From Bacteroidales bacterium (lineage in GTDB: Bacteria > Bacteroidota > Bacteroidia > Bacteroidales > Bacteroidaceae): 64,000 nt of DNA. The notes under the pieces are model-generated. The model did not search any database. It was not told the origin of the DNA and saw only the letters and a list, made by a program, of their open reading frames with translations. The translations under genes and the position numbers were made by a program. The stretch covers positions 37,613 to 101,612 of the forward strand of contig JAGHUS010000035.1 of NCBI GenBank assembly GCA_018064685.1, in the 5' to 3' direction. Position 1 is the first letter of the stretch. Each line of letters opens with the position of its first letter. Positions 1-64,000 of the stretch are shown one piece after another.

Positions 1-832
1 GCTGCATGAGTCGGCGCGACAGTTCGTCGAGTTCCTCGGGCACGGAGTCGCGCTCCATACGCAGTTTGGCAGCTGCCTCGTCCATGAGGTCGATGGCCTT
101 GTCGGGTAGGAAGCGCTCGGTGATATAGCGGTTAGAGAGTTCCACAGCGACGATGATAGCATCGTCCTGAATGCGTACACGATGATGCTGTTCGTAGCGT
201 TCCTTCAGTCCACGCAGGATGCTGATGCTGGCCATGGTATCGGGTTCATCGACCATGACACTCTGGAAGCGGCGCTCCAAGGCCTTGTCTTTCTCAAAAT
301 ATTTCTGATACTCGTCGAGCGTAGTGGCACCGATGCTGCGCAGTTCGCCACGTGCCAAGGCAGGCTTCAGGATGTTAGCAGCGTCCATGGCGCCCTGGCT
401 CTGTCCGGCACCTACCAGTGTGTGTATCTCATCGATGAAAAGGATGATCTGACCGTCGGCCGACGTCACATCCTTTATGACGCCCTTCAGTCGTTCCTCG
501 AACTCGCCCTGATACTTGGCACCGGCAATCAGCGCACCCATATCGAGCGAATAGAGCTGCTTGCCCTTCAAGTTCTCGGGCACGTCGCCACGCAGGATGC
601 GGTGGGCCAGTCCCTCGACAATGGCGGTCTTACCCGTACCGGGTTCGCCTATTAATATAGGATTGTTCTTGGTGCGTCTTGACAGGATTTGCAAGACACG
701 ACGTATCTCATCGTCACGACCTATCACGGGGTCGAGCTTTCCGGCCTTGGCATCCTCCACGAGGTTGCGGGCAAAGCGCTGCAGGTTCTCAAACTTCTGA
801 GCGCTGTTGTTGTTAGTGTTCTGTGTATTCAT
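1..832 (-). CDS. clpB: ClpB disaggregase lacking the N-domain (cut by window edge)
   Basis: AAA+ chaperone that extracts polypeptides from aggregates with the DnaK system in the cytoplasm. The first 277 codons are in the window and the rest lies beyond base 1. Visible are the linker ([12 protein letters not shown]), NBD1 with Walker A GEPGTGKT at about residues 62-69, Walker B ILFIDE, the ALERRF segment, and the start of the coiled-coil middle domain ([12 protein letters not shown]), which fits ClpB better than ClpA or ClpC. Walker A lies about 145 residues earlier than in E. coli ClpB, so the N-terminal substrate-binding domain is absent. An in-frame TAA at 845-847 on this strand rules out an upstream extension. 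The gene is divergent from the Fur-like gene. Family assignment is firm; the functional effect of the missing domain is inference. Confidence 0.93.
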
Positions 833-1079
833 TATTGTGGGATTTTAGTTAATTCATGATTCTTAATGCATAATACATAATCGGGCTGCGCAATGCCGAA
901 TTCTCTTTCTACATCACGTTTCTCAAACCGCTAGCCAAAAGTTTTTCTGCTGACAAAATGACATAAAATCAGTCCTTCCAACATGCTATTGTGTTGAAAT
1001 ACGTTAAACTCGGACAAAAAGTAGAGGTTTCTCATTTTTTATTATTACCTTCGCTGAAGAAATACAAACCGAAATACGG

Positions 1080-1511
1080 ATGAACCACGAGCATCATCAT
1101 CACGACAATGCCGAGGAGGCACTAAAAGAACATGGAGTCAAGGCCACGTCGGTGCGCATTCTGGTATGGCAGAAATGTGCCCGGCAGAAGAAGACCTTCA
1201 CGCTGAGCGACATGGAGGAACGCATGCCTCACATGGACCGCTCCAGCATCTTCCGTGCCCTTCGCCTATTTGTCGAGCACCAACTGCTGCACGAGATAAA
1301 CGACGGCTCGGGACAGCAGAAATACTGCGTGTGCCGATGCCACGACGAGCACCACCTGAACCACGTGCACTTCACCTGTACACGCTGCGGCAAGACGTTC
1401 TGCCTGGAAGACCACACCATCCCACTTGTCGACCTGCCCAAGGGCTATAGCATGGAGGAGGTGGAGTATATAATAAAAGGTGTATGCCCGGAATGCGGGA
1501 ATAATAGTTAA
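1080..1511 (+). CDS. Fur-family metalloregulator with His-rich N-terminus
   Basis: A 143-residue Fur/Zur/PerR-type repressor. The winged-helix part (residues about 15-85) contains the DRSSIFRALRLF recognition-helix region. The C-terminal part has the family metal sites: HxH residues (EHHLNHVHF), a first CTRCGKTFC pair and a second CPECG pair, forming a four-Cys structural zinc site. The start MNHEHHHHDN is unusually His-rich, which suggests zinc or another transition metal rather than peroxide sensing; Zur is plausible but not proven. It is monocistronic and divergent from clpB. The last residues and stop codon fall inside a heptamer tandem repeat. A possible target is the metal-efflux operon at 14-22 kb, but no shared operator was seen in this gene's own upstream region. 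Confidence 0.88.
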   Translation: MNHEHHHHDNAEEALKEHGVKATSVRILVWQKCARQKKTFTLSDMEERMPHMDRSSIFRALRLFVEHQLLHEINDGSGQQKYCVCRCHDEHHLNHVHFTCTRCGKTFCLEDHTIPLVDLPKGYSMEEVEYIIKGVCPECGNNS

Positions 1512-1546
1512 TAGTTAATAGTTAATAGTTAATAGTTAATAGTTAT
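1499..1546. repeat. TAGTTAA heptamer tandem repeat
   Basis: About six head-to-tail copies of a 7-bp unit (AATAGTT). The first copies encode the last residues (NNS) and the stop codon of the Fur-like gene. It is one of several low-complexity 7-9-bp repeats at gene ends in this window. Confidence 0.9.
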
Positions 1547-1676
1547 TGGTTATGAGTTATAGATATTTCAGGAATAGACAGTACGACATGTTGAATGGCG
1601 TTAAGACGAAACACTGTAAGCACAAGTAACACATCTATAACATACAACTACTAAACCATATAAACCACAAAAAAGA

Positions 1677-2132
1677 ATGAAGAAAATATTAGTTTGGGCC
1701 GTAATGGCCAGTATGGCGCTGAGCCTCTCAGCACAGAAGAGCAAGAAGAGCACCAAGAAGAGTGGTGCCAAGACCGAGAAGGTGACAAAGACCGCCAAAG
1801 ACAGCAAGACTGCCGATGACAAGGTGATGACGAAGAACAAAGGTGTCTACGTCGTCAACACCACCACGCTGTGCCAGACAAAAGGATTCGGTGGCCCTAC
1901 CCCACTCATGGTCACCATCAAGAACGACGTGATACAGAGCGTAGAGGCCCTTAGCAACAAGGAAACACCCCAGTTCTTCCAGAACGTAACCAGCGAGATG
2001 CTGCCCAAATACAAGTTCTTGAAGATTGACAAGTATGCCGAGGTGGATGCCATAACAGGAGCCACCTTCAGTAGCCGTGCTGTGAAGGCTAACGTGAAGG
2101 CGGCTGTAGAATATTACAAGGCCAACAAGTAA
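1677..2132 (+). CDS. Secreted FMN-binding domain protein (flavinylation site)
   Basis: A 151-residue exported protein with a signal peptide (cleavage near LSAQ, residues 19-20), a Lys/Ser/Thr-rich linker to about residue 55, and one FMN_bind domain of the RnfG/NqrC type. The motif DAITGATFSS near residue 125 matches the D-x-x-(S/T)-G-A-T-x-(S/T) site at which ApbE attaches FMN covalently through a phosphoester. By family it would carry electrons in the periplasm or at the cell surface. It stands alone: no Rnf/Nqr genes, flavin transferase or reductase adjoin it, so its redox partner is unknown. The start is the only ATG giving a proper signal peptide. A strong hairpin terminator follows. Confidence 0.85.
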   Translation: MKKILVWAVMASMALSLSAQKSKKSTKKSGAKTEKVTKTAKDSKTADDKVMTKNKGVYVVNTTTLCQTKGFGGPTPLMVTIKNDVIQSVEALSNKETPQFFQNVTSEMLPKYKFLKIDKYAEVDAITGATFSSRAVKANVKAAVEYYKANK

Positions 2133-2199
2133 GAACAGCTTGTCCAACCTAAGGTTGGTGCAGGTTCATTAGAGACGCATTTATTCACACTATACAGCA

Positions 2200-2250
2200 G
2201 AATGCCTCCCCTGGTCATGTAGCACCATGGGGGGCATTCTCCTTTTTACA
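2200..2250 (+). terminator. Intrinsic terminator after the FMN-binding protein gene
   Basis: Sixteen-base arms GAATGCCTCCCCTGGT and ACCATGGGGGGCATTC pair with one wobble and one mismatch, with a short loop, followed by TCCTTTTTAC. Confidence 0.85.
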
Positions 2251-2299
2251 AGTCTTATTGCGAGGCTTCTGGCAAAGCCTAAGAAGCACACATCAACGT

Positions 2300-5224
2300 T
2301 TATTTCAGTACTTTCTTTCCGTTTACAATATAGATGCCTTTCTTCAACGAAGAAGAAGAGAGCTTGCGGCCACTCAGGTCGTACACACCAGCATCCTTGC
2401 GGATGGGCAGCTGGACATCAGCAATCTCCTCAATGCCGGTCTCACCTCCACCAGTGAAGTCGTGTACGCGATTGGCCATGGTGTTGAGGGCACGCACATC
2501 GGTGGCAGAGAGCTCGCGACTGTAGATCATTAGGTCGTCGAAGCATGCATCGGCACTGCCCCACAGAGAACCGCTACCCAGATAGAAGTACTTCAAAGAG
2601 GCAACCTTAGACACGATGTCGTCAAGAGGCAGACTCTTAACCTTGTTGAGCGTTGTGCTACCCGAGAGTTCGAAGGTACTTGTTATGTTCGTAAAGTTCT
2701 TGACCGTGCCATTGACATAGATGCGGATACCGTTCTCGGGGCCCACGGTAAGTGTCACCAACGACCATTCGCCAACAGGAATGTTGGTCAACGCCTTGGT
2801 TTCGTGATGGTTCAAGTCGAATGTACCGCCATTGGCATTGTCGTAACCCAGGTGCGTATTGCCAGTAAGGAACAGACGACCAGAAGTGTTGCTATTGGCC
2901 GAGGTACTGTTAAAGAAACCCCACAATGCATTCCGTATATCATTGGAGTTACGCTTCACCCAAACCGACACGGTGAATCCGTCGAGAGGCTGACCGTCGG
3001 CCTTGGTGCAGCCAACCAAAGGATTGGGCATACGGGCATAACTGTTATTGCCATTGGTTCCATCATATAGATGTGCAAACATACCGTCGCGCTCATAGTC
3101 GCTCGCGAAGGAAGGAGCCGTACCGTTGTTCCACTTGCCATAGGTAATGAGATCATACTTCTCATCCTCCTCGGCCTTGTAGTGGTTGTAGGTGGGCTTG
3201 TCATCAAAATCGTAGTATGCCACGATGTCGCTCAGGTAGTCGCCCGAGATTTCTCCATCGGCCTTGGCCTTTACGTCGTAACTCTGCTCCCAATAGTATT
3301 CGCCGCACTCCAGGCGTGCCGTCAGCGTCACAGGCAGGTTCTCGTTCAGGCCGGTGGGATCGTACTTACCCGTCTCGCTGATGACAGCGGGCGAAGAGGA
3401 AGTCCACGACAGCTTGGCATTATGCACAGTGGGCGACATCAGCTTGAGGTTCGAGCTTACTGTCTGACCATTCTTCACACCAATAGTCATCTTGTTGAAA
3501 TTGTATTTTATGGACGACAAGGCATTCAGTTTGTAGCCCCACACAGGCACACCGTTGTTAGCCACGGCAGTAAAAGACACGGTGCCCAAGCCCGAAGTCT
3601 TGTAGTTGGCCGTAGTAGCACCATTGACATGATCCAAGCAGAATACGCCCGAATAGGTTGTGCCATTCAGGGTAAGACTCACATAAGTTGTGCCCTCTGT
3701 AAACTTCCATGTACCCGTCATATCGCCCGTCACCTTGCCATCGGCATTCAAAGTCACCGTCACGGGTGTAGCCTCGGCTTCGTTGTTGTGGTCCTGACGA
3801 TAGGGATGAACAAGCAGTCTATAGTCTCCCGGTAGATTATCTTTAGGGAAGTAGCAGCCCTCTGCGGGTTGACTCACGCCGTCATAGGCAAAGGGAGCTG
3901 CCACAAGCCAACCATTCTGGTTGACGAAGAGTTGGTGTACACGATCCTGGAAACCCTCGTTGCCATCCTTGAAGCGGGTGTGATAGACTACATAGGCTCG
4001 TCCCAGTTCGTCCACACATGCCGAGTTATGACCCTGGGCACGTTCGCCTACATTCTGAACCTCACCCCAGTTGTTATAGGCACTCATGAGGCGCACGCCA
4101 CGATCGGTAGCGGCACGAGGACCATAGTTCATCTGATAGCCCGTATAGGTGGCCGTCACACCCGCAGCATCCTTATAGGGTCCGTCCACCGTCTTGCTGC
4201 GGAAAACGCGCATCTCATAACCGGCGTTCGACTCCAGTCCGCCATACACCACGAAGAGATAGTAGTAATCACCGATATGCTGGATGTAACTGCCCTCGCC
4301 ACTCACATAGTAACCGCCGGCAATGCGCTTGCCGAAGTAAGGGTCGGAGGTAAAGTTGGCACCCTTCGTGTCGTAGTCATTCTCGTAGTGGCAGGTGTAG
4401 TCGCGCAAACCCGTCTCGTTGTCGAGCTTGAGCAGGAAGATGCCACCGCTCCACGAACCATAGCTCATCCACAACTGTCCCTCCTCGTCGTAGAAGACGC
4501 AAGGGTCGATACAGTTGGGCCAGTACGTTCCCCAGTCACCACGACGATAGCGGGCAGCAATGCTTGTCTCGCCTGTCACGAGGGTATAGTCCGTCTCACC
4601 AATCTTGGGTGCGGCCACACCGTTGTATGTCTGATCGTTGAAACCGCCCATGATGATAGGAGCCTGATAGGTAAAGGGGCCCAGAGGCGAGTTTGCAGTA
4701 AGCAGTACGATGGCACTCGACCAATGGTCGCCATTCAAACTGAGATACATACACCACTTCTTCATCGCCTCGTTGTAGATGATGTCGGGAGCCCACATGT
4801 TGCCGTATATCCAGTTGTTATCACCATAGCGCGAACAAAAAGCACGGCCGTCGAAGTTAGGGATGGACACCATCTTTCCGTCGCGTCCTTTGACCTGCTT
4901 AAGCTGCTGCTTGAAAAAAGCCTCGCCGCCATTACAGGTATTTCCACTAGTAGCTCCTTGGGAAGCCAACTGAATGAAACGGCCGTTGGCTGAAAGGCCT
5001 GTCCAGTTGACAAGGTCCTTACTCTGTGCCAGCCCCAGATGGGTACCCCAAATGGTGTACATACCATCTTTCAACACTACAGAAGGGTCGTGGATACCGA
5101 TTACCGAGCCAGAACTGAAACTTATAGTACCCATCTGTTCTGTCATGATCTGTGTCTGCGCATATCCTGCCGACGAAGTGCCTAACAGAAGCGCCAATAA
5201 CGCGAAAGTGCTTTTCAAACTCAT
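2300..5224 (-). CDS. Secreted GH43 endo-arabinanase-like enzyme with LamG-type domain
   Basis: A 974-residue exported glycoside hydrolase, probably acting on alpha-1,5-L-arabinan side chains of pectin. It has a signal peptide (about residues 1-22, ending GYAQ). The five-bladed propeller of family 43 carries its three acidic residues in recognisable contexts: HDPSVV (base, D46), MWAPDIIY (pKa-modulating Asp) and SGEGSYI (acid Glu). After the GHNSACV motif follows a beta-rich lipocalin-like C domain as in endo-arabinanases, then a concanavalin/LamG-like domain (YYDFDD ... FTVSVWVKR ... RIYVNG, about residues 665-910). The tail ends GVYDLSGRK ... KGIYIVNGKK, a type IX-like sorting signal. It is monocistronic and divergent from pflB. 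Exact linkage specificity cannot be read from sequence. Confidence 0.92.
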   Translation of the reverse strand: MSLKSTFALLALLLGTSSAGYAQTQIMTEQMGTISFSSGSVIGIHDPSVVLKDGMYTIWGTHLGLAQSKDLVNWTGLSANGRFIQLASQGATSGNTCNGGEAFFKQQLKQVKGRDGKMVSIPNFDGRAFCSRYGDNNWIYGNMWAPDIIYNEAMKKWCMYLSLNGDHWSSAIVLLTANSPLGPFTYQAPIIMGGFNDQTYNGVAAPKIGETDYTLVTGETSIAARYRRGDWGTYWPNCIDPCVFYDEEGQLWMSYGSWSGGIFLLKLDNETGLRDYTCHYENDYDTKGANFTSDPYFGKRIAGGYYVSGEGSYIQHIGDYYYLFVVYGGLESNAGYEMRVFRSKTVDGPYKDAAGVTATYTGYQMNYGPRAATDRGVRLMSAYNNWGEVQNVGERAQGHNSACVDELGRAYVVYHTRFKDGNEGFQDRVHQLFVNQNGWLVAAPFAYDGVSQPAEGCYFPKDNLPGDYRLLVHPYRQDHNNEAEATPVTVTLNADGKVTGDMTGTWKFTEGTTYVSLTLNGTTYSGVFCLDHVNGATTANYKTSGLGTVSFTAVANNGVPVWGYKLNALSSIKYNFNKMTIGVKNGQTVSSNLKLMSPTVHNAKLSWTSSSPAVISETGKYDPTGLNENLPVTLTARLECGEYYWEQSYDVKAKADGEISGDYLSDIVAYYDFDDKPTYNHYKAEEDEKYDLITYGKWNNGTAPSFASDYERDGMFAHLYDGTNGNNSYARMPNPLVGCTKADGQPLDGFTVSVWVKRNSNDIRNALWGFFNSTSANSNTSGRLFLTGNTHLGYDNANGGTFDLNHHETKALTNIPVGEWSLVTLTVGPENGIRIYVNGTVKNFTNITSTFELSGSTTLNKVKSLPLDDIVSKVASLKYFYLGSGSLWGSADACFDDLMIYSRELSATDVRALNTMANRVHDFTGGGETGIEEIADVQLPIRKDAGVYDLSGRKLSSSSLKKGIYIVNGKKVLK

Positions 5225-5255
5225 AAATTCATAATTTGGTTAGTCATTTTCGGGT

Positions 5256-5286
5256 CAAAGTTACTCATTTTCTTTCAAAATCCAAA
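5256..5286 (-). promoter_or_regulatory. Promoter of the GH43 gene
   Basis: On the minus strand, TTTG (5286-5283), 19-base spacer, TAACTTTG (5263-5256), an exact Bacteroidota sigma-ABfr promoter. It overlaps the divergent pflB promoter. Confidence 0.85.
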
Positions 5287-5303
5287 AAAAAACAATAACT
5301 TTG
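5273..5303 (+). promoter_or_regulatory. Promoter of pflB
   Basis: TTTC (5273-5276), 19-base spacer, TAACTTTG (5296-5303). The -7 element is perfect and the -33 element has one mismatch. The -33 boxes of the two divergent promoters lie within 14 bp, so binding at one may affect the other. Confidence 0.8.
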
Positions 5304-5357
5304 TACCCGAATAAAACAAAGAACAGATTTCATTTACTAAAAATCAATCGTTAAGTT

Positions 5358-7598
5358 ATGCAATTACAGAACTTACAGACTGACTTTAAGGGCAGTTCGT
5401 GGAAGCACGAAATCGACGTGCGCGACTTCATCCAGCACAACTATGAGCCCTATGATGGCGATGAGAGTTTCCTTGCTCCTGCCTCTGCAAAAACCACCAA
5501 GCTGTGGAACATCCTCAGCGAGATGTTCAAGGTAGAGCGTGAGAAGGGCGTTTATGATGCCGAGACAACCTTGCCTCAGAGCATCGACACCTACGGAGCC
5601 GGCTACATCGACAAGGAGAGCGAAGTTATCGTGGGTGTACAGACCGACGTCCCCCTCAAGCGTGCCATCTTCCCCAAAGGTGGTATCCGTATGGTCGAGG
5701 CTGCCTTGAAAGCTTATGGTTATGAACTAGATCCCTTGACTAAGAAAATCTACACCAAGTACCGCAAGACCCACAACGAGGGTGTCTTTGCAGCCTACAA
5801 CGATGACATCAAGGCTGCTCGTCACGCTCACATCATCACCGGTCTGCCCGATGCTTACGGCCGTGGTCGCATCATCGGCGACTATCGTCGCATCGCCTTG
5901 TATGGTACCACCAACCTCATCGAGGAGAAGAAGCGCTTCCACAAGCGCATCGCCATCCAGGAGTTCACCGAGGAGATTGTTCGCTGCCGCGAGGAGATAA
6001 CCGATCAGATCAACGCCCTCAAGGAGTTCGAGCGTATGTGTGCCGCCTATGGTTTCGACGTGACAAAGCCTGCCACCAATGCCCGTGAGGCCGTACAGTG
6101 GACTTACTTCGGATACCTGGGTGCTGTAAAGGACCAGGACGGTGCTGCCATGTCTATCGGCCGTATCTGTACATTCCTGGACATCTACATCCAGCGCGAC
6201 CTGAAGAATGGCACCCTCACCGAGGAAGAGGCACAGGAGCTCATCGACCAGATGGTGATGAAGCTGCGCATCGTGCGCTTCCTCCGTACACCCGAGTACA
6301 ACGACCTCTTCAGTGGCGATCCCATCTGGGCAACGGCCAGTGTAGGTGGTATGGGCATCGACGGCCGCAACATGGTGACCAAGACCGACTACCGCCTCTT
6401 GCACACCTTATATAATATGGGGCCCTCGCCCGAACCCAACATCACCGTGCTGTGGTCAGAGCGTCTGCCCGAAGCATGGAAGAAGTACTGCGCAAAGGTC
6501 AGCATGGACACCAGCGCCATCCAGTACGAGAACGATGACTTGATGCGTCCTGAGCTGGGCGATGACTACGGTATCGCTTGCTGCGTCAGCCCCATGAAGA
6601 TTGGTAAGCAGATGCAGTTCTTCGGTGCTCGTGCTAACTTGGCCAAGTGTATGCTCTATGCCATCAACGGTGGTCGCGACGAGATGCACAACATCCAGGT
6701 AGGTCCCTGCTTCAGCCCCATCACTAGCGAATACCTTACCTACGAGGAGTTCTGGCCTCGCTTCGACGCCATGATGCGCTGGTTGGCCAAGACGTACGTC
6801 AACGCATTGAAAATCATTCACTACATGCACGATAAGTATGACTACGAGGCATTCGAGATGGCTCTGCACGATGGCGACGTTCAGCGCACACGTGCTACCG
6901 GCATCGCAGGTCTCTCTATCGTCACCGACTCTATCGCTGCCATGAAGAATTGCAAGGTCCGCATCATCCGCGACGAGACAGGCCTGGCCATCGACTTCAA
7001 GATTGAGGAAGGCGAGTACACTCCCTTCGGCAACAACTGCGACGAGACGGACCAGATTGCCGTCATGCTTACCGAGAAGTTCATGGAGTACCTGCGTCAG
7101 CACCGCACCTATCGCGATGCCATTCCTACGCAGAGCCTGCTGACCATCACCTCAAACGTGGTTTACGGTCGCAACACCGGTGCTACCCCCGACGGACGTG
7201 GCAAGGGTGTTCCCTTCGCTCCCGGTGCTAACCCCATGAACGCCCGCGACATGAAGGGTGCCGTAGCCGCATTGGCTTCTGTAGCCAAGTTGCCCTTCCA
7301 CCACAGCAAGGACGGTATCTCTTATACCTTCGCCATCGCTCCCAGCGCATTGGGCAAGGATCGCGAGACTCAGGCACAGAACCTCGTCAACCTGATGGAC
7401 GGCTACTTCACTCCCGATGGCGGTCAGCACCTCAACGTCAACGTCTTCGACCGCGAGCTCCTCGTCGATGCCATGGAGCATCCCGAGAAGTACCCTCAGC
7501 TCACCATCCGTGTCAGCGGTTACGCTGTCAACTTTGTGAAGCTGACTCGCGAGCAGCAGCTTGATGTACTCTCACGTACTATCAACCAGTACCTGTAA
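5358..7598 (+). CDS. pflB: Pyruvate formate-lyase (formate acetyltransferase)
   Basis: Glycyl-radical enzyme converting pyruvate and CoA to formate and acetyl-CoA during anaerobic sugar fermentation. The 746-residue length is normal. Visible are the catalytic cysteine pair GIACCVSPM near residue 410 and the glycyl-radical loop RVSGYAVNF close to the C-terminus, where the activase abstracts hydrogen. The start ATG follows a good promoter and a 5' leader of about 45 bases. Codon use is strongly biased, as expected for a highly expressed gene. Its activase, pflA, lies 5.9 kb downstream on the same strand, separated by the partner-switching operon; pta and ackA, which use the acetyl-CoA, are at 55-58 kb. 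A terminator follows. Confidence 0.97.
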
Positions 7599-7669
7599 GA
7601 AAGTAGCGCACACTACTTGTCCACACCCCTCCAACACGGAAGGATATTGACAAAGAAGAACATTATACA

Positions 7670-7710
7670 GATGGGGATTCATCATTTAGATGTGTCCCCA
7701 TCTTCTTTTT
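7670..7710 (+). terminator. Intrinsic terminator after pflB
   Basis: Stem GATGGGGA / TCCCCATC with an inner CATC/GATG pairing, then TTCTTTTT. The rest of the 7599-7902 gap is AT-rich and carries the promoter of the next operon. Confidence 0.88.
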
Positions 7711-7831
7711 GGCGCCATTTCCTGCCATAGAAAAGACAACATACAACTCACAACAATCAGTTTTTCTACACTTTTTGATTGTTTAAGATTAATAATTGAA
7801 GAGAAAGGAACGATGTTATGAAAAAAAATTG

Positions 7832-7839
7832 TATCTTTG
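7832..7839 (+). promoter_or_regulatory. -7 promoter element of the partner-switching operon
   Basis: TATCTTTG matches the TAnnTTTG consensus exactly, 64 bases before the start codon. No convincing -33 TTTG lies at the normal distance, so activator dependence is possible. Confidence 0.65.
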
Positions 7840-7902
7840 TACTAATATGCTGGCATAAAATGACAATAATAAACATTTTGCATCCGTCAGCACAGCTGAG
7901 CA

Positions 7903-8310
7903 ATGGAAAAAAAACTGACCATAGAGAACCAACTGGAGCAACTCACGCTTGTGGCATCGTTCGTAGAGGAACTGTGTGAAGAACTCGGGTTGGATGCCAG
8001 CCTGGTGTTCAACCTAAACCTAGTCCTCGAGGAAGCCATGACAAACGTCATCATGTATGCCTTCCCTGAAGGAGGCAAGCACGAGCTGGAGCTTACAGCC
8101 GCCACAGAGGGCGGCACGCTCTCGCTCGTCGTCAAGGACAGCGGCATAGCTTTCGATCCGACAGCCGTGCCTGATGCCGACGTAACACTCACTGCAGAAG
8201 AGCGCCCCATCGGAGGATTGGGCATCTTCCTCATACGGCAGATCATGGACGAAGTGAACTATGAGAGAGTGGACGAATACAACATATTAACCATGAAGAA
8301 GAAACTGTGA
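7903..8310 (+). CDS. RsbW-like ATP-binding anti-sigma/switch kinase
   Basis: A 135-residue GHKL-fold serine kinase of the RsbW/SpoIIAB type. In partner switching such kinases phosphorylate a STAS antagonist and bind an output protein. The N box (LEEAMTNVI, about residues 43-51), G1 box (DSGIAFDP, about 85-92) and G2 glycine loop (GGLGIFLI, about 107-114) are all present, so ATP binding is likely retained. It is the first gene of an operon that continues with a SpoIIE phosphatase and two STAS proteins, its expected opponents. No sigma factor gene is in the operon, so its output partner is unknown. Confidence 0.9.
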   Translation: MEKKLTIENQLEQLTLVASFVEELCEELGLDASLVFNLNLVLEEAMTNVIMYAFPEGGKHELELTAATEGGTLSLVVKDSGIAFDPTAVPDADVTLTAEERPIGGLGIFLIRQIMDEVNYERVDEYNILTMKKKL

Positions 8311-8392
8311 AACAACGCGCAAACCGAAGGATAAAAGTGGCTGTCACAGCCCAGGCGCAAAGAGAAAAGCACAAAAGCAGAGAAAAGAAACG

Positions 8393-10237
8393 ATGAAGAA
8401 GATACTCGGTTTTAAGGTCATCGCCAATCTGGCACTCATCGTCCTCCTTGTGGGAGGACTCGTCTATTCGCTGGGCTTTGGCATATGCATGTATCTGGCA
8501 CGTCAGGAGGTAACGAAGGAAAGCACCGAGAAGGTGAACCTGGCCATCGGGTACATACAGGAACATGTGGACGGACAGCTGCAGCGCGTGGAGGACGTGG
8601 CCTACACGTTGCTGAGCAACAAGTTCGGCAAGACCACACGCGACAAAGATGGAAACGGATTCGTAGCCATCGACCCCACGAAGCACGAGATACCCACAGA
8701 GGATGAGGTCTTCGACATGCTGGAGCAGTTCCTGGATGCCAACCCACAAGTATGTGGCGTTGCCATCGGTTTCGAAAAGTTCCTCTATACCGACACAAAA
8801 GGCGAGTACGGCTTTGCGGCTTACGTGACCAATGTAAGCGGGCGCAACGAGCGTCTCAGCCTGGGCGAGATACATGACTTCCATGAGAAGGAGTGGTATG
8901 CCAACGCAGCAAACTTGAACAAGCCGTATTGGAGCCGTCCCTTCCGCGAGACAAGCATGGGCAAGGTGGTGGCATGCTTCAGCCTGCCCCTGCACGGCTA
9001 CGACAACCGCATTATCGGCGTGCTGGCCTTGGACATCAACACCGAGAGCTTCCGCGAGGAGTGTACCAAAGCTACGCCATTCCCCAACGCACAGGTGGCC
9101 ATCGCCGACCGGGAATTCCGCTTTGTCTCGCATCCCGACACGACCTTCATCCTGCGCACCATACAGGAGACGGGGGCGTATGATGACTATGAGGCCGATG
9201 ACAGCATGCGCATAAAGATGAAGAACAACGAGAGCGGGCAGTATACCGTGAACGAGGGCAGCGAGCGTGAGGCACTCTTCTCTTTTGCACCCATCAAGCG
9301 CACTGGCTGGACCATCAGCATCGAGAGTCCGAGAAACGACCTCTATGGCGGCGTGGAACGAATGAAGCGTGACACGACGTTCATCGCCATCGTCAGCATC
9401 CTCATCATGGTGATCTGCTTCATCTTCTTCTTCCGCCATCTGCAGAAGGTGACAATGAGCAAGGTAGGGATGGAGAGCGAACTGAAGATTGCCTCTGCCA
9501 TACAGATGGGTATGCTGCCTAAGCTTTACCCCGCATTCCCCGACCGTAAGGAACTGGACGTATATGGTTTCCTGAAACCTGCCAAGTCGGTGGGCGGCGA
9601 CCTATACGACTATTTCATACGCAACGATAAGTTCTTCTGCTGTATAGGCGATGTCAGCGGAAAGGGAGTGCCCGCCTCACTCTACATGGCTGTGGTGCGC
9701 TCGCTCTTCCGCAACGTATCACTGCATGAAGACAACCCCGCCGTCATACTCTCACAGCTGAACACCGCACTATCGGAGGGCAACAACCACAATATGTTCT
9801 GCACCATGTTCCTTGGCATCATGGACTTGAAAACTGGACACGTGGACTTCTGCAACGCCGGACATAATGCGCCTATCATCCGACAGTTGAAAGAAAACGG
9901 CGAGGTAACCGTGCGCTACACGAAGCCAAAAGTGAACCTGGCAGTGGGCGTCATTCCGGACTTCCCCTACGAGAAGGAGGAAATCGTACTGAAGCCCGGC
10001 GAGGCCATATTCCTCTACACCGACGGCGTGACGGAAGCCGAGAACACAAACAAGCAGCTCTTCGGCGAAGAGGCTACCATGAAGGCATTGCTCGATGCAC
10101 GCGACAACGGGTGTAAGACGGCCAAAGAGTTTGTGGACCACGTCTACAAACACATACAGTACTATGCCGCCGACACCGAGCAGAGCGACGACATCACAAT
10201 GGTGGTCATGGAATACCTAGGAACAGAACGTAACTAG
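8393..10237 (+). CDS. Membrane sensor with SpoIIE/RsbU-type PP2C phosphatase domain
   Basis: A 614-residue protein with an N-terminal transmembrane helix (about 10-35), an extracytoplasmic dCache-like sensor region (about 36-320), a second transmembrane helix (IVSILIMVICFIFFF), a short linker (ELKIASAIQMGMLP) and a C-terminal SpoIIE-family PP2C phosphatase. The metal-binding aspartates lie in SVGGDLYDYF and GDVSGKGVPAS, and a third in EQSDDITMVV. By family it would dephosphorylate the STAS proteins encoded downstream when the sensor binds its ligand, which cannot be predicted. It starts about 80 bases after the RsbW-like gene and ends 5 bases before the synthetase gene, so it is co-transcribed. 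Confidence 0.92.
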   Translation: MKKILGFKVIANLALIVLLVGGLVYSLGFGICMYLARQEVTKESTEKVNLAIGYIQEHVDGQLQRVEDVAYTLLSNKFGKTTRDKDGNGFVAIDPTKHEIPTEDEVFDMLEQFLDANPQVCGVAIGFEKFLYTDTKGEYGFAAYVTNVSGRNERLSLGEIHDFHEKEWYANAANLNKPYWSRPFRETSMGKVVACFSLPLHGYDNRIIGVLALDINTESFREECTKATPFPNAQVAIADREFRFVSHPDTTFILRTIQETGAYDDYEADDSMRIKMKNNESGQYTVNEGSEREALFSFAPIKRTGWTISIESPRNDLYGGVERMKRDTTFIAIVSILIMVICFIFFFRHLQKVTMSKVGMESELKIASAIQMGMLPKLYPAFPDRKELDVYGFLKPAKSVGGDLYDYFIRNDKFFCCIGDVSGKGVPASLYMAVVRSLFRNVSLHEDNPAVILSQLNTALSEGNNHNMFCTMFLGIMDLKTGHVDFCNAGHNAPIIRQLKENGEVTVRYTKPKVNLAVGVIPDFPYEKEEIVLKPGEAIFLYTDGVTEAENTNKQLFGEEATMKALLDARDNGCKTAKEFVDHVYKHIQYYAADTEQSDDITMVVMEYLGTERN

Positions 10238-10242
10238 CATAA

Positions 10243-11010
10243 ATGAAAGAGCAAGACATCATAACGGAACTGGGAAAGATGCAGAAGTGGGCTTCGGAGG
10301 GGATTAGACCTGCCGAAGACACAGAAGCATACGTAAGCCACATCATCACCGAAGTGGCTCCACTGGCCGAGGAACTTGGGCTGAACCGCGAGCTGCACGA
10401 ACTGCAGGAGCTTGCCGTCAAGATGGGCTACCCTGAAGACTACAAGTACCTGAAGAGACTGCTGCTGGAATCGGAAGCCTCGTGCGAGATGGTGTTCCGC
10501 ACCTTCGCACTTCCCATACGTGCCATGCTCGACGAGATGGGATTGGACTACGACTTCAAATACCGAATGAAGTCGGTCTACAGCATCTGGAGAAAGATGC
10601 GGAACAACAACAAGGAGTTCGATGACGTCTACGACCTCTTCGCCACACGCATCATCTACCGCCCCAAAGACCACATCGAACCACTCCCCCTGGCTCCCGA
10701 AAACGAGGTTGACAGCAATGCCGAAGTGATACCTGTCAAACAGTGGCAGCTCAGCCAGATGGATGTCGAGAAGTTCTGGTGCTGGCGCATATACACCATC
10801 ATCTCCATGCTCTACCGCATCCACCCCGACCGCATACGCGACTGGATAACGCATCCCAAGAAATCGGGCTACCAGGCATTGCAAATGACCGTAATGGGGC
10901 CAGACTGCAACTGGATAGAGATACAGATTCGCTCCGAGCGAATGAACTACGAAGCAGAGCAAGGTGTAGCGGCCCACTGGAAATACAAGCAGGAGTCGAA
11001 GGCAATGTAA
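10243..11010 (+). CDS. RelA/SpoT-type alarmone synthetase domain protein
   Basis: A 255-residue protein consisting essentially of the (p)ppGpp synthetase domain of Rel enzymes. Conserved elements are RMKSVYSIWRKM (ATP-binding R-x-K), YDLFATRII (magnesium Asp), GYQALQ (guanine-stacking Tyr) and IEIQIRSERM (catalytic Glu), ending AAHWKYK. The HD hydrolase, TGS and ACT domains are missing. The usual GYxSLH histidine is Gln here. The segment CWRIYTI...RIRDWITHPK resembles long Bacteroidota Rel enzymes, which suggests descent from one by truncation (inference). It lies between the phosphatase and a STAS gene in the same operon. It could make alarmone under switch control or be an inactive effector. 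Confidence 0.87.
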   Translation: MKEQDIITELGKMQKWASEGIRPAEDTEAYVSHIITEVAPLAEELGLNRELHELQELAVKMGYPEDYKYLKRLLLESEASCEMVFRTFALPIRAMLDEMGLDYDFKYRMKSVYSIWRKMRNNNKEFDDVYDLFATRIIYRPKDHIEPLPLAPENEVDSNAEVIPVKQWQLSQMDVEKFWCWRIYTIISMLYRIHPDRIRDWITHPKKSGYQALQMTVMGPDCNWIEIQIRSERMNYEAEQGVAAHWKYKQESKAM

Positions 11011-11333
11011 TGAACGTAAGAATTAACCAAACAAAATATTCTCAAGATATGGCAAATAACACAAAAACCGTCTACATCGACGGACCTCTCAATGCACAGG
11101 CATTAGACGAAGTACAAAAGAAGATTGACGCATTGTTGGTCGAAACCGGTGACTTGGTAGTACTAGATTGTACTGAGATGAGCTACATCTGCAGTTCGGG
11201 GCTACGCATATTCCTCTCTATGCACAAAGACGTGACACAGAAGGGGGGAAAGCTTATCATCCGCGGTCTGCAACCTCTGGTCATGGAGGTGTTCAATATG
11301 ACTGGTTTTGCACACATCTTCAACATTGAATAA
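11010..11333 (+). CDS. STAS-domain anti-sigma factor antagonist (first)
   Basis: A 107-residue RsbV/SpoIIAA-like protein. The core is VVLDCTEMSYICSSGLRIF, holding the SSGL site whose serine is the phosphorylation target of RsbW-type kinases. I chose the ATG at 11010 (overlapping the synthetase stop as TAATG) because MNVRINQ matches the MNLQITQ start of the second STAS protein; an alternative ATG at 11049 would remove the first strand. The ORF track places this gene inside a longer frame that runs back into the synthetase gene. Partners are expected to be the RsbW-like kinase and SpoIIE phosphatase encoded upstream. Confidence 0.87.
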   Translation: MNVRINQTKYSQDMANNTKTVYIDGPLNAQALDEVQKKIDALLVETGDLVVLDCTEMSYICSSGLRIFLSMHKDVTQKGGKLIIRGLQPLVMEVFNMTGFAHIFNIE

Positions 11334-11339
11334 GGTGCA

Positions 11340-13091
11340 ATGAGCATTTTCGTAGCCATAACCATCGCCTTGATAGTGGGCAAAGTGCTCTGCATGGCAT
11401 ACAACAAGATGCCGTCAGACGTTCTTGCACTCTTCATCATTGCCGTAACGCTGGTCACCACCACGCTCAGCACAGAAGAGGCACTATCTTGTTTCAGCAG
11501 CCCGACAGTAATACTGGTAGGCGTGCTGTCGGTGCTTGTGGCTGGTCTCATACATTCTGGTGTCCTGCACTGGATTGTGAAGAATCCTTTGGGCACGCCA
11601 TCCAACAGGAAGAAAGCCTTGCTGCGCATCATGCTGCCAGCATCAATCATAAGCGCATTCATCAGCAACATCGCTGTTGTGCAGCTTTTCATTCCTGTAA
11701 TAAAAATATGGAGCAAGCGTCTGAAGATTGCCCCATCACGCCTGCTCATCCCCCTCAGCTATGCCTCTACACTGGGAGGATTATGCAGCCTCATCGGCAA
11801 CACGCCTAACCTTGTCGTAGCAGAATTCTATTCGAACAAGACTGGCCAGCAAATGGACTTCTTCGAGCCTCTCATCCCAGGTTTGTTCTGCACCGCAATA
11901 GGCATCATCAGCGTCGTACTGCTCCACCGTTTCATCCCCATCCGGCGTTCTCCCGAAGAGAATTTTGAGAGCAGTGCCGAATACACTGTGGAACTGATGG
12001 TTCCTACCGACTGTCCACACGTAGGTGAGACGATCGAGGAGGCATCGCTCTTCAACGTACCCGGCGGACAGCTCATCGAGATTGTACGTTTTGACCGCGA
12101 AGTCATCAGCCCCGTCCCGCCCGACGAATTCATTCTGGGTGGCGACCGTTTGGTTTACTCCGGGCACATCAACGACATACTGGAACTGCGCAACACACAT
12201 GGAATGGTCAATGCCACACACCACGTGTTCAGTGTCAGCGAAATCAACAGTAACCGAAAGCTGCAGATGGCATCGGTCGACGCCAACAGCCCGCTCATAG
12301 GACAACGGATGATCGACATCGAATTCGAGAACAGAAACGGCATCGTGCTAGTGGCTGCCGCACGCGAGGGAGAGCGCATCATCGGCAGTCCACGCGAGGT
12401 GGAACTACGCTCGGGTGATACCCTACTATTCGAGGGCAGCAAACTGATTCCGGAGAACTTCGAGGGCAACCTCAACTTCTTCGACCATGTAGCGTTGCCC
12501 CAGAACAACAAGAAGATGATCCTCTCCTCCCTCATCATGGTGGGTATGGTGCTACTGACCACAGTGGGCGACATGAAACTTCTCAACGCAGGCTTCCTGG
12601 CAGCCATTATCATGGGCGTGACACGTTGCTTCTCGGTCGAACAACTGCAACGCAGCATCAACTGGAAGATGCTGATGATCTTTGCCGGTTCGGTATGTCT
12701 GGGACGTGCCATCGAAGTCACCGGTATAGCCCAATCCATAGCCAACGGACTTATCTCAGTGAGCGGTACAAACACCATTCTCGTCCTTTCGATCATAGCC
12801 GTCACGGCTACGCTCTTTACAGAATTCATTTCCAACACCACAGCTGCCGCAGTCTTCACGCCTATCGCCATTCACACTGCCAACACACTGGATGTGAACC
12901 CTATGGCGTTTGTCATATCCCTGATGATAGCCGTATCATGCAGCTTTGCCACTCCGATAGGCAGCGACACAAACACGCTCGTCTATGGTCCGGGTGGCTA
13001 CAAGTTCTTCGACTATATGCGCATAGGCATCTACATGAACATTATCATGCTCATTGCCAACATCTTCATTGTCAGCCTACTCTATCTTTAA
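11340..13091 (+). CDS. SLC13/DASS-family transporter with two TrkA-C domains
   Basis: A 583-residue inner-membrane permease of the ArsB/NhaD-DASS superfamily (anion:sodium symporter type). N-terminal helices (about residues 1-200, with SYASTLGGLCSLIGNTPN, the hairpin motif of the family) are followed by two cytosolic RCK/TrkA-C-like modules (about 215-380; GGDRLVYSG, SGDTLLFEG) and a second membrane half containing SCSFATPIGSDTNTLVYGPG. The substrate cannot be assigned; sulfate, dicarboxylates and other anions are all known in the family. It is tightly spaced between two STAS genes, so either regulation of the transporter by STAS proteins or shared expression is plausible. Confidence 0.88.
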   Translation: MSIFVAITIALIVGKVLCMAYNKMPSDVLALFIIAVTLVTTTLSTEEALSCFSSPTVILVGVLSVLVAGLIHSGVLHWIVKNPLGTPSNRKKALLRIMLPASIISAFISNIAVVQLFIPVIKIWSKRLKIAPSRLLIPLSYASTLGGLCSLIGNTPNLVVAEFYSNKTGQQMDFFEPLIPGLFCTAIGIISVVLLHRFIPIRRSPEENFESSAEYTVELMVPTDCPHVGETIEEASLFNVPGGQLIEIVRFDREVISPVPPDEFILGGDRLVYSGHINDILELRNTHGMVNATHHVFSVSEINSNRKLQMASVDANSPLIGQRMIDIEFENRNGIVLVAAAREGERIIGSPREVELRSGDTLLFEGSKLIPENFEGNLNFFDHVALPQNNKKMILSSLIMVGMVLLTTVGDMKLLNAGFLAAIIMGVTRCFSVEQLQRSINWKMLMIFAGSVCLGRAIEVTGIAQSIANGLISVSGTNTILVLSIIAVTATLFTEFISNTTAAAVFTPIAIHTANTLDVNPMAFVISLMIAVSCSFATPIGSDTNTLVYGPGGYKFFDYMRIGIYMNIIMLIANIFIVSLLYL

Positions 13092-13135
13092 GACTTAGAA
13101 AGATTTCAATTACATAATTATAATAAACAACAGAT

Positions 13136-13438
13136 ATGAATCTTCAGATTACACAAAACAATGACTCCGTCATAGGCACCCTCAGCGGGCGTCTCGACAC
13201 CGCAGCATCAGCACAATTTGCACGCGACATGCAACCGCTCTTGGACAATGCCGACAAGCATGTCGTCCTTGACTGCACCAAGCTTGAGTTCATCTCATCC
13301 AGTGGCTTGCGCCTCTTCCTTTCGCTTCGCAAGGAGACCATCGCTAAGGGTGGTAATGTCACCATTCGCAACGTGTCGCCCGAACTGAAGCAGGTATTCA
13401 CCATCACGGGCTTCTTCTCATTGTTTAACTTTGAATAA
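13136..13438 (+). CDS. STAS-domain anti-sigma factor antagonist (second)
   Basis: A 100-residue STAS protein with the core VVLDCTKLEFISSSGLRLF. The same SSGL phosphorylation site as the first STAS protein is retained, and the two are clear paralogues. It starts 44 bases after the transporter stop and ends 33 bases before pflA, so transcription may continue into pflA. Two STAS proteins with a single kinase and phosphatase suggest either redundant inputs or different binding partners. No sigma factor or other obvious output is encoded nearby. Confidence 0.9.
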   Translation: MNLQITQNNDSVIGTLSGRLDTAASAQFARDMQPLLDNADKHVVLDCTKLEFISSSGLRLFLSLRKETIAKGGNVTIRNVSPELKQVFTITGFFSLFNFE

Positions 13439-13471
13439 GGACTGCAGAAGGAGTTAAAGCCCCCCTACCCT

Positions 13472-14299
13472 ATGACCGCACAGATACATTCGCTTGAGAG
13501 TTTCGGAACTGTTGACGGACCAGGCATCCGCTTCGTGGTGTTCATGCAAGGATGCCCCATGCGCTGTCAGTACTGCCACAATCCCGACACATGGGAACTT
13601 CATGCCCGAACTAAGGCAGACGCCAATGGCAACATGGCAAGTTCCAGTGCGGAGACACTGTCGCCAGGCACCAGTACAGGAGTGGCATCGGCGATGCGCG
13701 CGTCAAATGGTGCGGGCACATGGACTGCGGCCGAACTGATAGAAGAGGTACTGCGATACAAGAACTTCATCAAGACGGGCGGCGTGACATGCTCGGGGGG
13801 AGAACCACTGATGCAGGCAGAGTTTGTAGAGGAATTCTTCAAACTATGCCACGCAGAGGGCATTCACACCTGCCTGGACACCAGTGGGGTATTTTTCAAC
13901 GACAACGTGAAACGTGCTTTGCAGCACACCGATCTGGTCATGCTCGACATCAAGACGCTCGATGAAGAACTGCACCCCATCCTCACAGGACACAATCGAC
14001 AGCACAACCAGCAGTTTCTGGACTTTCTGGAAGAAACGGGAAAGACATTTTGGATTCGCCATGTCGTAGTGCCCGGCTTGACGGACGATGACGAACGGCT
14101 CATGGCACTGGCCAAGCACCTGAAACGATACAAACATCTAGCGTGCGTGGAGATACTAGCCTACCACACCATGGGCGAAGTAAAATACGAGAAACTGAAC
14201 ATCCCTTATCCGTTGAAAGGTGTGCCCAACCTCTCGCGCGAGCGAGCCTCAGAAATCAGGGAAATGTTCAGAAGAGAGCTCAACTGCAAGGTGCAGTGA
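13472..14299 (+). CDS. pflA: Pyruvate formate-lyase activating enzyme (radical SAM)
   Basis: Radical-SAM activase that generates the glycyl radical of PflB. The [4Fe-4S] motif is GCPMRCQYCHNP (CxxxCxxC, about residues 30-37), followed by the glycine-rich SAM motif TCSGGEPLMQ and later conserved segments (CLDTSG, VMLDIKTLD, RHVVVPGLTDDD). Length is 275 residues against roughly 240-250 usual; the excess is an Ala/Ser/Thr-rich insertion (about residues 46-80, KADANGNMASSSAE onward) between the cluster motif and TAAELIEEVLRYK. An AAGGAG lies about 20 bases before the ATG. The gene is separated from pflB by the partner-switching operon. A symmetric terminator follows. Confidence 0.95.
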   Translation: MTAQIHSLESFGTVDGPGIRFVVFMQGCPMRCQYCHNPDTWELHARTKADANGNMASSSAETLSPGTSTGVASAMRASNGAGTWTAAELIEEVLRYKNFIKTGGVTCSGGEPLMQAEFVEEFFKLCHAEGIHTCLDTSGVFFNDNVKRALQHTDLVMLDIKTLDEELHPILTGHNRQHNQQFLDFLEETGKTFWIRHVVVPGLTDDDERLMALAKHLKRYKHLACVEILAYHTMGEVKYEKLNIPYPLKGVPNLSRERASEIREMFRRELNCKVQ

Positions 14300-14318
14300 C
14301 ACTGTACCACTTACAAGA

Positions 14319-14343
14319 CAGCCCCCTTGGATTATGGGGGCTG
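14319..14343. terminator. Hairpin terminator between convergent pflA and the cus operon
   Basis: Perfect arms CAGCCCCC and GGGGGCTG around a 9-base loop, between two convergent genes. It could serve both, although neither side has a long T tract. Confidence 0.7.
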
Positions 14344-14381
14344 CCCAATTGATTTTCAAGGTGAAGTCTTGGGCCTCTTCC

Positions 14382-15527
14382 TCAATACCAAGCCAGCACA
14401 ACCAATGCTTGCTGGTAATCTCTTTCAGCCAGCAAAGCCTTGTGCTGTAGTTCGTAGTCGGAGGTAAGTTCGAGATAGTAGTCGAGAGCAGAGATGTCAC
14501 CACGCTCGAAGGCATCGTGCAGGACAACCTTCGACGACAGTTCGGGCACGTTCTCGGCTAATGTCTGTGCATACTGGCGCAGACGCTCGGTACGTGCCTT
14601 CTGATTCTCATACTCACTCTGAATGTGGAACAGCACATCCTGCTGTTTGCTGCGTGCAGCCTGTTGCTGGGCTTTCGCACGCTTCACATTATTCTTATTG
14701 TTCCAAAGTGGCACACTCATACCGACGGTAATGCCGCGAAACTTCTCGTCGCGCGTCAGTTCCGAGGCATAGCCCACCGTGAGTTGAGGCATAGATTGAG
14801 ACTTTGCCATACGCACCTCATTCTCTGCCACACGCTGTTCAGCTTCCTCGCGCTGCTTGTTTACAGACAAGCGTCCATGCGCCATGCTTTGGGGCACCGA
14901 ATAGTCAATCTGTCCTATTGTCACCACATTCCCGCCATTCAACTGCTTCAGTCTCAGCAACGCCTCCTCACGCAGCATCTCCTCCTCAGCCACTGTGGCA
15001 TTCAGTTCGGCCAACGCCAAGCGAGGTTTGTTAAGGTCCAAGCGATTGATGCGTCCAGCTTTGAAAGCCTTCTCACTCAACTCCACGGCCCGTTTCATCT
15101 CCTGCTGCTGCGAGCGATGTCTGTCAAGACAACGATTGTAATACACCACGTCGACCAGCAGACGGCTAGCCTCCATAAGCACTTCCAGACGACGCTCCTC
15201 ATAGTTTACATCGGCCAGTTCATCCTTCGAGCGGGCCATCTGACGCTTCACGCCAAAAAGTGTAGCAAAGTCCAGCGCCTGACTCACCGAGAAATCATTT
15301 CTTCCCCCCACAGCCGACGGAGCCCCCCAGTAGTGACTGTACTCTACCTCTGGGTCGGCCAATGTCAAGGCTGTATGGTTTTCTGCCTTTTCTGCCTCAA
15401 CACCATCACGCACAGCACGCAACGTGCTGTTGTTCTGCTCTATCTGCAGCAGGATGCTTTCAAAGTCATCGGCCCACAGGCTGCTGCATGTCATTGCGAA
15501 AATCGCTAGTATCAGTATCTTTTTCAT
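14382..15527 (-). CDS. TolC-family outer membrane efflux protein (CusC/CzcC-like)
   Basis: A 381-residue outer-membrane channel of heavy-metal RND systems. It has a signal peptide (MKKILILAIFAMTCSSLWA), then the two OEP repeats dominated by long coiled helices (SILLQIEQNNSTLRAVRDG ... ALDFATLFGVKRQMARSK; QREEAEQRVAENEVRMAKSQSMPQLTVGYASE). It is shorter than E. coli TolC, as usual for the CzcC group in Bacteroidota. It is the last gene of a four-gene minus-strand operon with permease, CusB and CusA. The 80 bases before it carry a GC-rich palindromic repeat and AATTCAT heptamers. Metal rather than drug export is inferred from its neighbours. Confidence 0.88.
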   Translation of the reverse strand: MKKILILAIFAMTCSSLWADDFESILLQIEQNNSTLRAVRDGVEAEKAENHTALTLADPEVEYSHYWGAPSAVGGRNDFSVSQALDFATLFGVKRQMARSKDELADVNYEERRLEVLMEASRLLVDVVYYNRCLDRHRSQQQEMKRAVELSEKAFKAGRINRLDLNKPRLALAELNATVAEEEMLREEALLRLKQLNGGNVVTIGQIDYSVPQSMAHGRLSVNKQREEAEQRVAENEVRMAKSQSMPQLTVGYASELTRDEKFRGITVGMSVPLWNNKNNVKRAKAQQQAARSKQQDVLFHIQSEYENQKARTERLRQYAQTLAENVPELSSKVVLHDAFERGDISALDYYLELTSDYELQHKALLAERDYQQALVVLAWY

Positions 15528-15600
15528 AATTCATAATTCATAATAGGCGCATTGCCCCTCACGCAGCAGAGAGCTCTCCCCTTGGGAGTTAGAGGAGCTT
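15528..15600. repeat. Composite palindrome plus AATTATG heptamer repeat
   Basis: Read on the minus strand: CTCCTCTAACTCCCAAGGGG palindrome, a spacer, GGGGCAATGCGCC, then ATTATGAATTATGAATT. The same order occurs at 18895-18990, 20161-20291 and 36089-36180. Confidence 0.8.
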
Positions 15601-15607
15601 ATTAGTT

Positions 15608-18600
15608 CTACACTCGTTTCTTATACATCAACGGTACAATGAACATATTCAGTAGCGTACTGCTGATGAGGCCGCCCAGCATCACCTTTGCCATGGGCGA
15701 CTGAATCTCATTTCCCGCCAAGTCACCGCCTATGGCCAGTGGTACAAGAGCAAGAGCCGAGGTGAGAGCCGTCATCAGGATGGGTGTCATACGGTCGAGC
15801 GAACCACGGATAACGACCTCATCCATCCCCGCCAAAGAAGGATGGGAGAGGTCACTGCTCAGTGTGTTATATCGGTCGATGAGCAAGATGCCATTGCGCG
15901 TGGCAATGCCAAACAGCGAGATGAAACCAATGATGGCAGGTATGCTCAGCACACCACCCGTAATCTGTAAGGCAAAGACACCGCCGATGAGTGCCAAAGG
16001 CAGATTGACCAACACGATGGCACTCTGCTTAATGCTGCGGAACTGATTGTTGAGCAGCAGGAAGATGACAAGGACACTGAGTAGACTGACCAGCAACAAG
16101 GTACGAGTGGCCGACTCCTCGCTTTCGAACTGTCCACCATACTCCAGATGGTAACCCTCGGGCAACTTCACATCGACATTGATACGATGCTGAATGTCGT
16201 TCACCACACTGCGGAGGTCACGCCCCTCCACATTGCACGAGATGACCAACTTGCGTTGCGCATTCTCGCGGTTGATAGTGTTGGGGCCAGTAGTAGAACT
16301 GATGTCGGCAATATATTCCAGTGGAATCTTCTGTCCGTTGGCATCTATCATCAGCGAACGGATATCCTCAATGCCGCCACGATCTTCGTCGTGCACCTTA
16401 ACTGTAAGATCGAAAGCCTGATTGCCCTCGTAGACCTGCGACACCGTCTCACCTTCGAGCAATACACTTACATAGTCGGCAAACTGCTTTGGTGTAACAC
16501 CATAGCGCGCCATGAGATGGCGACGAGGTGTGATGCGTATCTGAGGACGCTCCACCTGTTGTTCCACGTTCAGGTCGGCCACTCCTTCCACATCGGCTAT
16601 CTCCGACTTAATCTGATTAGCAATGCGATACATGCGGTTCAGGTCCTGACCGAACAACTTGATGGCAATGTTGGCTTGCGTACCCGACAGCATGGCATCA
16701 ATGCGGTGCGAGATGGGCTGACCAATCTCGATGCTCACACCTTTCAATGTGGACAACTTCCGGCGCACATCTGCCAAAAGTTCGGCACGCGAACGGTCCT
16801 TCAGTTCGAAGGGAGCCTCAATCTCGCTTGTATTCACACCAAAGGCATGCTCGTCCAGTTCGGCACGTCCCGTCTTGCGCGCCACGGTTTTTATCTCGGG
16901 AATGGACATCAGCAGCTGCTCGGCCCTACGTCCTATCTTGTCACTCTCTTCGAGCGAGATGCCCGGAAGAGAACTGATACTGATGGTATACGAACCCTCA
17001 TTAAAGCTAGGCAGGAAACTGCGTCCCATGCTGACAAACATCACCACTGCCGCCACAACCAGCACAAAGACAGCGCCCAAGATAGGTTTGCGGTGTCGCA
17101 GAGCACGACGCAGAAGGGAGGCGTAACCACGCTTGAGTGACGCCACCCAACGCACATCAACGGACTCATCAGCATCTTCGACCGAGACAGTCGCTGCTGC
17201 GGCACACTCGTCCGAGACGGTGGTTGCTGCCACTTCCTCGCCTGAGACATTTGATGTTGCAGCCCCCTCATCTTGCGATACATCGAGGCTAGATCGACGT
17301 GCCTTTCCTTTCATAAAATAGCTGCACAGCACGGGAGTCAAGGTCAATGCCACAATGGTGGAGGCAAAAAGCGAAACGATGAACGCAATGCCCAAGGGGG
17401 CTAGCATACGTCCCTCCATGCCACTCAGAAAGAACAAAGGAAGGAAACATACCACCACGATGAGCGTGCTGTTGAGAATAGGCATGCGTACCTCGCGCGA
17501 TGCTTCGTAGATTAGGCCCAACCAACGCGACAAGCCATAGGCATCCTCCCCATTACGGGGGAGGGATGGAGAGAGGGTCTTCCGGTGCACATTCTCGACA
17601 TCCACAATGGCATCGTCCACCAGCGAACCGATGGCAATGGCCATACCACCGATGGACATGGTGTTGATGGTGAGGCCCATGAACTTCAGCACGAGGATGC
17701 CCACCAACAACGACACGGGAATGCTGACCAGCGATATAAGTGTGGTGCGAGGATTCATCAGGAAGAGGAAGAGTACGATGATGACAAAGATGGCGCCCTC
17801 GATGAGCGACTCCTTGATGTTGCTGATGCTGGCATCGATGAAGCGCTCCTGACGGAAAATCTCTGCATCAACATTCACCCCTTCGGGCAATTGATGTTTG
17901 ATGTCGGCCAATGCAGCATCGAGGCGTTCGGTAAGCTCCTCTGTCGACACATTGGGTTGCTTGGCCACAGTCAGCAGCACGGCCGGTTTGGCGTTGTTCG
18001 ATGCAGTTCCCACCTTGGGAGTCTTGTTACCCACCTTGATATCGGCAAACTCATTCAGCGTGACAGGCGAACCGTCTACCACCTTTACCACCGTCTGCCC
18101 CAGGGCATCTACGTCGTTGGTGGCCAGTGCACCACGTATCAGATATTCATTGCCATACTCATAGAGCACGCCTCCCGACACATTCTGGTTCATATCGCGC
18201 ACAGCCTCGACAGCCTCATCAACACTCACACCATGATACTTCATGCGTTCGGGGTGCAGTGTCACCTGGTATTCCTTCTCCTCGCCACCTTGCACCGACA
18301 CCTGTGCTACACCACCAATGCTGAGCAGACGCGGACGGATGGTCCAATCGGCCAGGGTGCGAAGGTCTTGTCCCTCACCACCTGTCAGTCCGATTATCAT
18401 CACCTCGCCCAAGATGGACGACTGCGGACCTAATGTGGGTTGTCCTACAGTGGAAGGTAACGTGCTACCTACCTCGGCCAACTTCTCGTTTACTATCTGA
18501 CGGTCACGATAAATGTCTGTACCCCAGTCAAACTCCACCCACACACACGAGAACCCTGTAGTGCTGCTGCTACGCACACGTCGCACATTCGTAGCACCAT

Positions 18601-18820
18601 TCATAGCCGTCTCGATGGGGAAGGTCACGATGCGCTCCACTTCTTCGGGCGCCATACCTCGAGCCTCGGTCATCACCACCACAGTGGGAGCATTGAGATC
18701 AGGAAAGACATCCACCTCCATGTGCATGGATGTGTAGATGCCACCAATACATATCAGTATCGCAGCTACCAAGATGGCCAAGCGATTACGAAGAGAAAAC
18801 TTGATTATATTGTTTAGCAT
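15608..18820 (-). CDS. CusA/CzcA heavy-metal RND efflux pump
   Basis: Proton-driven inner-membrane pump of a tripartite heavy-metal efflux system, 1070 residues from the chosen start. I chose the ATG at 18820 (MLNNIIKFSLRNR), the usual HME-RND start; the ORF track extends 17 residues into a repeat. TM1 is followed by VDVFPDLNAPTVVV, and TM4 carries VDDAIVDVENV. Two regions look added: RKTLSPSLPRNGED (residues about 425-440), encoded by a palindromic repeat, and an acidic Ser/Ala-rich cytoplasmic loop (LDVSQDEGAATSN onward) between the two halves. With CusB, the TolC-like protein and the permease it forms one operon. Copper, silver, zinc or cobalt are all possible substrates. Confidence 0.92.
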   Translation of the reverse strand: MLNNIIKFSLRNRLAILVAAILICIGGIYTSMHMEVDVFPDLNAPTVVVMTEARGMAPEEVERIVTFPIETAMNGATNVRRVRSSSTTGFSCVWVEFDWGTDIYRDRQIVNEKLAEVGSTLPSTVGQPTLGPQSSILGEVMIIGLTGGEGQDLRTLADWTIRPRLLSIGGVAQVSVQGGEEKEYQVTLHPERMKYHGVSVDEAVEAVRDMNQNVSGGVLYEYGNEYLIRGALATNDVDALGQTVVKVVDGSPVTLNEFADIKVGNKTPKVGTASNNAKPAVLLTVAKQPNVSTEELTERLDAALADIKHQLPEGVNVDAEIFRQERFIDASISNIKESLIEGAIFVIIVLFLFLMNPRTTLISLVSIPVSLLVGILVLKFMGLTINTMSIGGMAIAIGSLVDDAIVDVENVHRKTLSPSLPRNGEDAYGLSRWLGLIYEASREVRMPILNSTLIVVVCFLPLFFLSGMEGRMLAPLGIAFIVSLFASTIVALTLTPVLCSYFMKGKARRSSLDVSQDEGAATSNVSGEEVAATTVSDECAAAATVSVEDADESVDVRWVASLKRGYASLLRRALRHRKPILGAVFVLVVAAVVMFVSMGRSFLPSFNEGSYTISISSLPGISLEESDKIGRRAEQLLMSIPEIKTVARKTGRAELDEHAFGVNTSEIEAPFELKDRSRAELLADVRRKLSTLKGVSIEIGQPISHRIDAMLSGTQANIAIKLFGQDLNRMYRIANQIKSEIADVEGVADLNVEQQVERPQIRITPRRHLMARYGVTPKQFADYVSVLLEGETVSQVYEGNQAFDLTVKVHDEDRGGIEDIRSLMIDANGQKIPLEYIADISSTTGPNTINRENAQRKLVISCNVEGRDLRSVVNDIQHRINVDVKLPEGYHLEYGGQFESEESATRTLLLVSLLSVLVIFLLLNNQFRSIKQSAIVLVNLPLALIGGVFALQITGGVLSIPAIIGFISLFGIATRNGILLIDRYNTLSSDLSHPSLAGMDEVVIRGSLDRMTPILMTALTSALALVPLAIGGDLAGNEIQSPMAKVMLGGLISSTLLNMFIVPLMYKKRV
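17541..17582. repeat. Palindromic repeat inside cusA coding sequence
   Basis: TCCTCCCCATTACGGGGGAGG with flanking ATGGAGAGAGGGTCTT. On the coding strand it reads in frame as KTLSPSLPRNGED, at the tip of a loop where homologues vary. It matches the intergenic copies near pta and ackA. Confidence 0.8.
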
Positions 18821-18835
18821 TGTAAGACCTATAAC

Positions 18836-18995
18836 AACTCCCACCCACCAAAAGGGAGAGAGAAACATCACGTTAACTTAATTATGAATTTAAAGCCCCA
18901 CTCTAACTCCACAAGGGGATGAATCATAGCTAGATGAAGGCATTGCACCAGACTAATTATGAACTATGAATTAAGAACTAGCAAAGAGCCATGAA
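18836..18995. repeat. Palindromic and AATTATG repeats between cusA and cusB
   Basis: Contains CCCACCCACCAAAAGGGAGAG, then GCCCCACTCTAACTCCACAA with GGGGAT, a spacer with GCATTGCACCAGAC, and TAATTATGAACTATGAATT. It is the same composite as at 36089-36180. No gene is here. Confidence 0.78.
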
Positions 18996-18999
18996 CAAT

Positions 19000-20151
19000 T
19001 CAATGGCTGTGACTATGCGCCTCGGGAATGGCACCACTGGCTGCAGCTATCTTCAGCTGGTAGACACCCTTGACCACGACCTTCTCGCCCACCTTCAAGC
19101 CGCTTACTATTTCGGTGTGCAAACCATTCGATGCTCCTAGTTGAACCTCGCGTTTCTCATACTCATCCTCGTCATGTCCCTGTACATAGACAAAGTAAAG
19201 TCCCTGTTCTTCGGTTAGAGCTGTGATAGGAACGGAGAGGATTCCCGTACGTATGTTCGAGAGCAGCCAGATGTCGGCAAACGAACCCGGAACGATGTCG
19301 CCATGATTCTCAAACTCGAAGGTAACAGGAATGTAGGCAGAGCCCTCGGTGGCTGTACGTCCCATCGAAACGAGATGGCCATTCAGCTGCTCGATGCTTC
19401 GCACATTCTCCATGTCATAGCTCATAGCGAAGTTAGCACCCACAATGTCGTGCATACGGGCAAAGTATTTTTCAGGCACCTCGGCACGCAGTTGCAGGTC
19501 GCAGCTCTTGGTGACGGTGGCCACCAACTGCCCCACTTCGACATACTCTCCCTGCTTCACCAGAACGCGCTTCACATAGCCGGCAATGGGCGACGACACA
19601 CTGGAAGCAATCTTGTTGACATCCTGATTGAAACGCACACTCGACAGGATGCGAGCCTGCTCGTATTCGGCTTTGGCACGTTCGTACTCCTCGCGCGAGA
19701 CAATGCCTTCACCCACCAGTCTCTGTGCACGCTCATAGGCCGATTTGGCACGTTCCAGTTCCACCGCATTCTGTGCTACCGCATCACTACCTGCCAGTCC
19801 GGCTGCCGACACACGAGCAAAGACCTCTCCCTTGGAGATGGTTGCACCCTCGGTCAGATGGTCACGCGTGAAAGTCAGCACACCCGAGCTCTTAGCCACC
19901 ACAGCAGCCTCATCACCCTGCGCCTCTGTCACTTGGCCCGACACACGGATGGCTTCTTGAAAGTCAGAAAGCTGTAGCGTCACGACCTCCAATCCGGCCG
20001 CCTTGCGCTGTACCTCGCCAAACTCTATCACGCCGTCCTCGTGATTATGTCCCTCATGTCCAGCATCACCATGGTCATGCTCATCATGTTCATTGTGCCC
20101 ACAGGCAACCATTGCCGCAGCACACATTATTATATATATATACTTCATCAT
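19000..20151 (-). CDS. CusB/CzcB-like periplasmic adaptor lipoprotein
   Basis: Membrane-fusion protein linking the CusA pump to the outer-membrane channel. The true start is one of two adjacent ATGs (20151 or 20148); the ORF track runs 29 residues upstream into repeat DNA. It has a lipoprotein signal with lipobox MVAC, then a His/Asp-rich stretch (HNEHDEHDHGDAGHEGHNHED) likely to bind metal. HlyD-type features follow: barrel-sandwich halves around GVLTFTRDHLTEGATISKG and SPIAGYVKRVLVKQGEYV, with an alpha-hairpin between them (LERAKSAYERAQRLVGEG). It ends with another His cluster (EAHSHSH). The His-rich ends support metal over drug transport. Confidence 0.92.
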   Translation of the reverse strand: MMKYIYIIMCAAAMVACGHNEHDEHDHGDAGHEGHNHEDGVIEFGEVQRKAAGLEVVTLQLSDFQEAIRVSGQVTEAQGDEAAVVAKSSGVLTFTRDHLTEGATISKGEVFARVSAAGLAGSDAVAQNAVELERAKSAYERAQRLVGEGIVSREEYERAKAEYEQARILSSVRFNQDVNKIASSVSSPIAGYVKRVLVKQGEYVEVGQLVATVTKSCDLQLRAEVPEKYFARMHDIVGANFAMSYDMENVRSIEQLNGHLVSMGRTATEGSAYIPVTFEFENHGDIVPGSFADIWLLSNIRTGILSVPITALTEEQGLYFVYVQGHDEDEYEKREVQLGASNGLHTEIVSGLKVGEKVVVKGVYQLKIAAASGAIPEAHSHSH

Positions 20152-20160
20152 TTTAAAGAA

Positions 20161-20291
20161 CCTCTCTAACTCCCCAAGGGGGAGGATTGCCCACTCTATC
20201 TCTCCGAGTAGAGGACTCATAGAGCTACACGGGGGCAATACGGAAATTATGAATTATGAATTATGAATTATGAATTGTGAATTATGAATTA
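20161..20291. repeat. Composite repeat between permease and cusB
   Basis: CCTCTCTAACTCCCCAAGGG palindrome, spacer, GGGGGCAATACGG, then six AATTATG-type heptamers. The last heptamers encode the final two residues and stop codon of the permease gene. Confidence 0.8.
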
Positions 20292-21742
20292 CAAAACGCT
20301 TCGAATCCCAAAGAGCGGATGGCTGCGAGCACTTCTTCCACATCGAAATTCCCTACCACATGGGCTTCCTTTTCGTGCAGCAACACCTCGGAATGCTCTA
20401 CTCCCGCCACACTGTCGATGGCCTTCTTAACGCTGGCCGCACAATGATTGCAGTTCATGCCTGTTACACGTATCACAGTCTCCTCGTGTTCGTGACAGTG
20501 GCACTCGTCATCGTGACAATGATCGTGTTTTCCTTCTTCATGACAATGGCATTCGCTATCATGGCAATGGCAAGATCCTAAGCCATGTCCATGATCGTGA
20601 CAACAGCAGCCACCACCCTTCCAAACCTTGACGGGAGAGAAGGCATTGAGAAGTAAGAGTCCCAACAGAACGGTGCAGGCAATGCTGAACCACCCTGGCC
20701 CCTCCTCACAGCACGATTCGGTGGCTTTCAGTGCACTGGTGAACCACTCAGCGGGCAAGAAATAGTCGATGCCCAGACCGAAGAGGATGGCGCCAGAGAC
20801 TATGGAGGCTAGGTAGACGAGCAGTGTGCGACGACCCAACACCTTGTTGATGACCATGATGCTGGCTGCGTTGCTGGCAGGACCGGCCATGAGCAGCACC
20901 AAGGCGGCACCAGGAGTGAGTCCCTTCAGCATCAATGCAACTGCTATAGGAATGCTACCAGTGGCACACAAATACATGGGAATGCTCAGTACAAGGACGA
21001 AGAGGATGCTCATGAGCGAGTTGCCATGAAAAGCAGCAAACCAACCATCGGGCACCAATGCGGTGATAAGACCGGCAATGACAAGTCCCACGACAAGCCA
21101 TTTGCCGATGTCCTCCATCATCTCGACGAAAGCGTAGCGGAGGGCGCTAACGACAGAACCTCTCTGTCCTTCGGACATCTCCCCCTCTAAAGGTAGATCC
21201 TGATTTGCATCCGACAGGATGGCCTCATCCTTGGCGTTAGCGCTCCTCCCCTTAGCGGGGGAGAGGGTCTTTTCACCCTGCACGCTACCGGATAAGCAGC
21301 TCGCACTTTGGGGGGCAGAGAGGGAGACCTTACGATCGGCCTTATTCACTAGCCATCCACCGAAGATAGCCGTGAACATAGCCACGACAGGACGGATGAT
21401 GGCAAAGGGAAGACCCATGAGGCTGTAGGTGGCAATGATGCTGTCGATACCCGTCTGGGGTGTGGCAATAAGAAAGGAGATGGTGGCTCCCTTGCTTCCG
21501 CCTTCGCGACGCAGCCCCATGGCAGTAGGGATGACGCCGCACGAACAAAGGGGCAGTGGAACACCAAACAAGGCGGCTAGTACCACACTCTTCATACTGT
21601 TGCCACCCAGATACTTGTGATACATAGTGTTGGGCACGTACTGGTGCATCAAACCAGCCAGAAGAAAGCCCAACAAAAGATAGGGCGCCATCTCATTGAC
21701 TAGCGCCCATATCTCATTCAATACATCTAACAGGACTGCCAT
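20282..21742 (-). CDS. SO_0444-type Cu/Zn efflux permease with HMA domain
   Basis: A 486-residue permease (PF03773/ArsP-like fold), first gene of the metal-efflux operon. Two membrane halves carry the repeated signature PLPLCSCGVIPTAMG and SIPMYLCATGSIPIAVAL, with cysteines typical of the family. A His/Cys-rich segment follows (CCCHDHGHGLGSCHCHDSEC and more HCHDDECHCHEHEE), then a C-terminal heavy-metal-associated domain with GMNCNHC. About 55 residues between the halves (from SAPQSASCLSG to EGQRG) are encoded by an inserted palindromic repeat. The protein probably exports copper or zinc, or hands it to CusB. The promoter at 21768-21775 has a palindromic operator. Confidence 0.9.
   Translation of the reverse strand: MAVLLDVLNEIWALVNEMAPYLLLGFLLAGLMHQYVPNTMYHKYLGGNSMKSVVLAALFGVPLPLCSCGVIPTAMGLRREGGSKGATISFLIATPQTGIDSIIATYSLMGLPFAIIRPVVAMFTAIFGGWLVNKADRKVSLSAPQSASCLSGSVQGEKTLSPAKGRSANAKDEAILSDANQDLPLEGEMSEGQRGSVVSALRYAFVEMMEDIGKWLVVGLVIAGLITALVPDGWFAAFHGNSLMSILFVLVLSIPMYLCATGSIPIAVALMLKGLTPGAALVLLMAGPASNAASIMVINKVLGRRTLLVYLASIVSGAILFGLGIDYFLPAEWFTSALKATESCCEEGPGWFSIACTVLLGLLLLNAFSPVKVWKGGGCCCHDHGHGLGSCHCHDSECHCHEEGKHDHCHDDECHCHEHEETVIRVTGMNCNHCAASVKKAIDSVAGVEHSEVLLHEKEAHVVGNFDVEEVLAAIRSLGFEAFCNS
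21159..21323. repeat. 165-bp palindromic element inserted in the permease gene
   Basis: Bounded by inverted CCTCTCTG and CAGAGAGG and containing CTCCTCCCCTTAGCGGGGGA and CTGTCCTTCGGACATCTCCC. It is 165 bp, a multiple of three, and is read as KTLSPAKGRS ... LPLEGEMSEGQRG. It sits exactly in the loop between the two permease halves. Confidence 0.82.
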
Positions 21743-21767
21743 AGCTTTGCATTTTTTTATTTCGCTG

Positions 21768-21775
21768 CAAAGTTA
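21768..21775 (-). promoter_or_regulatory. -7 promoter element of the metal-efflux operon
   Basis: On the minus strand TAACTTTG, 26 bases before the permease start. The expected -33 position falls inside the palindrome at 21784-21806. Confidence 0.75.
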
Positions 21776-21783
21776 CGACAATG

Positions 21784-21806
21784 TTTTTGCAATTCAGTTG
21801 CAAAAA
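21784..21806. promoter_or_regulatory. 23-bp perfect palindrome, likely metalloregulator operator
   Basis: TTTTTGCAA, five bases (TTCAG), TTGCAAAAA. A 9-bp perfect inverted repeat covers the -33 region of the metal-efflux promoter, the right position for a repressor. Size and symmetry suit a Fur/Zur dimer or another winged-helix regulator; the regulator is not identified. Confidence 0.7.
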
Positions 21807-21862
21807 TGCACATGAAGGATGAAGAACGATTTTTCGTATAAAAAACGGACTTGGCGGCGACA

Positions 21863-22840
21863 CTATAGAGACAATATTACCTCTGTAGGTAGCGTAGTCA
21901 TAACAGAGATTTGCTCTATCGAGATGCCAGCCTCCTTCATTGCCTTTGCCGATAGCAGAAGTGCTTTTCTTTGCTCGGCCAATTGAGCACCCTGTTCGGC
22001 CAATTGAGCACCCTGCTCGGCCAACTGAGCACCCTGCTCGGCCAACTGAGCATCTTGTTCTTTTATTTTCTCATCACGCAGCATGATAGCCGTATCGCGA
22101 TTCTCGATGGCCGAGAAATACTCATCCTCAACATTCATCTCCATACGAAGTGCGGAGTCAGAAGCAGCAGAGAGCAGTCGATGGATGATGTGTTTCATCT
22201 CGTCGTCGTCGGCATAAAGGGCCTCGTCGATATTAAGAACCTGTCTGTTATATTTATCTTTGCACGATTGGTCGAAGACACTTAGCACCTTGTCCAAACG
22301 ATTGTTGACCTTACCCCTCAAACGCGGTATCTGCACGATGATGCTGTCGTGTACCAAGCTATCGACAAAAGGATCGGGGATGCCTTTCGTTACCTCATTA
22401 CCGTCATAATCGAACGACTTATGGTTGACATACAGCACAGGTTCGTCAATATCACCCACCTTATGCCCCAACAAATAAACAGTTATCATTGGGATGGCAT
22501 AACCTTCGGGGTTGTCTTCCTTGATAATATTCTCTGGCAACGCATATTGAGCACCCAGATACTGGCGGAAACGCAGCGTTTCCGTCTCAAGCCAAGTCTT
22601 TTGCAACTCAATGAGTATAAGTTTCGCACTGCCATCCTCCTGGCGCACCGTTGCGCCGAAGTCGATACGGAACATCGAAATCTTGTCACGACTTCCGTTC
22701 GTATATTCATGACGGCGAACCTCTACCTCCATCACCTCCTTCTTCAGTAAGGCAGAAAGTAAGGTCTTCGCAATGCGTTCGTCCTCCATAAGGTACTTGA
22801 ACACAGTATCATAAATAGGATTTGCAACACTTATTATCAT
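21863..22840 (-). CDS. Rpn/PD-(D/E)XK nuclease family protein (transposase-like)
   Basis: A 325-residue protein of the Rpn (recombination-promoting nuclease, formerly transposase_31/PDDEXK_2) family. The N-terminal nuclease core has NPIYDTVFKYLM, FRIDFGATV and ILIELQKTW (the D...E-x-Q/K signature), about residues 8-95. The C-terminus is a predicted coiled coil containing four tandem copies of the heptad AQLAEQG (about residues 260-290), then a short regulatory tail (MKEAGISIEQISVMT). Rpn proteins promote RecA-independent recombination, and some act in defence. It has its own promoter and is single-gene. The tandem heptads come from a 21-bp DNA repeat and may vary in number between strains. 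Confidence 0.88.
   Translation of the reverse strand: MIISVANPIYDTVFKYLMEDERIAKTLLSALLKKEVMEVEVRRHEYTNGSRDKISMFRIDFGATVRQEDGSAKLILIELQKTWLETETLRFRQYLGAQYALPENIIKEDNPEGYAIPMITVYLLGHKVGDIDEPVLYVNHKSFDYDGNEVTKGIPDPFVDSLVHDSIIVQIPRLRGKVNNRLDKVLSVFDQSCKDKYNRQVLNIDEALYADDDEMKHIIHRLLSAASDSALRMEMNVEDEYFSAIENRDTAIMLRDEKIKEQDAQLAEQGAQLAEQGAQLAEQGAQLAEQRKALLLSAKAMKEAGISIEQISVMTTLPTEVILSL
21971..22056. repeat. 21-bp tandem repeat in the Rpn gene
   Basis: Four in-frame copies of a unit like TGCTCGGCCAACTGAGCACC, each encoding one coiled-coil heptad (AQLAEQG). Copies differ at one or two bases. Confidence 0.92.
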
Positions 22841-22862
22841 TGTTTCATACGTCTATTTGTCG

Positions 22863-22894
22863 CAAAGTTAGCAATTATCAGAAAATAAAACAAG
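22863..22894 (-). promoter_or_regulatory. Promoter of the Rpn gene
   Basis: Minus strand CTTG (22894-22891), 20-base spacer, TAACTTTG (22870-22863). The -7 element is perfect and the -33 element has one mismatch. Confidence 0.75.
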
Positions 22895-22915
22895 AAAATG
22901 CCAAACTTTTAACAT

Positions 22916-22946
22916 TAACACAGAGCATTTATCACACTCTGTGTTA
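22916..22946 (-). terminator. Hairpin downstream of thrC
   Basis: Perfect 10-bp arms TAACACAGAG and CTCTGTGTTA with an 11-base loop, between the thrC end and the Rpn promoter. It is AT-rich without a long T run, so it is a moderate terminator candidate. Confidence 0.6.
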
Positions 22947-22988
22947 CAAAAATCTGCGCTTGAATGATTATCCTATATTATCACTCCC

Positions 22989-24290
22989 CTACTGCTTCAT
23001 CAGGAAAGCCTTGAAGCCCTCGAAGTCCTTGCCAATCTCGATGCTCTTCTTCTCGCCTTTCATGAAGGCAGCCAGCTTCTCGGGAATGGCTACGTCGCCA
23101 CCGCAGATGCTGTCAACCACACCCTTGAACTTGGCGGGATGAGCAGTCTCGAGGAAGATGCCTGTCTCGCCGGGCTGGAGTCCCTCCTTCAGAGCACGAT
23201 AGCCACATGCTCCGTGAGGGTCGAGCTGATAACCCGTATCCTTAAGGCACTCGCGCATCGTCTCGGCAATCTGCTCGTCGCTGTAGGTGCATCCGCTGAT
23301 GTCCTTGCAGATGGCAGCATGATCCTTCTTGTAGAGGTCATAGATACGAGCAAAGTTCGAGGGATCGCCCACGTCCATGGCGTTGGCGATGGTCTGCACG
23401 CTGGCCTTGGGCTCGTACTTTCCGGTCTGGAGATAGTTATAGAAGATGTCGTTGGCATTGTTGGCAGCGATGAAACGCTTGATGGGCAGACCCATCTTCA
23501 CGCCGAACAAGGCCGAACAGATGTTGCCGAAGTTGCCCGAGGGAACGCAGACGACGATATCCTCGAGGCCAGCCTTCTTCAACTGTGCGTAAGCATAGAA
23601 GTAGTAGAACGACTGAGGCAGGAAGCGGGCCACGTTGATGGAGTTGGCCGAGGTGAGCTTCATGTGGGCGTTCAGCTCGTCATCCATGAAAGCACTCTTG
23701 ACCAGCGCCTGACAGTCGTCGAACACGCCATCCACCTCGAGTGCGGTGATATTCTGACCCAGTGTGGTGAACTGGCACTCCTGAATGGGGCTTACCTTGC
23801 CCTTGGGATAGAGCACATAGACGTGGATACCGGGCACACCGAGGAAGCCGTTTGCCACAGCCGAACCCGTATCGCCCGAGGTTGCAACGAGGACGTTGAC
23901 AAGACGATCCTCGCCGGACTTCTTGTTAAAGTACCCCAGCAAGCGTGCCATGAAGCGAGCACCCACATCCTTGAATGCCAAGGTAGGACCATGGAAGAGT
24001 TCAAGGCTGTAGATAGAATCTGTTACCTTGACAGCGGGCACGTCGAATGCCAGCGTGTCGCACACTATCTTGTGCAGGTCCTCCTGAGGAATATCCTCGC
24101 CAAAGAAAGCATCTGCCACCTGGCAGGCTATCTCCTGGAACGTCATGTTCTGAATATTGTCGAAAAACTCTTGGGGAAGCTGTTTGATGCGCTCGGGCAT
24201 ATAGAGGCCACGATCCTCGGCCAAACCCTTTACCACAGCCTTCTCGAGCGAGGCCATCGGGGCCTGTCCATTCGTGCTATAATATTGCAT
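22989..24290 (-). CDS. thrC: Threonine synthase
   Basis: PLP enzyme converting O-phospho-L-homoserine to L-threonine, the last step of threonine synthesis. At 433 residues it is the normal bacterial type. The N-terminal domain has the threonine-synthase start (YYSTNG, EDRGLYMP). The PLP lysine is in LAFKDVGARF (about residue 107), the phosphate-binding loop in ATSGDTGSAVANGF, and further conserved segments are TSANSINVARFLPQ and VPSGNFGNICS. It is monocistronic with a promoter facing that of the next gene. No hom/thrB neighbours are present here. Confidence 0.96.
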   Translation of the reverse strand: MQYYSTNGQAPMASLEKAVVKGLAEDRGLYMPERIKQLPQEFFDNIQNMTFQEIACQVADAFFGEDIPQEDLHKIVCDTLAFDVPAVKVTDSIYSLELFHGPTLAFKDVGARFMARLLGYFNKKSGEDRLVNVLVATSGDTGSAVANGFLGVPGIHVYVLYPKGKVSPIQECQFTTLGQNITALEVDGVFDDCQALVKSAFMDDELNAHMKLTSANSINVARFLPQSFYYFYAYAQLKKAGLEDIVVCVPSGNFGNICSALFGVKMGLPIKRFIAANNANDIFYNYLQTGKYEPKASVQTIANAMDVGDPSNFARIYDLYKKDHAAICKDISGCTYSDEQIAETMRECLKDTGYQLDPHGACGYRALKEGLQPGETGIFLETAHPAKFKGVVDSICGGDVAIPEKLAAFMKGEKKSIEIGKDFEGFKAFLMKQ

Positions 24291-24329
24291 AATATTTTGT
24301 TTACCTTAAAAAATATCACAAATCGAGGG

Positions 24330-24361
24330 CGAAGTTACAAATAAGTAAGTAAAAACACAAA
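24330..24361 (-). promoter_or_regulatory. Promoter of thrC
   Basis: Minus strand TTTG (24361-24358), 20-base spacer, TAACTTCG (24337-24330), one mismatch in the -7 box. It lies back to back with the promoter at 24366-24397. Confidence 0.72.
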
Positions 24362-24365
24362 TTTA

Positions 24366-24397
24366 TTTGCAAAAAAGAGCACAAAACCGTATCTTTG
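24366..24397 (+). promoter_or_regulatory. Promoter of the 24430 gene
   Basis: TTTG (24366-24369), 20-base spacer, TATCTTTG (24390-24397), both elements perfect. Confidence 0.82.
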
Positions 24398-24429
24398 CAA
24401 ACATATTATAACAACAATCAACAATAAGG

Positions 24430-25137
24430 ATGGGAAAAGCGAATAAGTGGTGGACTACTATCAAACGCCAGGATTGGGGTAGTTTCCTGATGCAGTTCTT
24501 TGCTGTCATGCTGGGTATTATCGTCACCTTTGCGGGTGAATCAATCATTAGCAGTCATAACACAAACAAAGAGGTGAAGACAAGTCTGCAACTTGCCAAG
24601 GGCGAGTTGCTGGACAACCTGAAGGAGGTGGAGAATGCCGATACTATATGGAAACTGCAGGGACAGGCCAGCCGTTTCCTATACACATACATGGACAGTC
24701 TTGAGAAGGCACCCCAAGACTCACTGGCATTCTATTGCAACCTGCCTGTCACGCTTGCATCATTCTCGTCTACCGAACATGCGCTGGACCTCATGAAGTC
24801 ATCGGGCGTCTTTGCCAAGATGGATGACAAAGCACTGGCACTCGACATTGTCCGTGCCTACGACCTCATCAGCAATTACATAAAGGTCTACAACATCTAT
24901 TACGAGAAGCAGAAAACACTTGTCGAGGCTGCACTGACACCCGAATTCAAAGAGGCGATGAATAAAAAGGCAACCACCATCACCGCCGTTGAATTCTGGA
25001 ACGAACTGGGTGCATCGGTGGCAGGCAGATACCTGATTTCGGAGATGACGGTACAAAGCAACTTCGACTTAGGACACAAGGAGGTATGCGACTCGGTGAA
25101 CAGCATCATCAGCAACATCGAAGCATATTGTAAGTGA
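24430..25137 (+). CDS. Membrane-anchored protein of unknown function
   Basis: A 235-residue protein I do not recognise firmly. A short basic N-terminus (GKANKWWTTIKRQDW) leads to one transmembrane helix (about residues 18-38, FLMQFFAVMLGIIVTFAGE). The remaining roughly 195 residues are helical and probably periplasmic, without Cys pairs or catalytic motifs. Bacteroidota carry many single-helix proteins with this layout (DUF6090-like), a resemblance only. It has a strong own promoter and is monocistronic, followed by a repeat-rich gap of nearly 950 bp. Real gene status is supported by the promoter, normal codon use and full-length frame. Confidence 0.75.
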   Translation: MGKANKWWTTIKRQDWGSFLMQFFAVMLGIIVTFAGESIISSHNTNKEVKTSLQLAKGELLDNLKEVENADTIWKLQGQASRFLYTYMDSLEKAPQDSLAFYCNLPVTLASFSSTEHALDLMKSSGVFAKMDDKALALDIVRAYDLISNYIKVYNIYYEKQKTLVEAALTPEFKEAMNKKATTITAVEFWNELGASVAGRYLISEMTVQSNFDLGHKEVCDSVNSIISNIEAYCK

Positions 25138-25180
25138 AAAACGTCACCCATATCGCACCAAAACGCCCAACAGGAAATAA

Positions 25181-25532
25181 ATTTTCACTCTGCTCTTCAG
25201 CTCTTCATATTTTCTTCGTATCTACATAATATACAGCAATATAGAAGCATGAAGAGTCCTCACAGCTCTTCATCACTCTTCATGCCTCTTCATCATTCAT
25301 TGACCTAAACAAAAAGGAAGGGAAGAGAGGAATGCACATAAGTCAAGCTCCAGTCGCCTTGGAAGAGTGATGAGGTAGAAACCAGTTTCTGCTTTGGTGA
25401 TGAGGCAAATGCAAGAGGCATGAAGAGTCATGAAGAGTCATGAAGAGGAAAAACAACTCTTCATATTTATATCTATCTGAATATATGCCACTTACAGAAT
25501 AAATATGAAGAGCTGAAGAGTGAGGCGAAAAT
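25181..25532. repeat. 352-bp CTCTTCAT-rich inverted-repeat element
   Basis: Outer arms share a perfect 20-bp inverted repeat, CTCTTCAGCTCTTCATATTT (25193-25212) against 25501-25520, plus a gapped ATTTTC extension. The inside is filled with further CTCTTCAT/ATGAAGAG copies, including three tandem ATGAAGAGTC units (25420-25448). It resembles a non-autonomous element, but no target duplication was identified. Confidence 0.75.
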
Positions 25533-25594
25533 TCTTTTTCCTTCGCCCTACCCTCTCTGTTTTTCTTTCCAGAATACTGCTAGGGCTTTCTCAA

Positions 25595-25650
25595 AAAACC
25601 GCAGCGGTTTTATTCCAGAACCGCTGCGGTTTTATTTTAAAACCGCAGCG
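25595..25650. repeat. Three AAAACCGC-N-GCGGTTTT palindromes
   Basis: AAAACCGCAGCGGTTTT (25595-25611), its opposite orientation GAACCGCTGCGGTTTT (25618-25633), and a partial third copy AAAACCGCAGCG (25639-25650). Confidence 0.85.
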
Positions 25651-25724
25651 AAAATAATACGGAGACGCTAGAGGATTTTCAGAAAGACGCTACAGCTTTC
25701 AATAAGACACAGTGCATCCTCCAT

Positions 25725-25788
25725 CTGCGACTGCTGCGAGTGACGAACGAGATCGCTGCGAACACAACCTGCGACTGCTGCGAGTGAC
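25725..25788. repeat. 20-bp direct repeat pair
   Basis: CTGCGACTGCTGCGAGTGAC occurs at 25725-25744 and 25769-25788, identical, with an inverted partial copy (GTCGCAATCGCAGCGAG) directly after. Confidence 0.9.
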
Positions 25789-25941
25789 AGTCGCAATCGC
25801 AGCGAGTGTTTCTGCCTCCCCCTGCAGCATTCAATTATCACTGCTATTGCTTCCCATAATTATATATAATAAGGTGTAGCATCACCCCAGCAGTTTCTCT
25901 ATCCAGAAAAGTGTTAAAAAAGTGTTAAAACGCAAGAAACA

Positions 25942-25973
25942 TTTGGTGGGAATTGGGAAGTGTAGTACTTTTG
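25942..25973 (+). promoter_or_regulatory. Promoter of the ABC/barrel operon
   Basis: TTTG (25942-25945), 20-base spacer, TACTTTTG (25966-25973). Two AAGTGTTAAAA copies precede it and may bind a regulator. Confidence 0.78.
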
Positions 25974-25975
25974 CA

Positions 25976-25997
25976 GTGTAATAGTTAGGTAGTACAC
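25976..25997. promoter_or_regulatory. YtrA/GntR-type operator
   Basis: Inverted repeat GTGTAaTA - 6 bases - TAgTACAC over the likely transcription start. Its symmetry fits small YtrA-subfamily regulators, and such a gene (30271) is in this operon, so autoregulation is likely. Confidence 0.65.
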
Positions 25998-26084
25998 CAA
26001 TACAGACCTATAACTACCGCTAGAAACGCGTCCCGCAAGGACCAGAAAAGTGAATGAAAATAATAACAAAAAAGATAAACGACT

Positions 26085-26777
26085 ATGTTAGAAGTAAAGA
26101 ACATCACATTCGGCTACAACAAGAAGCAGAATGTACTGGAGAATCTCTCCTTGAAGTTTGAGAACGGCGGCGTATATGGCCTCCTGGGCAAGAATGGTAC
26201 TGGCAAGAGCACACTGCTCTATCTCATCATGGGTCTGCTGCGCCCCAAGAGCGGACAGGTGGAGATGGACGGAGTGAACACCTTCGACCGCAATCCCGAA
26301 ATTCTGAAGCAGATGTTCATCGTACCCGAGGAGTACGACATGCCCAACACCACGCTCGAGAAATACGTAAAAGCCATCCGTCCCTTCTACCCCAACTTCG
26401 ACGAGCAGATACTGAAGGACTGCCTTGAGGTGTTCGAGATGCCTATGGAAGTAAACATGAAGGACTTGTCAATGGGTCAGAAGAAGAAGATATACATCTC
26501 GCTGGCACTGGCCATACGCGCCAAGGTGCTGGTGATGGACGAGCCCACCAATGGACTGGACATCCCTGCCAAGTCGCAGTTCCGCAAAGCCATTACACGC
26601 GGCATGGGCGACGACCAGATCATCCTCATCTCCACACACCAGGTGAAGGATGTAGAACAGATCATTGACCACGTGACCATCATCAACAACAATCAGGTAC
26701 TGATGAACGAACCTCTCGACCCCGAGCAGCCTCTCAACCTCGAAGAGATGTTCCTCAAGACAATCGGAGCACTATAA
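26085..26777 (+). CDS. ABC transporter ATP-binding protein
   Basis: A 230-residue cytosolic ATPase subunit with Walker A GLLGKNGTGKST (about residues 33-44), Q-loop region (MFIVPEEYDMPN), signature LSMGQKKK and Walker B VLVMDEPTNGLD, followed by the H-loop histidine (ISTHQVKD). The ABC-2/YtrB-like type is common with GntR regulators. It is the first gene of an operon containing a six-helix membrane protein (its likely permease), an outer-membrane barrel, a YtrA-like repressor and a second barrel. The substrate is unknown; envelope stress or antimicrobial peptide export is a common role for this architecture, but that is inference. Confidence 0.93.
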   Translation: MLEVKNITFGYNKKQNVLENLSLKFENGGVYGLLGKNGTGKSTLLYLIMGLLRPKSGQVEMDGVNTFDRNPEILKQMFIVPEEYDMPNTTLEKYVKAIRPFYPNFDEQILKDCLEVFEMPMEVNMKDLSMGQKKKIYISLALAIRAKVLVMDEPTNGLDIPAKSQFRKAITRGMGDDQIILISTHQVKDVEQIIDHVTIINNNQVLMNEPLDPEQPLNLEEMFLKTIGAL

Positions 26778-26856
26778 ACATCACCATCGAGAGTTGGCAA
26801 ACCTGGTTCAACGACTCTTGTTTATTCTTTCATCACATTTAAAATAATAGCACACA

Positions 26857-27735
26857 ATGAATACCGCTAGTTTACTGGATTTCGGAAAATACGATCTCAC
26901 CATCAATAAAGTTTTTTATCGCAACATGGTCATTATGGCCATTAGTGTAGCCATGGGCCTGAGCCTGCTTTGCTTCGTCATGCGCTGGATCATGTACAGC
27001 AGCACAGTCAGCAGCTACGGAGATTTTGGTATGCCCATCACCCCCAACGATCCTATGCACTATAGCAACGCGCCTTTCACATCCATGCTTCTGTACATGA
27101 TGTGCAGCATCTTCCTGATCATCTTCGTGGGTTGCTGTTTCCATAACTTCCGCACAAGACAAGGGCGCATCAACGAGCTCATCCTGCCCGTGAGCAACGC
27201 AAAGAAATACGCTTGGCACCTCATCGTCAGCATTGGCGGCGGTCTGTGTGTTATCATCTTGTCATTACTGGCAGCCGACCTCATCAACTTCCTCCTGCAC
27301 TGGATTGTATTCGGCACAGAATACTCTTTCTCTCTGGCCAAGAAGGTCTTCGAAGTCAGCACCATTTCGATGTCTGACACCAAGCAGGTCATGCCCACTG
27401 ATGAGATGCAGCTCCTCACCCACATACGTATCTTCAGCATTTGCGCCACGTTGGCCAACATTGCAACCTTCATCTACGGAAACTCAGTGAAGTACCGCTT
27501 CAACATCATCATCACCTATGGCATCATGCAAGGCATCATTACCATCCTGATGTTTGGCTTCATCATTGCAATGAGCTTTGTGAATAACAACATGAGCACA
27601 CCTGATTCCAACGCGTTCCTTCTCGGTTCGATGAAAATGGCTATCGGAGTAGCACTCATTGTTGCGGCTCTCGGTTTCTGGCGCAGTTACAAGCGCTACT
27701 GCAAGGCTCAGGTAACAACCCGACTTAACAAATAA
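26857..27735 (+). CDS. ABC-2-like membrane subunit
   Basis: A 292-residue integral membrane protein with about six transmembrane segments (for example MVIMAISVAMGLSLLCFVM, SMLLYMMCSIFLIIFVGCCF, IVSIGGGLCVIILSLLAADL). The cytosolic stretch NFRTRQGRINELILPVSNAKKY resembles the coupling region of ABC-2 permeases in Bacteroidota ('LPVSNAEK' type). It follows the ATPase gene by 79 bases and precedes the barrel gene by 6 bases. It is probably the transmembrane partner of the 26085 ATPase. No substrate can be assigned. Confidence 0.82.
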   Translation: MNTASLLDFGKYDLTINKVFYRNMVIMAISVAMGLSLLCFVMRWIMYSSTVSSYGDFGMPITPNDPMHYSNAPFTSMLLYMMCSIFLIIFVGCCFHNFRTRQGRINELILPVSNAKKYAWHLIVSIGGGLCVIILSLLAADLINFLLHWIVFGTEYSFSLAKKVFEVSTISMSDTKQVMPTDEMQLLTHIRIFSICATLANIATFIYGNSVKYRFNIIITYGIMQGIITILMFGFIIAMSFVNNNMSTPDSNAFLLGSMKMAIGVALIVAALGFWRSYKRYCKAQVTTRLNK

Positions 27736-27741
27736 GAAGAC

Positions 27742-30231
27742 ATGAAAAGACTGTTATATTCACTTATACTGATAGCTGTCAGTGCCCTGAGCACACAGGC
27801 TCAGACCACGGTGAAGGGCATTCTGCAAGACTCGCTCACACACGAGGGAGAACCCTACGCCACCATCCGCATCTACAAGGGCAAGGAGGTGAAGGCGCAG
27901 AGCACGCCCACCACCATGGCTCTTACCGACCTGGACGGCAACTTCGCCGCCACACTGAAGGAGCAGGGCACCTTCACCATGCTCTGCTCGTCGACCGGCA
28001 AGAACACCGTGGCACGCACCTTCACCGCCAATGGGGAGAAGGAGATTGACCTGGGTACACTGCTGACAAGCGACATGGAGAGCGTGATGAAGGCCATGGA
28101 CGTAGTGGCACAGAAGCCCATCGTGAAGATGGAGGCCGACAAGGTGAGCTACTCGGTGCAGGACGACGTGGACAGCAAGTCGATGAGCATACTGGACATG
28201 CTGCGCAAGGTGCCCATGGTGACGGTGGACGGACAGGACAACATCACCGTGAACGGACAGAGTTCGTTCAAGATATATGTGGACGGCAAGCCCAACATGA
28301 TGCTCTCGAGCAACCCCAGCATGATACTGAAGGCCATGCCTGCCAGCATGGTGAGCAGCATTGAGGTGGTGACAAATCCCGGTGCCAAGTACGACGCCGA
28401 AGGGGCTGGCGGCATCCTCAACATCAACACGGCCATGGCAGCTGGCGGTGGCAGCAATGCCGCACAGAGCATGAACGGATACAACGGATCGATAAGTGCC
28501 GAAGGTGGAAACCGAGGTGGTGGCGCTGGAGCCACAGTGGCAGGACAGCAAGGCAAGTTCAGCTACAACGCCAACGTCCACTACTCGTACAACAACAACG
28601 GTACCGTCACCGCCGACATGCTGCGCAAGCAGGACAACGGTGTCACTACCGAGTACAAGATGAACACCAGCAACGTGGTGCCCTTCGTCATGGGCAACAT
28701 AGGCTTGGGCTACGAGATTGACTCGCTCAGCCAGATCAACGCTTCGTTCGGCATCACACGCTATAACTTCAAGACCAACGGCGATCCCACCACACGTATG
28801 TTCGGCGGTGCACTGGGCACGGGCTTCGGCTACAGCAACCACACCCTCAACAAGCAGGGTTCGACCGGTTTCGAGGGAAGTCTGGACTACCAGCGATTCT
28901 TCGACGCCGCACACAACGGTTCCATCTCGTTCGTTTACCAGGCCAACATCACGCCCGCCACAAAGGAGAGCGAGACGACAGGCTTCAGGATGGAGGGCAT
29001 GGGCGACAGCAGCATGATGCCCGCCGACCGTATGAGCGACGGCAAGGAGAACACCCAGGAGCACGTCTTCCAGAGTGACGTGGTGAACCGATTGGCTCCT
29101 CACAGCAAACTGAACTATGGTGTGAAATATGCCTTCCGCCGCAGCACCAGCGACATGGACTACTTCGACGTGCAGTCGGGCAACAAGACCTACAACGCCT
29201 TGCTGAGCACCGACTATGAGCAGCGTAGCCACATCGGCGCCGTATATGCCGAGTCGGAGAACACATGGGAGAAGCTGACTGCCAAGGCCGGACTGCGTTA
29301 CGAGCACACCTGGCTGGAGATGATGGACAATGCCAACAACGACAAGAACTTCAAGAAGGACTACGGCAACCTGGTTCCCTCGGCTACACTGTCCTACACC
29401 GTGGGCATGGCACAGAACCTGGGACTGACCTACAACATGCGCATCTCGCGTCCCGGCATCTCTTATCTCAACCCCTACGTCGACCGTTCCGAGCCAACTT
29501 CGCTGACCTATGGTAACTCAGACTTGGATGTCGAGAAGACGCACAACATCGGCCTGACATACAGCATCTACACTCCAAAGGTCATCATCAGCAGTTCGCT
29601 GCGCGAGACACTGGCCAACGGCGGCATCGAGCAGTACAGCTTTATGGACAACGAGAACCGACTGAACACCACTTTCGGCAACATCGTAGACCGTCGACTC
29701 ACATCGCTGAACATCTTCGCACAGTGGTCGATGACCAAGACTACACGCATCATACTGAACGGTGCAGTGAACTACAACTACCTGACCAGCAACGAACTGG
29801 ATGCCACCAACAAGGGCTGGAGCGGAAACGCCATGCTGAACGTGCAGCAGACATTGCCCAAGAACTGGACGGTGAGCGTATATGCCATAACACGAAGCAA
29901 GGAGCACACACTGCAAGGCCACAGAGGCGGCATGAACATCGGTGCACTGACCGTGAGCAAGAGCTTGCTGCAGGATCGACTGAACCTAAGCCTGACAGCC
30001 GCCACCGGTCTGTCGAAGGGCGGAAAACTGCACATCGACCAGTATGCCGAGGGCAAGGACTTCACCAGCACCACGAAGATCAGCGTGCCCATCACACGCG
30101 CCAACCTCTCGGTCCGCTGGAGTTTCGGAAACAGCAAGAAGAAGTTTGCCACACACGAGAGCAAGGTGCAGAACGACTACATCGAGCATAAGAGCAGCAG
30201 CGAGAGTATCAGCAATGCCAGCAACATGTAG
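27742..30231 (+). CDS. TonB-receptor-like outer membrane beta-barrel protein (first)
   Basis: An 829-residue outer-membrane protein with a signal peptide (ending STQAQ), an N-terminal carboxypeptidase-regulatory-like Ig fold (about 22-110), a plug domain (SILDMLRKVPMVTVDGQDNI ... IYVDGKPNMML ... SIEVVTNPGAKYDAEGAGGILNI) and a C-terminal 'OMP_b-brl_3' barrel. A Gly/Ala-rich, low-complexity segment (AMAAGGGSNAAQ onward) joins plug and barrel. There is no SusD partner, so glycan uptake is unlikely. Being encoded with an ABC ATPase and permease suggests function in export or envelope remodelling, by context only. Confidence 0.9.
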   Translation: MKRLLYSLILIAVSALSTQAQTTVKGILQDSLTHEGEPYATIRIYKGKEVKAQSTPTTMALTDLDGNFAATLKEQGTFTMLCSSTGKNTVARTFTANGEKEIDLGTLLTSDMESVMKAMDVVAQKPIVKMEADKVSYSVQDDVDSKSMSILDMLRKVPMVTVDGQDNITVNGQSSFKIYVDGKPNMMLSSNPSMILKAMPASMVSSIEVVTNPGAKYDAEGAGGILNINTAMAAGGGSNAAQSMNGYNGSISAEGGNRGGGAGATVAGQQGKFSYNANVHYSYNNNGTVTADMLRKQDNGVTTEYKMNTSNVVPFVMGNIGLGYEIDSLSQINASFGITRYNFKTNGDPTTRMFGGALGTGFGYSNHTLNKQGSTGFEGSLDYQRFFDAAHNGSISFVYQANITPATKESETTGFRMEGMGDSSMMPADRMSDGKENTQEHVFQSDVVNRLAPHSKLNYGVKYAFRRSTSDMDYFDVQSGNKTYNALLSTDYEQRSHIGAVYAESENTWEKLTAKAGLRYEHTWLEMMDNANNDKNFKKDYGNLVPSATLSYTVGMAQNLGLTYNMRISRPGISYLNPYVDRSEPTSLTYGNSDLDVEKTHNIGLTYSIYTPKVIISSSLRETLANGGIEQYSFMDNENRLNTTFGNIVDRRLTSLNIFAQWSMTKTTRIILNGAVNYNYLTSNELDATNKGWSGNAMLNVQQTLPKNWTVSVYAITRSKEHTLQGHRGGMNIGALTVSKSLLQDRLNLSLTAATGLSKGGKLHIDQYAEGKDFTSTTKISVPITRANLSVRWSFGNSKKKFATHESKVQNDYIEHKSSSESISNASNM

Positions 30232-30270
30232 TCAGCCTCATAACCTTAATAACCTCATAACCCCATTAAC

Positions 30271-30618
30271 ATGGATTTCAAAGAATCAAAAGCTATATAC
30301 CTGCAAATCGCCGACCACCTGATGAGCAAGATTCTGCACGACACCTACAAGGAGGGTGAGCGCATGGCATCGGTTCGTGAGTGTGCTGCCGACCTGGAGG
30401 TGAACGTCAACACCTGCATGCGAGCCTACGACTGGCTGTGCCAGCAGGAGGTGATCTTCACCAAGCGCGGACTGGGATATTTCGTATGCGAAGGTGCCAA
30501 GAAGGCAATCCTGAAAGAACAGCGCGAAGAGTTCATGAACGAGACACTACCCGAACTGGCCCGTAAGATGCAGACACTGGGCATCAGCGTGGAGGAGCTG
30601 GTAGAAAAACTGAAATAG
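30271..30618 (+). CDS. GntR-family regulator, YtrA subfamily
   Basis: A 115-residue transcription factor: a GntR winged helix (about residues 1-72; IYLQIADHLMSKI, ERMASVRECAADLEVNVNTCMRAYDWL, KRGLGYFV) followed only by a short helical dimerisation tail (REEFMNETLPELARKMQ...), the hallmark of YtrA-type repressors of ABC transporter operons. It lies between two outer-membrane barrel genes, 5 bases before the second, instead of first in the operon as in B. subtilis ytr. The palindrome at 25976-25997 is its likely operator. The effector is unknown; several relatives respond to cell-wall antibiotics. Confidence 0.93.
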   Translation: MDFKESKAIYLQIADHLMSKILHDTYKEGERMASVRECAADLEVNVNTCMRAYDWLCQQEVIFTKRGLGYFVCEGAKKAILKEQREEFMNETLPELARKMQTLGISVEELVEKLK

Positions 30619-30623
30619 AAGAG

Positions 30624-33563
30624 ATGAGAAAGATTATGTTAATCCTGGCATGCCTCTGCGGAGGCATGGCCTGGGCTGACAATGCCAAGGAGGACACCAT
30701 ATCGGTGCGCGGACAGGTTGTCGACTACTTCACTCGTGAGGTCGTCGATAGCGTGTTTATGGAAGTACTGATGCCTGACAGCACCACCGTGGTCGACACG
30801 CTGTGGAACCTCAGGAAGAACAAGATGAACATGGGCGTGTGGGGCGAATGGGAGATGCAGGGCTACACCTTCAAACTGCCACACCACGGCAAGTACCTGC
30901 TGCGCTGCACCAAGCGTGGCTACAAACCCAGCGTCACACCGCTCGACATCCCGCGCAAGCGTTACAACAAGAAGGTGAAGGAATGGGAGGCCGACGAGAT
31001 AATGCTGAAGAGGAGCAACTCGTACGACTTCGACACCGAGATGCAGGAGGTGACCGTCAAGGCCACTCGCATCAAGATGTTCCAGGACGGCGACACGGTG
31101 GTGTATAATGCCGATGCCTTTGAACTGTCGGACGGCTCCATGCTGGACGAACTCATCCGCCAATTGCCTGGCGTGGAACTGAAGGATGGTGGCGAGATAT
31201 TCGTCAACGGACACAAGGTGGACGAACTGATGCTGAACGGCAAGCACTTCTTCAAGGGCGACGCCAAGGTGGCACTGGACAACCTTCCCGCCTATATGGT
31301 GAACAATGTGAAGGCATACCAGCGTGCCGATGACAAGGCGTATCTGGACAAGCATCACGAGGAGATGAAGAAAAATGACCCGTGGGTAATCGACGTCAAT
31401 CTGAAACGCGAGTACAACACCGGTTGGATAGGCAACGTCGAGGCGGGATACGGTACGGAGGACCACTATCTGGGCCGCTTGTTCCTGACCCGTTTCACCG
31501 ACCACAGCCGTCTCACCCTCTATGGCAGCAGCAACGACATCAACAACCACGGTCAGCCTGGCAGCGAGGGCAGCTGGAACGACTGGTCGAGTCCGACGAG
31601 CCAGATGAAGATCATCAACGCGGGCATGGACTTCCACGTAGACAGCCGTACCAGCAAGACGGAGCTGAACACACAAGTGAACTACTCGGGCACCGAGGCA
31701 ACAAGCCGCACCGACGTGAGCGGTGTGACCTTCCTGCCCTCGGGCGACGTGTATAACCGCAGCCGCAGCCGTAACGAGAGTACGACGCACACGTTGGGAT
31801 GGAACCTCGACCTGAGTATGCCCAAGAAGGAGTCGTTCTTCACTATCTCGCCCAACCTGTCATGGAGCCACAGCAAGAGCAACGGTTTCAGCACATCTGC
31901 CACATTCAACAACGACCCAGAGGACACCTACCGTGGCCAGTCGCTCGATTCCATCTTCGCTCCCATCGGTAGCGCACGACTGGAGAAGTTCCTCGTCAAC
32001 CGCTCGCGCGACATCACCAAGGGACAGCAGACCAGCTTCTCGACCGGCCTCAGCACCTATTATTATAGAGTGGCACCCTGGAACGGCGAGACCATCAACC
32101 TCTCGGCCAACCTCTCGTACAACAAGACGAAGGGCAAGGACTTCTCGCAATACGACCTGTATCAACATGCCTCGTCGGGCATGGATGCCGTCAACGATTA
32201 CCGCAACCGATACACCTTCTCGCCCAGCGAGGCTGTAAACGCACGCATCTCATTGGGGCACGACTTTTGGGAGTTCAAGTTCGGCACACTGGGAGTTGAC
32301 TACGACTTCAGCTACAGCTACGACAAGGGGCAGCGCGACCTGCACCGACTGGACGAACTGAACGGTTGGGGGCAGAATGCACAGAGACCCATCGGACTGC
32401 TGCCCAGCACTACCGACTCGCTCAATGCGTGCATAGACTGGGCCAACAGTTTCCACACCCTGAACCGCAATGCACAGCACAACACCCGACTGCACTTGCA
32501 GAAAGGTGGCGACTGGGGATTCTACATGATGTCGGTGGCACTGAGCCACAGCATCCGCCACATGGAGGATACGCGCGACCACGTTGACCGCAACCTCACA
32601 CGTCACTTCAACCTGCCACAGGTGTCGGGATACGTCAAGGTGAAGGACTGGGAGGGAGGCTTCGACTTCTCACAGTCCTCACCCTCGATGAACTTTCTGC
32701 TGGATGTGCGCGACGACAGCAATCCGCTGTCCGTCTCGATGGGTAATGCTAACCTGAAGAACAGCAGCAACGAGAGCATGTCGATGGGTTACTCGCACAG
32801 CAACATGGAGAGGCAGAACAACTGGCGTGTGGGCGCTAATGTCTCGTTCAGCCAGAACAGCATCGGCAACGCCATGACCTACAACCGCCAGACGGGTGTA
32901 TACACCTACCGTCCCGAGAACATCAGCGGCAACATGAGCGCTGGTCTGGACGGAAACACAAGCGTGACGCTGGACAAGAACAAATGGCTCACACTAAACA
33001 ACTCGAGCAACTTGGGCTATCAGCGCAGTGTTGACTTCATGCAGGAAACAACATCCGACTTGCCTGCCGAATCGGCTGATCAGCTAAGCATCAGTCGCGT
33101 GCATAACATCACATTGTCCGAAGAGATGAACCTGCGTTTCCAGAAAGGTGGCTACAAGGTGAGCCTGAATGCACAGGCCAACTACGTCCACGCCAGCAGT
33201 CAGCGTGCCAACTTCCACACCATCAACACGGTCGACTTCTCGTACGGAGCAAGCTGCTCGCTGAAGCTTCCCTGGTCGCTGCAGTTCGACATGGACCTGA
33301 CGATGCACAGCCGTCGCGGCTACGAGGACGAGACGATGAACGAGAACAACCTGGTTTGGAACGCAGCACTCTCCAAGTCGCTGCTCAAGAAGAAGAGCCT
33401 CATCGTCAAGGTCATCGGGCACGACATCCTGCAGCAGCTGAGCAGCGTGCATCGCAGCATCAACGCCCAAGGCCGCACCGAGACATGGTACAACACCCAG
33501 CCCGCCTACGGTCTACTGACTCTGGCCTATAAACTCAACATTATGCCAAAGAAGAAAAAGTAA
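30624..33563 (+). CDS. TonB-receptor-like outer membrane beta-barrel protein (second)
   Basis: A 979-residue outer-membrane protein with a signal peptide (ending GGMAWA), a regulatory-like N-terminal domain (ISVRGQVVDYFTREVVDSVF ... LRCTKRGYKPSV), a plug-like domain (VTVKATRIKMFQDGDTVVYNADAF ... MLDELIRQLPGVELKDGGEIFVNGHKV ... ALDNLPAYMVNNVKAYQRA) and a large C-terminal barrel rich in alternating strands. It is homologous in layout to the first barrel but diverged. It is co-transcribed with the GntR gene. It ends IMPKKKK, without a sorting tail, consistent with outer-membrane insertion. Its cargo is unknown. Confidence 0.88.
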   Translation: MRKIMLILACLCGGMAWADNAKEDTISVRGQVVDYFTREVVDSVFMEVLMPDSTTVVDTLWNLRKNKMNMGVWGEWEMQGYTFKLPHHGKYLLRCTKRGYKPSVTPLDIPRKRYNKKVKEWEADEIMLKRSNSYDFDTEMQEVTVKATRIKMFQDGDTVVYNADAFELSDGSMLDELIRQLPGVELKDGGEIFVNGHKVDELMLNGKHFFKGDAKVALDNLPAYMVNNVKAYQRADDKAYLDKHHEEMKKNDPWVIDVNLKREYNTGWIGNVEAGYGTEDHYLGRLFLTRFTDHSRLTLYGSSNDINNHGQPGSEGSWNDWSSPTSQMKIINAGMDFHVDSRTSKTELNTQVNYSGTEATSRTDVSGVTFLPSGDVYNRSRSRNESTTHTLGWNLDLSMPKKESFFTISPNLSWSHSKSNGFSTSATFNNDPEDTYRGQSLDSIFAPIGSARLEKFLVNRSRDITKGQQTSFSTGLSTYYYRVAPWNGETINLSANLSYNKTKGKDFSQYDLYQHASSGMDAVNDYRNRYTFSPSEAVNARISLGHDFWEFKFGTLGVDYDFSYSYDKGQRDLHRLDELNGWGQNAQRPIGLLPSTTDSLNACIDWANSFHTLNRNAQHNTRLHLQKGGDWGFYMMSVALSHSIRHMEDTRDHVDRNLTRHFNLPQVSGYVKVKDWEGGFDFSQSSPSMNFLLDVRDDSNPLSVSMGNANLKNSSNESMSMGYSHSNMERQNNWRVGANVSFSQNSIGNAMTYNRQTGVYTYRPENISGNMSAGLDGNTSVTLDKNKWLTLNNSSNLGYQRSVDFMQETTSDLPAESADQLSISRVHNITLSEEMNLRFQKGGYKVSLNAQANYVHASSQRANFHTINTVDFSYGASCSLKLPWSLQFDMDLTMHSRRGYEDETMNENNLVWNAALSKSLLKKKSLIVKVIGHDILQQLSSVHRSINAQGRTETWYNTQPAYGLLTLAYKLNIMPKKKK

Positions 33564-33577
33564 ATAGGTATTTCAAA

Positions 33578-33645
33578 GGTTATAGGTTATAGGTTATAGG
33601 TTATGGGTCATGAGGATTGAAAGGTTATAGGTTATAGATATTATA
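33578..33645. repeat. GGTTATA heptamer repeats
   Basis: Several copies of AGGTTATAGGTTATAGG-type repeats in the gap after the second barrel gene. Confidence 0.85.
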
Positions 33646-33672
33646 GATATTGCCTAGAGCAAACGTTCCGTG

Positions 33673-33726
33673 CCTTTTACTACCCATTTGTCCCTTTTAC
33701 TACCTTTTTACTACCTTTTACTACCC
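33673..33726. promoter_or_regulatory. Four CCTTTTACTACC direct repeats upstream of 33747
   Basis: Copies start at 33673, 33693, 33703 and 33714 (one with an extra T). The 20, 10 and 11-base spacing keeps them on the same face of the helix. Position 21-74 bases before the start codon suggests a protein-binding array or leader element. Confidence 0.6.
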
Positions 33727-33746
33727 TTAAAAAACCTTTTAAAACA

Positions 33747-35243
33747 ATGATAACTGGTAAAATCAACAAACTGCTACGCGAACACGAACGGTTGAAGGAA
33801 CGTCGTAATCCGATGTTCGAGCGTAACCGCTTCGTCAAGTTCCTCATGTATTTCATGATGATATACTATGCGGGATGCCTGCTTCTGCTGGGCATTACAC
33901 TCCCCATACCTATGAGCGACATATACCACGGTGTGCCTGGCTTCGACGTGTTGGACGGATGGTTCTTCGTCATCCCCATCGTCGACTTCTGGCTGCGCTT
34001 CATCATCCAGGAGACACCCGCCAACCAGGCACGTCCCTACTCCCTTCTGCCCATCAGTCGCCGTTACCTGATGCGCCGCTACATGCGTCGTGCAGCCCTG
34101 ACAATGGGCAACCTCTTCTGGGGGTTCTTCCTCGTGCCATTCGCCGTCATGAGCGTTGCCAAGGTACTGGGCGTTACAGGCGTCATAGGCTGGTTGTTGG
34201 GTTGGTGGTTGCTCATCGTGTGCAACAGTTACATCTACCTCCTCATCCGTGCCCTCTGCACCCGCAAAGGCGTATGGGTATTGTTACCCCTCGTCATCCA
34301 CGTCGGCATCGTGTTGCTGGCCGTCCTGCCCGACAGCAATGTCCTCGACATGCCCTGCACCGACTTCATGCGTGGCTTTGCCGAGTGGAACGTGCAGTCC
34401 TTCGCCATAGCCATAGCCCTCATCGTGCTCTTCTTCCGTCTGAACGTGAAGGTGCAGGGAGCCATCGTCTATGACGAGGTGGGCAAGAAGGAGGACGTGC
34501 AGCTGAAGCACACCACACAGATGAACTTCCTCAACCGCTTTGGCATCGTGGGCGAATACCTCAAACTGGAGATGAAGATGAGGATGCGCAACAAGTCGCT
34601 CAAGAATCAGTTCTTCATGCTTCTGGGCTGTATGGTCGTCTTTAGCGTAATACTCTATTTCACCGACATATACGATGGTGTCTTTATGACCAATTTCATC
34701 TGCCTCTACGACTACCTGTGTGTCGGCATGGCCACGCTGGTCACCATCATGTGTCACGAGGGCAACTATATGGATCTGCTGATGAGTCGTAAGGAGAGCA
34801 TCATGGACCTGCTCACGGCCAAGTACTATTTCAACTCGCTTATGCTACTCATACCTTTCATCCTGGTCTTGCCACTCACTATTATCGGCAAGATAACCAT
34901 CTGGATGAACATCGGCTATCTCATCTTTACGGTCGGAGTGCTGTATCCTATTATGTTCCAGATGGCAGCATATAACAAGGAGACGCTGCCCCTCAATGCC
35001 AAGTTGGGCGCTAAGGCAGGCAGCGGAGCACAGAATATCGTCACGCTCACCATCATGTTCCTGCCCATCGGTCTGGAACGCCTCTGTGTCACCTTCCTGG
35101 GCGACCCTTGGGGCTACATCGTGCTCATCGCGTTCGGCCTTGTCGGCATTGCCACACATCACCGATGGCTCCGCTTCACCTACCATCGTTTCATGAAGCG
35201 CAGATATGTGAACATGGAAGGATTCAGAGCAACGAGGAAGTAA
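33747..35243 (+). CDS. DUF5687-like multi-spanning membrane protein
   Basis: A 498-residue inner-membrane protein with about ten or more hydrophobic segments and a basic N-terminus (LLREHERLKERRNPMFERN). The segment ARPYSLLPISRRYLMRRYMRR and the internal EYLKLEMKMRMRNKSLKNQFF loop match the layout of Bacteroidota DUF5687 proteins, which pair with a downstream ABC ATPase as here (35373). It is probably the permease of that ABC system. It is preceded by heptamer repeats and four direct repeats. Whether it shares regulation with the 26-33 kb operon is not established. Confidence 0.82.
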   Translation: MITGKINKLLREHERLKERRNPMFERNRFVKFLMYFMMIYYAGCLLLLGITLPIPMSDIYHGVPGFDVLDGWFFVIPIVDFWLRFIIQETPANQARPYSLLPISRRYLMRRYMRRAALTMGNLFWGFFLVPFAVMSVAKVLGVTGVIGWLLGWWLLIVCNSYIYLLIRALCTRKGVWVLLPLVIHVGIVLLAVLPDSNVLDMPCTDFMRGFAEWNVQSFAIAIALIVLFFRLNVKVQGAIVYDEVGKKEDVQLKHTTQMNFLNRFGIVGEYLKLEMKMRMRNKSLKNQFFMLLGCMVVFSVILYFTDIYDGVFMTNFICLYDYLCVGMATLVTIMCHEGNYMDLLMSRKESIMDLLTAKYYFNSLMLLIPFILVLPLTIIGKITIWMNIGYLIFTVGVLYPIMFQMAAYNKETLPLNAKLGAKAGSGAQNIVTLTIMFLPIGLERLCVTFLGDPWGYIVLIAFGLVGIATHHRWLRFTYHRFMKRRYVNMEGFRATRK

Positions 35244-35254
35244 GGAAAAACATC

Positions 35255-35360
35255 GAATAAACAAATAATCGAATTATCGAAAATTCGAATTACCGAAAAT
35301 TCGAAGAATCGGAAAAACGAAGAATCGGAAAAACGGAAAAATCGAAGAATCGAAAAAAAA
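35255..35360. repeat. AATCGAA/ATTCGAA low-complexity repeat tract
   Basis: About 100 bp of degenerate 8-9-bp units (GAAGAATCGGAAAAACGAAG). The tract between the two genes holds nothing else. Confidence 0.85.
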
Positions 35361-35372
35361 AGCAAAACAAAC

Positions 35373-36098
35373 ATGGAAATCAAGATAAACAACATAAAGA
35401 AAACATTCGGCGAGAAGGTAGCCGTCGACATCGACCATTTCGAGATTTGCAAGGGCGAGATACTCGGTCTCGTGGGTAACAACGGGGCAGGCAAGAGTAC
35501 GCTCTTCCGCCTCATCCTCGACCTTATCAAGGCCGACAATGGCAACGTCATCATGACGAAGGATGATGGCAACAGTATCGATGTGGCACAGACCGAAGAG
35601 TGGAAGGACTGGACGGGTGCCTACATCGACGATTCTTTCATCATCGACTACCTCACCCCCGACGAGTATCTGCAGTTCATTGCCCGCATCTGCCACATCA
35701 ATGACGAGCAGCTGGCCGAGGAACTCAAGAAGTACGAGACCTTCATGGCAGGCGAGATAATAGGGCAGAAGAAGCTCATCCGCAACCTTTCTGCGGGTAA
35801 CAAACAGAAGGTGGGCATCGTGGCAGCCCTGTTGCTGCGTCCCAGCCTGCTCATCCTCGACGAGCCCTTCAACTTCCTCGATCCCTCGTCGCAGAATGCC
35901 ATCAAGCATCTCCTGAAGGAATACAACCAGGAGACAGGTGCCACCATCCTTGTCTCGAGCCACAACCTCAACCACACCGTCGACATATGTCCCCGCATTG
36001 CCCTGCTCGAAGCCGGTAAGATTATTCGCGACATCGACAACAGCGATGGCTCGGCCGAGAAGGAACTGGAGACCTATTTTGAGGTAAGCCCCCTCTAA
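35373..36098 (+). CDS. ABC transporter ATP-binding protein (second)
   Basis: A 241-residue ATPase with Walker A GLVGNNGAGKST (about residues 33-44), a variant signature LSAGNKQK (usual LSGGQ), Walker B LLILDEPFNFLD and H-loop SSHNLNH. It is likely the motor of the DUF5687-like membrane protein encoded 129 bases upstream. The last residues (VSPL) and the stop codon are supplied by the palindromic repeat that begins at 36089, so the native C-terminus has been altered or extended by the repeat. Confidence 0.92.
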   Translation: MEIKINNIKKTFGEKVAVDIDHFEICKGEILGLVGNNGAGKSTLFRLILDLIKADNGNVIMTKDDGNSIDVAQTEEWKDWTGAYIDDSFIIDYLTPDEYLQFIARICHINDEQLAEELKKYETFMAGEIIGQKKLIRNLSAGNKQKVGIVAALLLRPSLLILDEPFNFLDPSSQNAIKHLLKEYNQETGATILVSSHNLNHTVDICPRIALLEAGKIIRDIDNSDGSAEKELETYFEVSPL

Positions 36099-36180
36099 CT
36101 CCACCAAGGGGGATACTCTTTGTAGGGTGAGACAATGCGCCAGCCTAATTATGAATTATGAATTGTGAATTATGAATTAT
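36089..36180. repeat. Composite repeat giving the ABC stop codon and menC start codon
   Basis: GCCCCCTCTAACTCCACCAA plus GGGGGAT, a spacer, CAATGCGCCAGCC, then four to five AATTATG heptamers. The first part encodes the end of the ABC ATPase (TAA in CTCTAAC); the last heptamer provides ATGAATTAT, the first codons of menC. Confidence 0.85.
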
Positions 36181-37293
36181 ACAATCGAGCATCGCACGCT
36201 ACACTTCAAGCAGCCTGCGGGAACAAGCAGAGGGGTGTACCACACTCGCGACGTGTGGTACATACACCTATATGAGGGCGATTGGCATGGCATTGGCGAG
36301 TGCGCCCCCCTACCCGATCTCTCATGCGACGCCTACCCCAACGAGGAGTACGAGCAGTATCTGCACGCCGCTTGTCGAATGACTTGCCAATTGGGACACA
36401 TCCCTTACGAGTGGTTGCGCGACTATCCAAGCATCCTGTTCGGACTGGAGATGGTGGAGAAAAAAAGACTCTCCCCCCGCCCTCCCTATAGGGAGGGAGC
36501 CTCCTATACTCAAGGGGGCACAGTAAGAGAAGGTGTAAGTAGCAGAAATGCAGTCCCCTCCCTTCACTTTTCGTCTTCGGACAAAAGTAGAGGGCGGGGG
36601 GAGAGTCTGCCGGCCTGCGGCCCCCTCTGCCGCATCAACGGACTGATATGGATGGGCACGTATGATGAGATGCGACGTCAGCTTGAGGCGAAGCTGGAGG
36701 CTGGCTACCACTGCATAAAACTGAAAATCGGAGCCATCAACTTCGAGGATGAACTGGCACTGATAAAGCAGGTGAGACGTGACTTCGGTAGCGAGGTAGT
36801 GGAACTGCGTGTCGATGCCAATGGCGGCTTTGGCAACAACTATGGCGAGGCTATCGACAAACTGCACCGATTGGCAGAATATGACCTGCACAGCATTGAG
36901 CAACCTATTCGCCAGAAGCATTGGCAGGAGATGGCCGCTCTGTGTGCAGATTCACCGCTTCCTATCGGCCTCGACGAGGAACTTATCGGTATCAATACTA
37001 CTGCCAAGAAGATCGCCCTGCTCGACACTATCCGTCCGCAGTACATCATACTGAAACCCATGCTGCACGGCGGCTTCAGTGGTTGCGACGAATGGATACG
37101 TCTGGCCGAAGAGCGCGGCATCGGTTGGTGGGCCACATCGGCTCTGGAGTCGAACGTAGGACTGGCAGCCATAGCACGCTGGGTAGCGCAGTACCATCCC
37201 ACCATGCCCCAAGGCCTCGGCACAGGATTGCTCTATACCGACAACACGCCGCCCGAGACCGAGATCCGGGGCGACGAGTTGTATTTGCTCTAG
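36172..37293 (+). CDS. menC: o-Succinylbenzoate synthase with inserted repeat
   Basis: Enolase-superfamily enzyme dehydrating SHCHC to o-succinylbenzoate in menaquinone synthesis. Catalytic residues are all visible: KLK in CIKLKIG, Asp in LRVDANG, Glu in SIEQP, Asp in IGLDEE and the second Lys in IILKPML. The N-terminal capping domain (GECAPLPDLS) is intact. About 50 residues between FGLEMVEK and CRINGLIWMG (KRLSPRPPYREG ... RGRGESLPAC) are foreign, encoded by a 143-bp palindromic element with 19-bp perfect inverted ends. The start codon lies in an AATTATG repeat. menE follows after an interposed GH127 gene. Confidence 0.93.
   Translation: MNYTIEHRTLHFKQPAGTSRGVYHTRDVWYIHLYEGDWHGIGECAPLPDLSCDAYPNEEYEQYLHAACRMTCQLGHIPYEWLRDYPSILFGLEMVEKKRLSPRPPYREGASYTQGGTVREGVSSRNAVPSLHFSSSDKSRGRGESLPACGPLCRINGLIWMGTYDEMRRQLEAKLEAGYHCIKLKIGAINFEDELALIKQVRRDFGSEVVELRVDANGGFGNNYGEAIDKLHRLAEYDLHSIEQPIRQKHWQEMAALCADSPLPIGLDEELIGINTTAKKIALLDTIRPQYIILKPMLHGGFSGCDEWIRLAEERGIGWWATSALESNVGLAAIARWVAQYHPTMPQGLGTGLLYTDNTPPETEIRGDELYLL
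36466..36608. repeat. 143-bp element with 19-bp perfect inverted ends inside menC
   Basis: Left end AGACTCTCCCCCCGCCCTC (36466-36484) and its exact reverse complement at 36590-36608. The interior holds CCTCCCTATAGGGAGG and an ACTTTT...AAAAGT hairpin. It is read in frame and leaves the menC frame open. Confidence 0.92.
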
Positions 37294-37448
37294 GATTATT
37301 GAAAGGTTATGGAGTATAACCACAAAAACTCATAACCACCAAACCTTAGAACCTCACAAAACAAACCATAGATACACAAATTTACACTGCGCTTTTTTAT
37401 GATTATTACTAATTATGAACACGTGCGCACACATTAATGGATGAATGT

Positions 37449-37479
37449 TTTGGAGATAAAAAATTAATTCATAACTTTG
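37449..37479 (+). promoter_or_regulatory. Promoter of the GH127 gene
   Basis: TTTG (37449-37452), 19-base spacer, TAACTTTG (37472-37479), both perfect, about 66 bases before the ATG. Confidence 0.87.
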
Positions 37480-37545
37480 TGGGCAACTTTTTAACCGCTT
37501 AAACGTTTAGGCGATTAGTCGATAAGTCGTTAAAGAAAAAAGAAT

Positions 37546-40500
37546 ATGAAAAAAATCCTTATCGCTGCCACTGCAGCACTCGCCCTGTCCACTCAGGCAC
37601 AGGCACAGAGCGAACTCTACCCACAACACTTCGACCTGGAGGAGGTGACCTTGCTGGACGGTCCGCTAAAGACCGCACAGGACCTCAACATCAAATACCT
37701 GATGAGCTATGACGTAGACCGTCTGCTCACACCTTTTGTACGTCAGTCAGGACTCAGTGCCACCACCGATACCAGGAACAAATACTACAAGTGGGAGACC
37801 AAGCACCCTAACTTTGCCAACTGGGGCAGTCCCGACTTCGACCTCAGCGGACACATTGGCGGTCACTACATGACAGCCTTGGCCCTGGCCTATGCCGCCT
37901 GCCACGACGAGGCCACCCAGGCCAAGATACTGGCACGCATCGACTACATCATCAACGTGGTGAAGGACTGCCAGGATGCCTACGACAGCGACAAGACCGG
38001 TATGTACGGATTCATCGGCGGACAGCCTATGAACGACAACTGGAAGAAGCTCTACAAGGGTGACACCGACGGCTTCTGGAATGGAGCCAAGCCCGTGCCC
38101 TTCTACTGCCAGCACAAGATTCTGGCAGGATTGCGCGACCTGGCCATCTACACCCACGACGATGACACCTTCCAGCGTGCCACCATCTCGAAGGAGCTCT
38201 TCAAGAAGATGTGCGACTGGAGCATCAACGTGGTGAGCAAGCTCTCCGACGATGCCTTGCAGCGCGTCCTCTGGACCGAGCATGGCGGCATGAATGAGAC
38301 GCTGGCCGATGCCTATAAAATGTTTGGCGAGTCGAAATACCTCACCGCTGCCAAGCGTTACAGCGATATGGGTATGGTGAACGGTATGCAGAGTCTGGAC
38401 AAGAACTTCCTGAGCGGCAAGCACGCCAACACTCAGGTGCCCAAGTATGTGGGCTTCATCCGCGTCAACCAGGTTTCAACATCCGGCACCACTAACTTCC
38501 GCACCGCAGCACAGAACTTCTGGACTGACGTGACGAAGAACCGTACCGTCTGCATTGGCGGTAACTCGGTCGAGGAGCACTTCCTGGGCACTGACAACGG
38601 CAACGGTTACATCGACAAACTGGATGGCCCCGAGAGCTGCAACACCAACAACATGCTGAAGCTCACCGAAGACCTCTTCGACACCAACCACGACGGCAAG
38701 TACAGCGACTTCTACGAGGCTGCCATGTACAACCACATCCTCTCCACCCAGGACCCCAAGACGGGCGGATACGTATACTTCACCCCACTTCGTCCGCAGA
38801 GCTATCGCATCTACAGCAAGCCCGACCAGGACATGTGGTGCTGCGTGGGCACGGGTATGGAGAACCACGAGAAGTATGGACACTTCATCTACACACACGA
38901 GACAAAGGCCAGTGGCAACACGCTCTACGTCAACCTCTTCACGGCCTCGACACTCAGCAACGAGGAGTTCGCACTGACACAGACCACACAGTTCCCCTAC
39001 GAGCCAAGCACCAAGCTGACCATCGACAAGAGCGCATCGTTCACCATGGCCATACGCAAGCCCTCATGGGTGGCCGACGGTTTCAAGATCAGCGTCAACG
39101 GCACAGAAGTTGAATACACCCTCACCAAGGGTTATGCCATGGTGAAGGGCGACTGGAAGAAGGGTGATGTCGTCGAGGTGAGTCTGCCCATGGAACTCCG
39201 CTACGAGCAGTGCCCCCTCATGAAGGACTATATCGCCTTCAAGTACGGTCCCATCTTGCTGGGCGCTCGCACCACCAAAGAGAAATCGACCGACAAGGGC
39301 GACCTGAAATACGTACAGCTAACCCACGAATATGCAGCCGGCGAACGCATGGGACATGCACCCGGCGCCTACACCGCCAAGTACGACCTCAGCACCATGC
39401 CCATGCTCATTGGCGACCGCAGCAAGGTGCTCGAGCGCATCACGCCCGTCGAGGGCAAGCCCCTCACCTTCACGCTCGACGTGAGCCGCACCGAGGAGAC
39501 AGCCAGCGGATATGCTTGGAAGACGCTCACCCTCGAGCCTTACTACGCCCTGCATCACAGCCGTGTCAACAACTACTTCTACCAGGCCACCTACGACACC
39601 TATATGAACAGTACATGGGCTCAGTTGGAGCGCGAGCAGAAGGCCATCGAAGAGCGCACCGTGGACTGTGTGGACATGGGTAAACAGCAGAGCGAGGCTG
39701 GTGTGGTGACCTTCTCGACCAACTCGGGCAAGGGTACCTACAAGGATGAGGACTATCGCGACACTCCCGCCAACGGATGGATGCAGATCGTGCTGAACGA
39801 CACTCTGCCCGACAGCCGCAACCTGGCACTGATGCTGCGCTATCAGGCCGACGACAAGAACCGTAAGTGCAAGATCTACGTCAACGACCAGCTGCTGAAG
39901 GACTACACCGTACCCGCCACTCCCAGCAACGCCGATGGCAAGAACTTCTACAACCTCGAGTTGCCATTGGGCAAGTTGGCATTCGACAAGGATGGCAATC
40001 CCGTCACCAAGTACGTAGTGCGCATCGTAGCCTCAAGCACCACCCCCAACCCGGGCCTCTACTACATACGTCTGGTGCGCGACAGCAAGGTGGGCGAGAA
40101 AAACTATAAGTATGTGGCTGCCGACTGGGCCTACACCGGCGACGGTGGCCGACTGGCTCAGAGCAAGATAAAGGTCGATGCCGATGCCAACACCATCACC
40201 ATGACCCAGAGCGGCAATAACAATATCTGCCTCAAATACGGCTCTAGCGCCACGCACGACGTGCCTGCCGAACAGAAGTACCTCGTCATTCGCGGCACCA
40301 ACCTCAGCACCACCAGCGGCAGCGCCTTTGTGTGGTGGCTCAACGGCAAGAACGTGGGCAGCAGCGTGGCTCCCACCAAGACCAGCAAACTGAAGGACGG
40401 ACGCACACAGCTGGTGTGGGACATCACCAAGAGTGGCATTGACGACAACTGCAAGAGCGATCCCTGGACACTCACCACCAGCTACAACGCTGCCAGCACC

Positions 40501-40749
40501 ACCTTCGGTCTGACGGCCACCACCGCAACCAAGGAGGTTGTCATCAGCTACATCGGCTTCCTAAGCGATGCACAGCTCAATGGCACCGACGACGAGCCCG
40601 CAGGCGATATGACACCCGTCAGCGGCCCTTTCGCCGATAGCCATACAGCCATCTATTACAACATGAGCGGTATGGCATCCGTGACTCCGCAGAAGGGTAT
40701 CAACATCGAGACCCGCAACGGAAAGACCCGTAAGTTCCTCAAGAAGTGA
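37546..40749 (+). CDS. Secreted GH127 beta-L-arabinofuranosidase-like enzyme
   Basis: A 1067-residue exported family-127 (DUF1680) hydrolase, probably releasing L-arabinofuranose from plant glycoproteins or pectin. It has a signal peptide ending TQAQA and an (alpha/alpha)6 barrel to about residue 450. The zinc-thiolate catalytic set known from HypBA1 is recognisable: Glu and Cys in GPESCNTNNML, and the Cys pair in MWCCVGTGMENHEKYG. Beta-sandwich domains follow, and an extra C-terminal region of about 400 residues ends in a degenerate sorting-type tail (KGINIETRNGKTRKFLKK). The gene sits between menC and menE, has its own promoter, and overlaps menE by 4 bases. Confidence 0.92.
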   Translation: MKKILIAATAALALSTQAQAQSELYPQHFDLEEVTLLDGPLKTAQDLNIKYLMSYDVDRLLTPFVRQSGLSATTDTRNKYYKWETKHPNFANWGSPDFDLSGHIGGHYMTALALAYAACHDEATQAKILARIDYIINVVKDCQDAYDSDKTGMYGFIGGQPMNDNWKKLYKGDTDGFWNGAKPVPFYCQHKILAGLRDLAIYTHDDDTFQRATISKELFKKMCDWSINVVSKLSDDALQRVLWTEHGGMNETLADAYKMFGESKYLTAAKRYSDMGMVNGMQSLDKNFLSGKHANTQVPKYVGFIRVNQVSTSGTTNFRTAAQNFWTDVTKNRTVCIGGNSVEEHFLGTDNGNGYIDKLDGPESCNTNNMLKLTEDLFDTNHDGKYSDFYEAAMYNHILSTQDPKTGGYVYFTPLRPQSYRIYSKPDQDMWCCVGTGMENHEKYGHFIYTHETKASGNTLYVNLFTASTLSNEEFALTQTTQFPYEPSTKLTIDKSASFTMAIRKPSWVADGFKISVNGTEVEYTLTKGYAMVKGDWKKGDVVEVSLPMELRYEQCPLMKDYIAFKYGPILLGARTTKEKSTDKGDLKYVQLTHEYAAGERMGHAPGAYTAKYDLSTMPMLIGDRSKVLERITPVEGKPLTFTLDVSRTEETASGYAWKTLTLEPYYALHHSRVNNYFYQATYDTYMNSTWAQLEREQKAIEERTVDCVDMGKQQSEAGVVTFSTNSGKGTYKDEDYRDTPANGWMQIVLNDTLPDSRNLALMLRYQADDKNRKCKIYVNDQLLKDYTVPATPSNADGKNFYNLELPLGKLAFDKDGNPVTKYVVRIVASSTTPNPGLYYIRLVRDSKVGEKNYKYVAADWAYTGDGGRLAQSKIKVDADANTITMTQSGNNNICLKYGSSATHDVPAEQKYLVIRGTNLSTTSGSAFVWWLNGKNVGSSVAPTKTSKLKDGRTQLVWDITKSGIDDNCKSDPWTLTTSYNAASTTFGLTATTATKEVVISYIGFLSDAQLNGTDDEPAGDMTPVSGPFADSHTAIYYNMSGMASVTPQKGINIETRNGKTRKFLKK

Positions 40750-41834
40750 TAACGCAAGACTTAGAACAGTTCCTTTCGCTTTGGCGCGATGAGCACCCCA
40801 CCCTCATCGTCCACACCAGTGGCAGCACTGGCAAGCCCAAGCCCATCGAGATAGAGAAAGCACGCATGCGAGCATCAGCCCGCATGACGTGCTCTTTTCT
40901 TGGTCTCGACTCCAGCGATACAGCCCTGCTCTGCATGCCTCTGCGCTACATAGCCGGTATGATGATGGTGGTACGAGCTGAGGAGGTGGGTATACGCCTC
41001 ATCACAGCCGAACCTTCCAACCATCCGTTGAAAGACCTTACCGAGGTTCCCACCTTCGCGGCCATGGTGCCCTCGCAGGTATACGAGACACTCAAGGTGG
41101 AACGGGAGCGCGAGCTGTTCTGCCAGATACGTCACGTCATTATCGGCGGTGGTGCCCTTGATTCCACTTTGGAAGCCGAACTTCGCACCTTGTCCAACCA
41201 CATCTGGCACAGCTACGGCATGACAGAGACGCTCTCACACATCGCCCTACGCGCCATAGCACCTTGTCACTCTTCCCACACTTTTACCGCAAAGGTGGGC
41301 CTCTCCCCCTGGGGGGAAGCGGAAGGCGGCTTCTGGTTTACTCCCCTTCCCGGCATCACCATCAGCAAGGACGAGAACAACTGCCTCGTCATCGATGCCC
41401 CACAACTCAATCCCGAAATACTCCACACTCACGACATTGTGGAGTTCAGAGAAGGGACTAACGAAAATTATGAAAACAAAGAAAATTTTCCAGATTTTTT
41501 GAATTTTCGTTCTAATCCACAATTCCGCATCATTGGGCGTTCGGACAACGTCATCTGTTCGGGTGGCATCAAGATACAAATCGAAGAGGTAGAACGTACC
41601 CTATACCCCACCTTTGGCGACACCATACAGGTCACCAGCACCCCACATCCCAAGTTCGGCGAGATTGTTGTCTACCTCACCACCGCCCCCATCGACGAGC
41701 ATCTCCTGCGCCTCTGCGTCCCTAATCTCTATTGGCTGCCCAAGCGCATCGTACAGGTTGAAGCCCTACCGCGCACCGCCACCGGCAAACCCGACAGAGC
41801 CAAGGCAAAGGAAATGGCAAAGAGTAAGGGATAA
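40746..41834 (+). CDS. menE: o-Succinylbenzoate-CoA ligase-like AMP-forming enzyme
   Basis: Acyl-CoA synthetase activating o-succinylbenzoate in menaquinone synthesis. The P-loop is TSGSTGKPKPIEI (about residues 24-36), with later ANL motifs YGMTET, GRSDNVICSGGIKIQIEEVE and the catalytic lysine region RTATGKPDRAKAK. At 362 residues it is short for the family, as is common for Bacteroidota MenE. Start is GTG overlapping the GH127 stop (GTGA), so translation is probably coupled. A palindromic repeat near 41300 adds roughly KVGLSPWGEAEGGF before FTPLPGI. Pairing with menC supports MenE over other CoA ligases. Confidence 0.88.
   Translation: MITQDLEQFLSLWRDEHPTLIVHTSGSTGKPKPIEIEKARMRASARMTCSFLGLDSSDTALLCMPLRYIAGMMMVVRAEEVGIRLITAEPSNHPLKDLTEVPTFAAMVPSQVYETLKVERERELFCQIRHVIIGGGALDSTLEAELRTLSNHIWHSYGMTETLSHIALRAIAPCHSSHTFTAKVGLSPWGEAEGGFWFTPLPGITISKDENNCLVIDAPQLNPEILHTHDIVEFREGTNENYENKENFPDFLNFRSNPQFRIIGRSDNVICSGGIKIQIEEVERTLYPTFGDTIQVTSTPHPKFGEIVVYLTTAPIDEHLLRLCVPNLYWLPKRIVQVEALPRTATGKPDRAKAKEMAKSKG
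41298..41332. repeat. Palindromic repeat inside menE
   Basis: GCCTCTCCCCCTGGGGGGAA with GCGGAAGGC following, read in frame as GLSPWGEAEGG at a surface-loop position before the conserved TPLPG segment. Confidence 0.75.
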
Positions 41835-41843
41835 CTCTATATA

Positions 41844-42330
41844 TATAGAAACCCATTTCAACTACATCTACACTAATACCACGTATATAATTGTGCATCT
41901 GCATATTAGACACAGTGTAGTTAAATCTTTCAACTACACTGATGCCTATAGGCATAAATATTTACTCTCTATAGGTGTAACAGACAAATGATGCTGCAAC
42001 ACAACTTTGTACGATAGTTATTGTACGCGCGTACAATAGTTATCGTACAGACGTACAATAACTATCGTACAAACAATTCCCCTCGTGAATGTTCATAAAC
42101 AGTATCGCGACAAGAATGAAAAGACGTTACATTTCTTCATTTTTGACCTGGAAGGTTTCTGTTCTCTATTTCATGATGATTTCCTATAGCGTGATGCCTG
42201 TTTGTCGAAATCACAGAAATATTTTGTCATTTTAGTGTAGATAAATGTAGTTGAATTCAGCATAACATCCATTGATTACCAACACAATAGACCTAATTTG
42301 TGTAGATGTAGTTAAAATAGTGTTTCTATA
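41844..42330. repeat. 487-bp element with imperfect terminal inverted repeats
   Basis: Left end TATAGAAACCCATTTCAACT plus ACATCTACAC (41844-41873); the reverse complement of 42300-42330 matches it at about 27 of 31 positions. Further TGTAGTT copies occur inside. It has no coding capacity. Confidence 0.7.
42009..42070. repeat. Three 18-bp GTAC(A/G)ATA...GTAC units
   Basis: GTACGATAGTTATTGTAC (42009-42026), GTACAATAGTTATCGTAC (42031-42048) and GTACAATAACTATCGTAC (42053-42070). Unit 3 is the exact reverse complement of unit 1. Spacing is 22 bases, about two helical turns. Confidence 0.9.
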
Positions 42331-42346
42331 GAAAGGAGCAGAATCA

Positions 42347-42457
42347 CTAGAAACTCTGAGCAAGCCAAAGTGAGAAGAACTTGTCGTAGACCTCATAGAT
42401 GCCCTGTGTATGTGTTACCAGCTGCTTATCTACCAATGCTTTGATGGTGGTTACACA
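42347..42457 (-). pseudogene. C-terminal remnant of an AAA ATP-binding protein gene
   Basis: On the minus strand the frame reads TIKALVDKQLVTHTQG then IYEVYDKFFSLWL, ending at a TAG. This is the typical C-terminus of the AAA_14/DUF4143-like ATP-binding proteins abundant in Bacteroidota, which carry the phrase VYDKFF..WL. Only 36 codons remain, blocked upstream by a TAA. The DNA before it (42451-42495) resembles the promoter region at 47063-47118, so an internal deletion joining promoter and 3' end is likely (inference). Confidence 0.6.
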
Positions 42458-42728
42458 TTATTTTCCAATTATTACGTATTTTACGTAATAGTCGCAAAAA
42501 GATGTGTGCAGGAATGTGAGATTCCTTGTCCCTATCTACAATTGCCACATCCTCAAAACTTATAAAATCACACAAGAGTTTGGGCTAAACTTTATCATTT
42601 TTATTGTTTTAAGCCCAAACTCTCGCATTAAAAGGTAAACAAATTGAGAGGCAACCACGTTGTCTGAACGAAATTCCCCTAAGAATTATATTTGTGGGGC
42701 AGAGGAACCAGTCCCCATGCCCCCATCT

Positions 42729-44336
42729 CTATTCCCAATAAGTATATTTGTATTCTGTGCGATAGAATCTACCATCAAATTCATTCAGTTTCTCTAAGAC
42801 ATTGCCATAAGCATCATAAGTATATGTATCGCATTCGCGCGTTTTTCCAGAGTCCTGGTACACTGTTTTTTTTATATGAATACGACCTTGCGAATCATAC
42901 TCTGTATGGGTAACATATATTCCATAACTTGTGTATTCAATGACCTCTGTAGGTCGACCTTCAGCATCATAACTCCGTGTTTCCGAAACGCGCTCAGGAT
43001 CTCTACCGACTTTTTCCGTTATCTTAATGATATTTCCTTGTCCATCTCTTTCGTATGTCTCCACCTTTAGTTCTCCAAAGCCGTAAGTGTAGTTCTTGTA
43101 CACCGAGACGTTATTGTTGCTGTCATACTCCCATTCTTTGTAGATTCGATTACCCTCTATGTCAAAAGACTGCTTGATACAATTGCCTCGACTATCATAA
43201 AAATAAGAATAATGCTGGATAAGTGTTGAATCAGAATTGAATTCATCTACATATCGCAAACGACCCTGTTCATCATATATTTTTTCAGTAAAAGTGCCAA
43301 ATAGCTGACCTGCCGACAAGCTACGAATGCACTTACCATCTTGCGTATATTCCGTCTGTGAATACAAACCACGGTCACCATTTGGTGCATAGTGATACTC
43401 TCCGTTGCAATTGCCATTGATGTCATACGTCCTCATACAGGACGATTTCATTACCCCATTATCATAATGCAACCACATATCCTCCTTGTTCAACTCGTTC
43501 CAATGACATAGCCACTTCGACTTCGTCCCCAAGCGCTTCGAACCGTTTCTATATAGGAAATATTTATCCGACGGAATGACCTTCTTCCCACTTGTGTAGT
43601 TTTCTTCTTGGCTCAACATTCGGCCCCATTTATCATAGTAGGTAATCTCATAAGCACTCAAATCTGTATTTTTAACTTTCCCGTTCCCTTTCTGCTCTGC
43701 CAGCCAATATTTCATCTCCAGGCTTTTCACAGGACCAAGAACCTGCCTGTTATTGTAATAGATTTCTACTCTCTGATTGTCACGTGGTGGATCATTGTAC
43801 CCATAGCTTGTAGGATGGTTGCTACGTCGGTCAATATACGAAGGGGCAGGAGTGTCATCGTCATCATCTTCCTCCTCTTCTTCCTCGTCCTCATCTTCCA
43901 GCTCATCGGACGAAGCCCACTTCTTGTCTCGTTTCTGCTGATAGATATACTTGCCATAGCTACTGCTATAGCCTACTCGACTGGAGCCTGACGTGGAACT
44001 CCTATTTGTCGAAGGCTTGTACCATAAAGTATTGAAATTATAGATGCGGGTATAATAACTATAGTGCTTGCCATGGTCTTGCCCACTTTTGCTTTTATAG
44101 CTACTACTAACGACTATTTTGTTGCCTTCCGCATCAGTTGCACTTTGCACATTGGCAACGCCTTCAATTGTCATTGAACTATAAACCGTATAAGTTCCTT
44201 TGTTGGTCTTCACAGTGACTGGAGTGCTAATGTTACTGCCAACATTGAACTCCGTTCTGCTGATTTGCTGACCCATCACGTTACTCGTTATCAGAAAACA
44301 GAGTACGCAGATAAGTCCTTTAATTATATCCTTCAT
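42729..44336 (-). CDS. Secreted YD/RHS-like repeat protein
   Basis: A 535-residue exported protein of unknown role. I chose the ATG at 44336, giving a signal peptide (MKDIIKGLICVLCFLITSNVMGQQ); the ORF track adds 16 residues. The middle contains a highly acidic run (DELEDEDEEEEEEDDDDD) before a Pro/Tyr linker. The C-terminal half consists of degenerate YD-type repeats such as YDEQGRLRYVDEF, YDSRGNCIKQSFD, YDAEGRPTEVIEY, YDSQGRIHIKKTV and YDAYGNVLEKL. Such repeats form beta-rich shells or extended surface structures. No toxin domain or hyperconserved RHS core is present. It follows the BACON lipoprotein gene, separated by a terminator. Confidence 0.8.
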   Translation of the reverse strand: MKDIIKGLICVLCFLITSNVMGQQISRTEFNVGSNISTPVTVKTNKGTYTVYSSMTIEGVANVQSATDAEGNKIVVSSSYKSKSGQDHGKHYSYYTRIYNFNTLWYKPSTNRSSTSGSSRVGYSSSYGKYIYQQKRDKKWASSDELEDEDEEEEEEDDDDDTPAPSYIDRRSNHPTSYGYNDPPRDNQRVEIYYNNRQVLGPVKSLEMKYWLAEQKGNGKVKNTDLSAYEITYYDKWGRMLSQEENYTSGKKVIPSDKYFLYRNGSKRLGTKSKWLCHWNELNKEDMWLHYDNGVMKSSCMRTYDINGNCNGEYHYAPNGDRGLYSQTEYTQDGKCIRSLSAGQLFGTFTEKIYDEQGRLRYVDEFNSDSTLIQHYSYFYDSRGNCIKQSFDIEGNRIYKEWEYDSNNNVSVYKNYTYGFGELKVETYERDGQGNIIKITEKVGRDPERVSETRSYDAEGRPTEVIEYTSYGIYVTHTEYDSQGRIHIKKTVYQDSGKTRECDTYTYDAYGNVLEKLNEFDGRFYRTEYKYTYWE

Positions 44337-44452
44337 AATCTGATAGTATTTTGAATTGTAAGTATTACGAGCCATAATGACCACTTTTTGCTAAATGTGT
44401 TCATTCGGACAAGTATGATAGATTCTTGGGAACATACCCGAGGAGAGCGAGG

Positions 44453-44492
44453 GAAAATCCCCACCAGCAAGGATGACCTTGCGAGTGGGGAT
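44453..44492 (-). terminator. Terminator of the BACON lipoprotein gene
   Basis: On the minus strand ATCCCCAC pairs with GTGGGGAT, with an inner GCAAGG/CCTTGC stem, followed by TTTTCCC. Confidence 0.82.
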
Positions 44493-44513
44493 GAGTGTTG
44501 TTATAGAGAGGGG

Positions 44514-46610
44514 TTAGAAGCGACGGAAGGCGTAAACTGAATGCTTGCCGGATTTATAATCCCAAGAATATGTCGTATATACTGTAGTTCCAGAATCTTC
44601 CGTAGAGCTCCATGCACCGCCTATGTTTGTACACTCATTTTTCGCTGGCAAATACCAACCGGTAGCACCATTTACATTCAATTCCTCTACAAGTGCAAAC
44701 GCGGGATAGAGTGTTTTATATCCTGGTATCGACTTGATGATATTAGTATTGTATACACCATCGTTATAGCTATTTGCACCAGTCAGCACATTCTCCGTTG
44801 ACCAAGCAGCCTCGCCAAGATTATCGCTACAGATAAGGCGGATGGAATCGTTCATTGTGACGACCTTACCCGTAATCTTACCTTCACTATACGTGTCACC
44901 TACAGCATACTTGCTCTGAATGACCGTAATCTTACGTCCGAGATCCTTGAATGTGATGGTAGCCGTGCGGTCAGCATTACTGCCGGTGTACTCCTCTGCA
45001 CGTATTGTAATCTGATTGCCATTCTTGCTGAACGTCAACCATGATGCGCTGCTTGTAGCATCCCAAGAGGTCATACTGGTAGAGATTGTTATCGTCTGTG
45101 CACCACCCTTCTTGTCCAGATAAACCTTTTCCTTTACGTCGAAGGTCTGTGCCTTCTGGTTTACCGTATAGGTATAAATCAACGTCTTGCCGTCAGAAGC
45201 ATAGATATTGATGGTCGCACTACGATCCTTTAATGCAGGATTTGCTTCGTATGTTACAGGCATATAGACATAGTAGCCATAGTCATTTCGCTCATTAAAG
45301 CTTTGCTGCTTTAATTCTGCTTTCACCCAAGAATCAGATATTTTCACAACGAGCGATTCTGGCTTTATGCTTGTATAGAAGCTTGCTGTATATTTACCCT
45401 GATCTTTATTTACATCAATGGTCTTTGCATCATAATAATCTCTAAACCAACCATTACCTTGCGTAACCATCATTCTTTCCGAAAGCTTTCCGTCCTTGGT
45501 CGCTATCTTTATCTCTGCGTCACGCTGCGTTGTGAATGGGTTACCCTCTGTTGACAAATGGAGTACGTATGACTTTACCGTTGATTCTGATGAGGCACGC
45601 GTCTCTCCTACTTCATTGTTACCAATCCAACGTACCTTTTTCTGTTCTGCACGCACCGCAGCCGAGTTATCAACAAGTTCGGCATTTAGCCATGAAGGAA
45701 CATCACTTATCTGTAAGTTATTAAATGCCTGGTTGGTAACAATCTCTATATTCTGTTCACCACCAAATGCACTAAAATCGGCCTGTCCATTCAATACCTT
45801 GATGATAGGACCGCCACCCGTCTGCGTCACGGTAAACGTTGTCTGTTTCTTTGTCTGTGTCGTTACCGTTATGGTTGCTGTACGTGATGACTCACTGAAG
45901 TTCTCGTCACACTCTATATGTACGCCATCAACAAGCCAGCTATACTCGTGTGTAGAACAGGTAATGACTCTGCACCACCCCTCAGAACAGCTCACAGTGA
46001 AAGGGATAATTGTTGCATTAGCACAGAGAACATCCTCTGCGCCTCCCTTGCTGTTGATGGCGATGCTCTTTCTGTCAAATTTGATGGCCTCGTCCACACC
46101 GCCAAATGGCTTCTGGTACTTAATCTCAGCACCAATGACACCACCCGTGCCAGCCGCATAGAGATAATCCTGCACGTAGATGCGGTAGAATTTACCATTC
46201 GCGTAAGCCACAACACCCTCGCCAGGAACTACGGCAATCTTTCTTGCCCAGCCATTGGCAGGGATACCTGTCACATTGCCTAAGCCTTTGACCTGACCTA
46301 CACTAGCAAAGTGAACATATTGAGGAGATCCATAGGGACTGTCGTACCAATAATCCCATCCCTCAAAATTATCGTCCTTATCAATATGGATGTAAGAATC
46401 CAGACGTGTGTCACCATTCGACGCATTTCTCATCGACAGCGTGATAGTTCCTACTGGGTCGGGCACCGTTCCGCCTGTTGTGCCACTACCACTACCTGGC
46501 GTTACCACATCATCGCCATCATCGCCGCATGAGGCTATGCTGAATGCCAGCATGAGCGAGAAGACGGCAAAACAAAACTTCTTCATGTTTCGTGTCATTT
46601 CTTTTTTCAT
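44514..46610 (-). CDS. Surface lipoprotein with BACON-like domains and Fib_succ/DUF1566-like C-terminus
   Basis: A 698-residue lipoprotein from the chosen ATG (46610, MKKEMTRNMKKF); 46586 is an alternative and the track start at 46646 is unlikely. Lipobox SIASC is followed by an acidic/Gly linker (GDDGDDVVTPGSGSG), which favours surface export. Several BACON-type Ig repeats follow, recognised by SWLNAEL, GGAQTITISTSMTSWDATSSASWLTF and RTATITFKDLGRKITVIQSK. The C-terminal domain (GWYLPAKNE ... AWSSTED) resembles the DUF1566/Lcl fold. BACON domains usually bind mucin or other host or plant glycans. The gene lies downstream of a structured leader or ncRNA with its own terminator. Confidence 0.85.
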   Translation of the reverse strand: MKKEMTRNMKKFCFAVFSLMLAFSIASCGDDGDDVVTPGSGSGTTGGTVPDPVGTITLSMRNASNGDTRLDSYIHIDKDDNFEGWDYWYDSPYGSPQYVHFASVGQVKGLGNVTGIPANGWARKIAVVPGEGVVAYANGKFYRIYVQDYLYAAGTGGVIGAEIKYQKPFGGVDEAIKFDRKSIAINSKGGAEDVLCANATIIPFTVSCSEGWCRVITCSTHEYSWLVDGVHIECDENFSESSRTATITVTTQTKKQTTFTVTQTGGGPIIKVLNGQADFSAFGGEQNIEIVTNQAFNNLQISDVPSWLNAELVDNSAAVRAEQKKVRWIGNNEVGETRASSESTVKSYVLHLSTEGNPFTTQRDAEIKIATKDGKLSERMMVTQGNGWFRDYYDAKTIDVNKDQGKYTASFYTSIKPESLVVKISDSWVKAELKQQSFNERNDYGYYVYMPVTYEANPALKDRSATINIYASDGKTLIYTYTVNQKAQTFDVKEKVYLDKKGGAQTITISTSMTSWDATSSASWLTFSKNGNQITIRAEEYTGSNADRTATITFKDLGRKITVIQSKYAVGDTYSEGKITGKVVTMNDSIRLICSDNLGEAAWSTENVLTGANSYNDGVYNTNIIKSIPGYKTLYPAFALVEELNVNGATGWYLPAKNECTNIGGAWSSTEDSGTTVYTTYSWDYKSGKHSVYAFRRF

Positions 46611-46680
46611 GATTACACAATAATAATAACTGCCTCCCGTCTCCATGCAAAGGCCAAAACAGACTTATGATTATTATGTA

Positions 46681-47054
46681 TACAAAAAAAGCGTGGAGAC
46701 CGTATCCGTCACTCGCTCCACGTTTCGAGGCCCTAGGAATTGCCCATCTTGTCAGAACGAGCAACTCAAGACCCCACGCCGATACGATATGATACAACCC
46801 TAACGATACAACGAGGCATACCACCACAATACGGCAGATGTCTCATCAATAATCAATAAGGGCTGATTACATAATCATACCCATGGGCATCTATCGTTGC
46901 TATGCTCCTTGACAAGATTTTGAGAGTTTCCTAGGCTTTCGAAACGTCAGAGAACAAAGCGCGTGATAAACGCCTTTTCCGTATAAATACCCCACGCACT
47001 AATCCATCGCCATGGATAAAGTACCCAGTGCCATAAAGCACTTTCGGCGTGAAG
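46681..47054 (-). ncRNA. Structured leader or independent small RNA candidate
   Basis: A perfect -7 box (47068-47061) starts, and a poly-T hairpin (46722-46684) ends, a transcript of about 370 nt without a convincing ORF. Its core folds into one long interrupted helix: ACGTTTCGA/TCGAAACGT (46720-46728 with 46939-46947), CCTAGGAA/TTCCTAGG (46732-46739 with 46928-46935), ATCTTGTCA/TGACAAGAT (46746-46754 with 46910-46918) and GAGCA/TGCTC (46759-46763 with 46903-46907). The 5' part has smaller hairpins (ATCCATggcgATGGAT). The terminator stem shares three bases with the outer helix. It does not show RNase P, tmRNA or SRP signatures. It could be a 5' leader attenuator of the BACON gene or a separate RNA. 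Confidence 0.58.
46684..46722 (-). terminator. Intrinsic terminator of the upstream RNA
   Basis: Minus strand CGTGGAG ... CTCCACG (7-bp perfect arms, 17-base loop region) followed by CTTTTTTTG. It lies before the BACON start codon, so transcripts from 47.05 kb must stop here or read through. Confidence 0.85.
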
Positions 47055-47060
47055 ATGCCA

Positions 47061-47068
47061 CAAAGTTA
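47061..47068 (-). promoter_or_regulatory. -7 promoter element of the structured RNA
   Basis: Minus strand TAACTTTG, exact consensus. The preceding AATTGAAAAATAATGTG is shared with the copy at 42451-42495. Confidence 0.7.
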
Positions 47069-47174
47069 CACATTATTTTTCAATTACCACATATTTCACC
47101 TTATATATTTTATATAATAGTTGTTTTTTGAGGTTATGAAGTTGGAAGTCGTACACAAAACTATAGCAATGCAA

Positions 47175-47214
47175 AAGGCCGACCTACAGCCTCGAAAGAT
47201 TGTAAGTCGGCCTT
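47175..47214. terminator. Terminator of the rhamnogalacturonan lyase gene
   Basis: Perfect 9-bp arms AAGGCCGAC and GTCGGCCTT with a 22-base loop. The minus-strand side is followed by TTTTGC. It could also stop plus-strand transcription. Confidence 0.8.
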
Positions 47215-47267
47215 CTTTCTTGAAGTACCTTATCAGTGTTGGCATCTCCCCCCCCATCAGTATTGGG

Positions 47268-47298
47268 ACTCTCCCCCTTCAGGGGGTTGGGGGGTCTT
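47268..47298. repeat. Palindromic repeat after the PL11 stop codon
   Basis: GACTCTCCCCCTTCAGGGGG followed by TTGGGGGGTC, a member of the CTCTCCCC family, between the stop codon and the terminator. Confidence 0.8.
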
Positions 47299-50200
47299 TT
47301 ATCTCACCGCAGTCTTCACGCCATTGATGATGTAGATGCCACGCTGGGTGGGACGGCCATTGAGCTTCACACCGTTGAGCGTGTAGATGCTAGCCTTCTC
47401 AAGGTCAGAGGCATTGATGTCGCGGATGGCATCCACCTTACCCTTGATGACGAGGATACCCTCGGCAAGGCGGTCGGTGTCCCACTCGTACTGAGGATCG
47501 AGGTCGAGTACGAGAGCTGTGCCCAAAGTGATCTTGTCGGCCGAGATGATCTGCAACTCAGTGCCTTCTGCCAGGTCGATGCCCTCCTTGAGGATGACCT
47601 TCAAGGTGCCGTTGAGTTTCAGCGTACCGATGTTGGTGAACTTGCTGTATGAAGACTTTGTCGACACGTAGGTCTGCATGGTACCGTTGACGGTGACATT
47701 CTTGCCAGAGAACTGCAGGTTACCCTGAGCGTTGCTCTCGGTGACACCACTGCGCAGCACACCGCCAGCAGCCACCGTAACACTACTGTTGGCCATCACA
47801 CCCTTACCCGAGAGGGTGGCATCCTTGGCCACGGTCAGCACACCGGTACCCAGCATGGGGTTAGTAGCCGTGGTGTTGAGCACCAACTCACCGGCATTGA
47901 CCTTACAAGCACCCGAGAACGAGCCCGAACCCTTGTGAGTCATCTTGCAAGAGCCCACCTTGTTGAAGGCAGTGATGTTGGCTCCGCCACGGTCGGTGAT
48001 GGTACCCTCGAAGGTGAAGTTCTTGTCATCGCTGTTACCGATATTATAGGTAACGGTGCCCGATACGGCTGACGAACTCTTGAAGTCGCAACCCGAGTTG
48101 GTGAGGTCACCCTTACCGGTGACAGCACCGATGGTCCAGGTACGTCCAGGCACGTTAGCCACGCCACAGCCTGCCGCAATGTCGAGGGTGGCATGAGGTG
48201 CACTTATCGACATATCGAGAGGCAACCAAACGTTGGTGTTAGCCTGCTTGATGGTACCGTAGAAGTTGCTCCAGTCACCCAGAATACGTACACGGCTGAC
48301 GGTGTTGCGAGCAATGATGTTGAATGTACCCTCGCCCGTCAGTTTGTTATTATACGCGATATAATAGGTATAGGTGAGGTTCCAGTTACAGGTCTTGCCC
48401 TTGGCGATGCTCATAGGCACGTCGGTATTGGAGGCATCATCCCAGATGGTGCTGTTGCCCGTTATCTCGATAGCCTTGGGCGAAGCACCGCCACCGATAG
48501 CCAGGCCGCCCTGTGCCAGGGTAAGCTTGTTGAGGTTTGCGTTGCTGGCCAGGAGGAAGAGCGAACCGGCACCCTTCTTGGTGAGCTGCGTACCGCTGAA
48601 TGAAGCGCTCATCTTGAAGTCGGCAGCATTGTTGATAACACCACCCTCGTCTGTCTTGAGCGTGATGGGAGAGGTAGTCTCCACTGCAGCTGTACTGTTC
48701 AGCTCAGCACCATTCTGCATGATAAACTTATTCGCGCCGGTGACACCACCCAGATTACCCGTCTCGCTGATGGCATTCGACAAAGCACTGACCACAGTGA
48801 CACCACCGCTCAGCGTGTTACCACCCGTGTAGAGGTTGTTGTTGGTCATTGTCACCTTGCCTGTGCCCTCCTTGACGAACTTGGCAGCGCCATCGATGGC
48901 ACCCGTACCCTGGAAGGTGTAAGCTGCGGTGTTATCTACAGTGAGCGTCTTGGGAATGACACTACCTACGATGTTGACAGTCTTGTTGGTGGCGTCGTCG
49001 TTGAAGATGACGTTGTCCTCCGAAACGAAGATAGTAGCCTCATCGCCAATCTTGAAGCTCTCGCTCTCGCCCAGATCCCACTTGTTGGTGGCACCCGACC
49101 AGATGACGGTACCCGCATCGCGCATGCCTACAATCTCGAGGATGAGTTTGCCGTCCTCGACATAAAGCAGTTTCTTGCTGGTGTCGAGACCCTCAAGCAC
49201 GATATTATCCAGCTTGCCGGTAATGTTACCCGAGATGGTACCGATGACGTACTTGCCAGGCATCATGGTCTTCTCGCCCGTCTTAAGATGGCCTACAACC
49301 TGGATGACAGGTGAGAGATAGGTGGGACCAGCCGTCAGCCATGCTGATGTGGTCTTGGCCTCGATGCTGAGGTTGGTCATGTTGATCTGGTCGGCTGTGA
49401 CATCGTCGGCAAAGAGGTCGACGATGATGCGCGAACCGAAGCCCAGGTTGAGGTCTCCCGTGGTGAGGCTACCCTTGCTGTCCTCGCCACCGGGACGGAT
49501 GATGCTGGCATAGTCAGCCTTGATGCTCTTGAACTCGCCACCGTTGCTGTTCAGTTCGGCAAAGCGGTTGAGCCAGAGGTCAGACTCCTTGAGTGTACCG
49601 TCGAAGTTGAGCACACCCGCCCAAATGTCGGTGTTGCCGGTATGCTTGAAGGCAGCCTTGGGCAGAGTCAGTACACCGTCGCCCTGCTTCACGAGTCGTG
49701 CATCGCCTGCCAAGCCACCACCTGCAACGGTGCAAGTATAGGTGGTGTAGGTGATCTTGGTATCCTTGGTGCTGCACTCGCTGGGCGCAGTACCCTGTAC
49801 CCAGGTAGGCACGTTGAAGACGAGCAAGTGAGGCTGAGCACCATCCTGCAATGTAACAGCCGAGTTGTTCGTCTCGCAGACAATGACATCCTTGCCGTTG
49901 TGGGCTGCAGAGATGCTACCGCCATTGACTACCTCCTCACGTCCGTTCATGGTGAGTGGAGGAGGAGCCTGCGTGATGCCATCGGTCTTGCCCAGGAAGA
50001 AGCTGGGATGAGGAGGCTGGTTGTAGCCACACATCTGCCATACCATGGCGTTGCGATACTGATGGTCGGCCCACAGAGTGGGGATGCGATAGGTGGTGCT
50101 GGTAGGCGTAGTGTAGATGCGTATGTTATTGTCGGGGGTGCGCATGATGATCTCCTCGCGCCAGTCGCCCAGGATGTCGCCCTGATAGCAGGGAGTAGCC

Positions 50201-51837
50201 TTGGTGTAGTTATTGGTGAGCGAACCAGCACAAGTGTAGATGGGTGTCCAACTACCGTACTTGGCTATTACACCAGGCGAGTCATTTAACTTCTCGCCGT
50301 TGAAGGTCTCAGAAACCAAGTCGCCATCCCAGTAGATGCGCATATTGCTGTTCACACCAGTTGCATCCAAGCCAGACACTTCGGCATTGGCCACGGTACT
50401 GATGGTGCCCCATGCCGTACCCAAGCCACCGGGGTACGCCTCGGTGAAGTTGCCTGCCATGGCACGACCTACGTCCTTACCGACATGCAGTGTCTGCGCA
50501 TAAATCTTGCTGGTTGTAGCATCGCGATAGTTGAAGCCCTGCTCGTCCTCGTTGCAGCAGAACTGCTCCTGGCCGTGTACATAAGGGTTGAGGTCGCCGC
50601 AATGCTGAGCATCGCCGTGGCCCAGCCCTGCGGTAGAGAGTCCCTTACCATTGTCGTCGATGACCATCGAACCGAAGACGATCTCATCACGTCCGTCCCA
50701 GTCGACATCGGCTATGGCAAAGTTGTGATAGCCCTGGCCCTTCCACGGACCGTTGGTGTTGTTATACCACTTCCAGCGCTGTGTCAGTTTATGAGTAGCA
50801 GGGTTCACATCGAGAGCCACCATCTTGTGACGGGTGTAGATACCACGAGCCAGGAAGATGCTGGGCTTGCGGCCATCCAGATAGGGAGCACCGAAAAAGA
50901 ACTTGCTGCTGCGATGGCCGTAACCGTCGCCCCAAGCCTTGTTCAGGTCGGTCTCGCCTGCCTCGAAGCGTGCCAAGGGGAAGTCGATGCACTGATAGAC
51001 CTCACCCGTCTCACCGTTGCAGTAAACGAGAAACTCCTTACCGTCATGTACGAACCAGTTGGTGCCACCACCTGTGGCAGCACGATAGTTGGTCCAACTG
51101 GTACCGTTCTGACCATTGGCACCTATGGTGTAGGTCTTGCCGTTGGCATAGTGGATGGTAGAACCTTCAGCCAGACGCATCACAGCCTCGGCCTTGCCAT
51201 CGCAGTCCCAGTCGTAGGCTACGATGTTCTGCTCATTGTTCTGGAAGTCGCCCATGTTCGGACCGCAGTTCACCCACCACAATCGGGTGCCGTCCAACTT
51301 GAGGCACTCGAAGATGCTGTACTCACCCGTCACCTTGCCGTCCACCGTAGGACCGGCCTTGGGATAGGACTGAGCAGCCTCGCTGTCGTTGTCGAACTTC
51401 ATCAATATCTCCAACTCGCCATCGCCATTCACATCGGCACAACAGGCATCGTTGGGAATAAGCTTACTGGCAATGCCTTCGTGGGTGAGTTTGATCTCTT
51501 TGTAACTCGTACTCCAGGGCTTCACGCTCTTGCTGGCATCCTGCTCCACGCCACGCACCACAGCCTTGATGGTGTAGGTGCTGCTGGTCGTACCAGTTTT
51601 GTCGGTGTAGTTAGAAACGCTGAGAGGTTCGGCGTTGAGCTTCGTGCCGTCACGATACACATTGTAGGTGACGTCGTAATACTCCTCGCCCAGGATGCGC
51701 CAATTCAGGTATACACCCGTCGCAGCCTTTTGGGCTACCAGTCCACGATCCAGCTTGTCAGCCACGCGCTGAGCCTGCATGGGCATCGTGCCCACCCCTA
51801 GCGCCACGGCCATTGCCAATAGGATTTTCTTTTTCAT
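47299..51837 (-). CDS. Giant rhamnogalacturonan lyase (PL11) with autotransporter-type repeats
   Basis: A 1512-residue exported polysaccharide lyase expected to cleave the rhamnogalacturonan I backbone of pectin. After the signal peptide (ending MPMQA) comes the fibronectin-like start and eight-bladed propeller of PL11/YesW enzymes, with calcium-type loops (ADVNGDGELEILMKFD, YDWDCDGKAEAVMR, ADVDWDGRDEIVFGS) and GDWREEIIMRTPDNNIRIY, to about residue 620. The remaining 890 residues are repeats of the autotransporter-associated type (KEGTGKVTMTNNNLYTGGNT, KKGAGSLFLLASNANL), predicted to form a beta-solenoid. The tail TLNGVKLNGRPTQRGIYIIN resembles a type IX-like sorting signal. The -7 box overlaps the murF stop. 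Confidence 0.92.
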   Translation of the reverse strand: MKKKILLAMAVALGVGTMPMQAQRVADKLDRGLVAQKAATGVYLNWRILGEEYYDVTYNVYRDGTKLNAEPLSVSNYTDKTGTTSSTYTIKAVVRGVEQDASKSVKPWSTSYKEIKLTHEGIASKLIPNDACCADVNGDGELEILMKFDNDSEAAQSYPKAGPTVDGKVTGEYSIFECLKLDGTRLWWVNCGPNMGDFQNNEQNIVAYDWDCDGKAEAVMRLAEGSTIHYANGKTYTIGANGQNGTSWTNYRAATGGGTNWFVHDGKEFLVYCNGETGEVYQCIDFPLARFEAGETDLNKAWGDGYGHRSSKFFFGAPYLDGRKPSIFLARGIYTRHKMVALDVNPATHKLTQRWKWYNNTNGPWKGQGYHNFAIADVDWDGRDEIVFGSMVIDDNGKGLSTAGLGHGDAQHCGDLNPYVHGQEQFCCNEDEQGFNYRDATTSKIYAQTLHVGKDVGRAMAGNFTEAYPGGLGTAWGTISTVANAEVSGLDATGVNSNMRIYWDGDLVSETFNGEKLNDSPGVIAKYGSWTPIYTCAGSLTNNYTKATPCYQGDILGDWREEIIMRTPDNNIRIYTTPTSTTYRIPTLWADHQYRNAMVWQMCGYNQPPHPSFFLGKTDGITQAPPPLTMNGREEVVNGGSISAAHNGKDVIVCETNNSAVTLQDGAQPHLLVFNVPTWVQGTAPSECSTKDTKITYTTYTCTVAGGGLAGDARLVKQGDGVLTLPKAAFKHTGNTDIWAGVLNFDGTLKESDLWLNRFAELNSNGGEFKSIKADYASIIRPGGEDSKGSLTTGDLNLGFGSRIIVDLFADDVTADQINMTNLSIEAKTTSAWLTAGPTYLSPVIQVVGHLKTGEKTMMPGKYVIGTISGNITGKLDNIVLEGLDTSKKLLYVEDGKLILEIVGMRDAGTVIWSGATNKWDLGESESFKIGDEATIFVSEDNVIFNDDATNKTVNIVGSVIPKTLTVDNTAAYTFQGTGAIDGAAKFVKEGTGKVTMTNNNLYTGGNTLSGGVTVVSALSNAISETGNLGGVTGANKFIMQNGAELNSTAAVETTSPITLKTDEGGVINNAADFKMSASFSGTQLTKKGAGSLFLLASNANLNKLTLAQGGLAIGGGASPKAIEITGNSTIWDDASNTDVPMSIAKGKTCNWNLTYTYYIAYNNKLTGEGTFNIIARNTVSRVRILGDWSNFYGTIKQANTNVWLPLDMSISAPHATLDIAAGCGVANVPGRTWTIGAVTGKGDLTNSGCDFKSSSAVSGTVTYNIGNSDDKNFTFEGTITDRGGANITAFNKVGSCKMTHKGSGSFSGACKVNAGELVLNTTATNPMLGTGVLTVAKDATLSGKGVMANSSVTVAAGGVLRSGVTESNAQGNLQFSGKNVTVNGTMQTYVSTKSSYSKFTNIGTLKLNGTLKVILKEGIDLAEGTELQIISADKITLGTALVLDLDPQYEWDTDRLAEGILVIKGKVDAIRDINASDLEKASIYTLNGVKLNGRPTQRGIYIINGVKTAVR

Positions 51838-51879
51838 ATTAATATAGGTTAGTATTTTGTTAGGTTAAAATTTTCAAGC

Positions 51880-51887
51880 GAAAGTTA
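51880..51887 (-). promoter_or_regulatory. Possible -7 box of PL11 overlapping the murF stop codon
   Basis: Minus strand TAACTTTC, one mismatch to TAnnTTTG. Its TAA is the murF stop codon. Confidence 0.45.
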
Positions 51888-53255
51888 CAACAACTCGGGC
51901 AACTGGAACAACTTCGTGCCGTTGCTACCCTTTATCAGAATCGTGTAGCCCTCGAGTGGATTGGCCTTCAACTCTGCCTTCACCTCCTCAACGTCAGCAA
52001 AGGTACGTATCACGCAACCTTTCTCCCCTTCTGCAATAGTTGTCACTGCGCAGCCATTCTCCCCCTCGGGGGAGATGCCCGAAGGGCAGAGAGGGGCCGC
52101 AAGTCGGGCTACCTTCTCAAACTCACTGCCCACCAGCCATGCCTGTTCTACGCCGTTCTTGCCCAGCAGTGCCACAATGTTGCGATGCTCCTGCTCGCTG
52201 CCAGCACCCAGTTCGCGCATGTCGCCCAGAATGGCCATCTTGTTGGGCACGTCCATCATGCCGAAATTAGTCAGGGCGGCGGTCATGGACGAGGGGTTGG
52301 CGTTGTAGGCATCGACGATAAGCTTGTTCTTGCCCGTATCGCGGAACTCGCTACGGCTGTTGGTAGGAACATAGGCAGCCAGCGCGGCATCGATATCCTC
52401 GGCAGGCACGCCGAAGTACAGACCTACCGTCACGGCAGCACGTATATTGGCTATGTTATAGGCACCGACAAGGTGGGTCTGCACAGTGTGCCAAGGCATC
52501 TCATCGCCCTCGCGCCACTGTGCCACGAGAAACGAGGTGCAATCCTCGACACGCCCCTCGACATAGGCTATCACCTCAGCATTACGGCTCTCGGCCATTT
52601 GGCGCAGATCGTCGTCAAAAGCATTCAGGAACACCTTTCCACCCCGTTCAGCCAGGTCATCATACAGCTCACCTTTCGTAGCCTTCACGCCCTCGAACGA
52701 GCCAAAGCCCTCGAGGTGAGCACGTCCCACATTGGTGATGAGTCCGTAGTCGGCCTGCACCATCTTGCACAGGAAGGCTATCTCGCCGGGGTGGTTGGCA
52801 CCGGTCTCGACGACGGCCATCTCGTGCTCGGGACGTATGCGCAGCAAGGTGCGAGGCACACCGATGTGGTTGTTCAGATTGCCCTGCGTGAAGAGCGTGT
52901 TGTACTTACGGCTCAGCACAGCACTCACCAGTTCCTTCGTAGTGGTCTTGCCGTTCGTACCCGTAATCTGCAGTATGGGAATGCTGAGTTGCTGACGATG
53001 ATAGGCAGCCAGCGACTGCAGGGTGGACAGCACGTCGTCTACCAGGATGTAGCGCCTGTCACCCTCCACGGCATACTCCTTCTCGTCCACCACGGCGTAG
53101 GCACAGCCGGCCTCGAGAGCCGAAGCGGCAAACTTATTACCATCGAACGAAGCACCCTTCAAGGCGAAAAACATGTCACCTTCGCCACACTGCCTGTTGT
53201 CGGTAGTGACAACAGGGTGCTGCTGATATATCTCGTAAATATCTTCTATTCTCAT
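51885..53255 (-). CDS. murF: UDP-MurNAc-tripeptide:D-Ala-D-Ala ligase with inserted repeat
   Basis: Cytosolic Mur ligase adding D-Ala-D-Ala to form the UDP-MurNAc-pentapeptide. Start is the ATG at 53255 (MRIEDIYEIYQQHPVV); the ORF track adds 16 upstream residues. Visible are the P-loop ITGTNGKTTTKEL (about residue 100-112), VVETGANHPGEI, the NIRAAV segment and DAYNANPSSM, with the C-terminal ILIKGSNGTKLFQLPELL. About 25-30 extra residues (APLCPSGISPEGENGCAV onward) near residue 400 come from a palindromic repeat, between the VGSEFEKVA segment and FADVEEVKAEL. It is divergent from folP; murF is single here, away from the dcw cluster. Confidence 0.95.
   Translation of the reverse strand: MRIEDIYEIYQQHPVVTTDNRQCGEGDMFFALKGASFDGNKFAASALEAGCAYAVVDEKEYAVEGDRRYILVDDVLSTLQSLAAYHRQQLSIPILQITGTNGKTTTKELVSAVLSRKYNTLFTQGNLNNHIGVPRTLLRIRPEHEMAVVETGANHPGEIAFLCKMVQADYGLITNVGRAHLEGFGSFEGVKATKGELYDDLAERGGKVFLNAFDDDLRQMAESRNAEVIAYVEGRVEDCTSFLVAQWREGDEMPWHTVQTHLVGAYNIANIRAAVTVGLYFGVPAEDIDAALAAYVPTNSRSEFRDTGKNKLIVDAYNANPSSMTAALTNFGMMDVPNKMAILGDMRELGAGSEQEHRNIVALLGKNGVEQAWLVGSEFEKVARLAAPLCPSGISPEGENGCAVTTIAEGEKGCVIRTFADVEEVKAELKANPLEGYTILIKGSNGTKLFQLPELL
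52056..52097. repeat. Palindromic repeat inside murF
   Basis: ATTCTCCCCCTCGGGGGAGA followed by TGCCCGAAGGGCAGAGAGGGG, read on the coding strand as PLCPSGISPEGEN. It resembles the end of the permease insertion (TCTGTCCTTCGGACATCTCC). Confidence 0.85.
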
Positions 53256-53412
53256 TGTTCCGTTATGTTGTTTATGCACATTTTGCGCAAAATAATCGCA
53301 CAAAAATACAAATAATATTATTATGTACGCGCGAAATTGTGCGTTTTTTCCGTTTAAATGAACAAAAATATAATATTTGCACTTTTATAATCATCCGTAA
53401 CAACATTTTTTG

Positions 53413-53420
53413 TAACTTTG
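53413..53420 (+). promoter_or_regulatory. -7 promoter element of folP
   Basis: TAACTTTG, 56 bases before the ATG at 53477. No clear TTTG at the -33 distance. Confidence 0.72.
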
Positions 53421-53476
53421 CAAAGATTGTGCTGACAAAGAGTCAACGTGACAGTAAGACAATTCAAAGAAGAACT

Positions 53477-54319
53477 ATGGCCACATCACTATGCATCAAC
53501 ATCCAAGGTAAACTACTTGACCTGAGCCAACCACGCGTAATGGGCATCCTGAACGTTACGCCCGACTCATTCTATGCCGAAAGTCGCAAGCAGAGCGACG
53601 AGGCCATCAGCCAGCGTGCCAACGAGATACTGCTCGAAGGGGGCGACATCATCGACCTCGGAGCCTATAGCAGTCGGTCAGGTGCAGCTGACGTATCGCC
53701 CGAGGAGGAGATGGAGCGACTGGGACGTGCCTTACGCATCATCCGCCACGAACACCCTCATGCCATCATCAGCATCGACACATTCCGAGCCAGCGTAGCA
53801 GAACGCTGCGTGTTGGAGTACGGAGCCGACATCATCAACGATATCTCGGGTGGCGAACTGGATCCCGATATGTTCCCCACCGTGGCACGGCTCAACGTGC
53901 CGTACATTCTGATGCACATGAAGGGCACACCCCAGAACATGCAGCAAGACACGCACTACGACGACATTACCAGCGAGGTGATGCAATACTTCGGACGCAA
54001 GGTGGACCAACTGCACGAGATGGGTGTCAACGACATCATCCTCGACCCTGGCTACGGATTTGCCAAGACGCTGGAGCAGAACTACGAACTGCTGCGCAAC
54101 CAGCACGTCCTGCACGAGCTGGGACTGCCCATACTGGTAGGCGTGTCGCGCAAATCAATGATTTACAAACTTTTGGGAGGCACTCCGCAAGACGCGCTCA
54201 ACGGCACCACCGTCCTGCACACCATCTCGCTGATGCAGGGTGCTCACATCCTACGTGCTCACGACGTCAAAGAGGCGGTTGAGGCAGTGCGAATATGCGG
54301 TTGTGCAGTAAGCGGTTAG
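53477..54319 (+). CDS. folP: Dihydropteroate synthase
   Basis: Folate-pathway TIM-barrel enzyme joining pABA and hydroxymethyl-dihydropterin pyrophosphate; target of sulfonamides. Start is the ATG at 53477 (MATSLCINIQGK), as the upstream ORF extension covers the promoter. Its 280 residues are normal length. Motifs: MGILNVTPDSFY, DLGAYSSRSGA (the loop is usually STRPGA), ISIDTFRASVA, INDISGG, LMHMKGTPQNM and LDPGYGFAKT. The SSRSGA loop is a common Bacteroidota variant and does not by itself prove resistance. dacA follows after 120 bases containing GGTTTTACGG and AATTATG repeats; the folP-dacA pairing is usual in the phylum. Confidence 0.96.
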   Translation: MATSLCINIQGKLLDLSQPRVMGILNVTPDSFYAESRKQSDEAISQRANEILLEGGDIIDLGAYSSRSGAADVSPEEEMERLGRALRIIRHEHPHAIISIDTFRASVAERCVLEYGADIINDISGGELDPDMFPTVARLNVPYILMHMKGTPQNMQQDTHYDDITSEVMQYFGRKVDQLHEMGVNDIILDPGYGFAKTLEQNYELLRNQHVLHELGLPILVGVSRKSMIYKLLGGTPQDALNGTTVLHTISLMQGAHILRAHDVKEAVEAVRICGCAVSG

Positions 54320-54437
54320 CGGTTTTACGGTTATATGGTTTTACGGTTTTACGGTTATACGGTTATACGGTTTTAAGGAAGTTCCACCGCGCAGCCTAAT
54401 TATGAATTATGAATTAAGAATTATGAATTAACCAAGC
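54319..54437. repeat. GGTTTTACGGTTATA tract and AATTATG heptamers
   Basis: Degenerate 8-bp units (CGGTTTTA/CGGTTATA) followed by CACCGCGCAGCCTAATTATG and more heptamers, between folP and dacA. Confidence 0.85.
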
Positions 54438-54439
54438 CC

Positions 54440-55219
54440 ATGTTTGAATCACTGAACATAAAGGACATCATCGACATACTGCTCACAGCTGTCATCCTCT
54501 TCTACTTCTACAAGGTGATGAGGGAGACCCGCTCTGTGCGCGTATTCTCGGGCGTTCTTATCTTCATTACATTCTGGATCATCATATCCAAGGTACTCGA
54601 GATGAAGCTCTTGGGCAGCATCCTCGACCAGTTGGTCAACGTGGGTGCCATCGCCCTCATCGTGCTTTTCCAGTCCGAGATACGCCACTTCTTCTACAAC
54701 CTTGGCACTCACAACAGGATGGGCAAGATACTACGTTATCTGCGTCCTGCCAACAAGAAGAACGGTGAGTACCGGCACAATCGCGAAGACATCTTCCCCA
54801 TTGTCATGGCGTGCCTGAACATGTCGAAACAAAAGCTGGGGGCACTCATCGTACTGCAGAACGAGTTGCCGCTGGGCGACTTCATCAACACTGGCGAACT
54901 CATCGATGCCCGCATCAGCCAGCGCCTTGTCGAGAACATATTCTTCAAGAACAGTCCGCTGCACGATGGTGCCATGATAGTTAAAGACGGACGCATCATG
55001 GCAGCAGCCTGCATCATGCCCACCTCGCACGACCTCGACATACCCAAGGAGTTCGGCCTGCGACATCGAGCCGCCAAGGGAACGAGCAACGAGACGGACG
55101 CCCTGTGCATCGTGGTGAGCGAGGAGACGGGCAACATCACCGCTGCCTACAAGAACACATTCAAGATGCGCGTCACCAGCGAAGAACTGGAGGAGATGCT
55201 CATGCGAGGAGAATTCTAA
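54440..55219 (+). CDS. dacA: Diadenylate cyclase, CdaA type
   Basis: Membrane enzyme making the second messenger c-di-AMP from two ATP. At 259 residues it has three N-terminal transmembrane helices (about 10-70; LLTAVILFYFY, VFSGVLIFITFWIII, GAIALIVLF), a coiled linker (QSEIRHFFYNLG), and the DAC domain with the catalytic motifs LHDGAMIV (DGA) and GLRHRAAKG (RHR). Sequence and topology match CdaA rather than DisA or CdaS. In Bacteroidota it is usually next to folP, as here, and no cdaR/glmM partner follows. It ends just before a low-complexity tract. Confidence 0.95.
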   Translation: MFESLNIKDIIDILLTAVILFYFYKVMRETRSVRVFSGVLIFITFWIIISKVLEMKLLGSILDQLVNVGAIALIVLFQSEIRHFFYNLGTHNRMGKILRYLRPANKKNGEYRHNREDIFPIVMACLNMSKQKLGALIVLQNELPLGDFINTGELIDARISQRLVENIFFKNSPLHDGAMIVKDGRIMAAACIMPTSHDLDIPKEFGLRHRAAKGTSNETDALCIVVSEETGNITAAYKNTFKMRVTSEELEEMLMRGEF

Positions 55220-55234
55220 TCGCGCCACGCGCGA

Positions 55235-55372
55235 AGTGAAAAGTGAAAAGTGAATAATACTTTTAATACGAAAAATCGAGGAATCGAGGAATCGAAGAAT
55301 CGAGAAATCGACAACTCGAGAACTCGAAGAAACGACAACTCGAAAGCCCGATAATTCGATAACCCAAAAGCC
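55235..55372. repeat. AATCGAGG/AACTCGAA low-complexity tract
   Basis: GAAAAGTGAAAAGTGAATAA followed by about a dozen degenerate 8-9-bp units (GGAATCGAAGAATCGAG). It resembles the tract before the 35373 ABC gene. Confidence 0.85.
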
Positions 55373-55429
55373 ATTATCCCGCCGAAAAAGCAAACGATAA
55401 CAACAATATAATTAACCTAAAAAACGCCC

Positions 55430-55472
55430 CTATAACTCTCTCCTCCCCTAGCGGAGGTCGGGAGGGGGACTT
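55430..55472. repeat. Palindromic repeat upstream of pta
   Basis: CTCTCTCCTCCCCTAGCGGA then GGTCGGGAGGGGGACTT, ending 8 bases before the pta ATG. It belongs to the same CTCTCCCC family. Confidence 0.8.
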
Positions 55473-55479
55473 GAACATT

Positions 55480-56487
55480 ATGACATTAATGGAAAGTATC
55501 ATCGCTCGCGCCCAGAGCAACAAGCAGCGCATCGTGCTGCCCGAGAGCCTGGAGGAGCGTACCATCAAGGCTGCCGACATGGCACAGCGTGATGGTCTGG
55601 CCGACATCATCCTGATCGGCAACCGTGACGAGATCCTTGCCCTGGCCGACAAGCTCGGCCTGGAGCACATCAAGGACTGTACCATCATCGATCCCGCTAC
55701 CAGCGAGAAGACCGAGGAGTATGCACAGCTCCTCGCCAAGCTGCGCGAGAAGAAGGGCATGACCATCGAGAAGGCTCGTCAGCAGGTGCTCGACCCTCTC
55801 TACTTCGGCTGCCTCATCATCAAGAGTGGCGATGCTGACGGACAGATCAGCGGTGCCCTCTCAACCACCGGCGACACCTTGCGTCCCGCCTTGCAGATCA
55901 TCAAGTGCGCTCCTGGCATCAGCTGTGTCAGCGGTGCCATGCTGATGATTACCGACAAGCCCGAGTACGGCGAGAACGGCATCCTCGTAGTAGGTGACGT
56001 TGCCGTTACCCCCATGCCCGATGCCAGCCAGTTGGCACAGATTGCTGTCTGCACCGCTCAGACCGCCAAGTCGGTGGCTGGCTTTGCCGATCCCCGCGTA
56101 GCTATGCTGTCATTCTCGACCAAGGGCAGTGCTAAGCACGAAGTAGTAGACAAGGTTGTCGAGGCTACCCGTCTGGCCAAGGAGCTCGCTCCCGACCTGA
56201 AGGTGGATGGTGAGTTGCAGGCCGATGCCGCCCTCGTTCCCTCAGTAGGCGAGAAGAAGGCTCCCGGCTCGGACATCGCAGGTCATGCCAACGTCCTCGT
56301 CTTCCCCTGCCTCGAGGTGGGCAACATCGGCTACAAGCTCGTACAGCGTCTTGCCGGTGCCGATGCCATTGGCCCCATCCTCCAAGGTATCGCCCGTCCC
56401 GTCAACGACCTCAGCCGCGGCTGCTCGGTAGACGACATCTACAAGATGGTGGCTATTACAGCGTGCCAGGCGATGGATGCGAAGTAA
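55480..56487 (+). CDS. pta: Phosphate acetyltransferase
   Basis: Converts acetyl-CoA and phosphate to acetyl phosphate, feeding AckA for ATP. At 335 residues it is the short single-domain PTA type without the N-terminal regulatory domains of E. coli Pta. Motifs include RIVLPESLEERTIKAA, the glycine-rich KSGDADGQISGALSTTGDTLRPALQ and PGSDIAGHANVLVFPCLEVGNIGYK. The start is ATG 55480 (or ATG 55489), whereas the ORF track uses an upstream TTG. It precedes ackA by 264 bases, which contain a 256-bp inverted-repeat element. Codon use is highly biased, as in pflB, implying strong expression. Confidence 0.96.
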   Translation: MTLMESIIARAQSNKQRIVLPESLEERTIKAADMAQRDGLADIILIGNRDEILALADKLGLEHIKDCTIIDPATSEKTEEYAQLLAKLREKKGMTIEKARQQVLDPLYFGCLIIKSGDADGQISGALSTTGDTLRPALQIIKCAPGISCVSGAMLMITDKPEYGENGILVVGDVAVTPMPDASQLAQIAVCTAQTAKSVAGFADPRVAMLSFSTKGSAKHEVVDKVVEATRLAKELAPDLKVDGELQADAALVPSVGEKKAPGSDIAGHANVLVFPCLEVGNIGYKLVQRLAGADAIGPILQGIARPVNDLSRGCSVDDIYKMVAITACQAMDAK

Positions 56488-56488
56488 A

Positions 56489-56744
56489 GCCCCTCTCCCC
56501 AGCCCTCCCCCGAAAGGGGAGGGAGTAGTTACACTTGTACTTTGAAGAGAGGAAAGTACTTGGTCGGCATTACGATATTTCCTGACTCGTCAGAAAAAGC
56601 AACATTTGTAATTAGAGAAAGAGGAAAGCTGTTAATAACATTCTTATAAATTTCTAAAAGCGCCACCCCCTTTGGCGCACAAGTATTATAATATACTACA
56701 GTAACCACTCCCTCCCCTCTCGGGGGAGGGTTGGGGAGAGGGGC
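56489..56744. repeat. 256-bp element with 37-bp inverted ends between pta and ackA
   Basis: Left end GCCCCTCTCCCCAGCCCTCC onward (56489-56525) and the reverse complement of 56708-56744 agree at all but two positions; the match extends weakly inward (TAGTTAC / GTAACCA). The interior is AT-rich with a GCGCCA/TGGCGC hairpin and no ORF. The right end stops 7 bases before the ackA ATG. Confidence 0.9.
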
Positions 56745-56751
56745 CTATAAT

Positions 56752-57942
56752 ATGAAAATCCTAGTATTGAACTGCGGAAGTTCATCAATAAAGTACGCAT
56801 TGTACAACATGGATGACCAGAGCGTCATCACCAGTGGCGGTATCGAGAAGATCGGTCTGCCCGATTCGTTTATCAACGTCAAGCTCAATGGCGAGAAGCA
56901 CAAGATGGAGCGTCCCATCGAGGAGCACACTGCCGGTGTGCAGTGGATCTTCGAGGTACTCACTCAGGGCGAATACGCCGTACTGAAGAGCCTCGACGAA
57001 CTGGATGCCGTAGGCCATCGCATGGTGCACGGCGGCGAGAAGTTCAACCAGAGCGTGCGCCTCACTCCCGAGGTGATGGAAGCCTTCGCTGCCTGCAACG
57101 ACCTGGCTCCTCTGCACAACCCCGCTAACATCAAGGGTGTCAACGCCGTCAGCGCTCTGCTGCCCAACATTCCCCAGGTAGGCGTCTTCGACACCGCCTT
57201 CCATCAGACCATGCCCGACTACGCCTATATGTACGCCCTCCCCTACGAGCTCTACTCGAAGTACGGCGTGCGTCGCTACGGCTTCCACGGCACCAGCCAC
57301 CGCTACGTCAGTCAGCGCGTTTGTGAGTTCCTCGGTTGCGAGGCTCAGGGCAAGAAGATCATCACTTGCCACATCGGCAACGGTGCCTCTATCGCTGCTG
57401 TCAAGGATGGCAAGTGTGTAGACACCTCAATGGGTCTCACCCCCCTCGAAGGCCTCATCATGGGTACACGCTCGGGCGACATCGACGCCGGTGCTGTCAC
57501 CTTCCTCATGGACAAGCTGAACCTCGACACCAAGGGTCTCTCTAACCTGCTCAACAAGCAGTCGGGTCTGGCTGGTGTCAGCGAACTCTCAAGCGACTTC
57601 CGCGACATCCTGGCTGGCATCGCTAATGGCAATGACAAGGCTCGTCTTGCCAAGGAGATGTACACCTATCGCATCAAGAAGTACATCGGCCAGTATGCTG
57701 CTGCCATGGGTGGTGTCGACATCATCCTCTTCACCGGTGGTGCCGGCGAGAACCAGTGGGAGGTGCGCGAAGGCGCTACCGCAGGTCTCGAGTACATGGG
57801 TGTGAAGATGGACGAGCAGAAGAACCGCGCTTGCCGTGCCACCGAGGCTATCCTCTCGGCCGACGACAGCAAGGTCACCGTTTGCTGCATCCCCACCGAC
57901 GAGGAGCTGATGATTGCCCTCGACACCCAGGCACTCTGCTGA
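56752..57942 (+). CDS. ackA: Acetate kinase
   Basis: Converts acetyl phosphate and ADP to acetate and ATP. The true start is ATG 56752 (MKILVLNCGSSSIKYAL), not the track start in the repeat. The length is 396 residues. Conserved: NCGSSSIKY, VGHRMVHGG, GFHGTSHRYV, CHIGNGASIAA, MGTRSGDIDAG and FTGGAGENQWEVRE. The last 95 bases of homology (57845-57939) occur again at 63786-63880; the gene here ends ALC-stop while the second copy reads ALCK-stop, so the present 3' end may have been replaced during insertion of the RND operon. Confidence 0.96.
   Translation: MKILVLNCGSSSIKYALYNMDDQSVITSGGIEKIGLPDSFINVKLNGEKHKMERPIEEHTAGVQWIFEVLTQGEYAVLKSLDELDAVGHRMVHGGEKFNQSVRLTPEVMEAFAACNDLAPLHNPANIKGVNAVSALLPNIPQVGVFDTAFHQTMPDYAYMYALPYELYSKYGVRRYGFHGTSHRYVSQRVCEFLGCEAQGKKIITCHIGNGASIAAVKDGKCVDTSMGLTPLEGLIMGTRSGDIDAGAVTFLMDKLNLDTKGLSNLLNKQSGLAGVSELSSDFRDILAGIANGNDKARLAKEMYTYRIKKYIGQYAAAMGGVDIILFTGGAGENQWEVREGATAGLEYMGVKMDEQKNRACRATEAILSADDSKVTVCCIPTDEELMIALDTQALC
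57845..57939 (+). repeat. 95-bp direct repeat, copy 1 (3' end of ackA)
   Basis: From AGGCTATCCTCTCGGCCGAC to GCACTCTGC, identical to 63786-63880 except one base (57927 C against 63868 A). Confidence 0.97.
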
Positions 57943-57996
57943 TAAAAGGAGTTTTGACGACGGTCAAAAGCAAATGTCTTGCTTCTTGAAGAAATG

Positions 57997-58045
57997 GGGT
58001 GCGTCACTTCACTTTTGGAGTGGCGCACCCTTCATATTACTTTTA
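57997..58045 (+). terminator. Intrinsic terminator after ackA
   Basis: Twelve-base arms GGGTGCGTCACT and AGTGGCGCACCC (one U-G wobble), 10-base loop, then TTCATATTACTTTT. Confidence 0.88.
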
Positions 58046-58183
58046 CACCTGCCAGTCTTGTTTGCTTTTGCTTTTCATGCACACACTGTTTCGGCAAGAA
58101 CTGGCACACTAGACATTATTACACAAAATATGTTCAAAACGGTCACTTCAAGCCATACACAACATGACAAAATGCAGAATTGA

Positions 58184-58215
58184 TTTGCAAAAAAAGAAAA
58201 TGATTTGTAAATTTG
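58184..58215 (+). promoter_or_regulatory. Promoter of the RND efflux operon
   Basis: TTTG (58184-58187), 20-base spacer, TAAATTTG (58208-58215), both perfect. Confidence 0.83.
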
Positions 58216-58268
58216 CCCGCACATTATAGGTACACAACACTATGACAAAAAGATAATTAGACAAGATT

Positions 58269-59291
58269 ATGAGAAATAAATTGACACTTGGATTTATGCT
58301 TTGCATCGTGCTTTGCGCCTGCAAAAGCAAAACAGAGGAGACACAAAGCGCAGAAGCCCTTTCTGTACGCACAGAGACTGCCACCTTCAGCAGTGACTAT
58401 TCGCAGTTGCCCTATGTCGGCGTGGTGAAGGAGGAGACCAACACGATGGTGAGTTTTACAGGAATGGGTATACTGAAGTCCGTCAGCGTGAGCGAAGGAC
58501 AGCGCGTATCAAAAGGTCAACTGGTAGCCGTCATTGACGACAGCCAGGCCCGCACAGCACTCAGCGCAGCCAAAGCAGCATTGGACCAAGCACTCGACGC
58601 CGAAGCACGCATGAAGCAGTTGCACGACCTCAACTCGCTGCCCGACATGAAGTGGATCGAGATACAAAGCCAGGTGCAACAGGCACGTGCCAGCTACGAC
58701 CTATGCCTGAAGGCCGTCAATGACTGCAAGGCCTATGCGCCTGCCAGCGGTGTGGTGGGTGCGAAGATTATGAATGTGGGCGAAAACGTACTGCCCACCG
58801 AACCCGTGCTAACCATCATGCACATCAACACCGTCAAGGTGCAAGTGAGCATCCCCGAAAAGGAGATAGCAAGCATCGAGCCAGGCACAGCATCGACCAT
58901 CACCGTCGAGGCACTGGGCGGAGCCAGCTTTGAGGGCGGACGCATCGAGAAGGGACTCTCGGCCGACCCCACCACCCACACCTATAATATATATATCTAC
59001 CTGCCCAACCCCGACATGAAACTGTTGCCAGGCATGGTGGCCTCGGTACGTTTCAACAAGGGTGAGGCACAGCCTGCCATCACCGTCCCCGTCAAGGCCG
59101 TGCAGAAAGGCAGCGGCGAGAGCCACTTTGTATGGGTTGCCGAGGAAGGCAAAGCCAAGCGCGTCAAGGTAGTGCTGGGCGACGTAGTTGGCAATCGTGC
59201 CATTGTCACCGACGGCAACATCACCGAGGGAATGCACATCATCGTCGAAGGCTACCAGAAGCTGAGCGAAGGGGCCGCCATCAAACAGTAA
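58269..59291 (+). CDS. RND efflux periplasmic adaptor lipoprotein
   Basis: Membrane-fusion protein of a tripartite exporter, 340 residues. It has a lipoprotein signal with lipobox LCAC (about residue 18), then a biotinyl-lipoyl half (GILKSVSVSEGQRVSKGQLVA), a short alpha-hairpin (AKAALDQALDAEARMKQL ... QVQQARASYDLCLKAV), the second lipoyl half (APASGVVGAKIMNVGENV), a beta-barrel (VQVSIPEKEIASIEPG) and a membrane-proximal domain. It lacks the His-rich ends of the cus operon adaptor, so drug or small-molecule export is more likely than metal. The pump gene begins directly at its stop codon (TAAATG). No regulator gene is adjacent. Confidence 0.93.
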   Translation: MRNKLTLGFMLCIVLCACKSKTEETQSAEALSVRTETATFSSDYSQLPYVGVVKEETNTMVSFTGMGILKSVSVSEGQRVSKGQLVAVIDDSQARTALSAAKAALDQALDAEARMKQLHDLNSLPDMKWIEIQSQVQQARASYDLCLKAVNDCKAYAPASGVVGAKIMNVGENVLPTEPVLTIMHINTVKVQVSIPEKEIASIEPGTASTITVEALGGASFEGGRIEKGLSADPTTHTYNIYIYLPNPDMKLLPGMVASVRFNKGEAQPAITVPVKAVQKGSGESHFVWVAEEGKAKRVKVVLGDVVGNRAIVTDGNITEGMHIIVEGYQKLSEGAAIKQ

Positions 59292-62200
59292 ATGCCTATG
59301 GACTTCACGAAACACTGGTCATACTGGCCCATCAAGAACTTCAAAATCACCGCGCTGCTCGTCGTCCTGCTCTTTGCCTTCGGTCTGACAGGACTGGTGC
59401 AGATGCCTAAAGACGAGTTTCCGCCCTTCGTGGTGCGACAAGGCGTTGTCGTAGCCGTCATGCCTGGAGCCACCAGCGAAGAGATAGAGCAGCAAGTAGC
59501 CCGACCGCTAGAACGCTACCTCTTCACCTACAAAGAGGTGAACCGACTGAAAACCACCACGACAAGCATGAACGGCATGTGCTTGGTCATGGTGCAGCTG
59601 CAAGACAACATCCAGAACAAGGACGAGGTGTGGAGCAAACTCAAGCACGGCCTCAACACCTTCAAGTCGCAACTGCCGAGTGGCGTGCTGGCCGTCATCG
59701 TCAACGATGACTTTGGTGACACCTGTGCCCTGCTCATCACCATCGAAAGCGACCAGCGCAGCTACCGCGAACTGCAAGCATACAGCGACGAGCTGGCCGA
59801 CCGCCTTCGTCGCGTGCCTTCGGTCAGCAATGTGCGCCAGGTGGGCGAGGTAAAGGAGCAGATAACCCTCTACGTAGACCGCGAACGACTGGCGGCCTAC
59901 GGCATCGGGCAGACCGCCATCATGCAAGCCCTCAACGGGCAGGGCATGACCACAATGAGCGGAGCCGTCACCACGGGCAGCCAGAACATACTGCTGCACG
60001 TAGCGCCAACCCAACGAAGCGAAGAGGAACTGATGAACCTCATCGTCTACAGCGACGCCCAGAACCACGTAGTACGTGTACGCGACATTGCTGACATAAA
60101 GCGAGAGTACGACACCAGCGAGAGCTATATCGAGAACAACGGCAAGCGCTGCCTCATCCTCTCGCTCGAGATGGGCGAAGGACACAACATCATGCAGTAT
60201 GGCGAGGAGGTGGACGAAGTGCTCAGTCAGTTCAAGGACGAATACCTGCCCCAGGACGTCACCATGCAGCGCATCACCGATCAACCTCAAGTGGTGGGCG
60301 ACTCCGTCAACGGTTTCCTGCGCGACCTGCTCATCTCCATGGCCATCATCATCCTGGTCATGATGATGCTTTTCCCCTTCCGTTCGGCAATCGTGGCCGC
60401 CATCAGCATCCCCTTGAGCACGTTCATCTCGATGGGCTTCATGTATGCCTTTGACATCCCGCTCAACATCATCACGCTGGCCTGCCACATCGTCTCGCTG
60501 GGTATGATTGTGGACAACAGCATCGTCGTCATCGACGGTTACCTGGAGTACCTCGGCACGGGCATCGGTCGCAGAGCCTCGGCCGTGAAGAGCGTGCAAC
60601 AATACATGTGGCCCATGCTGCTAGCCACCATCTGCATCTGCGCCATCTTCTACCCCATCATCTTCACCATGACGGGCGAGGCATCCGATGTCATCGGCTA
60701 CTTCCCCATCACGATGACCCTCATCCTGATGATGTCGCTCGTCATCGCCGTCGGTGTCGTGCCCCTGCTCTGTGCAGCCATCATCAAAAAGACAAGCAGC
60801 ACGCCCACTGCCGATGAGACGACAAAGAGCAAGAAGAAGGTCTCTATCACCGACCGCGTACAGCACATCTACGACAAGGCCCTGGCATGGACCTTCCGCC
60901 ACCCCACCCTCACCATGGTCACGGCCATCCTGCTCGTCATCGGCGGCAGCCTGATCTTCCCCACGCTCAAGGTGCGCCAGTTCCCCTATGCAGACCGCAA
61001 CCAGTTTGCCGTCGAGATATTCCTGCCCGAAGGCGAGGGACTGGACCACACGAAGGCCATCGCTGACTCGCTCTACGACATCCTCTCGCGCGACGAACGT
61101 GCCACCAGCATCACCACCTTCATGGGATGCTCCTCACCCCGTTTCCAGGTCAGCTACGCACCGCAGATGGGTGGTCGCAACTTTGCACAGTTCATCGTCA
61201 ACACGCCCAACATCGAGACCACACTGGCCATGCTCAACGAGTACGCGCCACGATACAGCAACCACTGGCCCGGTGCCTACGTGCGTTTCAAGCAGATGGA
61301 TTTCCTCAACGTGCCTACGTTTGAGTACCGCTTCTACGGCAACGACCTGGACAGCATCAAGGCGGCGGCAGAGCAACTCATGAACGAGATGCGCCAGATG
61401 CCCGAACTGGAGTGGGTACACACCGACTACGACCAGCCCATGCCCATCATGGACATCGAACTCGACCCCGTAGCCACAGCCCAGTTGGGCATCAACCGCA
61501 CCACCGCCCAGCTGCAGTCCATGCTGCAAACGGGCAAGATGCAGGCTGGCAGCATCTGGGAGGACAACTACGAGGTGCCCATCGTCATCAAGGATGCCGC
61601 CACCGACCAGATGACCCTCTCCGACATCGGCAACATACGCATGACCAACACCACTGGCAGCAGCATACCCCTGCGACAGATAGCCAGCGTCAACCCCGTT
61701 TGGACAGAAGCCAAGATCGTACACCGCAACGGCGAGCGATGCATCAGTGTCACCGCCGAGGGCAAGCGCGAAGTGCTGGCACTGCCCGTGCAGACACGCA
61801 TCGGCAACATCATCGACCAGATGCAGCTGCCCCAGGGCGTACGTGCCGAGATAGGCGGTGAGATAGAGAAGAACAACGAGATGACACCCCAGATAGCCAT
61901 CGGCTTGGCACTGGCCATGCTCGTCATCTTCTTCTTCATCCTCTTCAACTTCCAGCGCTTCGGCATCACCATCATCAGCATGGCAGCCATCTCGCTCAGT
62001 CTGCCAGGAGCCATGATTGGCCTGGCCATTGCCAACAACACGCTGGGCATGACCTCGCTCTTCGGTTTCATCACCCTCATGGGCATCATCATGCGCAACG
62101 AGATTCTCATCTTCGAACATGCCGACCAAAAGGTGGCCGAGGGATGGAGTGTGCGCGACGCCGCATACGACGCTGGACGACGACGCATGGTGCCAATCTT

Positions 62201-62381
62201 CCTCACCACCGCCACCACGGCCGTGGGCGTCATACCTATGATCCTCGGCGGTTCCTCGTTCTGGATGCCCGTCGGCATCACCATCTTTGCCGGAGGCATC
62301 GGTACCCTCATCATGGTTGTCACCGTACTGCCCGTGGTATACTGGAAGTTGAACAAGAAAAAAGAACAAAACAATGCGTAA
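59292..62381 (+). CDS. RND efflux pump, HAE/AcrB-like
   Basis: A 1029-residue inner-membrane proton/substrate antiporter. N-terminal TM1 is followed by MPKDEFPPFVVRQGVVVAVMPGATSEEIE, the porter-domain start of the family. TM4 carries VDNSIVVIDG, retaining the first proton-relay Asp with Asn at the second position (AcrB has VDDAIVV). The second half repeats the topology (GLALAMLVIFFFILFNFQRFGI; MGIIMRNEILIFEHA). Compared with the CusA-like pump at 15.6 kb it belongs to a different RND branch. Substrate range cannot be inferred. It lies between the adaptor and the TolC-like gene, the latter overlapping by 8 bases. Confidence 0.93.
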   Translation: MPMDFTKHWSYWPIKNFKITALLVVLLFAFGLTGLVQMPKDEFPPFVVRQGVVVAVMPGATSEEIEQQVARPLERYLFTYKEVNRLKTTTTSMNGMCLVMVQLQDNIQNKDEVWSKLKHGLNTFKSQLPSGVLAVIVNDDFGDTCALLITIESDQRSYRELQAYSDELADRLRRVPSVSNVRQVGEVKEQITLYVDRERLAAYGIGQTAIMQALNGQGMTTMSGAVTTGSQNILLHVAPTQRSEEELMNLIVYSDAQNHVVRVRDIADIKREYDTSESYIENNGKRCLILSLEMGEGHNIMQYGEEVDEVLSQFKDEYLPQDVTMQRITDQPQVVGDSVNGFLRDLLISMAIIILVMMMLFPFRSAIVAAISIPLSTFISMGFMYAFDIPLNIITLACHIVSLGMIVDNSIVVIDGYLEYLGTGIGRRASAVKSVQQYMWPMLLATICICAIFYPIIFTMTGEASDVIGYFPITMTLILMMSLVIAVGVVPLLCAAIIKKTSSTPTADETTKSKKKVSITDRVQHIYDKALAWTFRHPTLTMVTAILLVIGGSLIFPTLKVRQFPYADRNQFAVEIFLPEGEGLDHTKAIADSLYDILSRDERATSITTFMGCSSPRFQVSYAPQMGGRNFAQFIVNTPNIETTLAMLNEYAPRYSNHWPGAYVRFKQMDFLNVPTFEYRFYGNDLDSIKAAAEQLMNEMRQMPELEWVHTDYDQPMPIMDIELDPVATAQLGINRTTAQLQSMLQTGKMQAGSIWEDNYEVPIVIKDAATDQMTLSDIGNIRMTNTTGSSIPLRQIASVNPVWTEAKIVHRNGERCISVTAEGKREVLALPVQTRIGNIIDQMQLPQGVRAEIGGEIEKNNEMTPQIAIGLALAMLVIFFFILFNFQRFGITIISMAAISLSLPGAMIGLAIANNTLGMTSLFGFITLMGIIMRNEILIFEHADQKVAEGWSVRDAAYDAGRRRMVPIFLTTATTAVGVIPMILGGSSFWMPVGITIFAGGIGTLIMVVTVLPVVYWKLNKKKEQNNA

Positions 62382-63696
62382 AACATTCAGATACATATTT
62401 ATGCTGCAGGCATGCATGTGGTTGCTTCCCATTCACGCCCAGCAGTTCACACTCGACCAGTGCATCGAGTCAGCCCTGCGCAATAACGCAGACCTCAAGA
62501 ACGCACGACTGGACATCAACATGGCTGCCGAGCAAGTGGCATCAGCCCGCACCAACTACTTCCCCCAAGTCAGCGCCATGGGCGTGGGCTTCGTCGGAGC
62601 CAAAGACCTGATGCGCAGCACGATGGAGATACCCGGCATGGACCTCACGCCCCTGGGCATGCCCATCGCCACGCCGCCATCCTCCTACCCCATCTCGATG
62701 ATCAAGAAGGGTGTAGTGGCCAACCTCACCGCCATGCAGCCCCTCTATGCCGGCGGGCAAATCGTCAACGGCAACAAACTGGCCGACCTGCAGCAGGAGG
62801 TCAAACAGCTGCAACTGGAGATGACCGAGAAGGATGTGCGGCAGAACGTGCAGAACTACTACTGGCAACTTGTAGGTCTGCGGGGTAACATCACCACACT
62901 CGATGCCGTAGACAAGCAACTCGACGAGGTGCACCGACTCACCGAGAATTTTGTCAAGGCAGGCGTCATCAACCGCAACGACCTACTGCGCGTCGAACTC
63001 AAGCAGCAGGAGATGCAAAGCCAGCGCCTCAGCCTGAACAACGGAATCGAGATGCTGCGACTGCTCCTAGCACAACTTGTGGGAGCCGAGTTCAGCAGCT
63101 TCGACATCGCACCCGCTGACATGCTGCAACCACAAAGTCCCGACACCTACTTCGTCAGTCCCGACCAGGCCGTAGCCAATCGAGAGGAGGTTGCCCTCAC
63201 GGCTCAGTCCGTGCGAGCCAACGAACTGCAAGTCAAGATGACGCACGGCAAGAACCTGCCATCTGTGGCCGTAGGCGCAGCCGCCATGTACATGAACGTC
63301 ATGGACCAGAACCAAGGCAACCTGGTGGGTCTGGCCACCGTCAGCATACCCATCAGCAGTTGGTGGGGCGGCAGCCACGACCTCAAACGGGCACGCATGG
63401 CCGTAGAGCAAAGCCGCAACACGATGACCGACGTGCAGCAGAAACTGCACATCGACATCCTCAACGCATGGAACCAACTGAACGAAGCCTACGCCCAGAT
63501 AGAGATAGCCCGCAAGAGCGTGGTACAGGCCGATGAGAACCTCCGACTCAACACCGACCAGTATCGCGTCGGAGCCATCGGCATGACCGACCTCCTCGAT
63601 GCCGTCACCCTCTACACGCAGAGTCACAGCAACCTCGTCAGCGCCTGTGCCAACTACCAAAACAAACTGGCCGACTATCAGCGCAAGACCAAGTGA
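62374..63696 (+). CDS. TolC-family outer membrane channel of the RND system
   Basis: A 440-residue outer-membrane efflux protein with a signal peptide ending IHAQ, then two structural repeats of coiled helices and strands (FTLDQCIESALRNNADLKNARLDINMA; ANREEVALTAQSVRANELQVKMTHGKNLPSVAVGAAAM). Conserved residues include YAGGQIVNGNKL and the QYRVGAIGMTDLLDAVTLYTQS helix typical of the OEP family. It overlaps the pump gene by 8 bases (ATGCG), so translation is coupled. It completes the efflux cassette, which a hairpin and the second ackA 3' copy follow. Confidence 0.93.
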   Translation: MRKTFRYIFMLQACMWLLPIHAQQFTLDQCIESALRNNADLKNARLDINMAAEQVASARTNYFPQVSAMGVGFVGAKDLMRSTMEIPGMDLTPLGMPIATPPSSYPISMIKKGVVANLTAMQPLYAGGQIVNGNKLADLQQEVKQLQLEMTEKDVRQNVQNYYWQLVGLRGNITTLDAVDKQLDEVHRLTENFVKAGVINRNDLLRVELKQQEMQSQRLSLNNGIEMLRLLLAQLVGAEFSSFDIAPADMLQPQSPDTYFVSPDQAVANREEVALTAQSVRANELQVKMTHGKNLPSVAVGAAAMYMNVMDQNQGNLVGLATVSIPISSWWGGSHDLKRARMAVEQSRNTMTDVQQKLHIDILNAWNQLNEAYAQIEIARKSVVQADENLRLNTDQYRVGAIGMTDLLDAVTLYTQSHSNLVSACANYQNKLADYQRKTK

Positions 63697-63733
63697 CGAT
63701 TACCTACATTATTCATGCCAGAGCAACTTACGA

Positions 63734-63770
63734 CACATGCTAGAGGAAAAGTTTTTTCCTGCTGCATGTG
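63734..63770 (+). terminator. Hairpin after the RND operon
   Basis: CACATGC/GCATGTG outer stem, TAG/GCT internal loop, AGGAAAA/TTTTCCT inner stem with a 3-base loop. A T-rich arm but no T tail; a probable terminator. Confidence 0.6.
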
Positions 63771-63781
63771 CTAACCGTCCA

Positions 63782-63886
63782 ACCTAGGCTATCCTCTCGG
63801 CCGACGACAGCAAGGTCACCGTTTGCTGCATCCCCACCGACGAGGAGCTGATGATTGCCCTCGACACACAGGCACTCTGCAAGTAA
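63782..63886 (+). pseudogene. Detached 3' end of ackA (95-bp repeat, copy 2)
   Basis: Bases 63786-63880 repeat 57845-57939 at 94 of 95 positions. The reading frame continues as in AckA (AILSADDSKVTVCCIP ... TQALCK) and ends TAA at 63884-63886, but begins with an in-frame TAG where ackA has GAG, and has no start codon or domain, so it cannot be functional. The copy extends one residue (K) further than the current ackA, which suggests it is the original 3' end displaced by inserted DNA. Confidence 0.93.
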
Positions 63887-64000
63887 ACATTCACATTATT
63901 AAGTGATGATTAAATAATAAGTTGGTACGATTTTGCTTTAGATTATTGAGATATTTTGGAGTTGTTTTGAAGGAGCAATGCGGGCATTGTGACTGAAAAA
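63887..64000. other. AT-rich end of window
   Basis: No ORF or clear signal in the last 114 bases. This would be the native sequence downstream of ackA if the insertion model is right. Confidence 0.6.

Follow-up and report, generated by a model that had tools for sequence, protein, structure and literature searches.

A conserved beta-solenoid, almost confined to pectin lyases in its genus, on a predicted T9SS-exported rhamnogalacturonan lyase of a Prevotella-type bacterium

Our analysis showed that a single gene of a Prevotella-type gut bacterium encodes a signal peptide, a PL11 rhamnogalacturonan lyase, a long beta-solenoid, which is old and conserved, and a short C-terminal tag. In this genus the solenoid is nearly restricted to pectin lyases, which is the interesting and new part of the result. 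We think it fairly probable that this lyase is exported by the type IX secretion system (T9SS) and that its solenoid engages pectin or the plant cell wall and stays on the enzyme once the tag has been removed.

Positions of the lyase gene, its parts and the adjoining murF gene in the window (residue numbers are those of the protein)
Feature	Position	Strand	Basis or source
Whole gene: signal peptide, PL11, beta-solenoid and C-terminal tag, 1512 aa	47299-51837	(-)	
Signal peptide, residues 1-22, predicted cleavage between A22 and Q23	51772-51837	(-)	Bacteroidetes Q-rule
PL11 rhamnogalacturonan lyase catalytic domain, residues 24-628	49954-51768	(-)	
Beta-solenoid region, residues ~641-1455	47473-49917	(-)	
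PATR repeat, residues 715-744	49606-49695	(-)	
PATR/autotrns_rpt repeat, residues 987-1016	48790-48879	(-)	
C-terminal tag, residues 1478-1512, putative reduced T9SS type A sorting signal, motif D/E-like	47302-47406	(-)	PMC10202324
murF, 47 bp upstream of the lyase gene	51885-53303	(-)	

The reading frame starts with ATG and ends with TAA, and the chance expectation for an open frame this long in the window (the whole stretch of 64,000 nucleotides that was analysed) is about 5e-24. An artefact or frame fusion was ruled out by the equal length of the protein in 34 orthologues. The ORF, the domain matches and the AlphaFold2 fold all agree that the fusion of a lyase with a long repeat region is real. 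The original prediction was correct as to the PL11 domain, the long beta-solenoid, the C-terminal sorting tail and the Prevotella-type host, and the domain search and structure prediction that it proposed gave PL11 and PATR matches and a continuous solenoid model. It had counted about 890 residues of repeats; the long solenoid is there, but it covers about 815 residues, and the tail is a separate element.

The PL11 family models matched over their full length and far above their cut-offs: PF18370 at residues 25-108 (Pfam, E 2.6e-30, model positions 2-86 of 86) and PF21348 at residues 117-618 (Pfam, E 8.6e-114, model positions 13-483 of 490). YesW (2z8r) aligned to the catalytic domain with an E value of 1.1e-120. 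Residues N129, D130, N543, K546 and N606, which correspond to the YesW cleft, are invariant in 35 orthologues, and D149 is Asp in 16 of these 35 and Asn or Pro in the others. The active-site Gly of the YesW N-G-T motif, which we take to be Gly533 in YesW numbering, is replaced here by Y544 (window ~50206-50208) and is D in 24 of the 35 orthologues. With this position changed, the activity or specificity of the predicted lyase may differ in this PL11 clade.

The solenoid matched PATR (PF12951) with an E value of 6.5e-11, two stretches passing alone and the best lying at residues 715-744, and autotrns_rpt (TIGR02601) with an E value of 2.4e-11. The protein thus combines PF12951 and TIGR02601 matches above cut-off with a beta-solenoid, as PATR proteins do. 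Our AlphaFold2 model of residues 630-1512, built with 35 orthologues as input, was a continuous beta-solenoid with a mean pLDDT of 91.4, and its first 840 residues contained 51% strand and 2% helix in 84 strand runs. The names PATR and autotrns_rpt bring to mind the passenger of a type V autotransporter, but the protein lacks a C-terminal beta-barrel and finishes with the 35-residue tag. No barrel family was matched and there is no space for one C-terminal of the solenoid, so that this reading is practically excluded and "autotransporter-type", as the region had been called, applies to the repeat name only.

The best solved fold for the solenoid was CBM89 (7jvi), with a Foldseek probability of 1.00 and an E value of 9.8e-7; the superposition gave a TM score of 0.61 on the target, an rmsd of 6 and 16% identity. 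No sequence link to 7jvi was obtained from profile A1 (E up to 1) or profile A3 (E up to 10), and homology to CBM89 was dropped: the likeness is one of fold only. The best matches other than CBMs were autotransporter passengers, and the viral fold library gave nothing useful. Many pectin enzymes (PL1, PL9, GH28, CE8) are beta-helices and the solenoid, which has this fold, also matched PL6 weakly (E 0.25), as might be expected if it were a second enzyme. However, no catalytic family of Pfam or NCBIfam matched the solenoid region, and its best fold match, a xylan-binding beta-helix, is reported to be non-catalytic (PMC8810776). We regard a second enzyme as very improbable.

We then surveyed 101 genomes of the genus, 62 of which carry PL11. 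By hand count, a PL11 frame of at least 1470 aa (about 1500 aa) is present in at least 37 of the 62. The layout was identical in all 34 genus orthologues fetched, which are 1498-1565 aa long with few gaps. Where a host is named it is mostly a MAG from rumen or horse gut, but there are also isolates such as Prevotella sp. P3-122, P5-92 and P2-180. In-frame stops flagged in some PL11 matches of other genomes are ordinary gene stop codons. The solenoid is under clear constraint: its identity to the home protein is 37-82% across the 34 orthologues, its mean pairwise identity is 50% versus 61% for the catalytic part, many of its positions are invariant and its length is nearly constant.

Eight further families of Bacteroidales gave 20 PL11 proteins of ~1500 aa, all of them with a collinear solenoid; outside the order, in a sample of the phylum, PL11 proteins were nearly all 600-1215 aa long, with one of 1621 aa. 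Mapped on the tree of catalytic domains, presence of the solenoid requires 2 changes, versus 26 for shuffled labels. Two PL11 clades of the genus have the solenoid, and the plain and other PL11 clades are without it. The home genome itself has four PL11 proteins, namely a plain one (C16), a long one without solenoid (C15), the studied lyase (C13) and a solenoid-bearing paralogue (C116), the last being distant from the studied lyase (29% identity in the catalytic part, 32% in the solenoid). Our literature search found no paper on PL11 with PATR or autotrns_rpt repeats. The view that fused repeats are unusual for PL11 has to be given up, as they occur in two genus clades and in PL11 proteins of at least eight further families of Bacteroidales. 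That they might be common to most Prevotella PL11, which the original prediction had named as the case against it, is largely what the genus counts show, although not for the plain and other clades. Solenoid-bearing PL11 is a real and well conserved variant, and a more ordinary one than first thought.

Other PL11 proteins of the genus differ in their additions. One further clade (L007, 535-4302) is 1255 aa long in the home genome and about 1100 in relatives, with ~300 residues before the lyase and ~350 after it that have no family match. Others (L085, L086, L087 and L090) have dockerin type I repeats at the C-terminus; the PF00404 match has an E value of 3.7e-10 in L086 and 1.9e-4 in L085. Bacteroidota dockerins without a known cohesin partner merit attention.

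All seven PATR matches of the home genome fall in three ORFs: the studied PL11, the C116 PL11 and a PL1-type pectate lyase (C195), which matches the solved pectate lyase 9buj with an E value of 1.9e-25. A further 20 PATR ORFs of the genus comprise 12 PL11 of the C116 type, 4 PL11 of the studied type, 3 of the PL1 type and a fragment without assignment that is probably frame-broken. In the order sample PATR was again mostly on PL11 and PL1; a single CE8 pectinesterase and a single alginate-lyase-like protein carry it too, as do several proteins that are giant or of unknown role. The repeat itself is therefore not pectin-specific, as its presence in the giant and alginate-lyase-like proteins of the order indicates.

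These partners bear on the question of whether the solenoid does no more than serve as a stalk or as a folding or export scaffold, spacing the lyase from the surface without affinity for carbohydrate. In type V passengers PATR solenoids serve as stalks, and such passengers are the best fold matches here apart from CBMs; moreover, the most conserved residues of our solenoid are largely Gly and hydrophobic core, as in any solenoid. However, a generic stalk would not be expected to have almost only pectin lyases as partners in the genus, to keep a nearly constant length, or to retain the same layout across the order while nearly all of the ~70 ORFs with the same C-terminal tag in the home genome lack it. 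As almost no other tagged protein has the solenoid, it is unlikely to serve export in general and likely to have a task connected with pectin. We thus consider the stalk or scaffold rather unlikely, though it deserves more weight than the second enzyme. Whether the solenoid binds pectin or the wall seems to us evenly balanced. More tentatively, and with less confidence than in binding as such, the ~815-residue solenoid might found a new, very large pectin CBM family, common to T9SS-exported PL11, PL1 and CE8 of gut Bacteroidales and built from repeats of the type V passenger type.

As to export, the signal peptide (MKKK...MQA, followed by QR), recognised by inspection, fits the Bacteroidetes Q-rule for signal peptide cleavage (PMC5837995), and A22, Q23 and R24 are invariant in 35 orthologues. 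The C-terminal tag has the core IYTLNGVKLNGRPTQRGIYIINGVKTAVR. Neither TIGR04183 nor PF18962 scored above cut-off in the home protein, the ~35-residue tag being too short to score against TIGR04183. Among 22 more distant proteins, TIGR04183 was found in 15 and PF18962 in 14, and in the distant member viewed in full the T9SS domain follows the solenoid, in the same place as the home tag. A profile of the distant set matched the solved T9SS C-terminal domains 8glk (E 6e-8) and 8glj (E 3e-4) and, weakly, gingipain RgpB 5hfs (E 0.46). The tag is shared at E<1e-3 by the ~70 ORFs of the home genome, ending within a few residues of the stop in those read by eye, and only five matches to TIGR04183 exceed the cut-off across that genome. 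The short tag appears to be the usual form in this genus rather than a TIGR04183 match. With a tag model built for the genus, many more proteins would be predicted as T9SS cargo. In the window a matching tag (2306-2398) also ends a GH43 enzyme of 974 aa (2300-5224, minus strand).

According to a review (PMC10202324), a reporter is exported when it carries just the final 22 residues of the HBP35 CTD, of which the final 13 are required; this makes a short tag plausible. PorU was found in the home genome and in all 13 genus genomes checked, and GldM in the home genome. The translocon SprA was not found in the home assembly, which is 84% complete; it is present in 10 of the 13 genus genomes, with the home genome counted among the 13. 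Predicted export of the lyase protein by T9SS is well supported, and we hold it to be highly probable.

The favoured reading, a T9SS-exported lyase with a wall-engaging solenoid, would work as follows. A Sec signal peptide would take the protein out of the cytoplasm and be cut before Gln23. The protein would fold in the periplasm, its tag would be recognised, and it would cross the outer membrane. The PorU sortase would then remove the tag and either anchor the protein to surface polysaccharide or release it, with the ~815-residue solenoid still joined to the propeller. The solenoid would be a large module without catalytic function, one that binds to pectin or pectin-rich wall and also holds the enzyme away from the surface. 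Sequence and model show the order of the domains, the fold of the solenoid, its conservation, the shared tag and the pectin-lyase partners in the genus, whereas the route of export, the cleavage of the tag and the binding to the wall are inferred.

Alternatively, a protease might cut between propeller and solenoid, so that the lyase is released and the solenoid left behind or discarded. The stretch just N-terminal of the junction, roughly residues 591-621, has a low pLDDT (about 48-55), and our second AlphaFold model, of propeller plus solenoid, has a pTM of 0.82 with a weak junction and does not establish rigid docking. However, the junction sequence (626-650) is conserved, with a mean of 0.68, and known substrates of PorU are cut close to their C-terminal domain (PMC10202324). 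Such a cut is improbable. The original suggestion that the enzyme is held outside the cell or on pectin gains support from the T9SS evidence and from the nearly exclusive pectin-enzyme partners of the solenoid in the genus.

On one side the lyase gene has murF, folP, cdaA, pta and ackA as neighbours, and no SusC/SusD pair was found among the window ORFs scanned; membership in a PUL was thereby ruled out. In 19 of the 34 orthologue loci the gene directly upstream, with the same orientation, is murF, mostly at a distance of tens of bases, and this recurrent neighbour indicates a stable chromosomal locus, not a PUL. Downstream of the lyase is a lipoprotein-like ORF with BACON domains (window 44514-46646, minus strand).

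A pectin-binding solenoid would be among the largest carbohydrate-binding modules and, with CBM89 as the first, the second example of a beta-helix that serves for binding. Binding, if true, would also point to a way of using pectin in herbivore-gut Prevotella that does not depend on SusC/SusD loci, with secreted enzymes acting on the wall itself, and would correct the habit of taking Bacteroidota PATR repeats for autotransporters.

The protein resembles several known systems in part. With the PL11 enzymes YesW (2z8r), YesX (2zuy) and 4cag it has the whole catalytic propeller and the N-terminal beta domain in common (24-628); those enzymes are ~600 aa long, whereas this one has 880 further residues and a replacement at the presumed Gly533 of YesW. 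CapCBM89 (7jvi) is likewise a right-handed beta-helix beside a plant-wall enzyme in a Bacteroidaceae gut bacterium, but it is about half as long, lies N-terminal to a xylanase, binds xylan and has no sequence link to our solenoid. Type V passengers (Ssp 8e7f, Hap, Ag43, fusolisin) share the PATR repeats and the solenoid fold; however, they have a barrel domain, which the lyase protein lacks, and another secretion route. T9SS type A cargo (PF18962/TIGR04183) has, like the lyase protein, a signal peptide and a C-terminal tag with a motif D/E-like pattern, though the full domain is seen in the distant members and the home tag of ~35 residues falls below the family model. The T9SS multi-modular CAZymes of Ca. 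Paraporphyromonas, in the part of the report considered here (PMC5831590), are also large exported plant-wall enzymes outside classical PULs, but they are described there as cellulases with several catalytic domains, and that part does not mention a solenoid.
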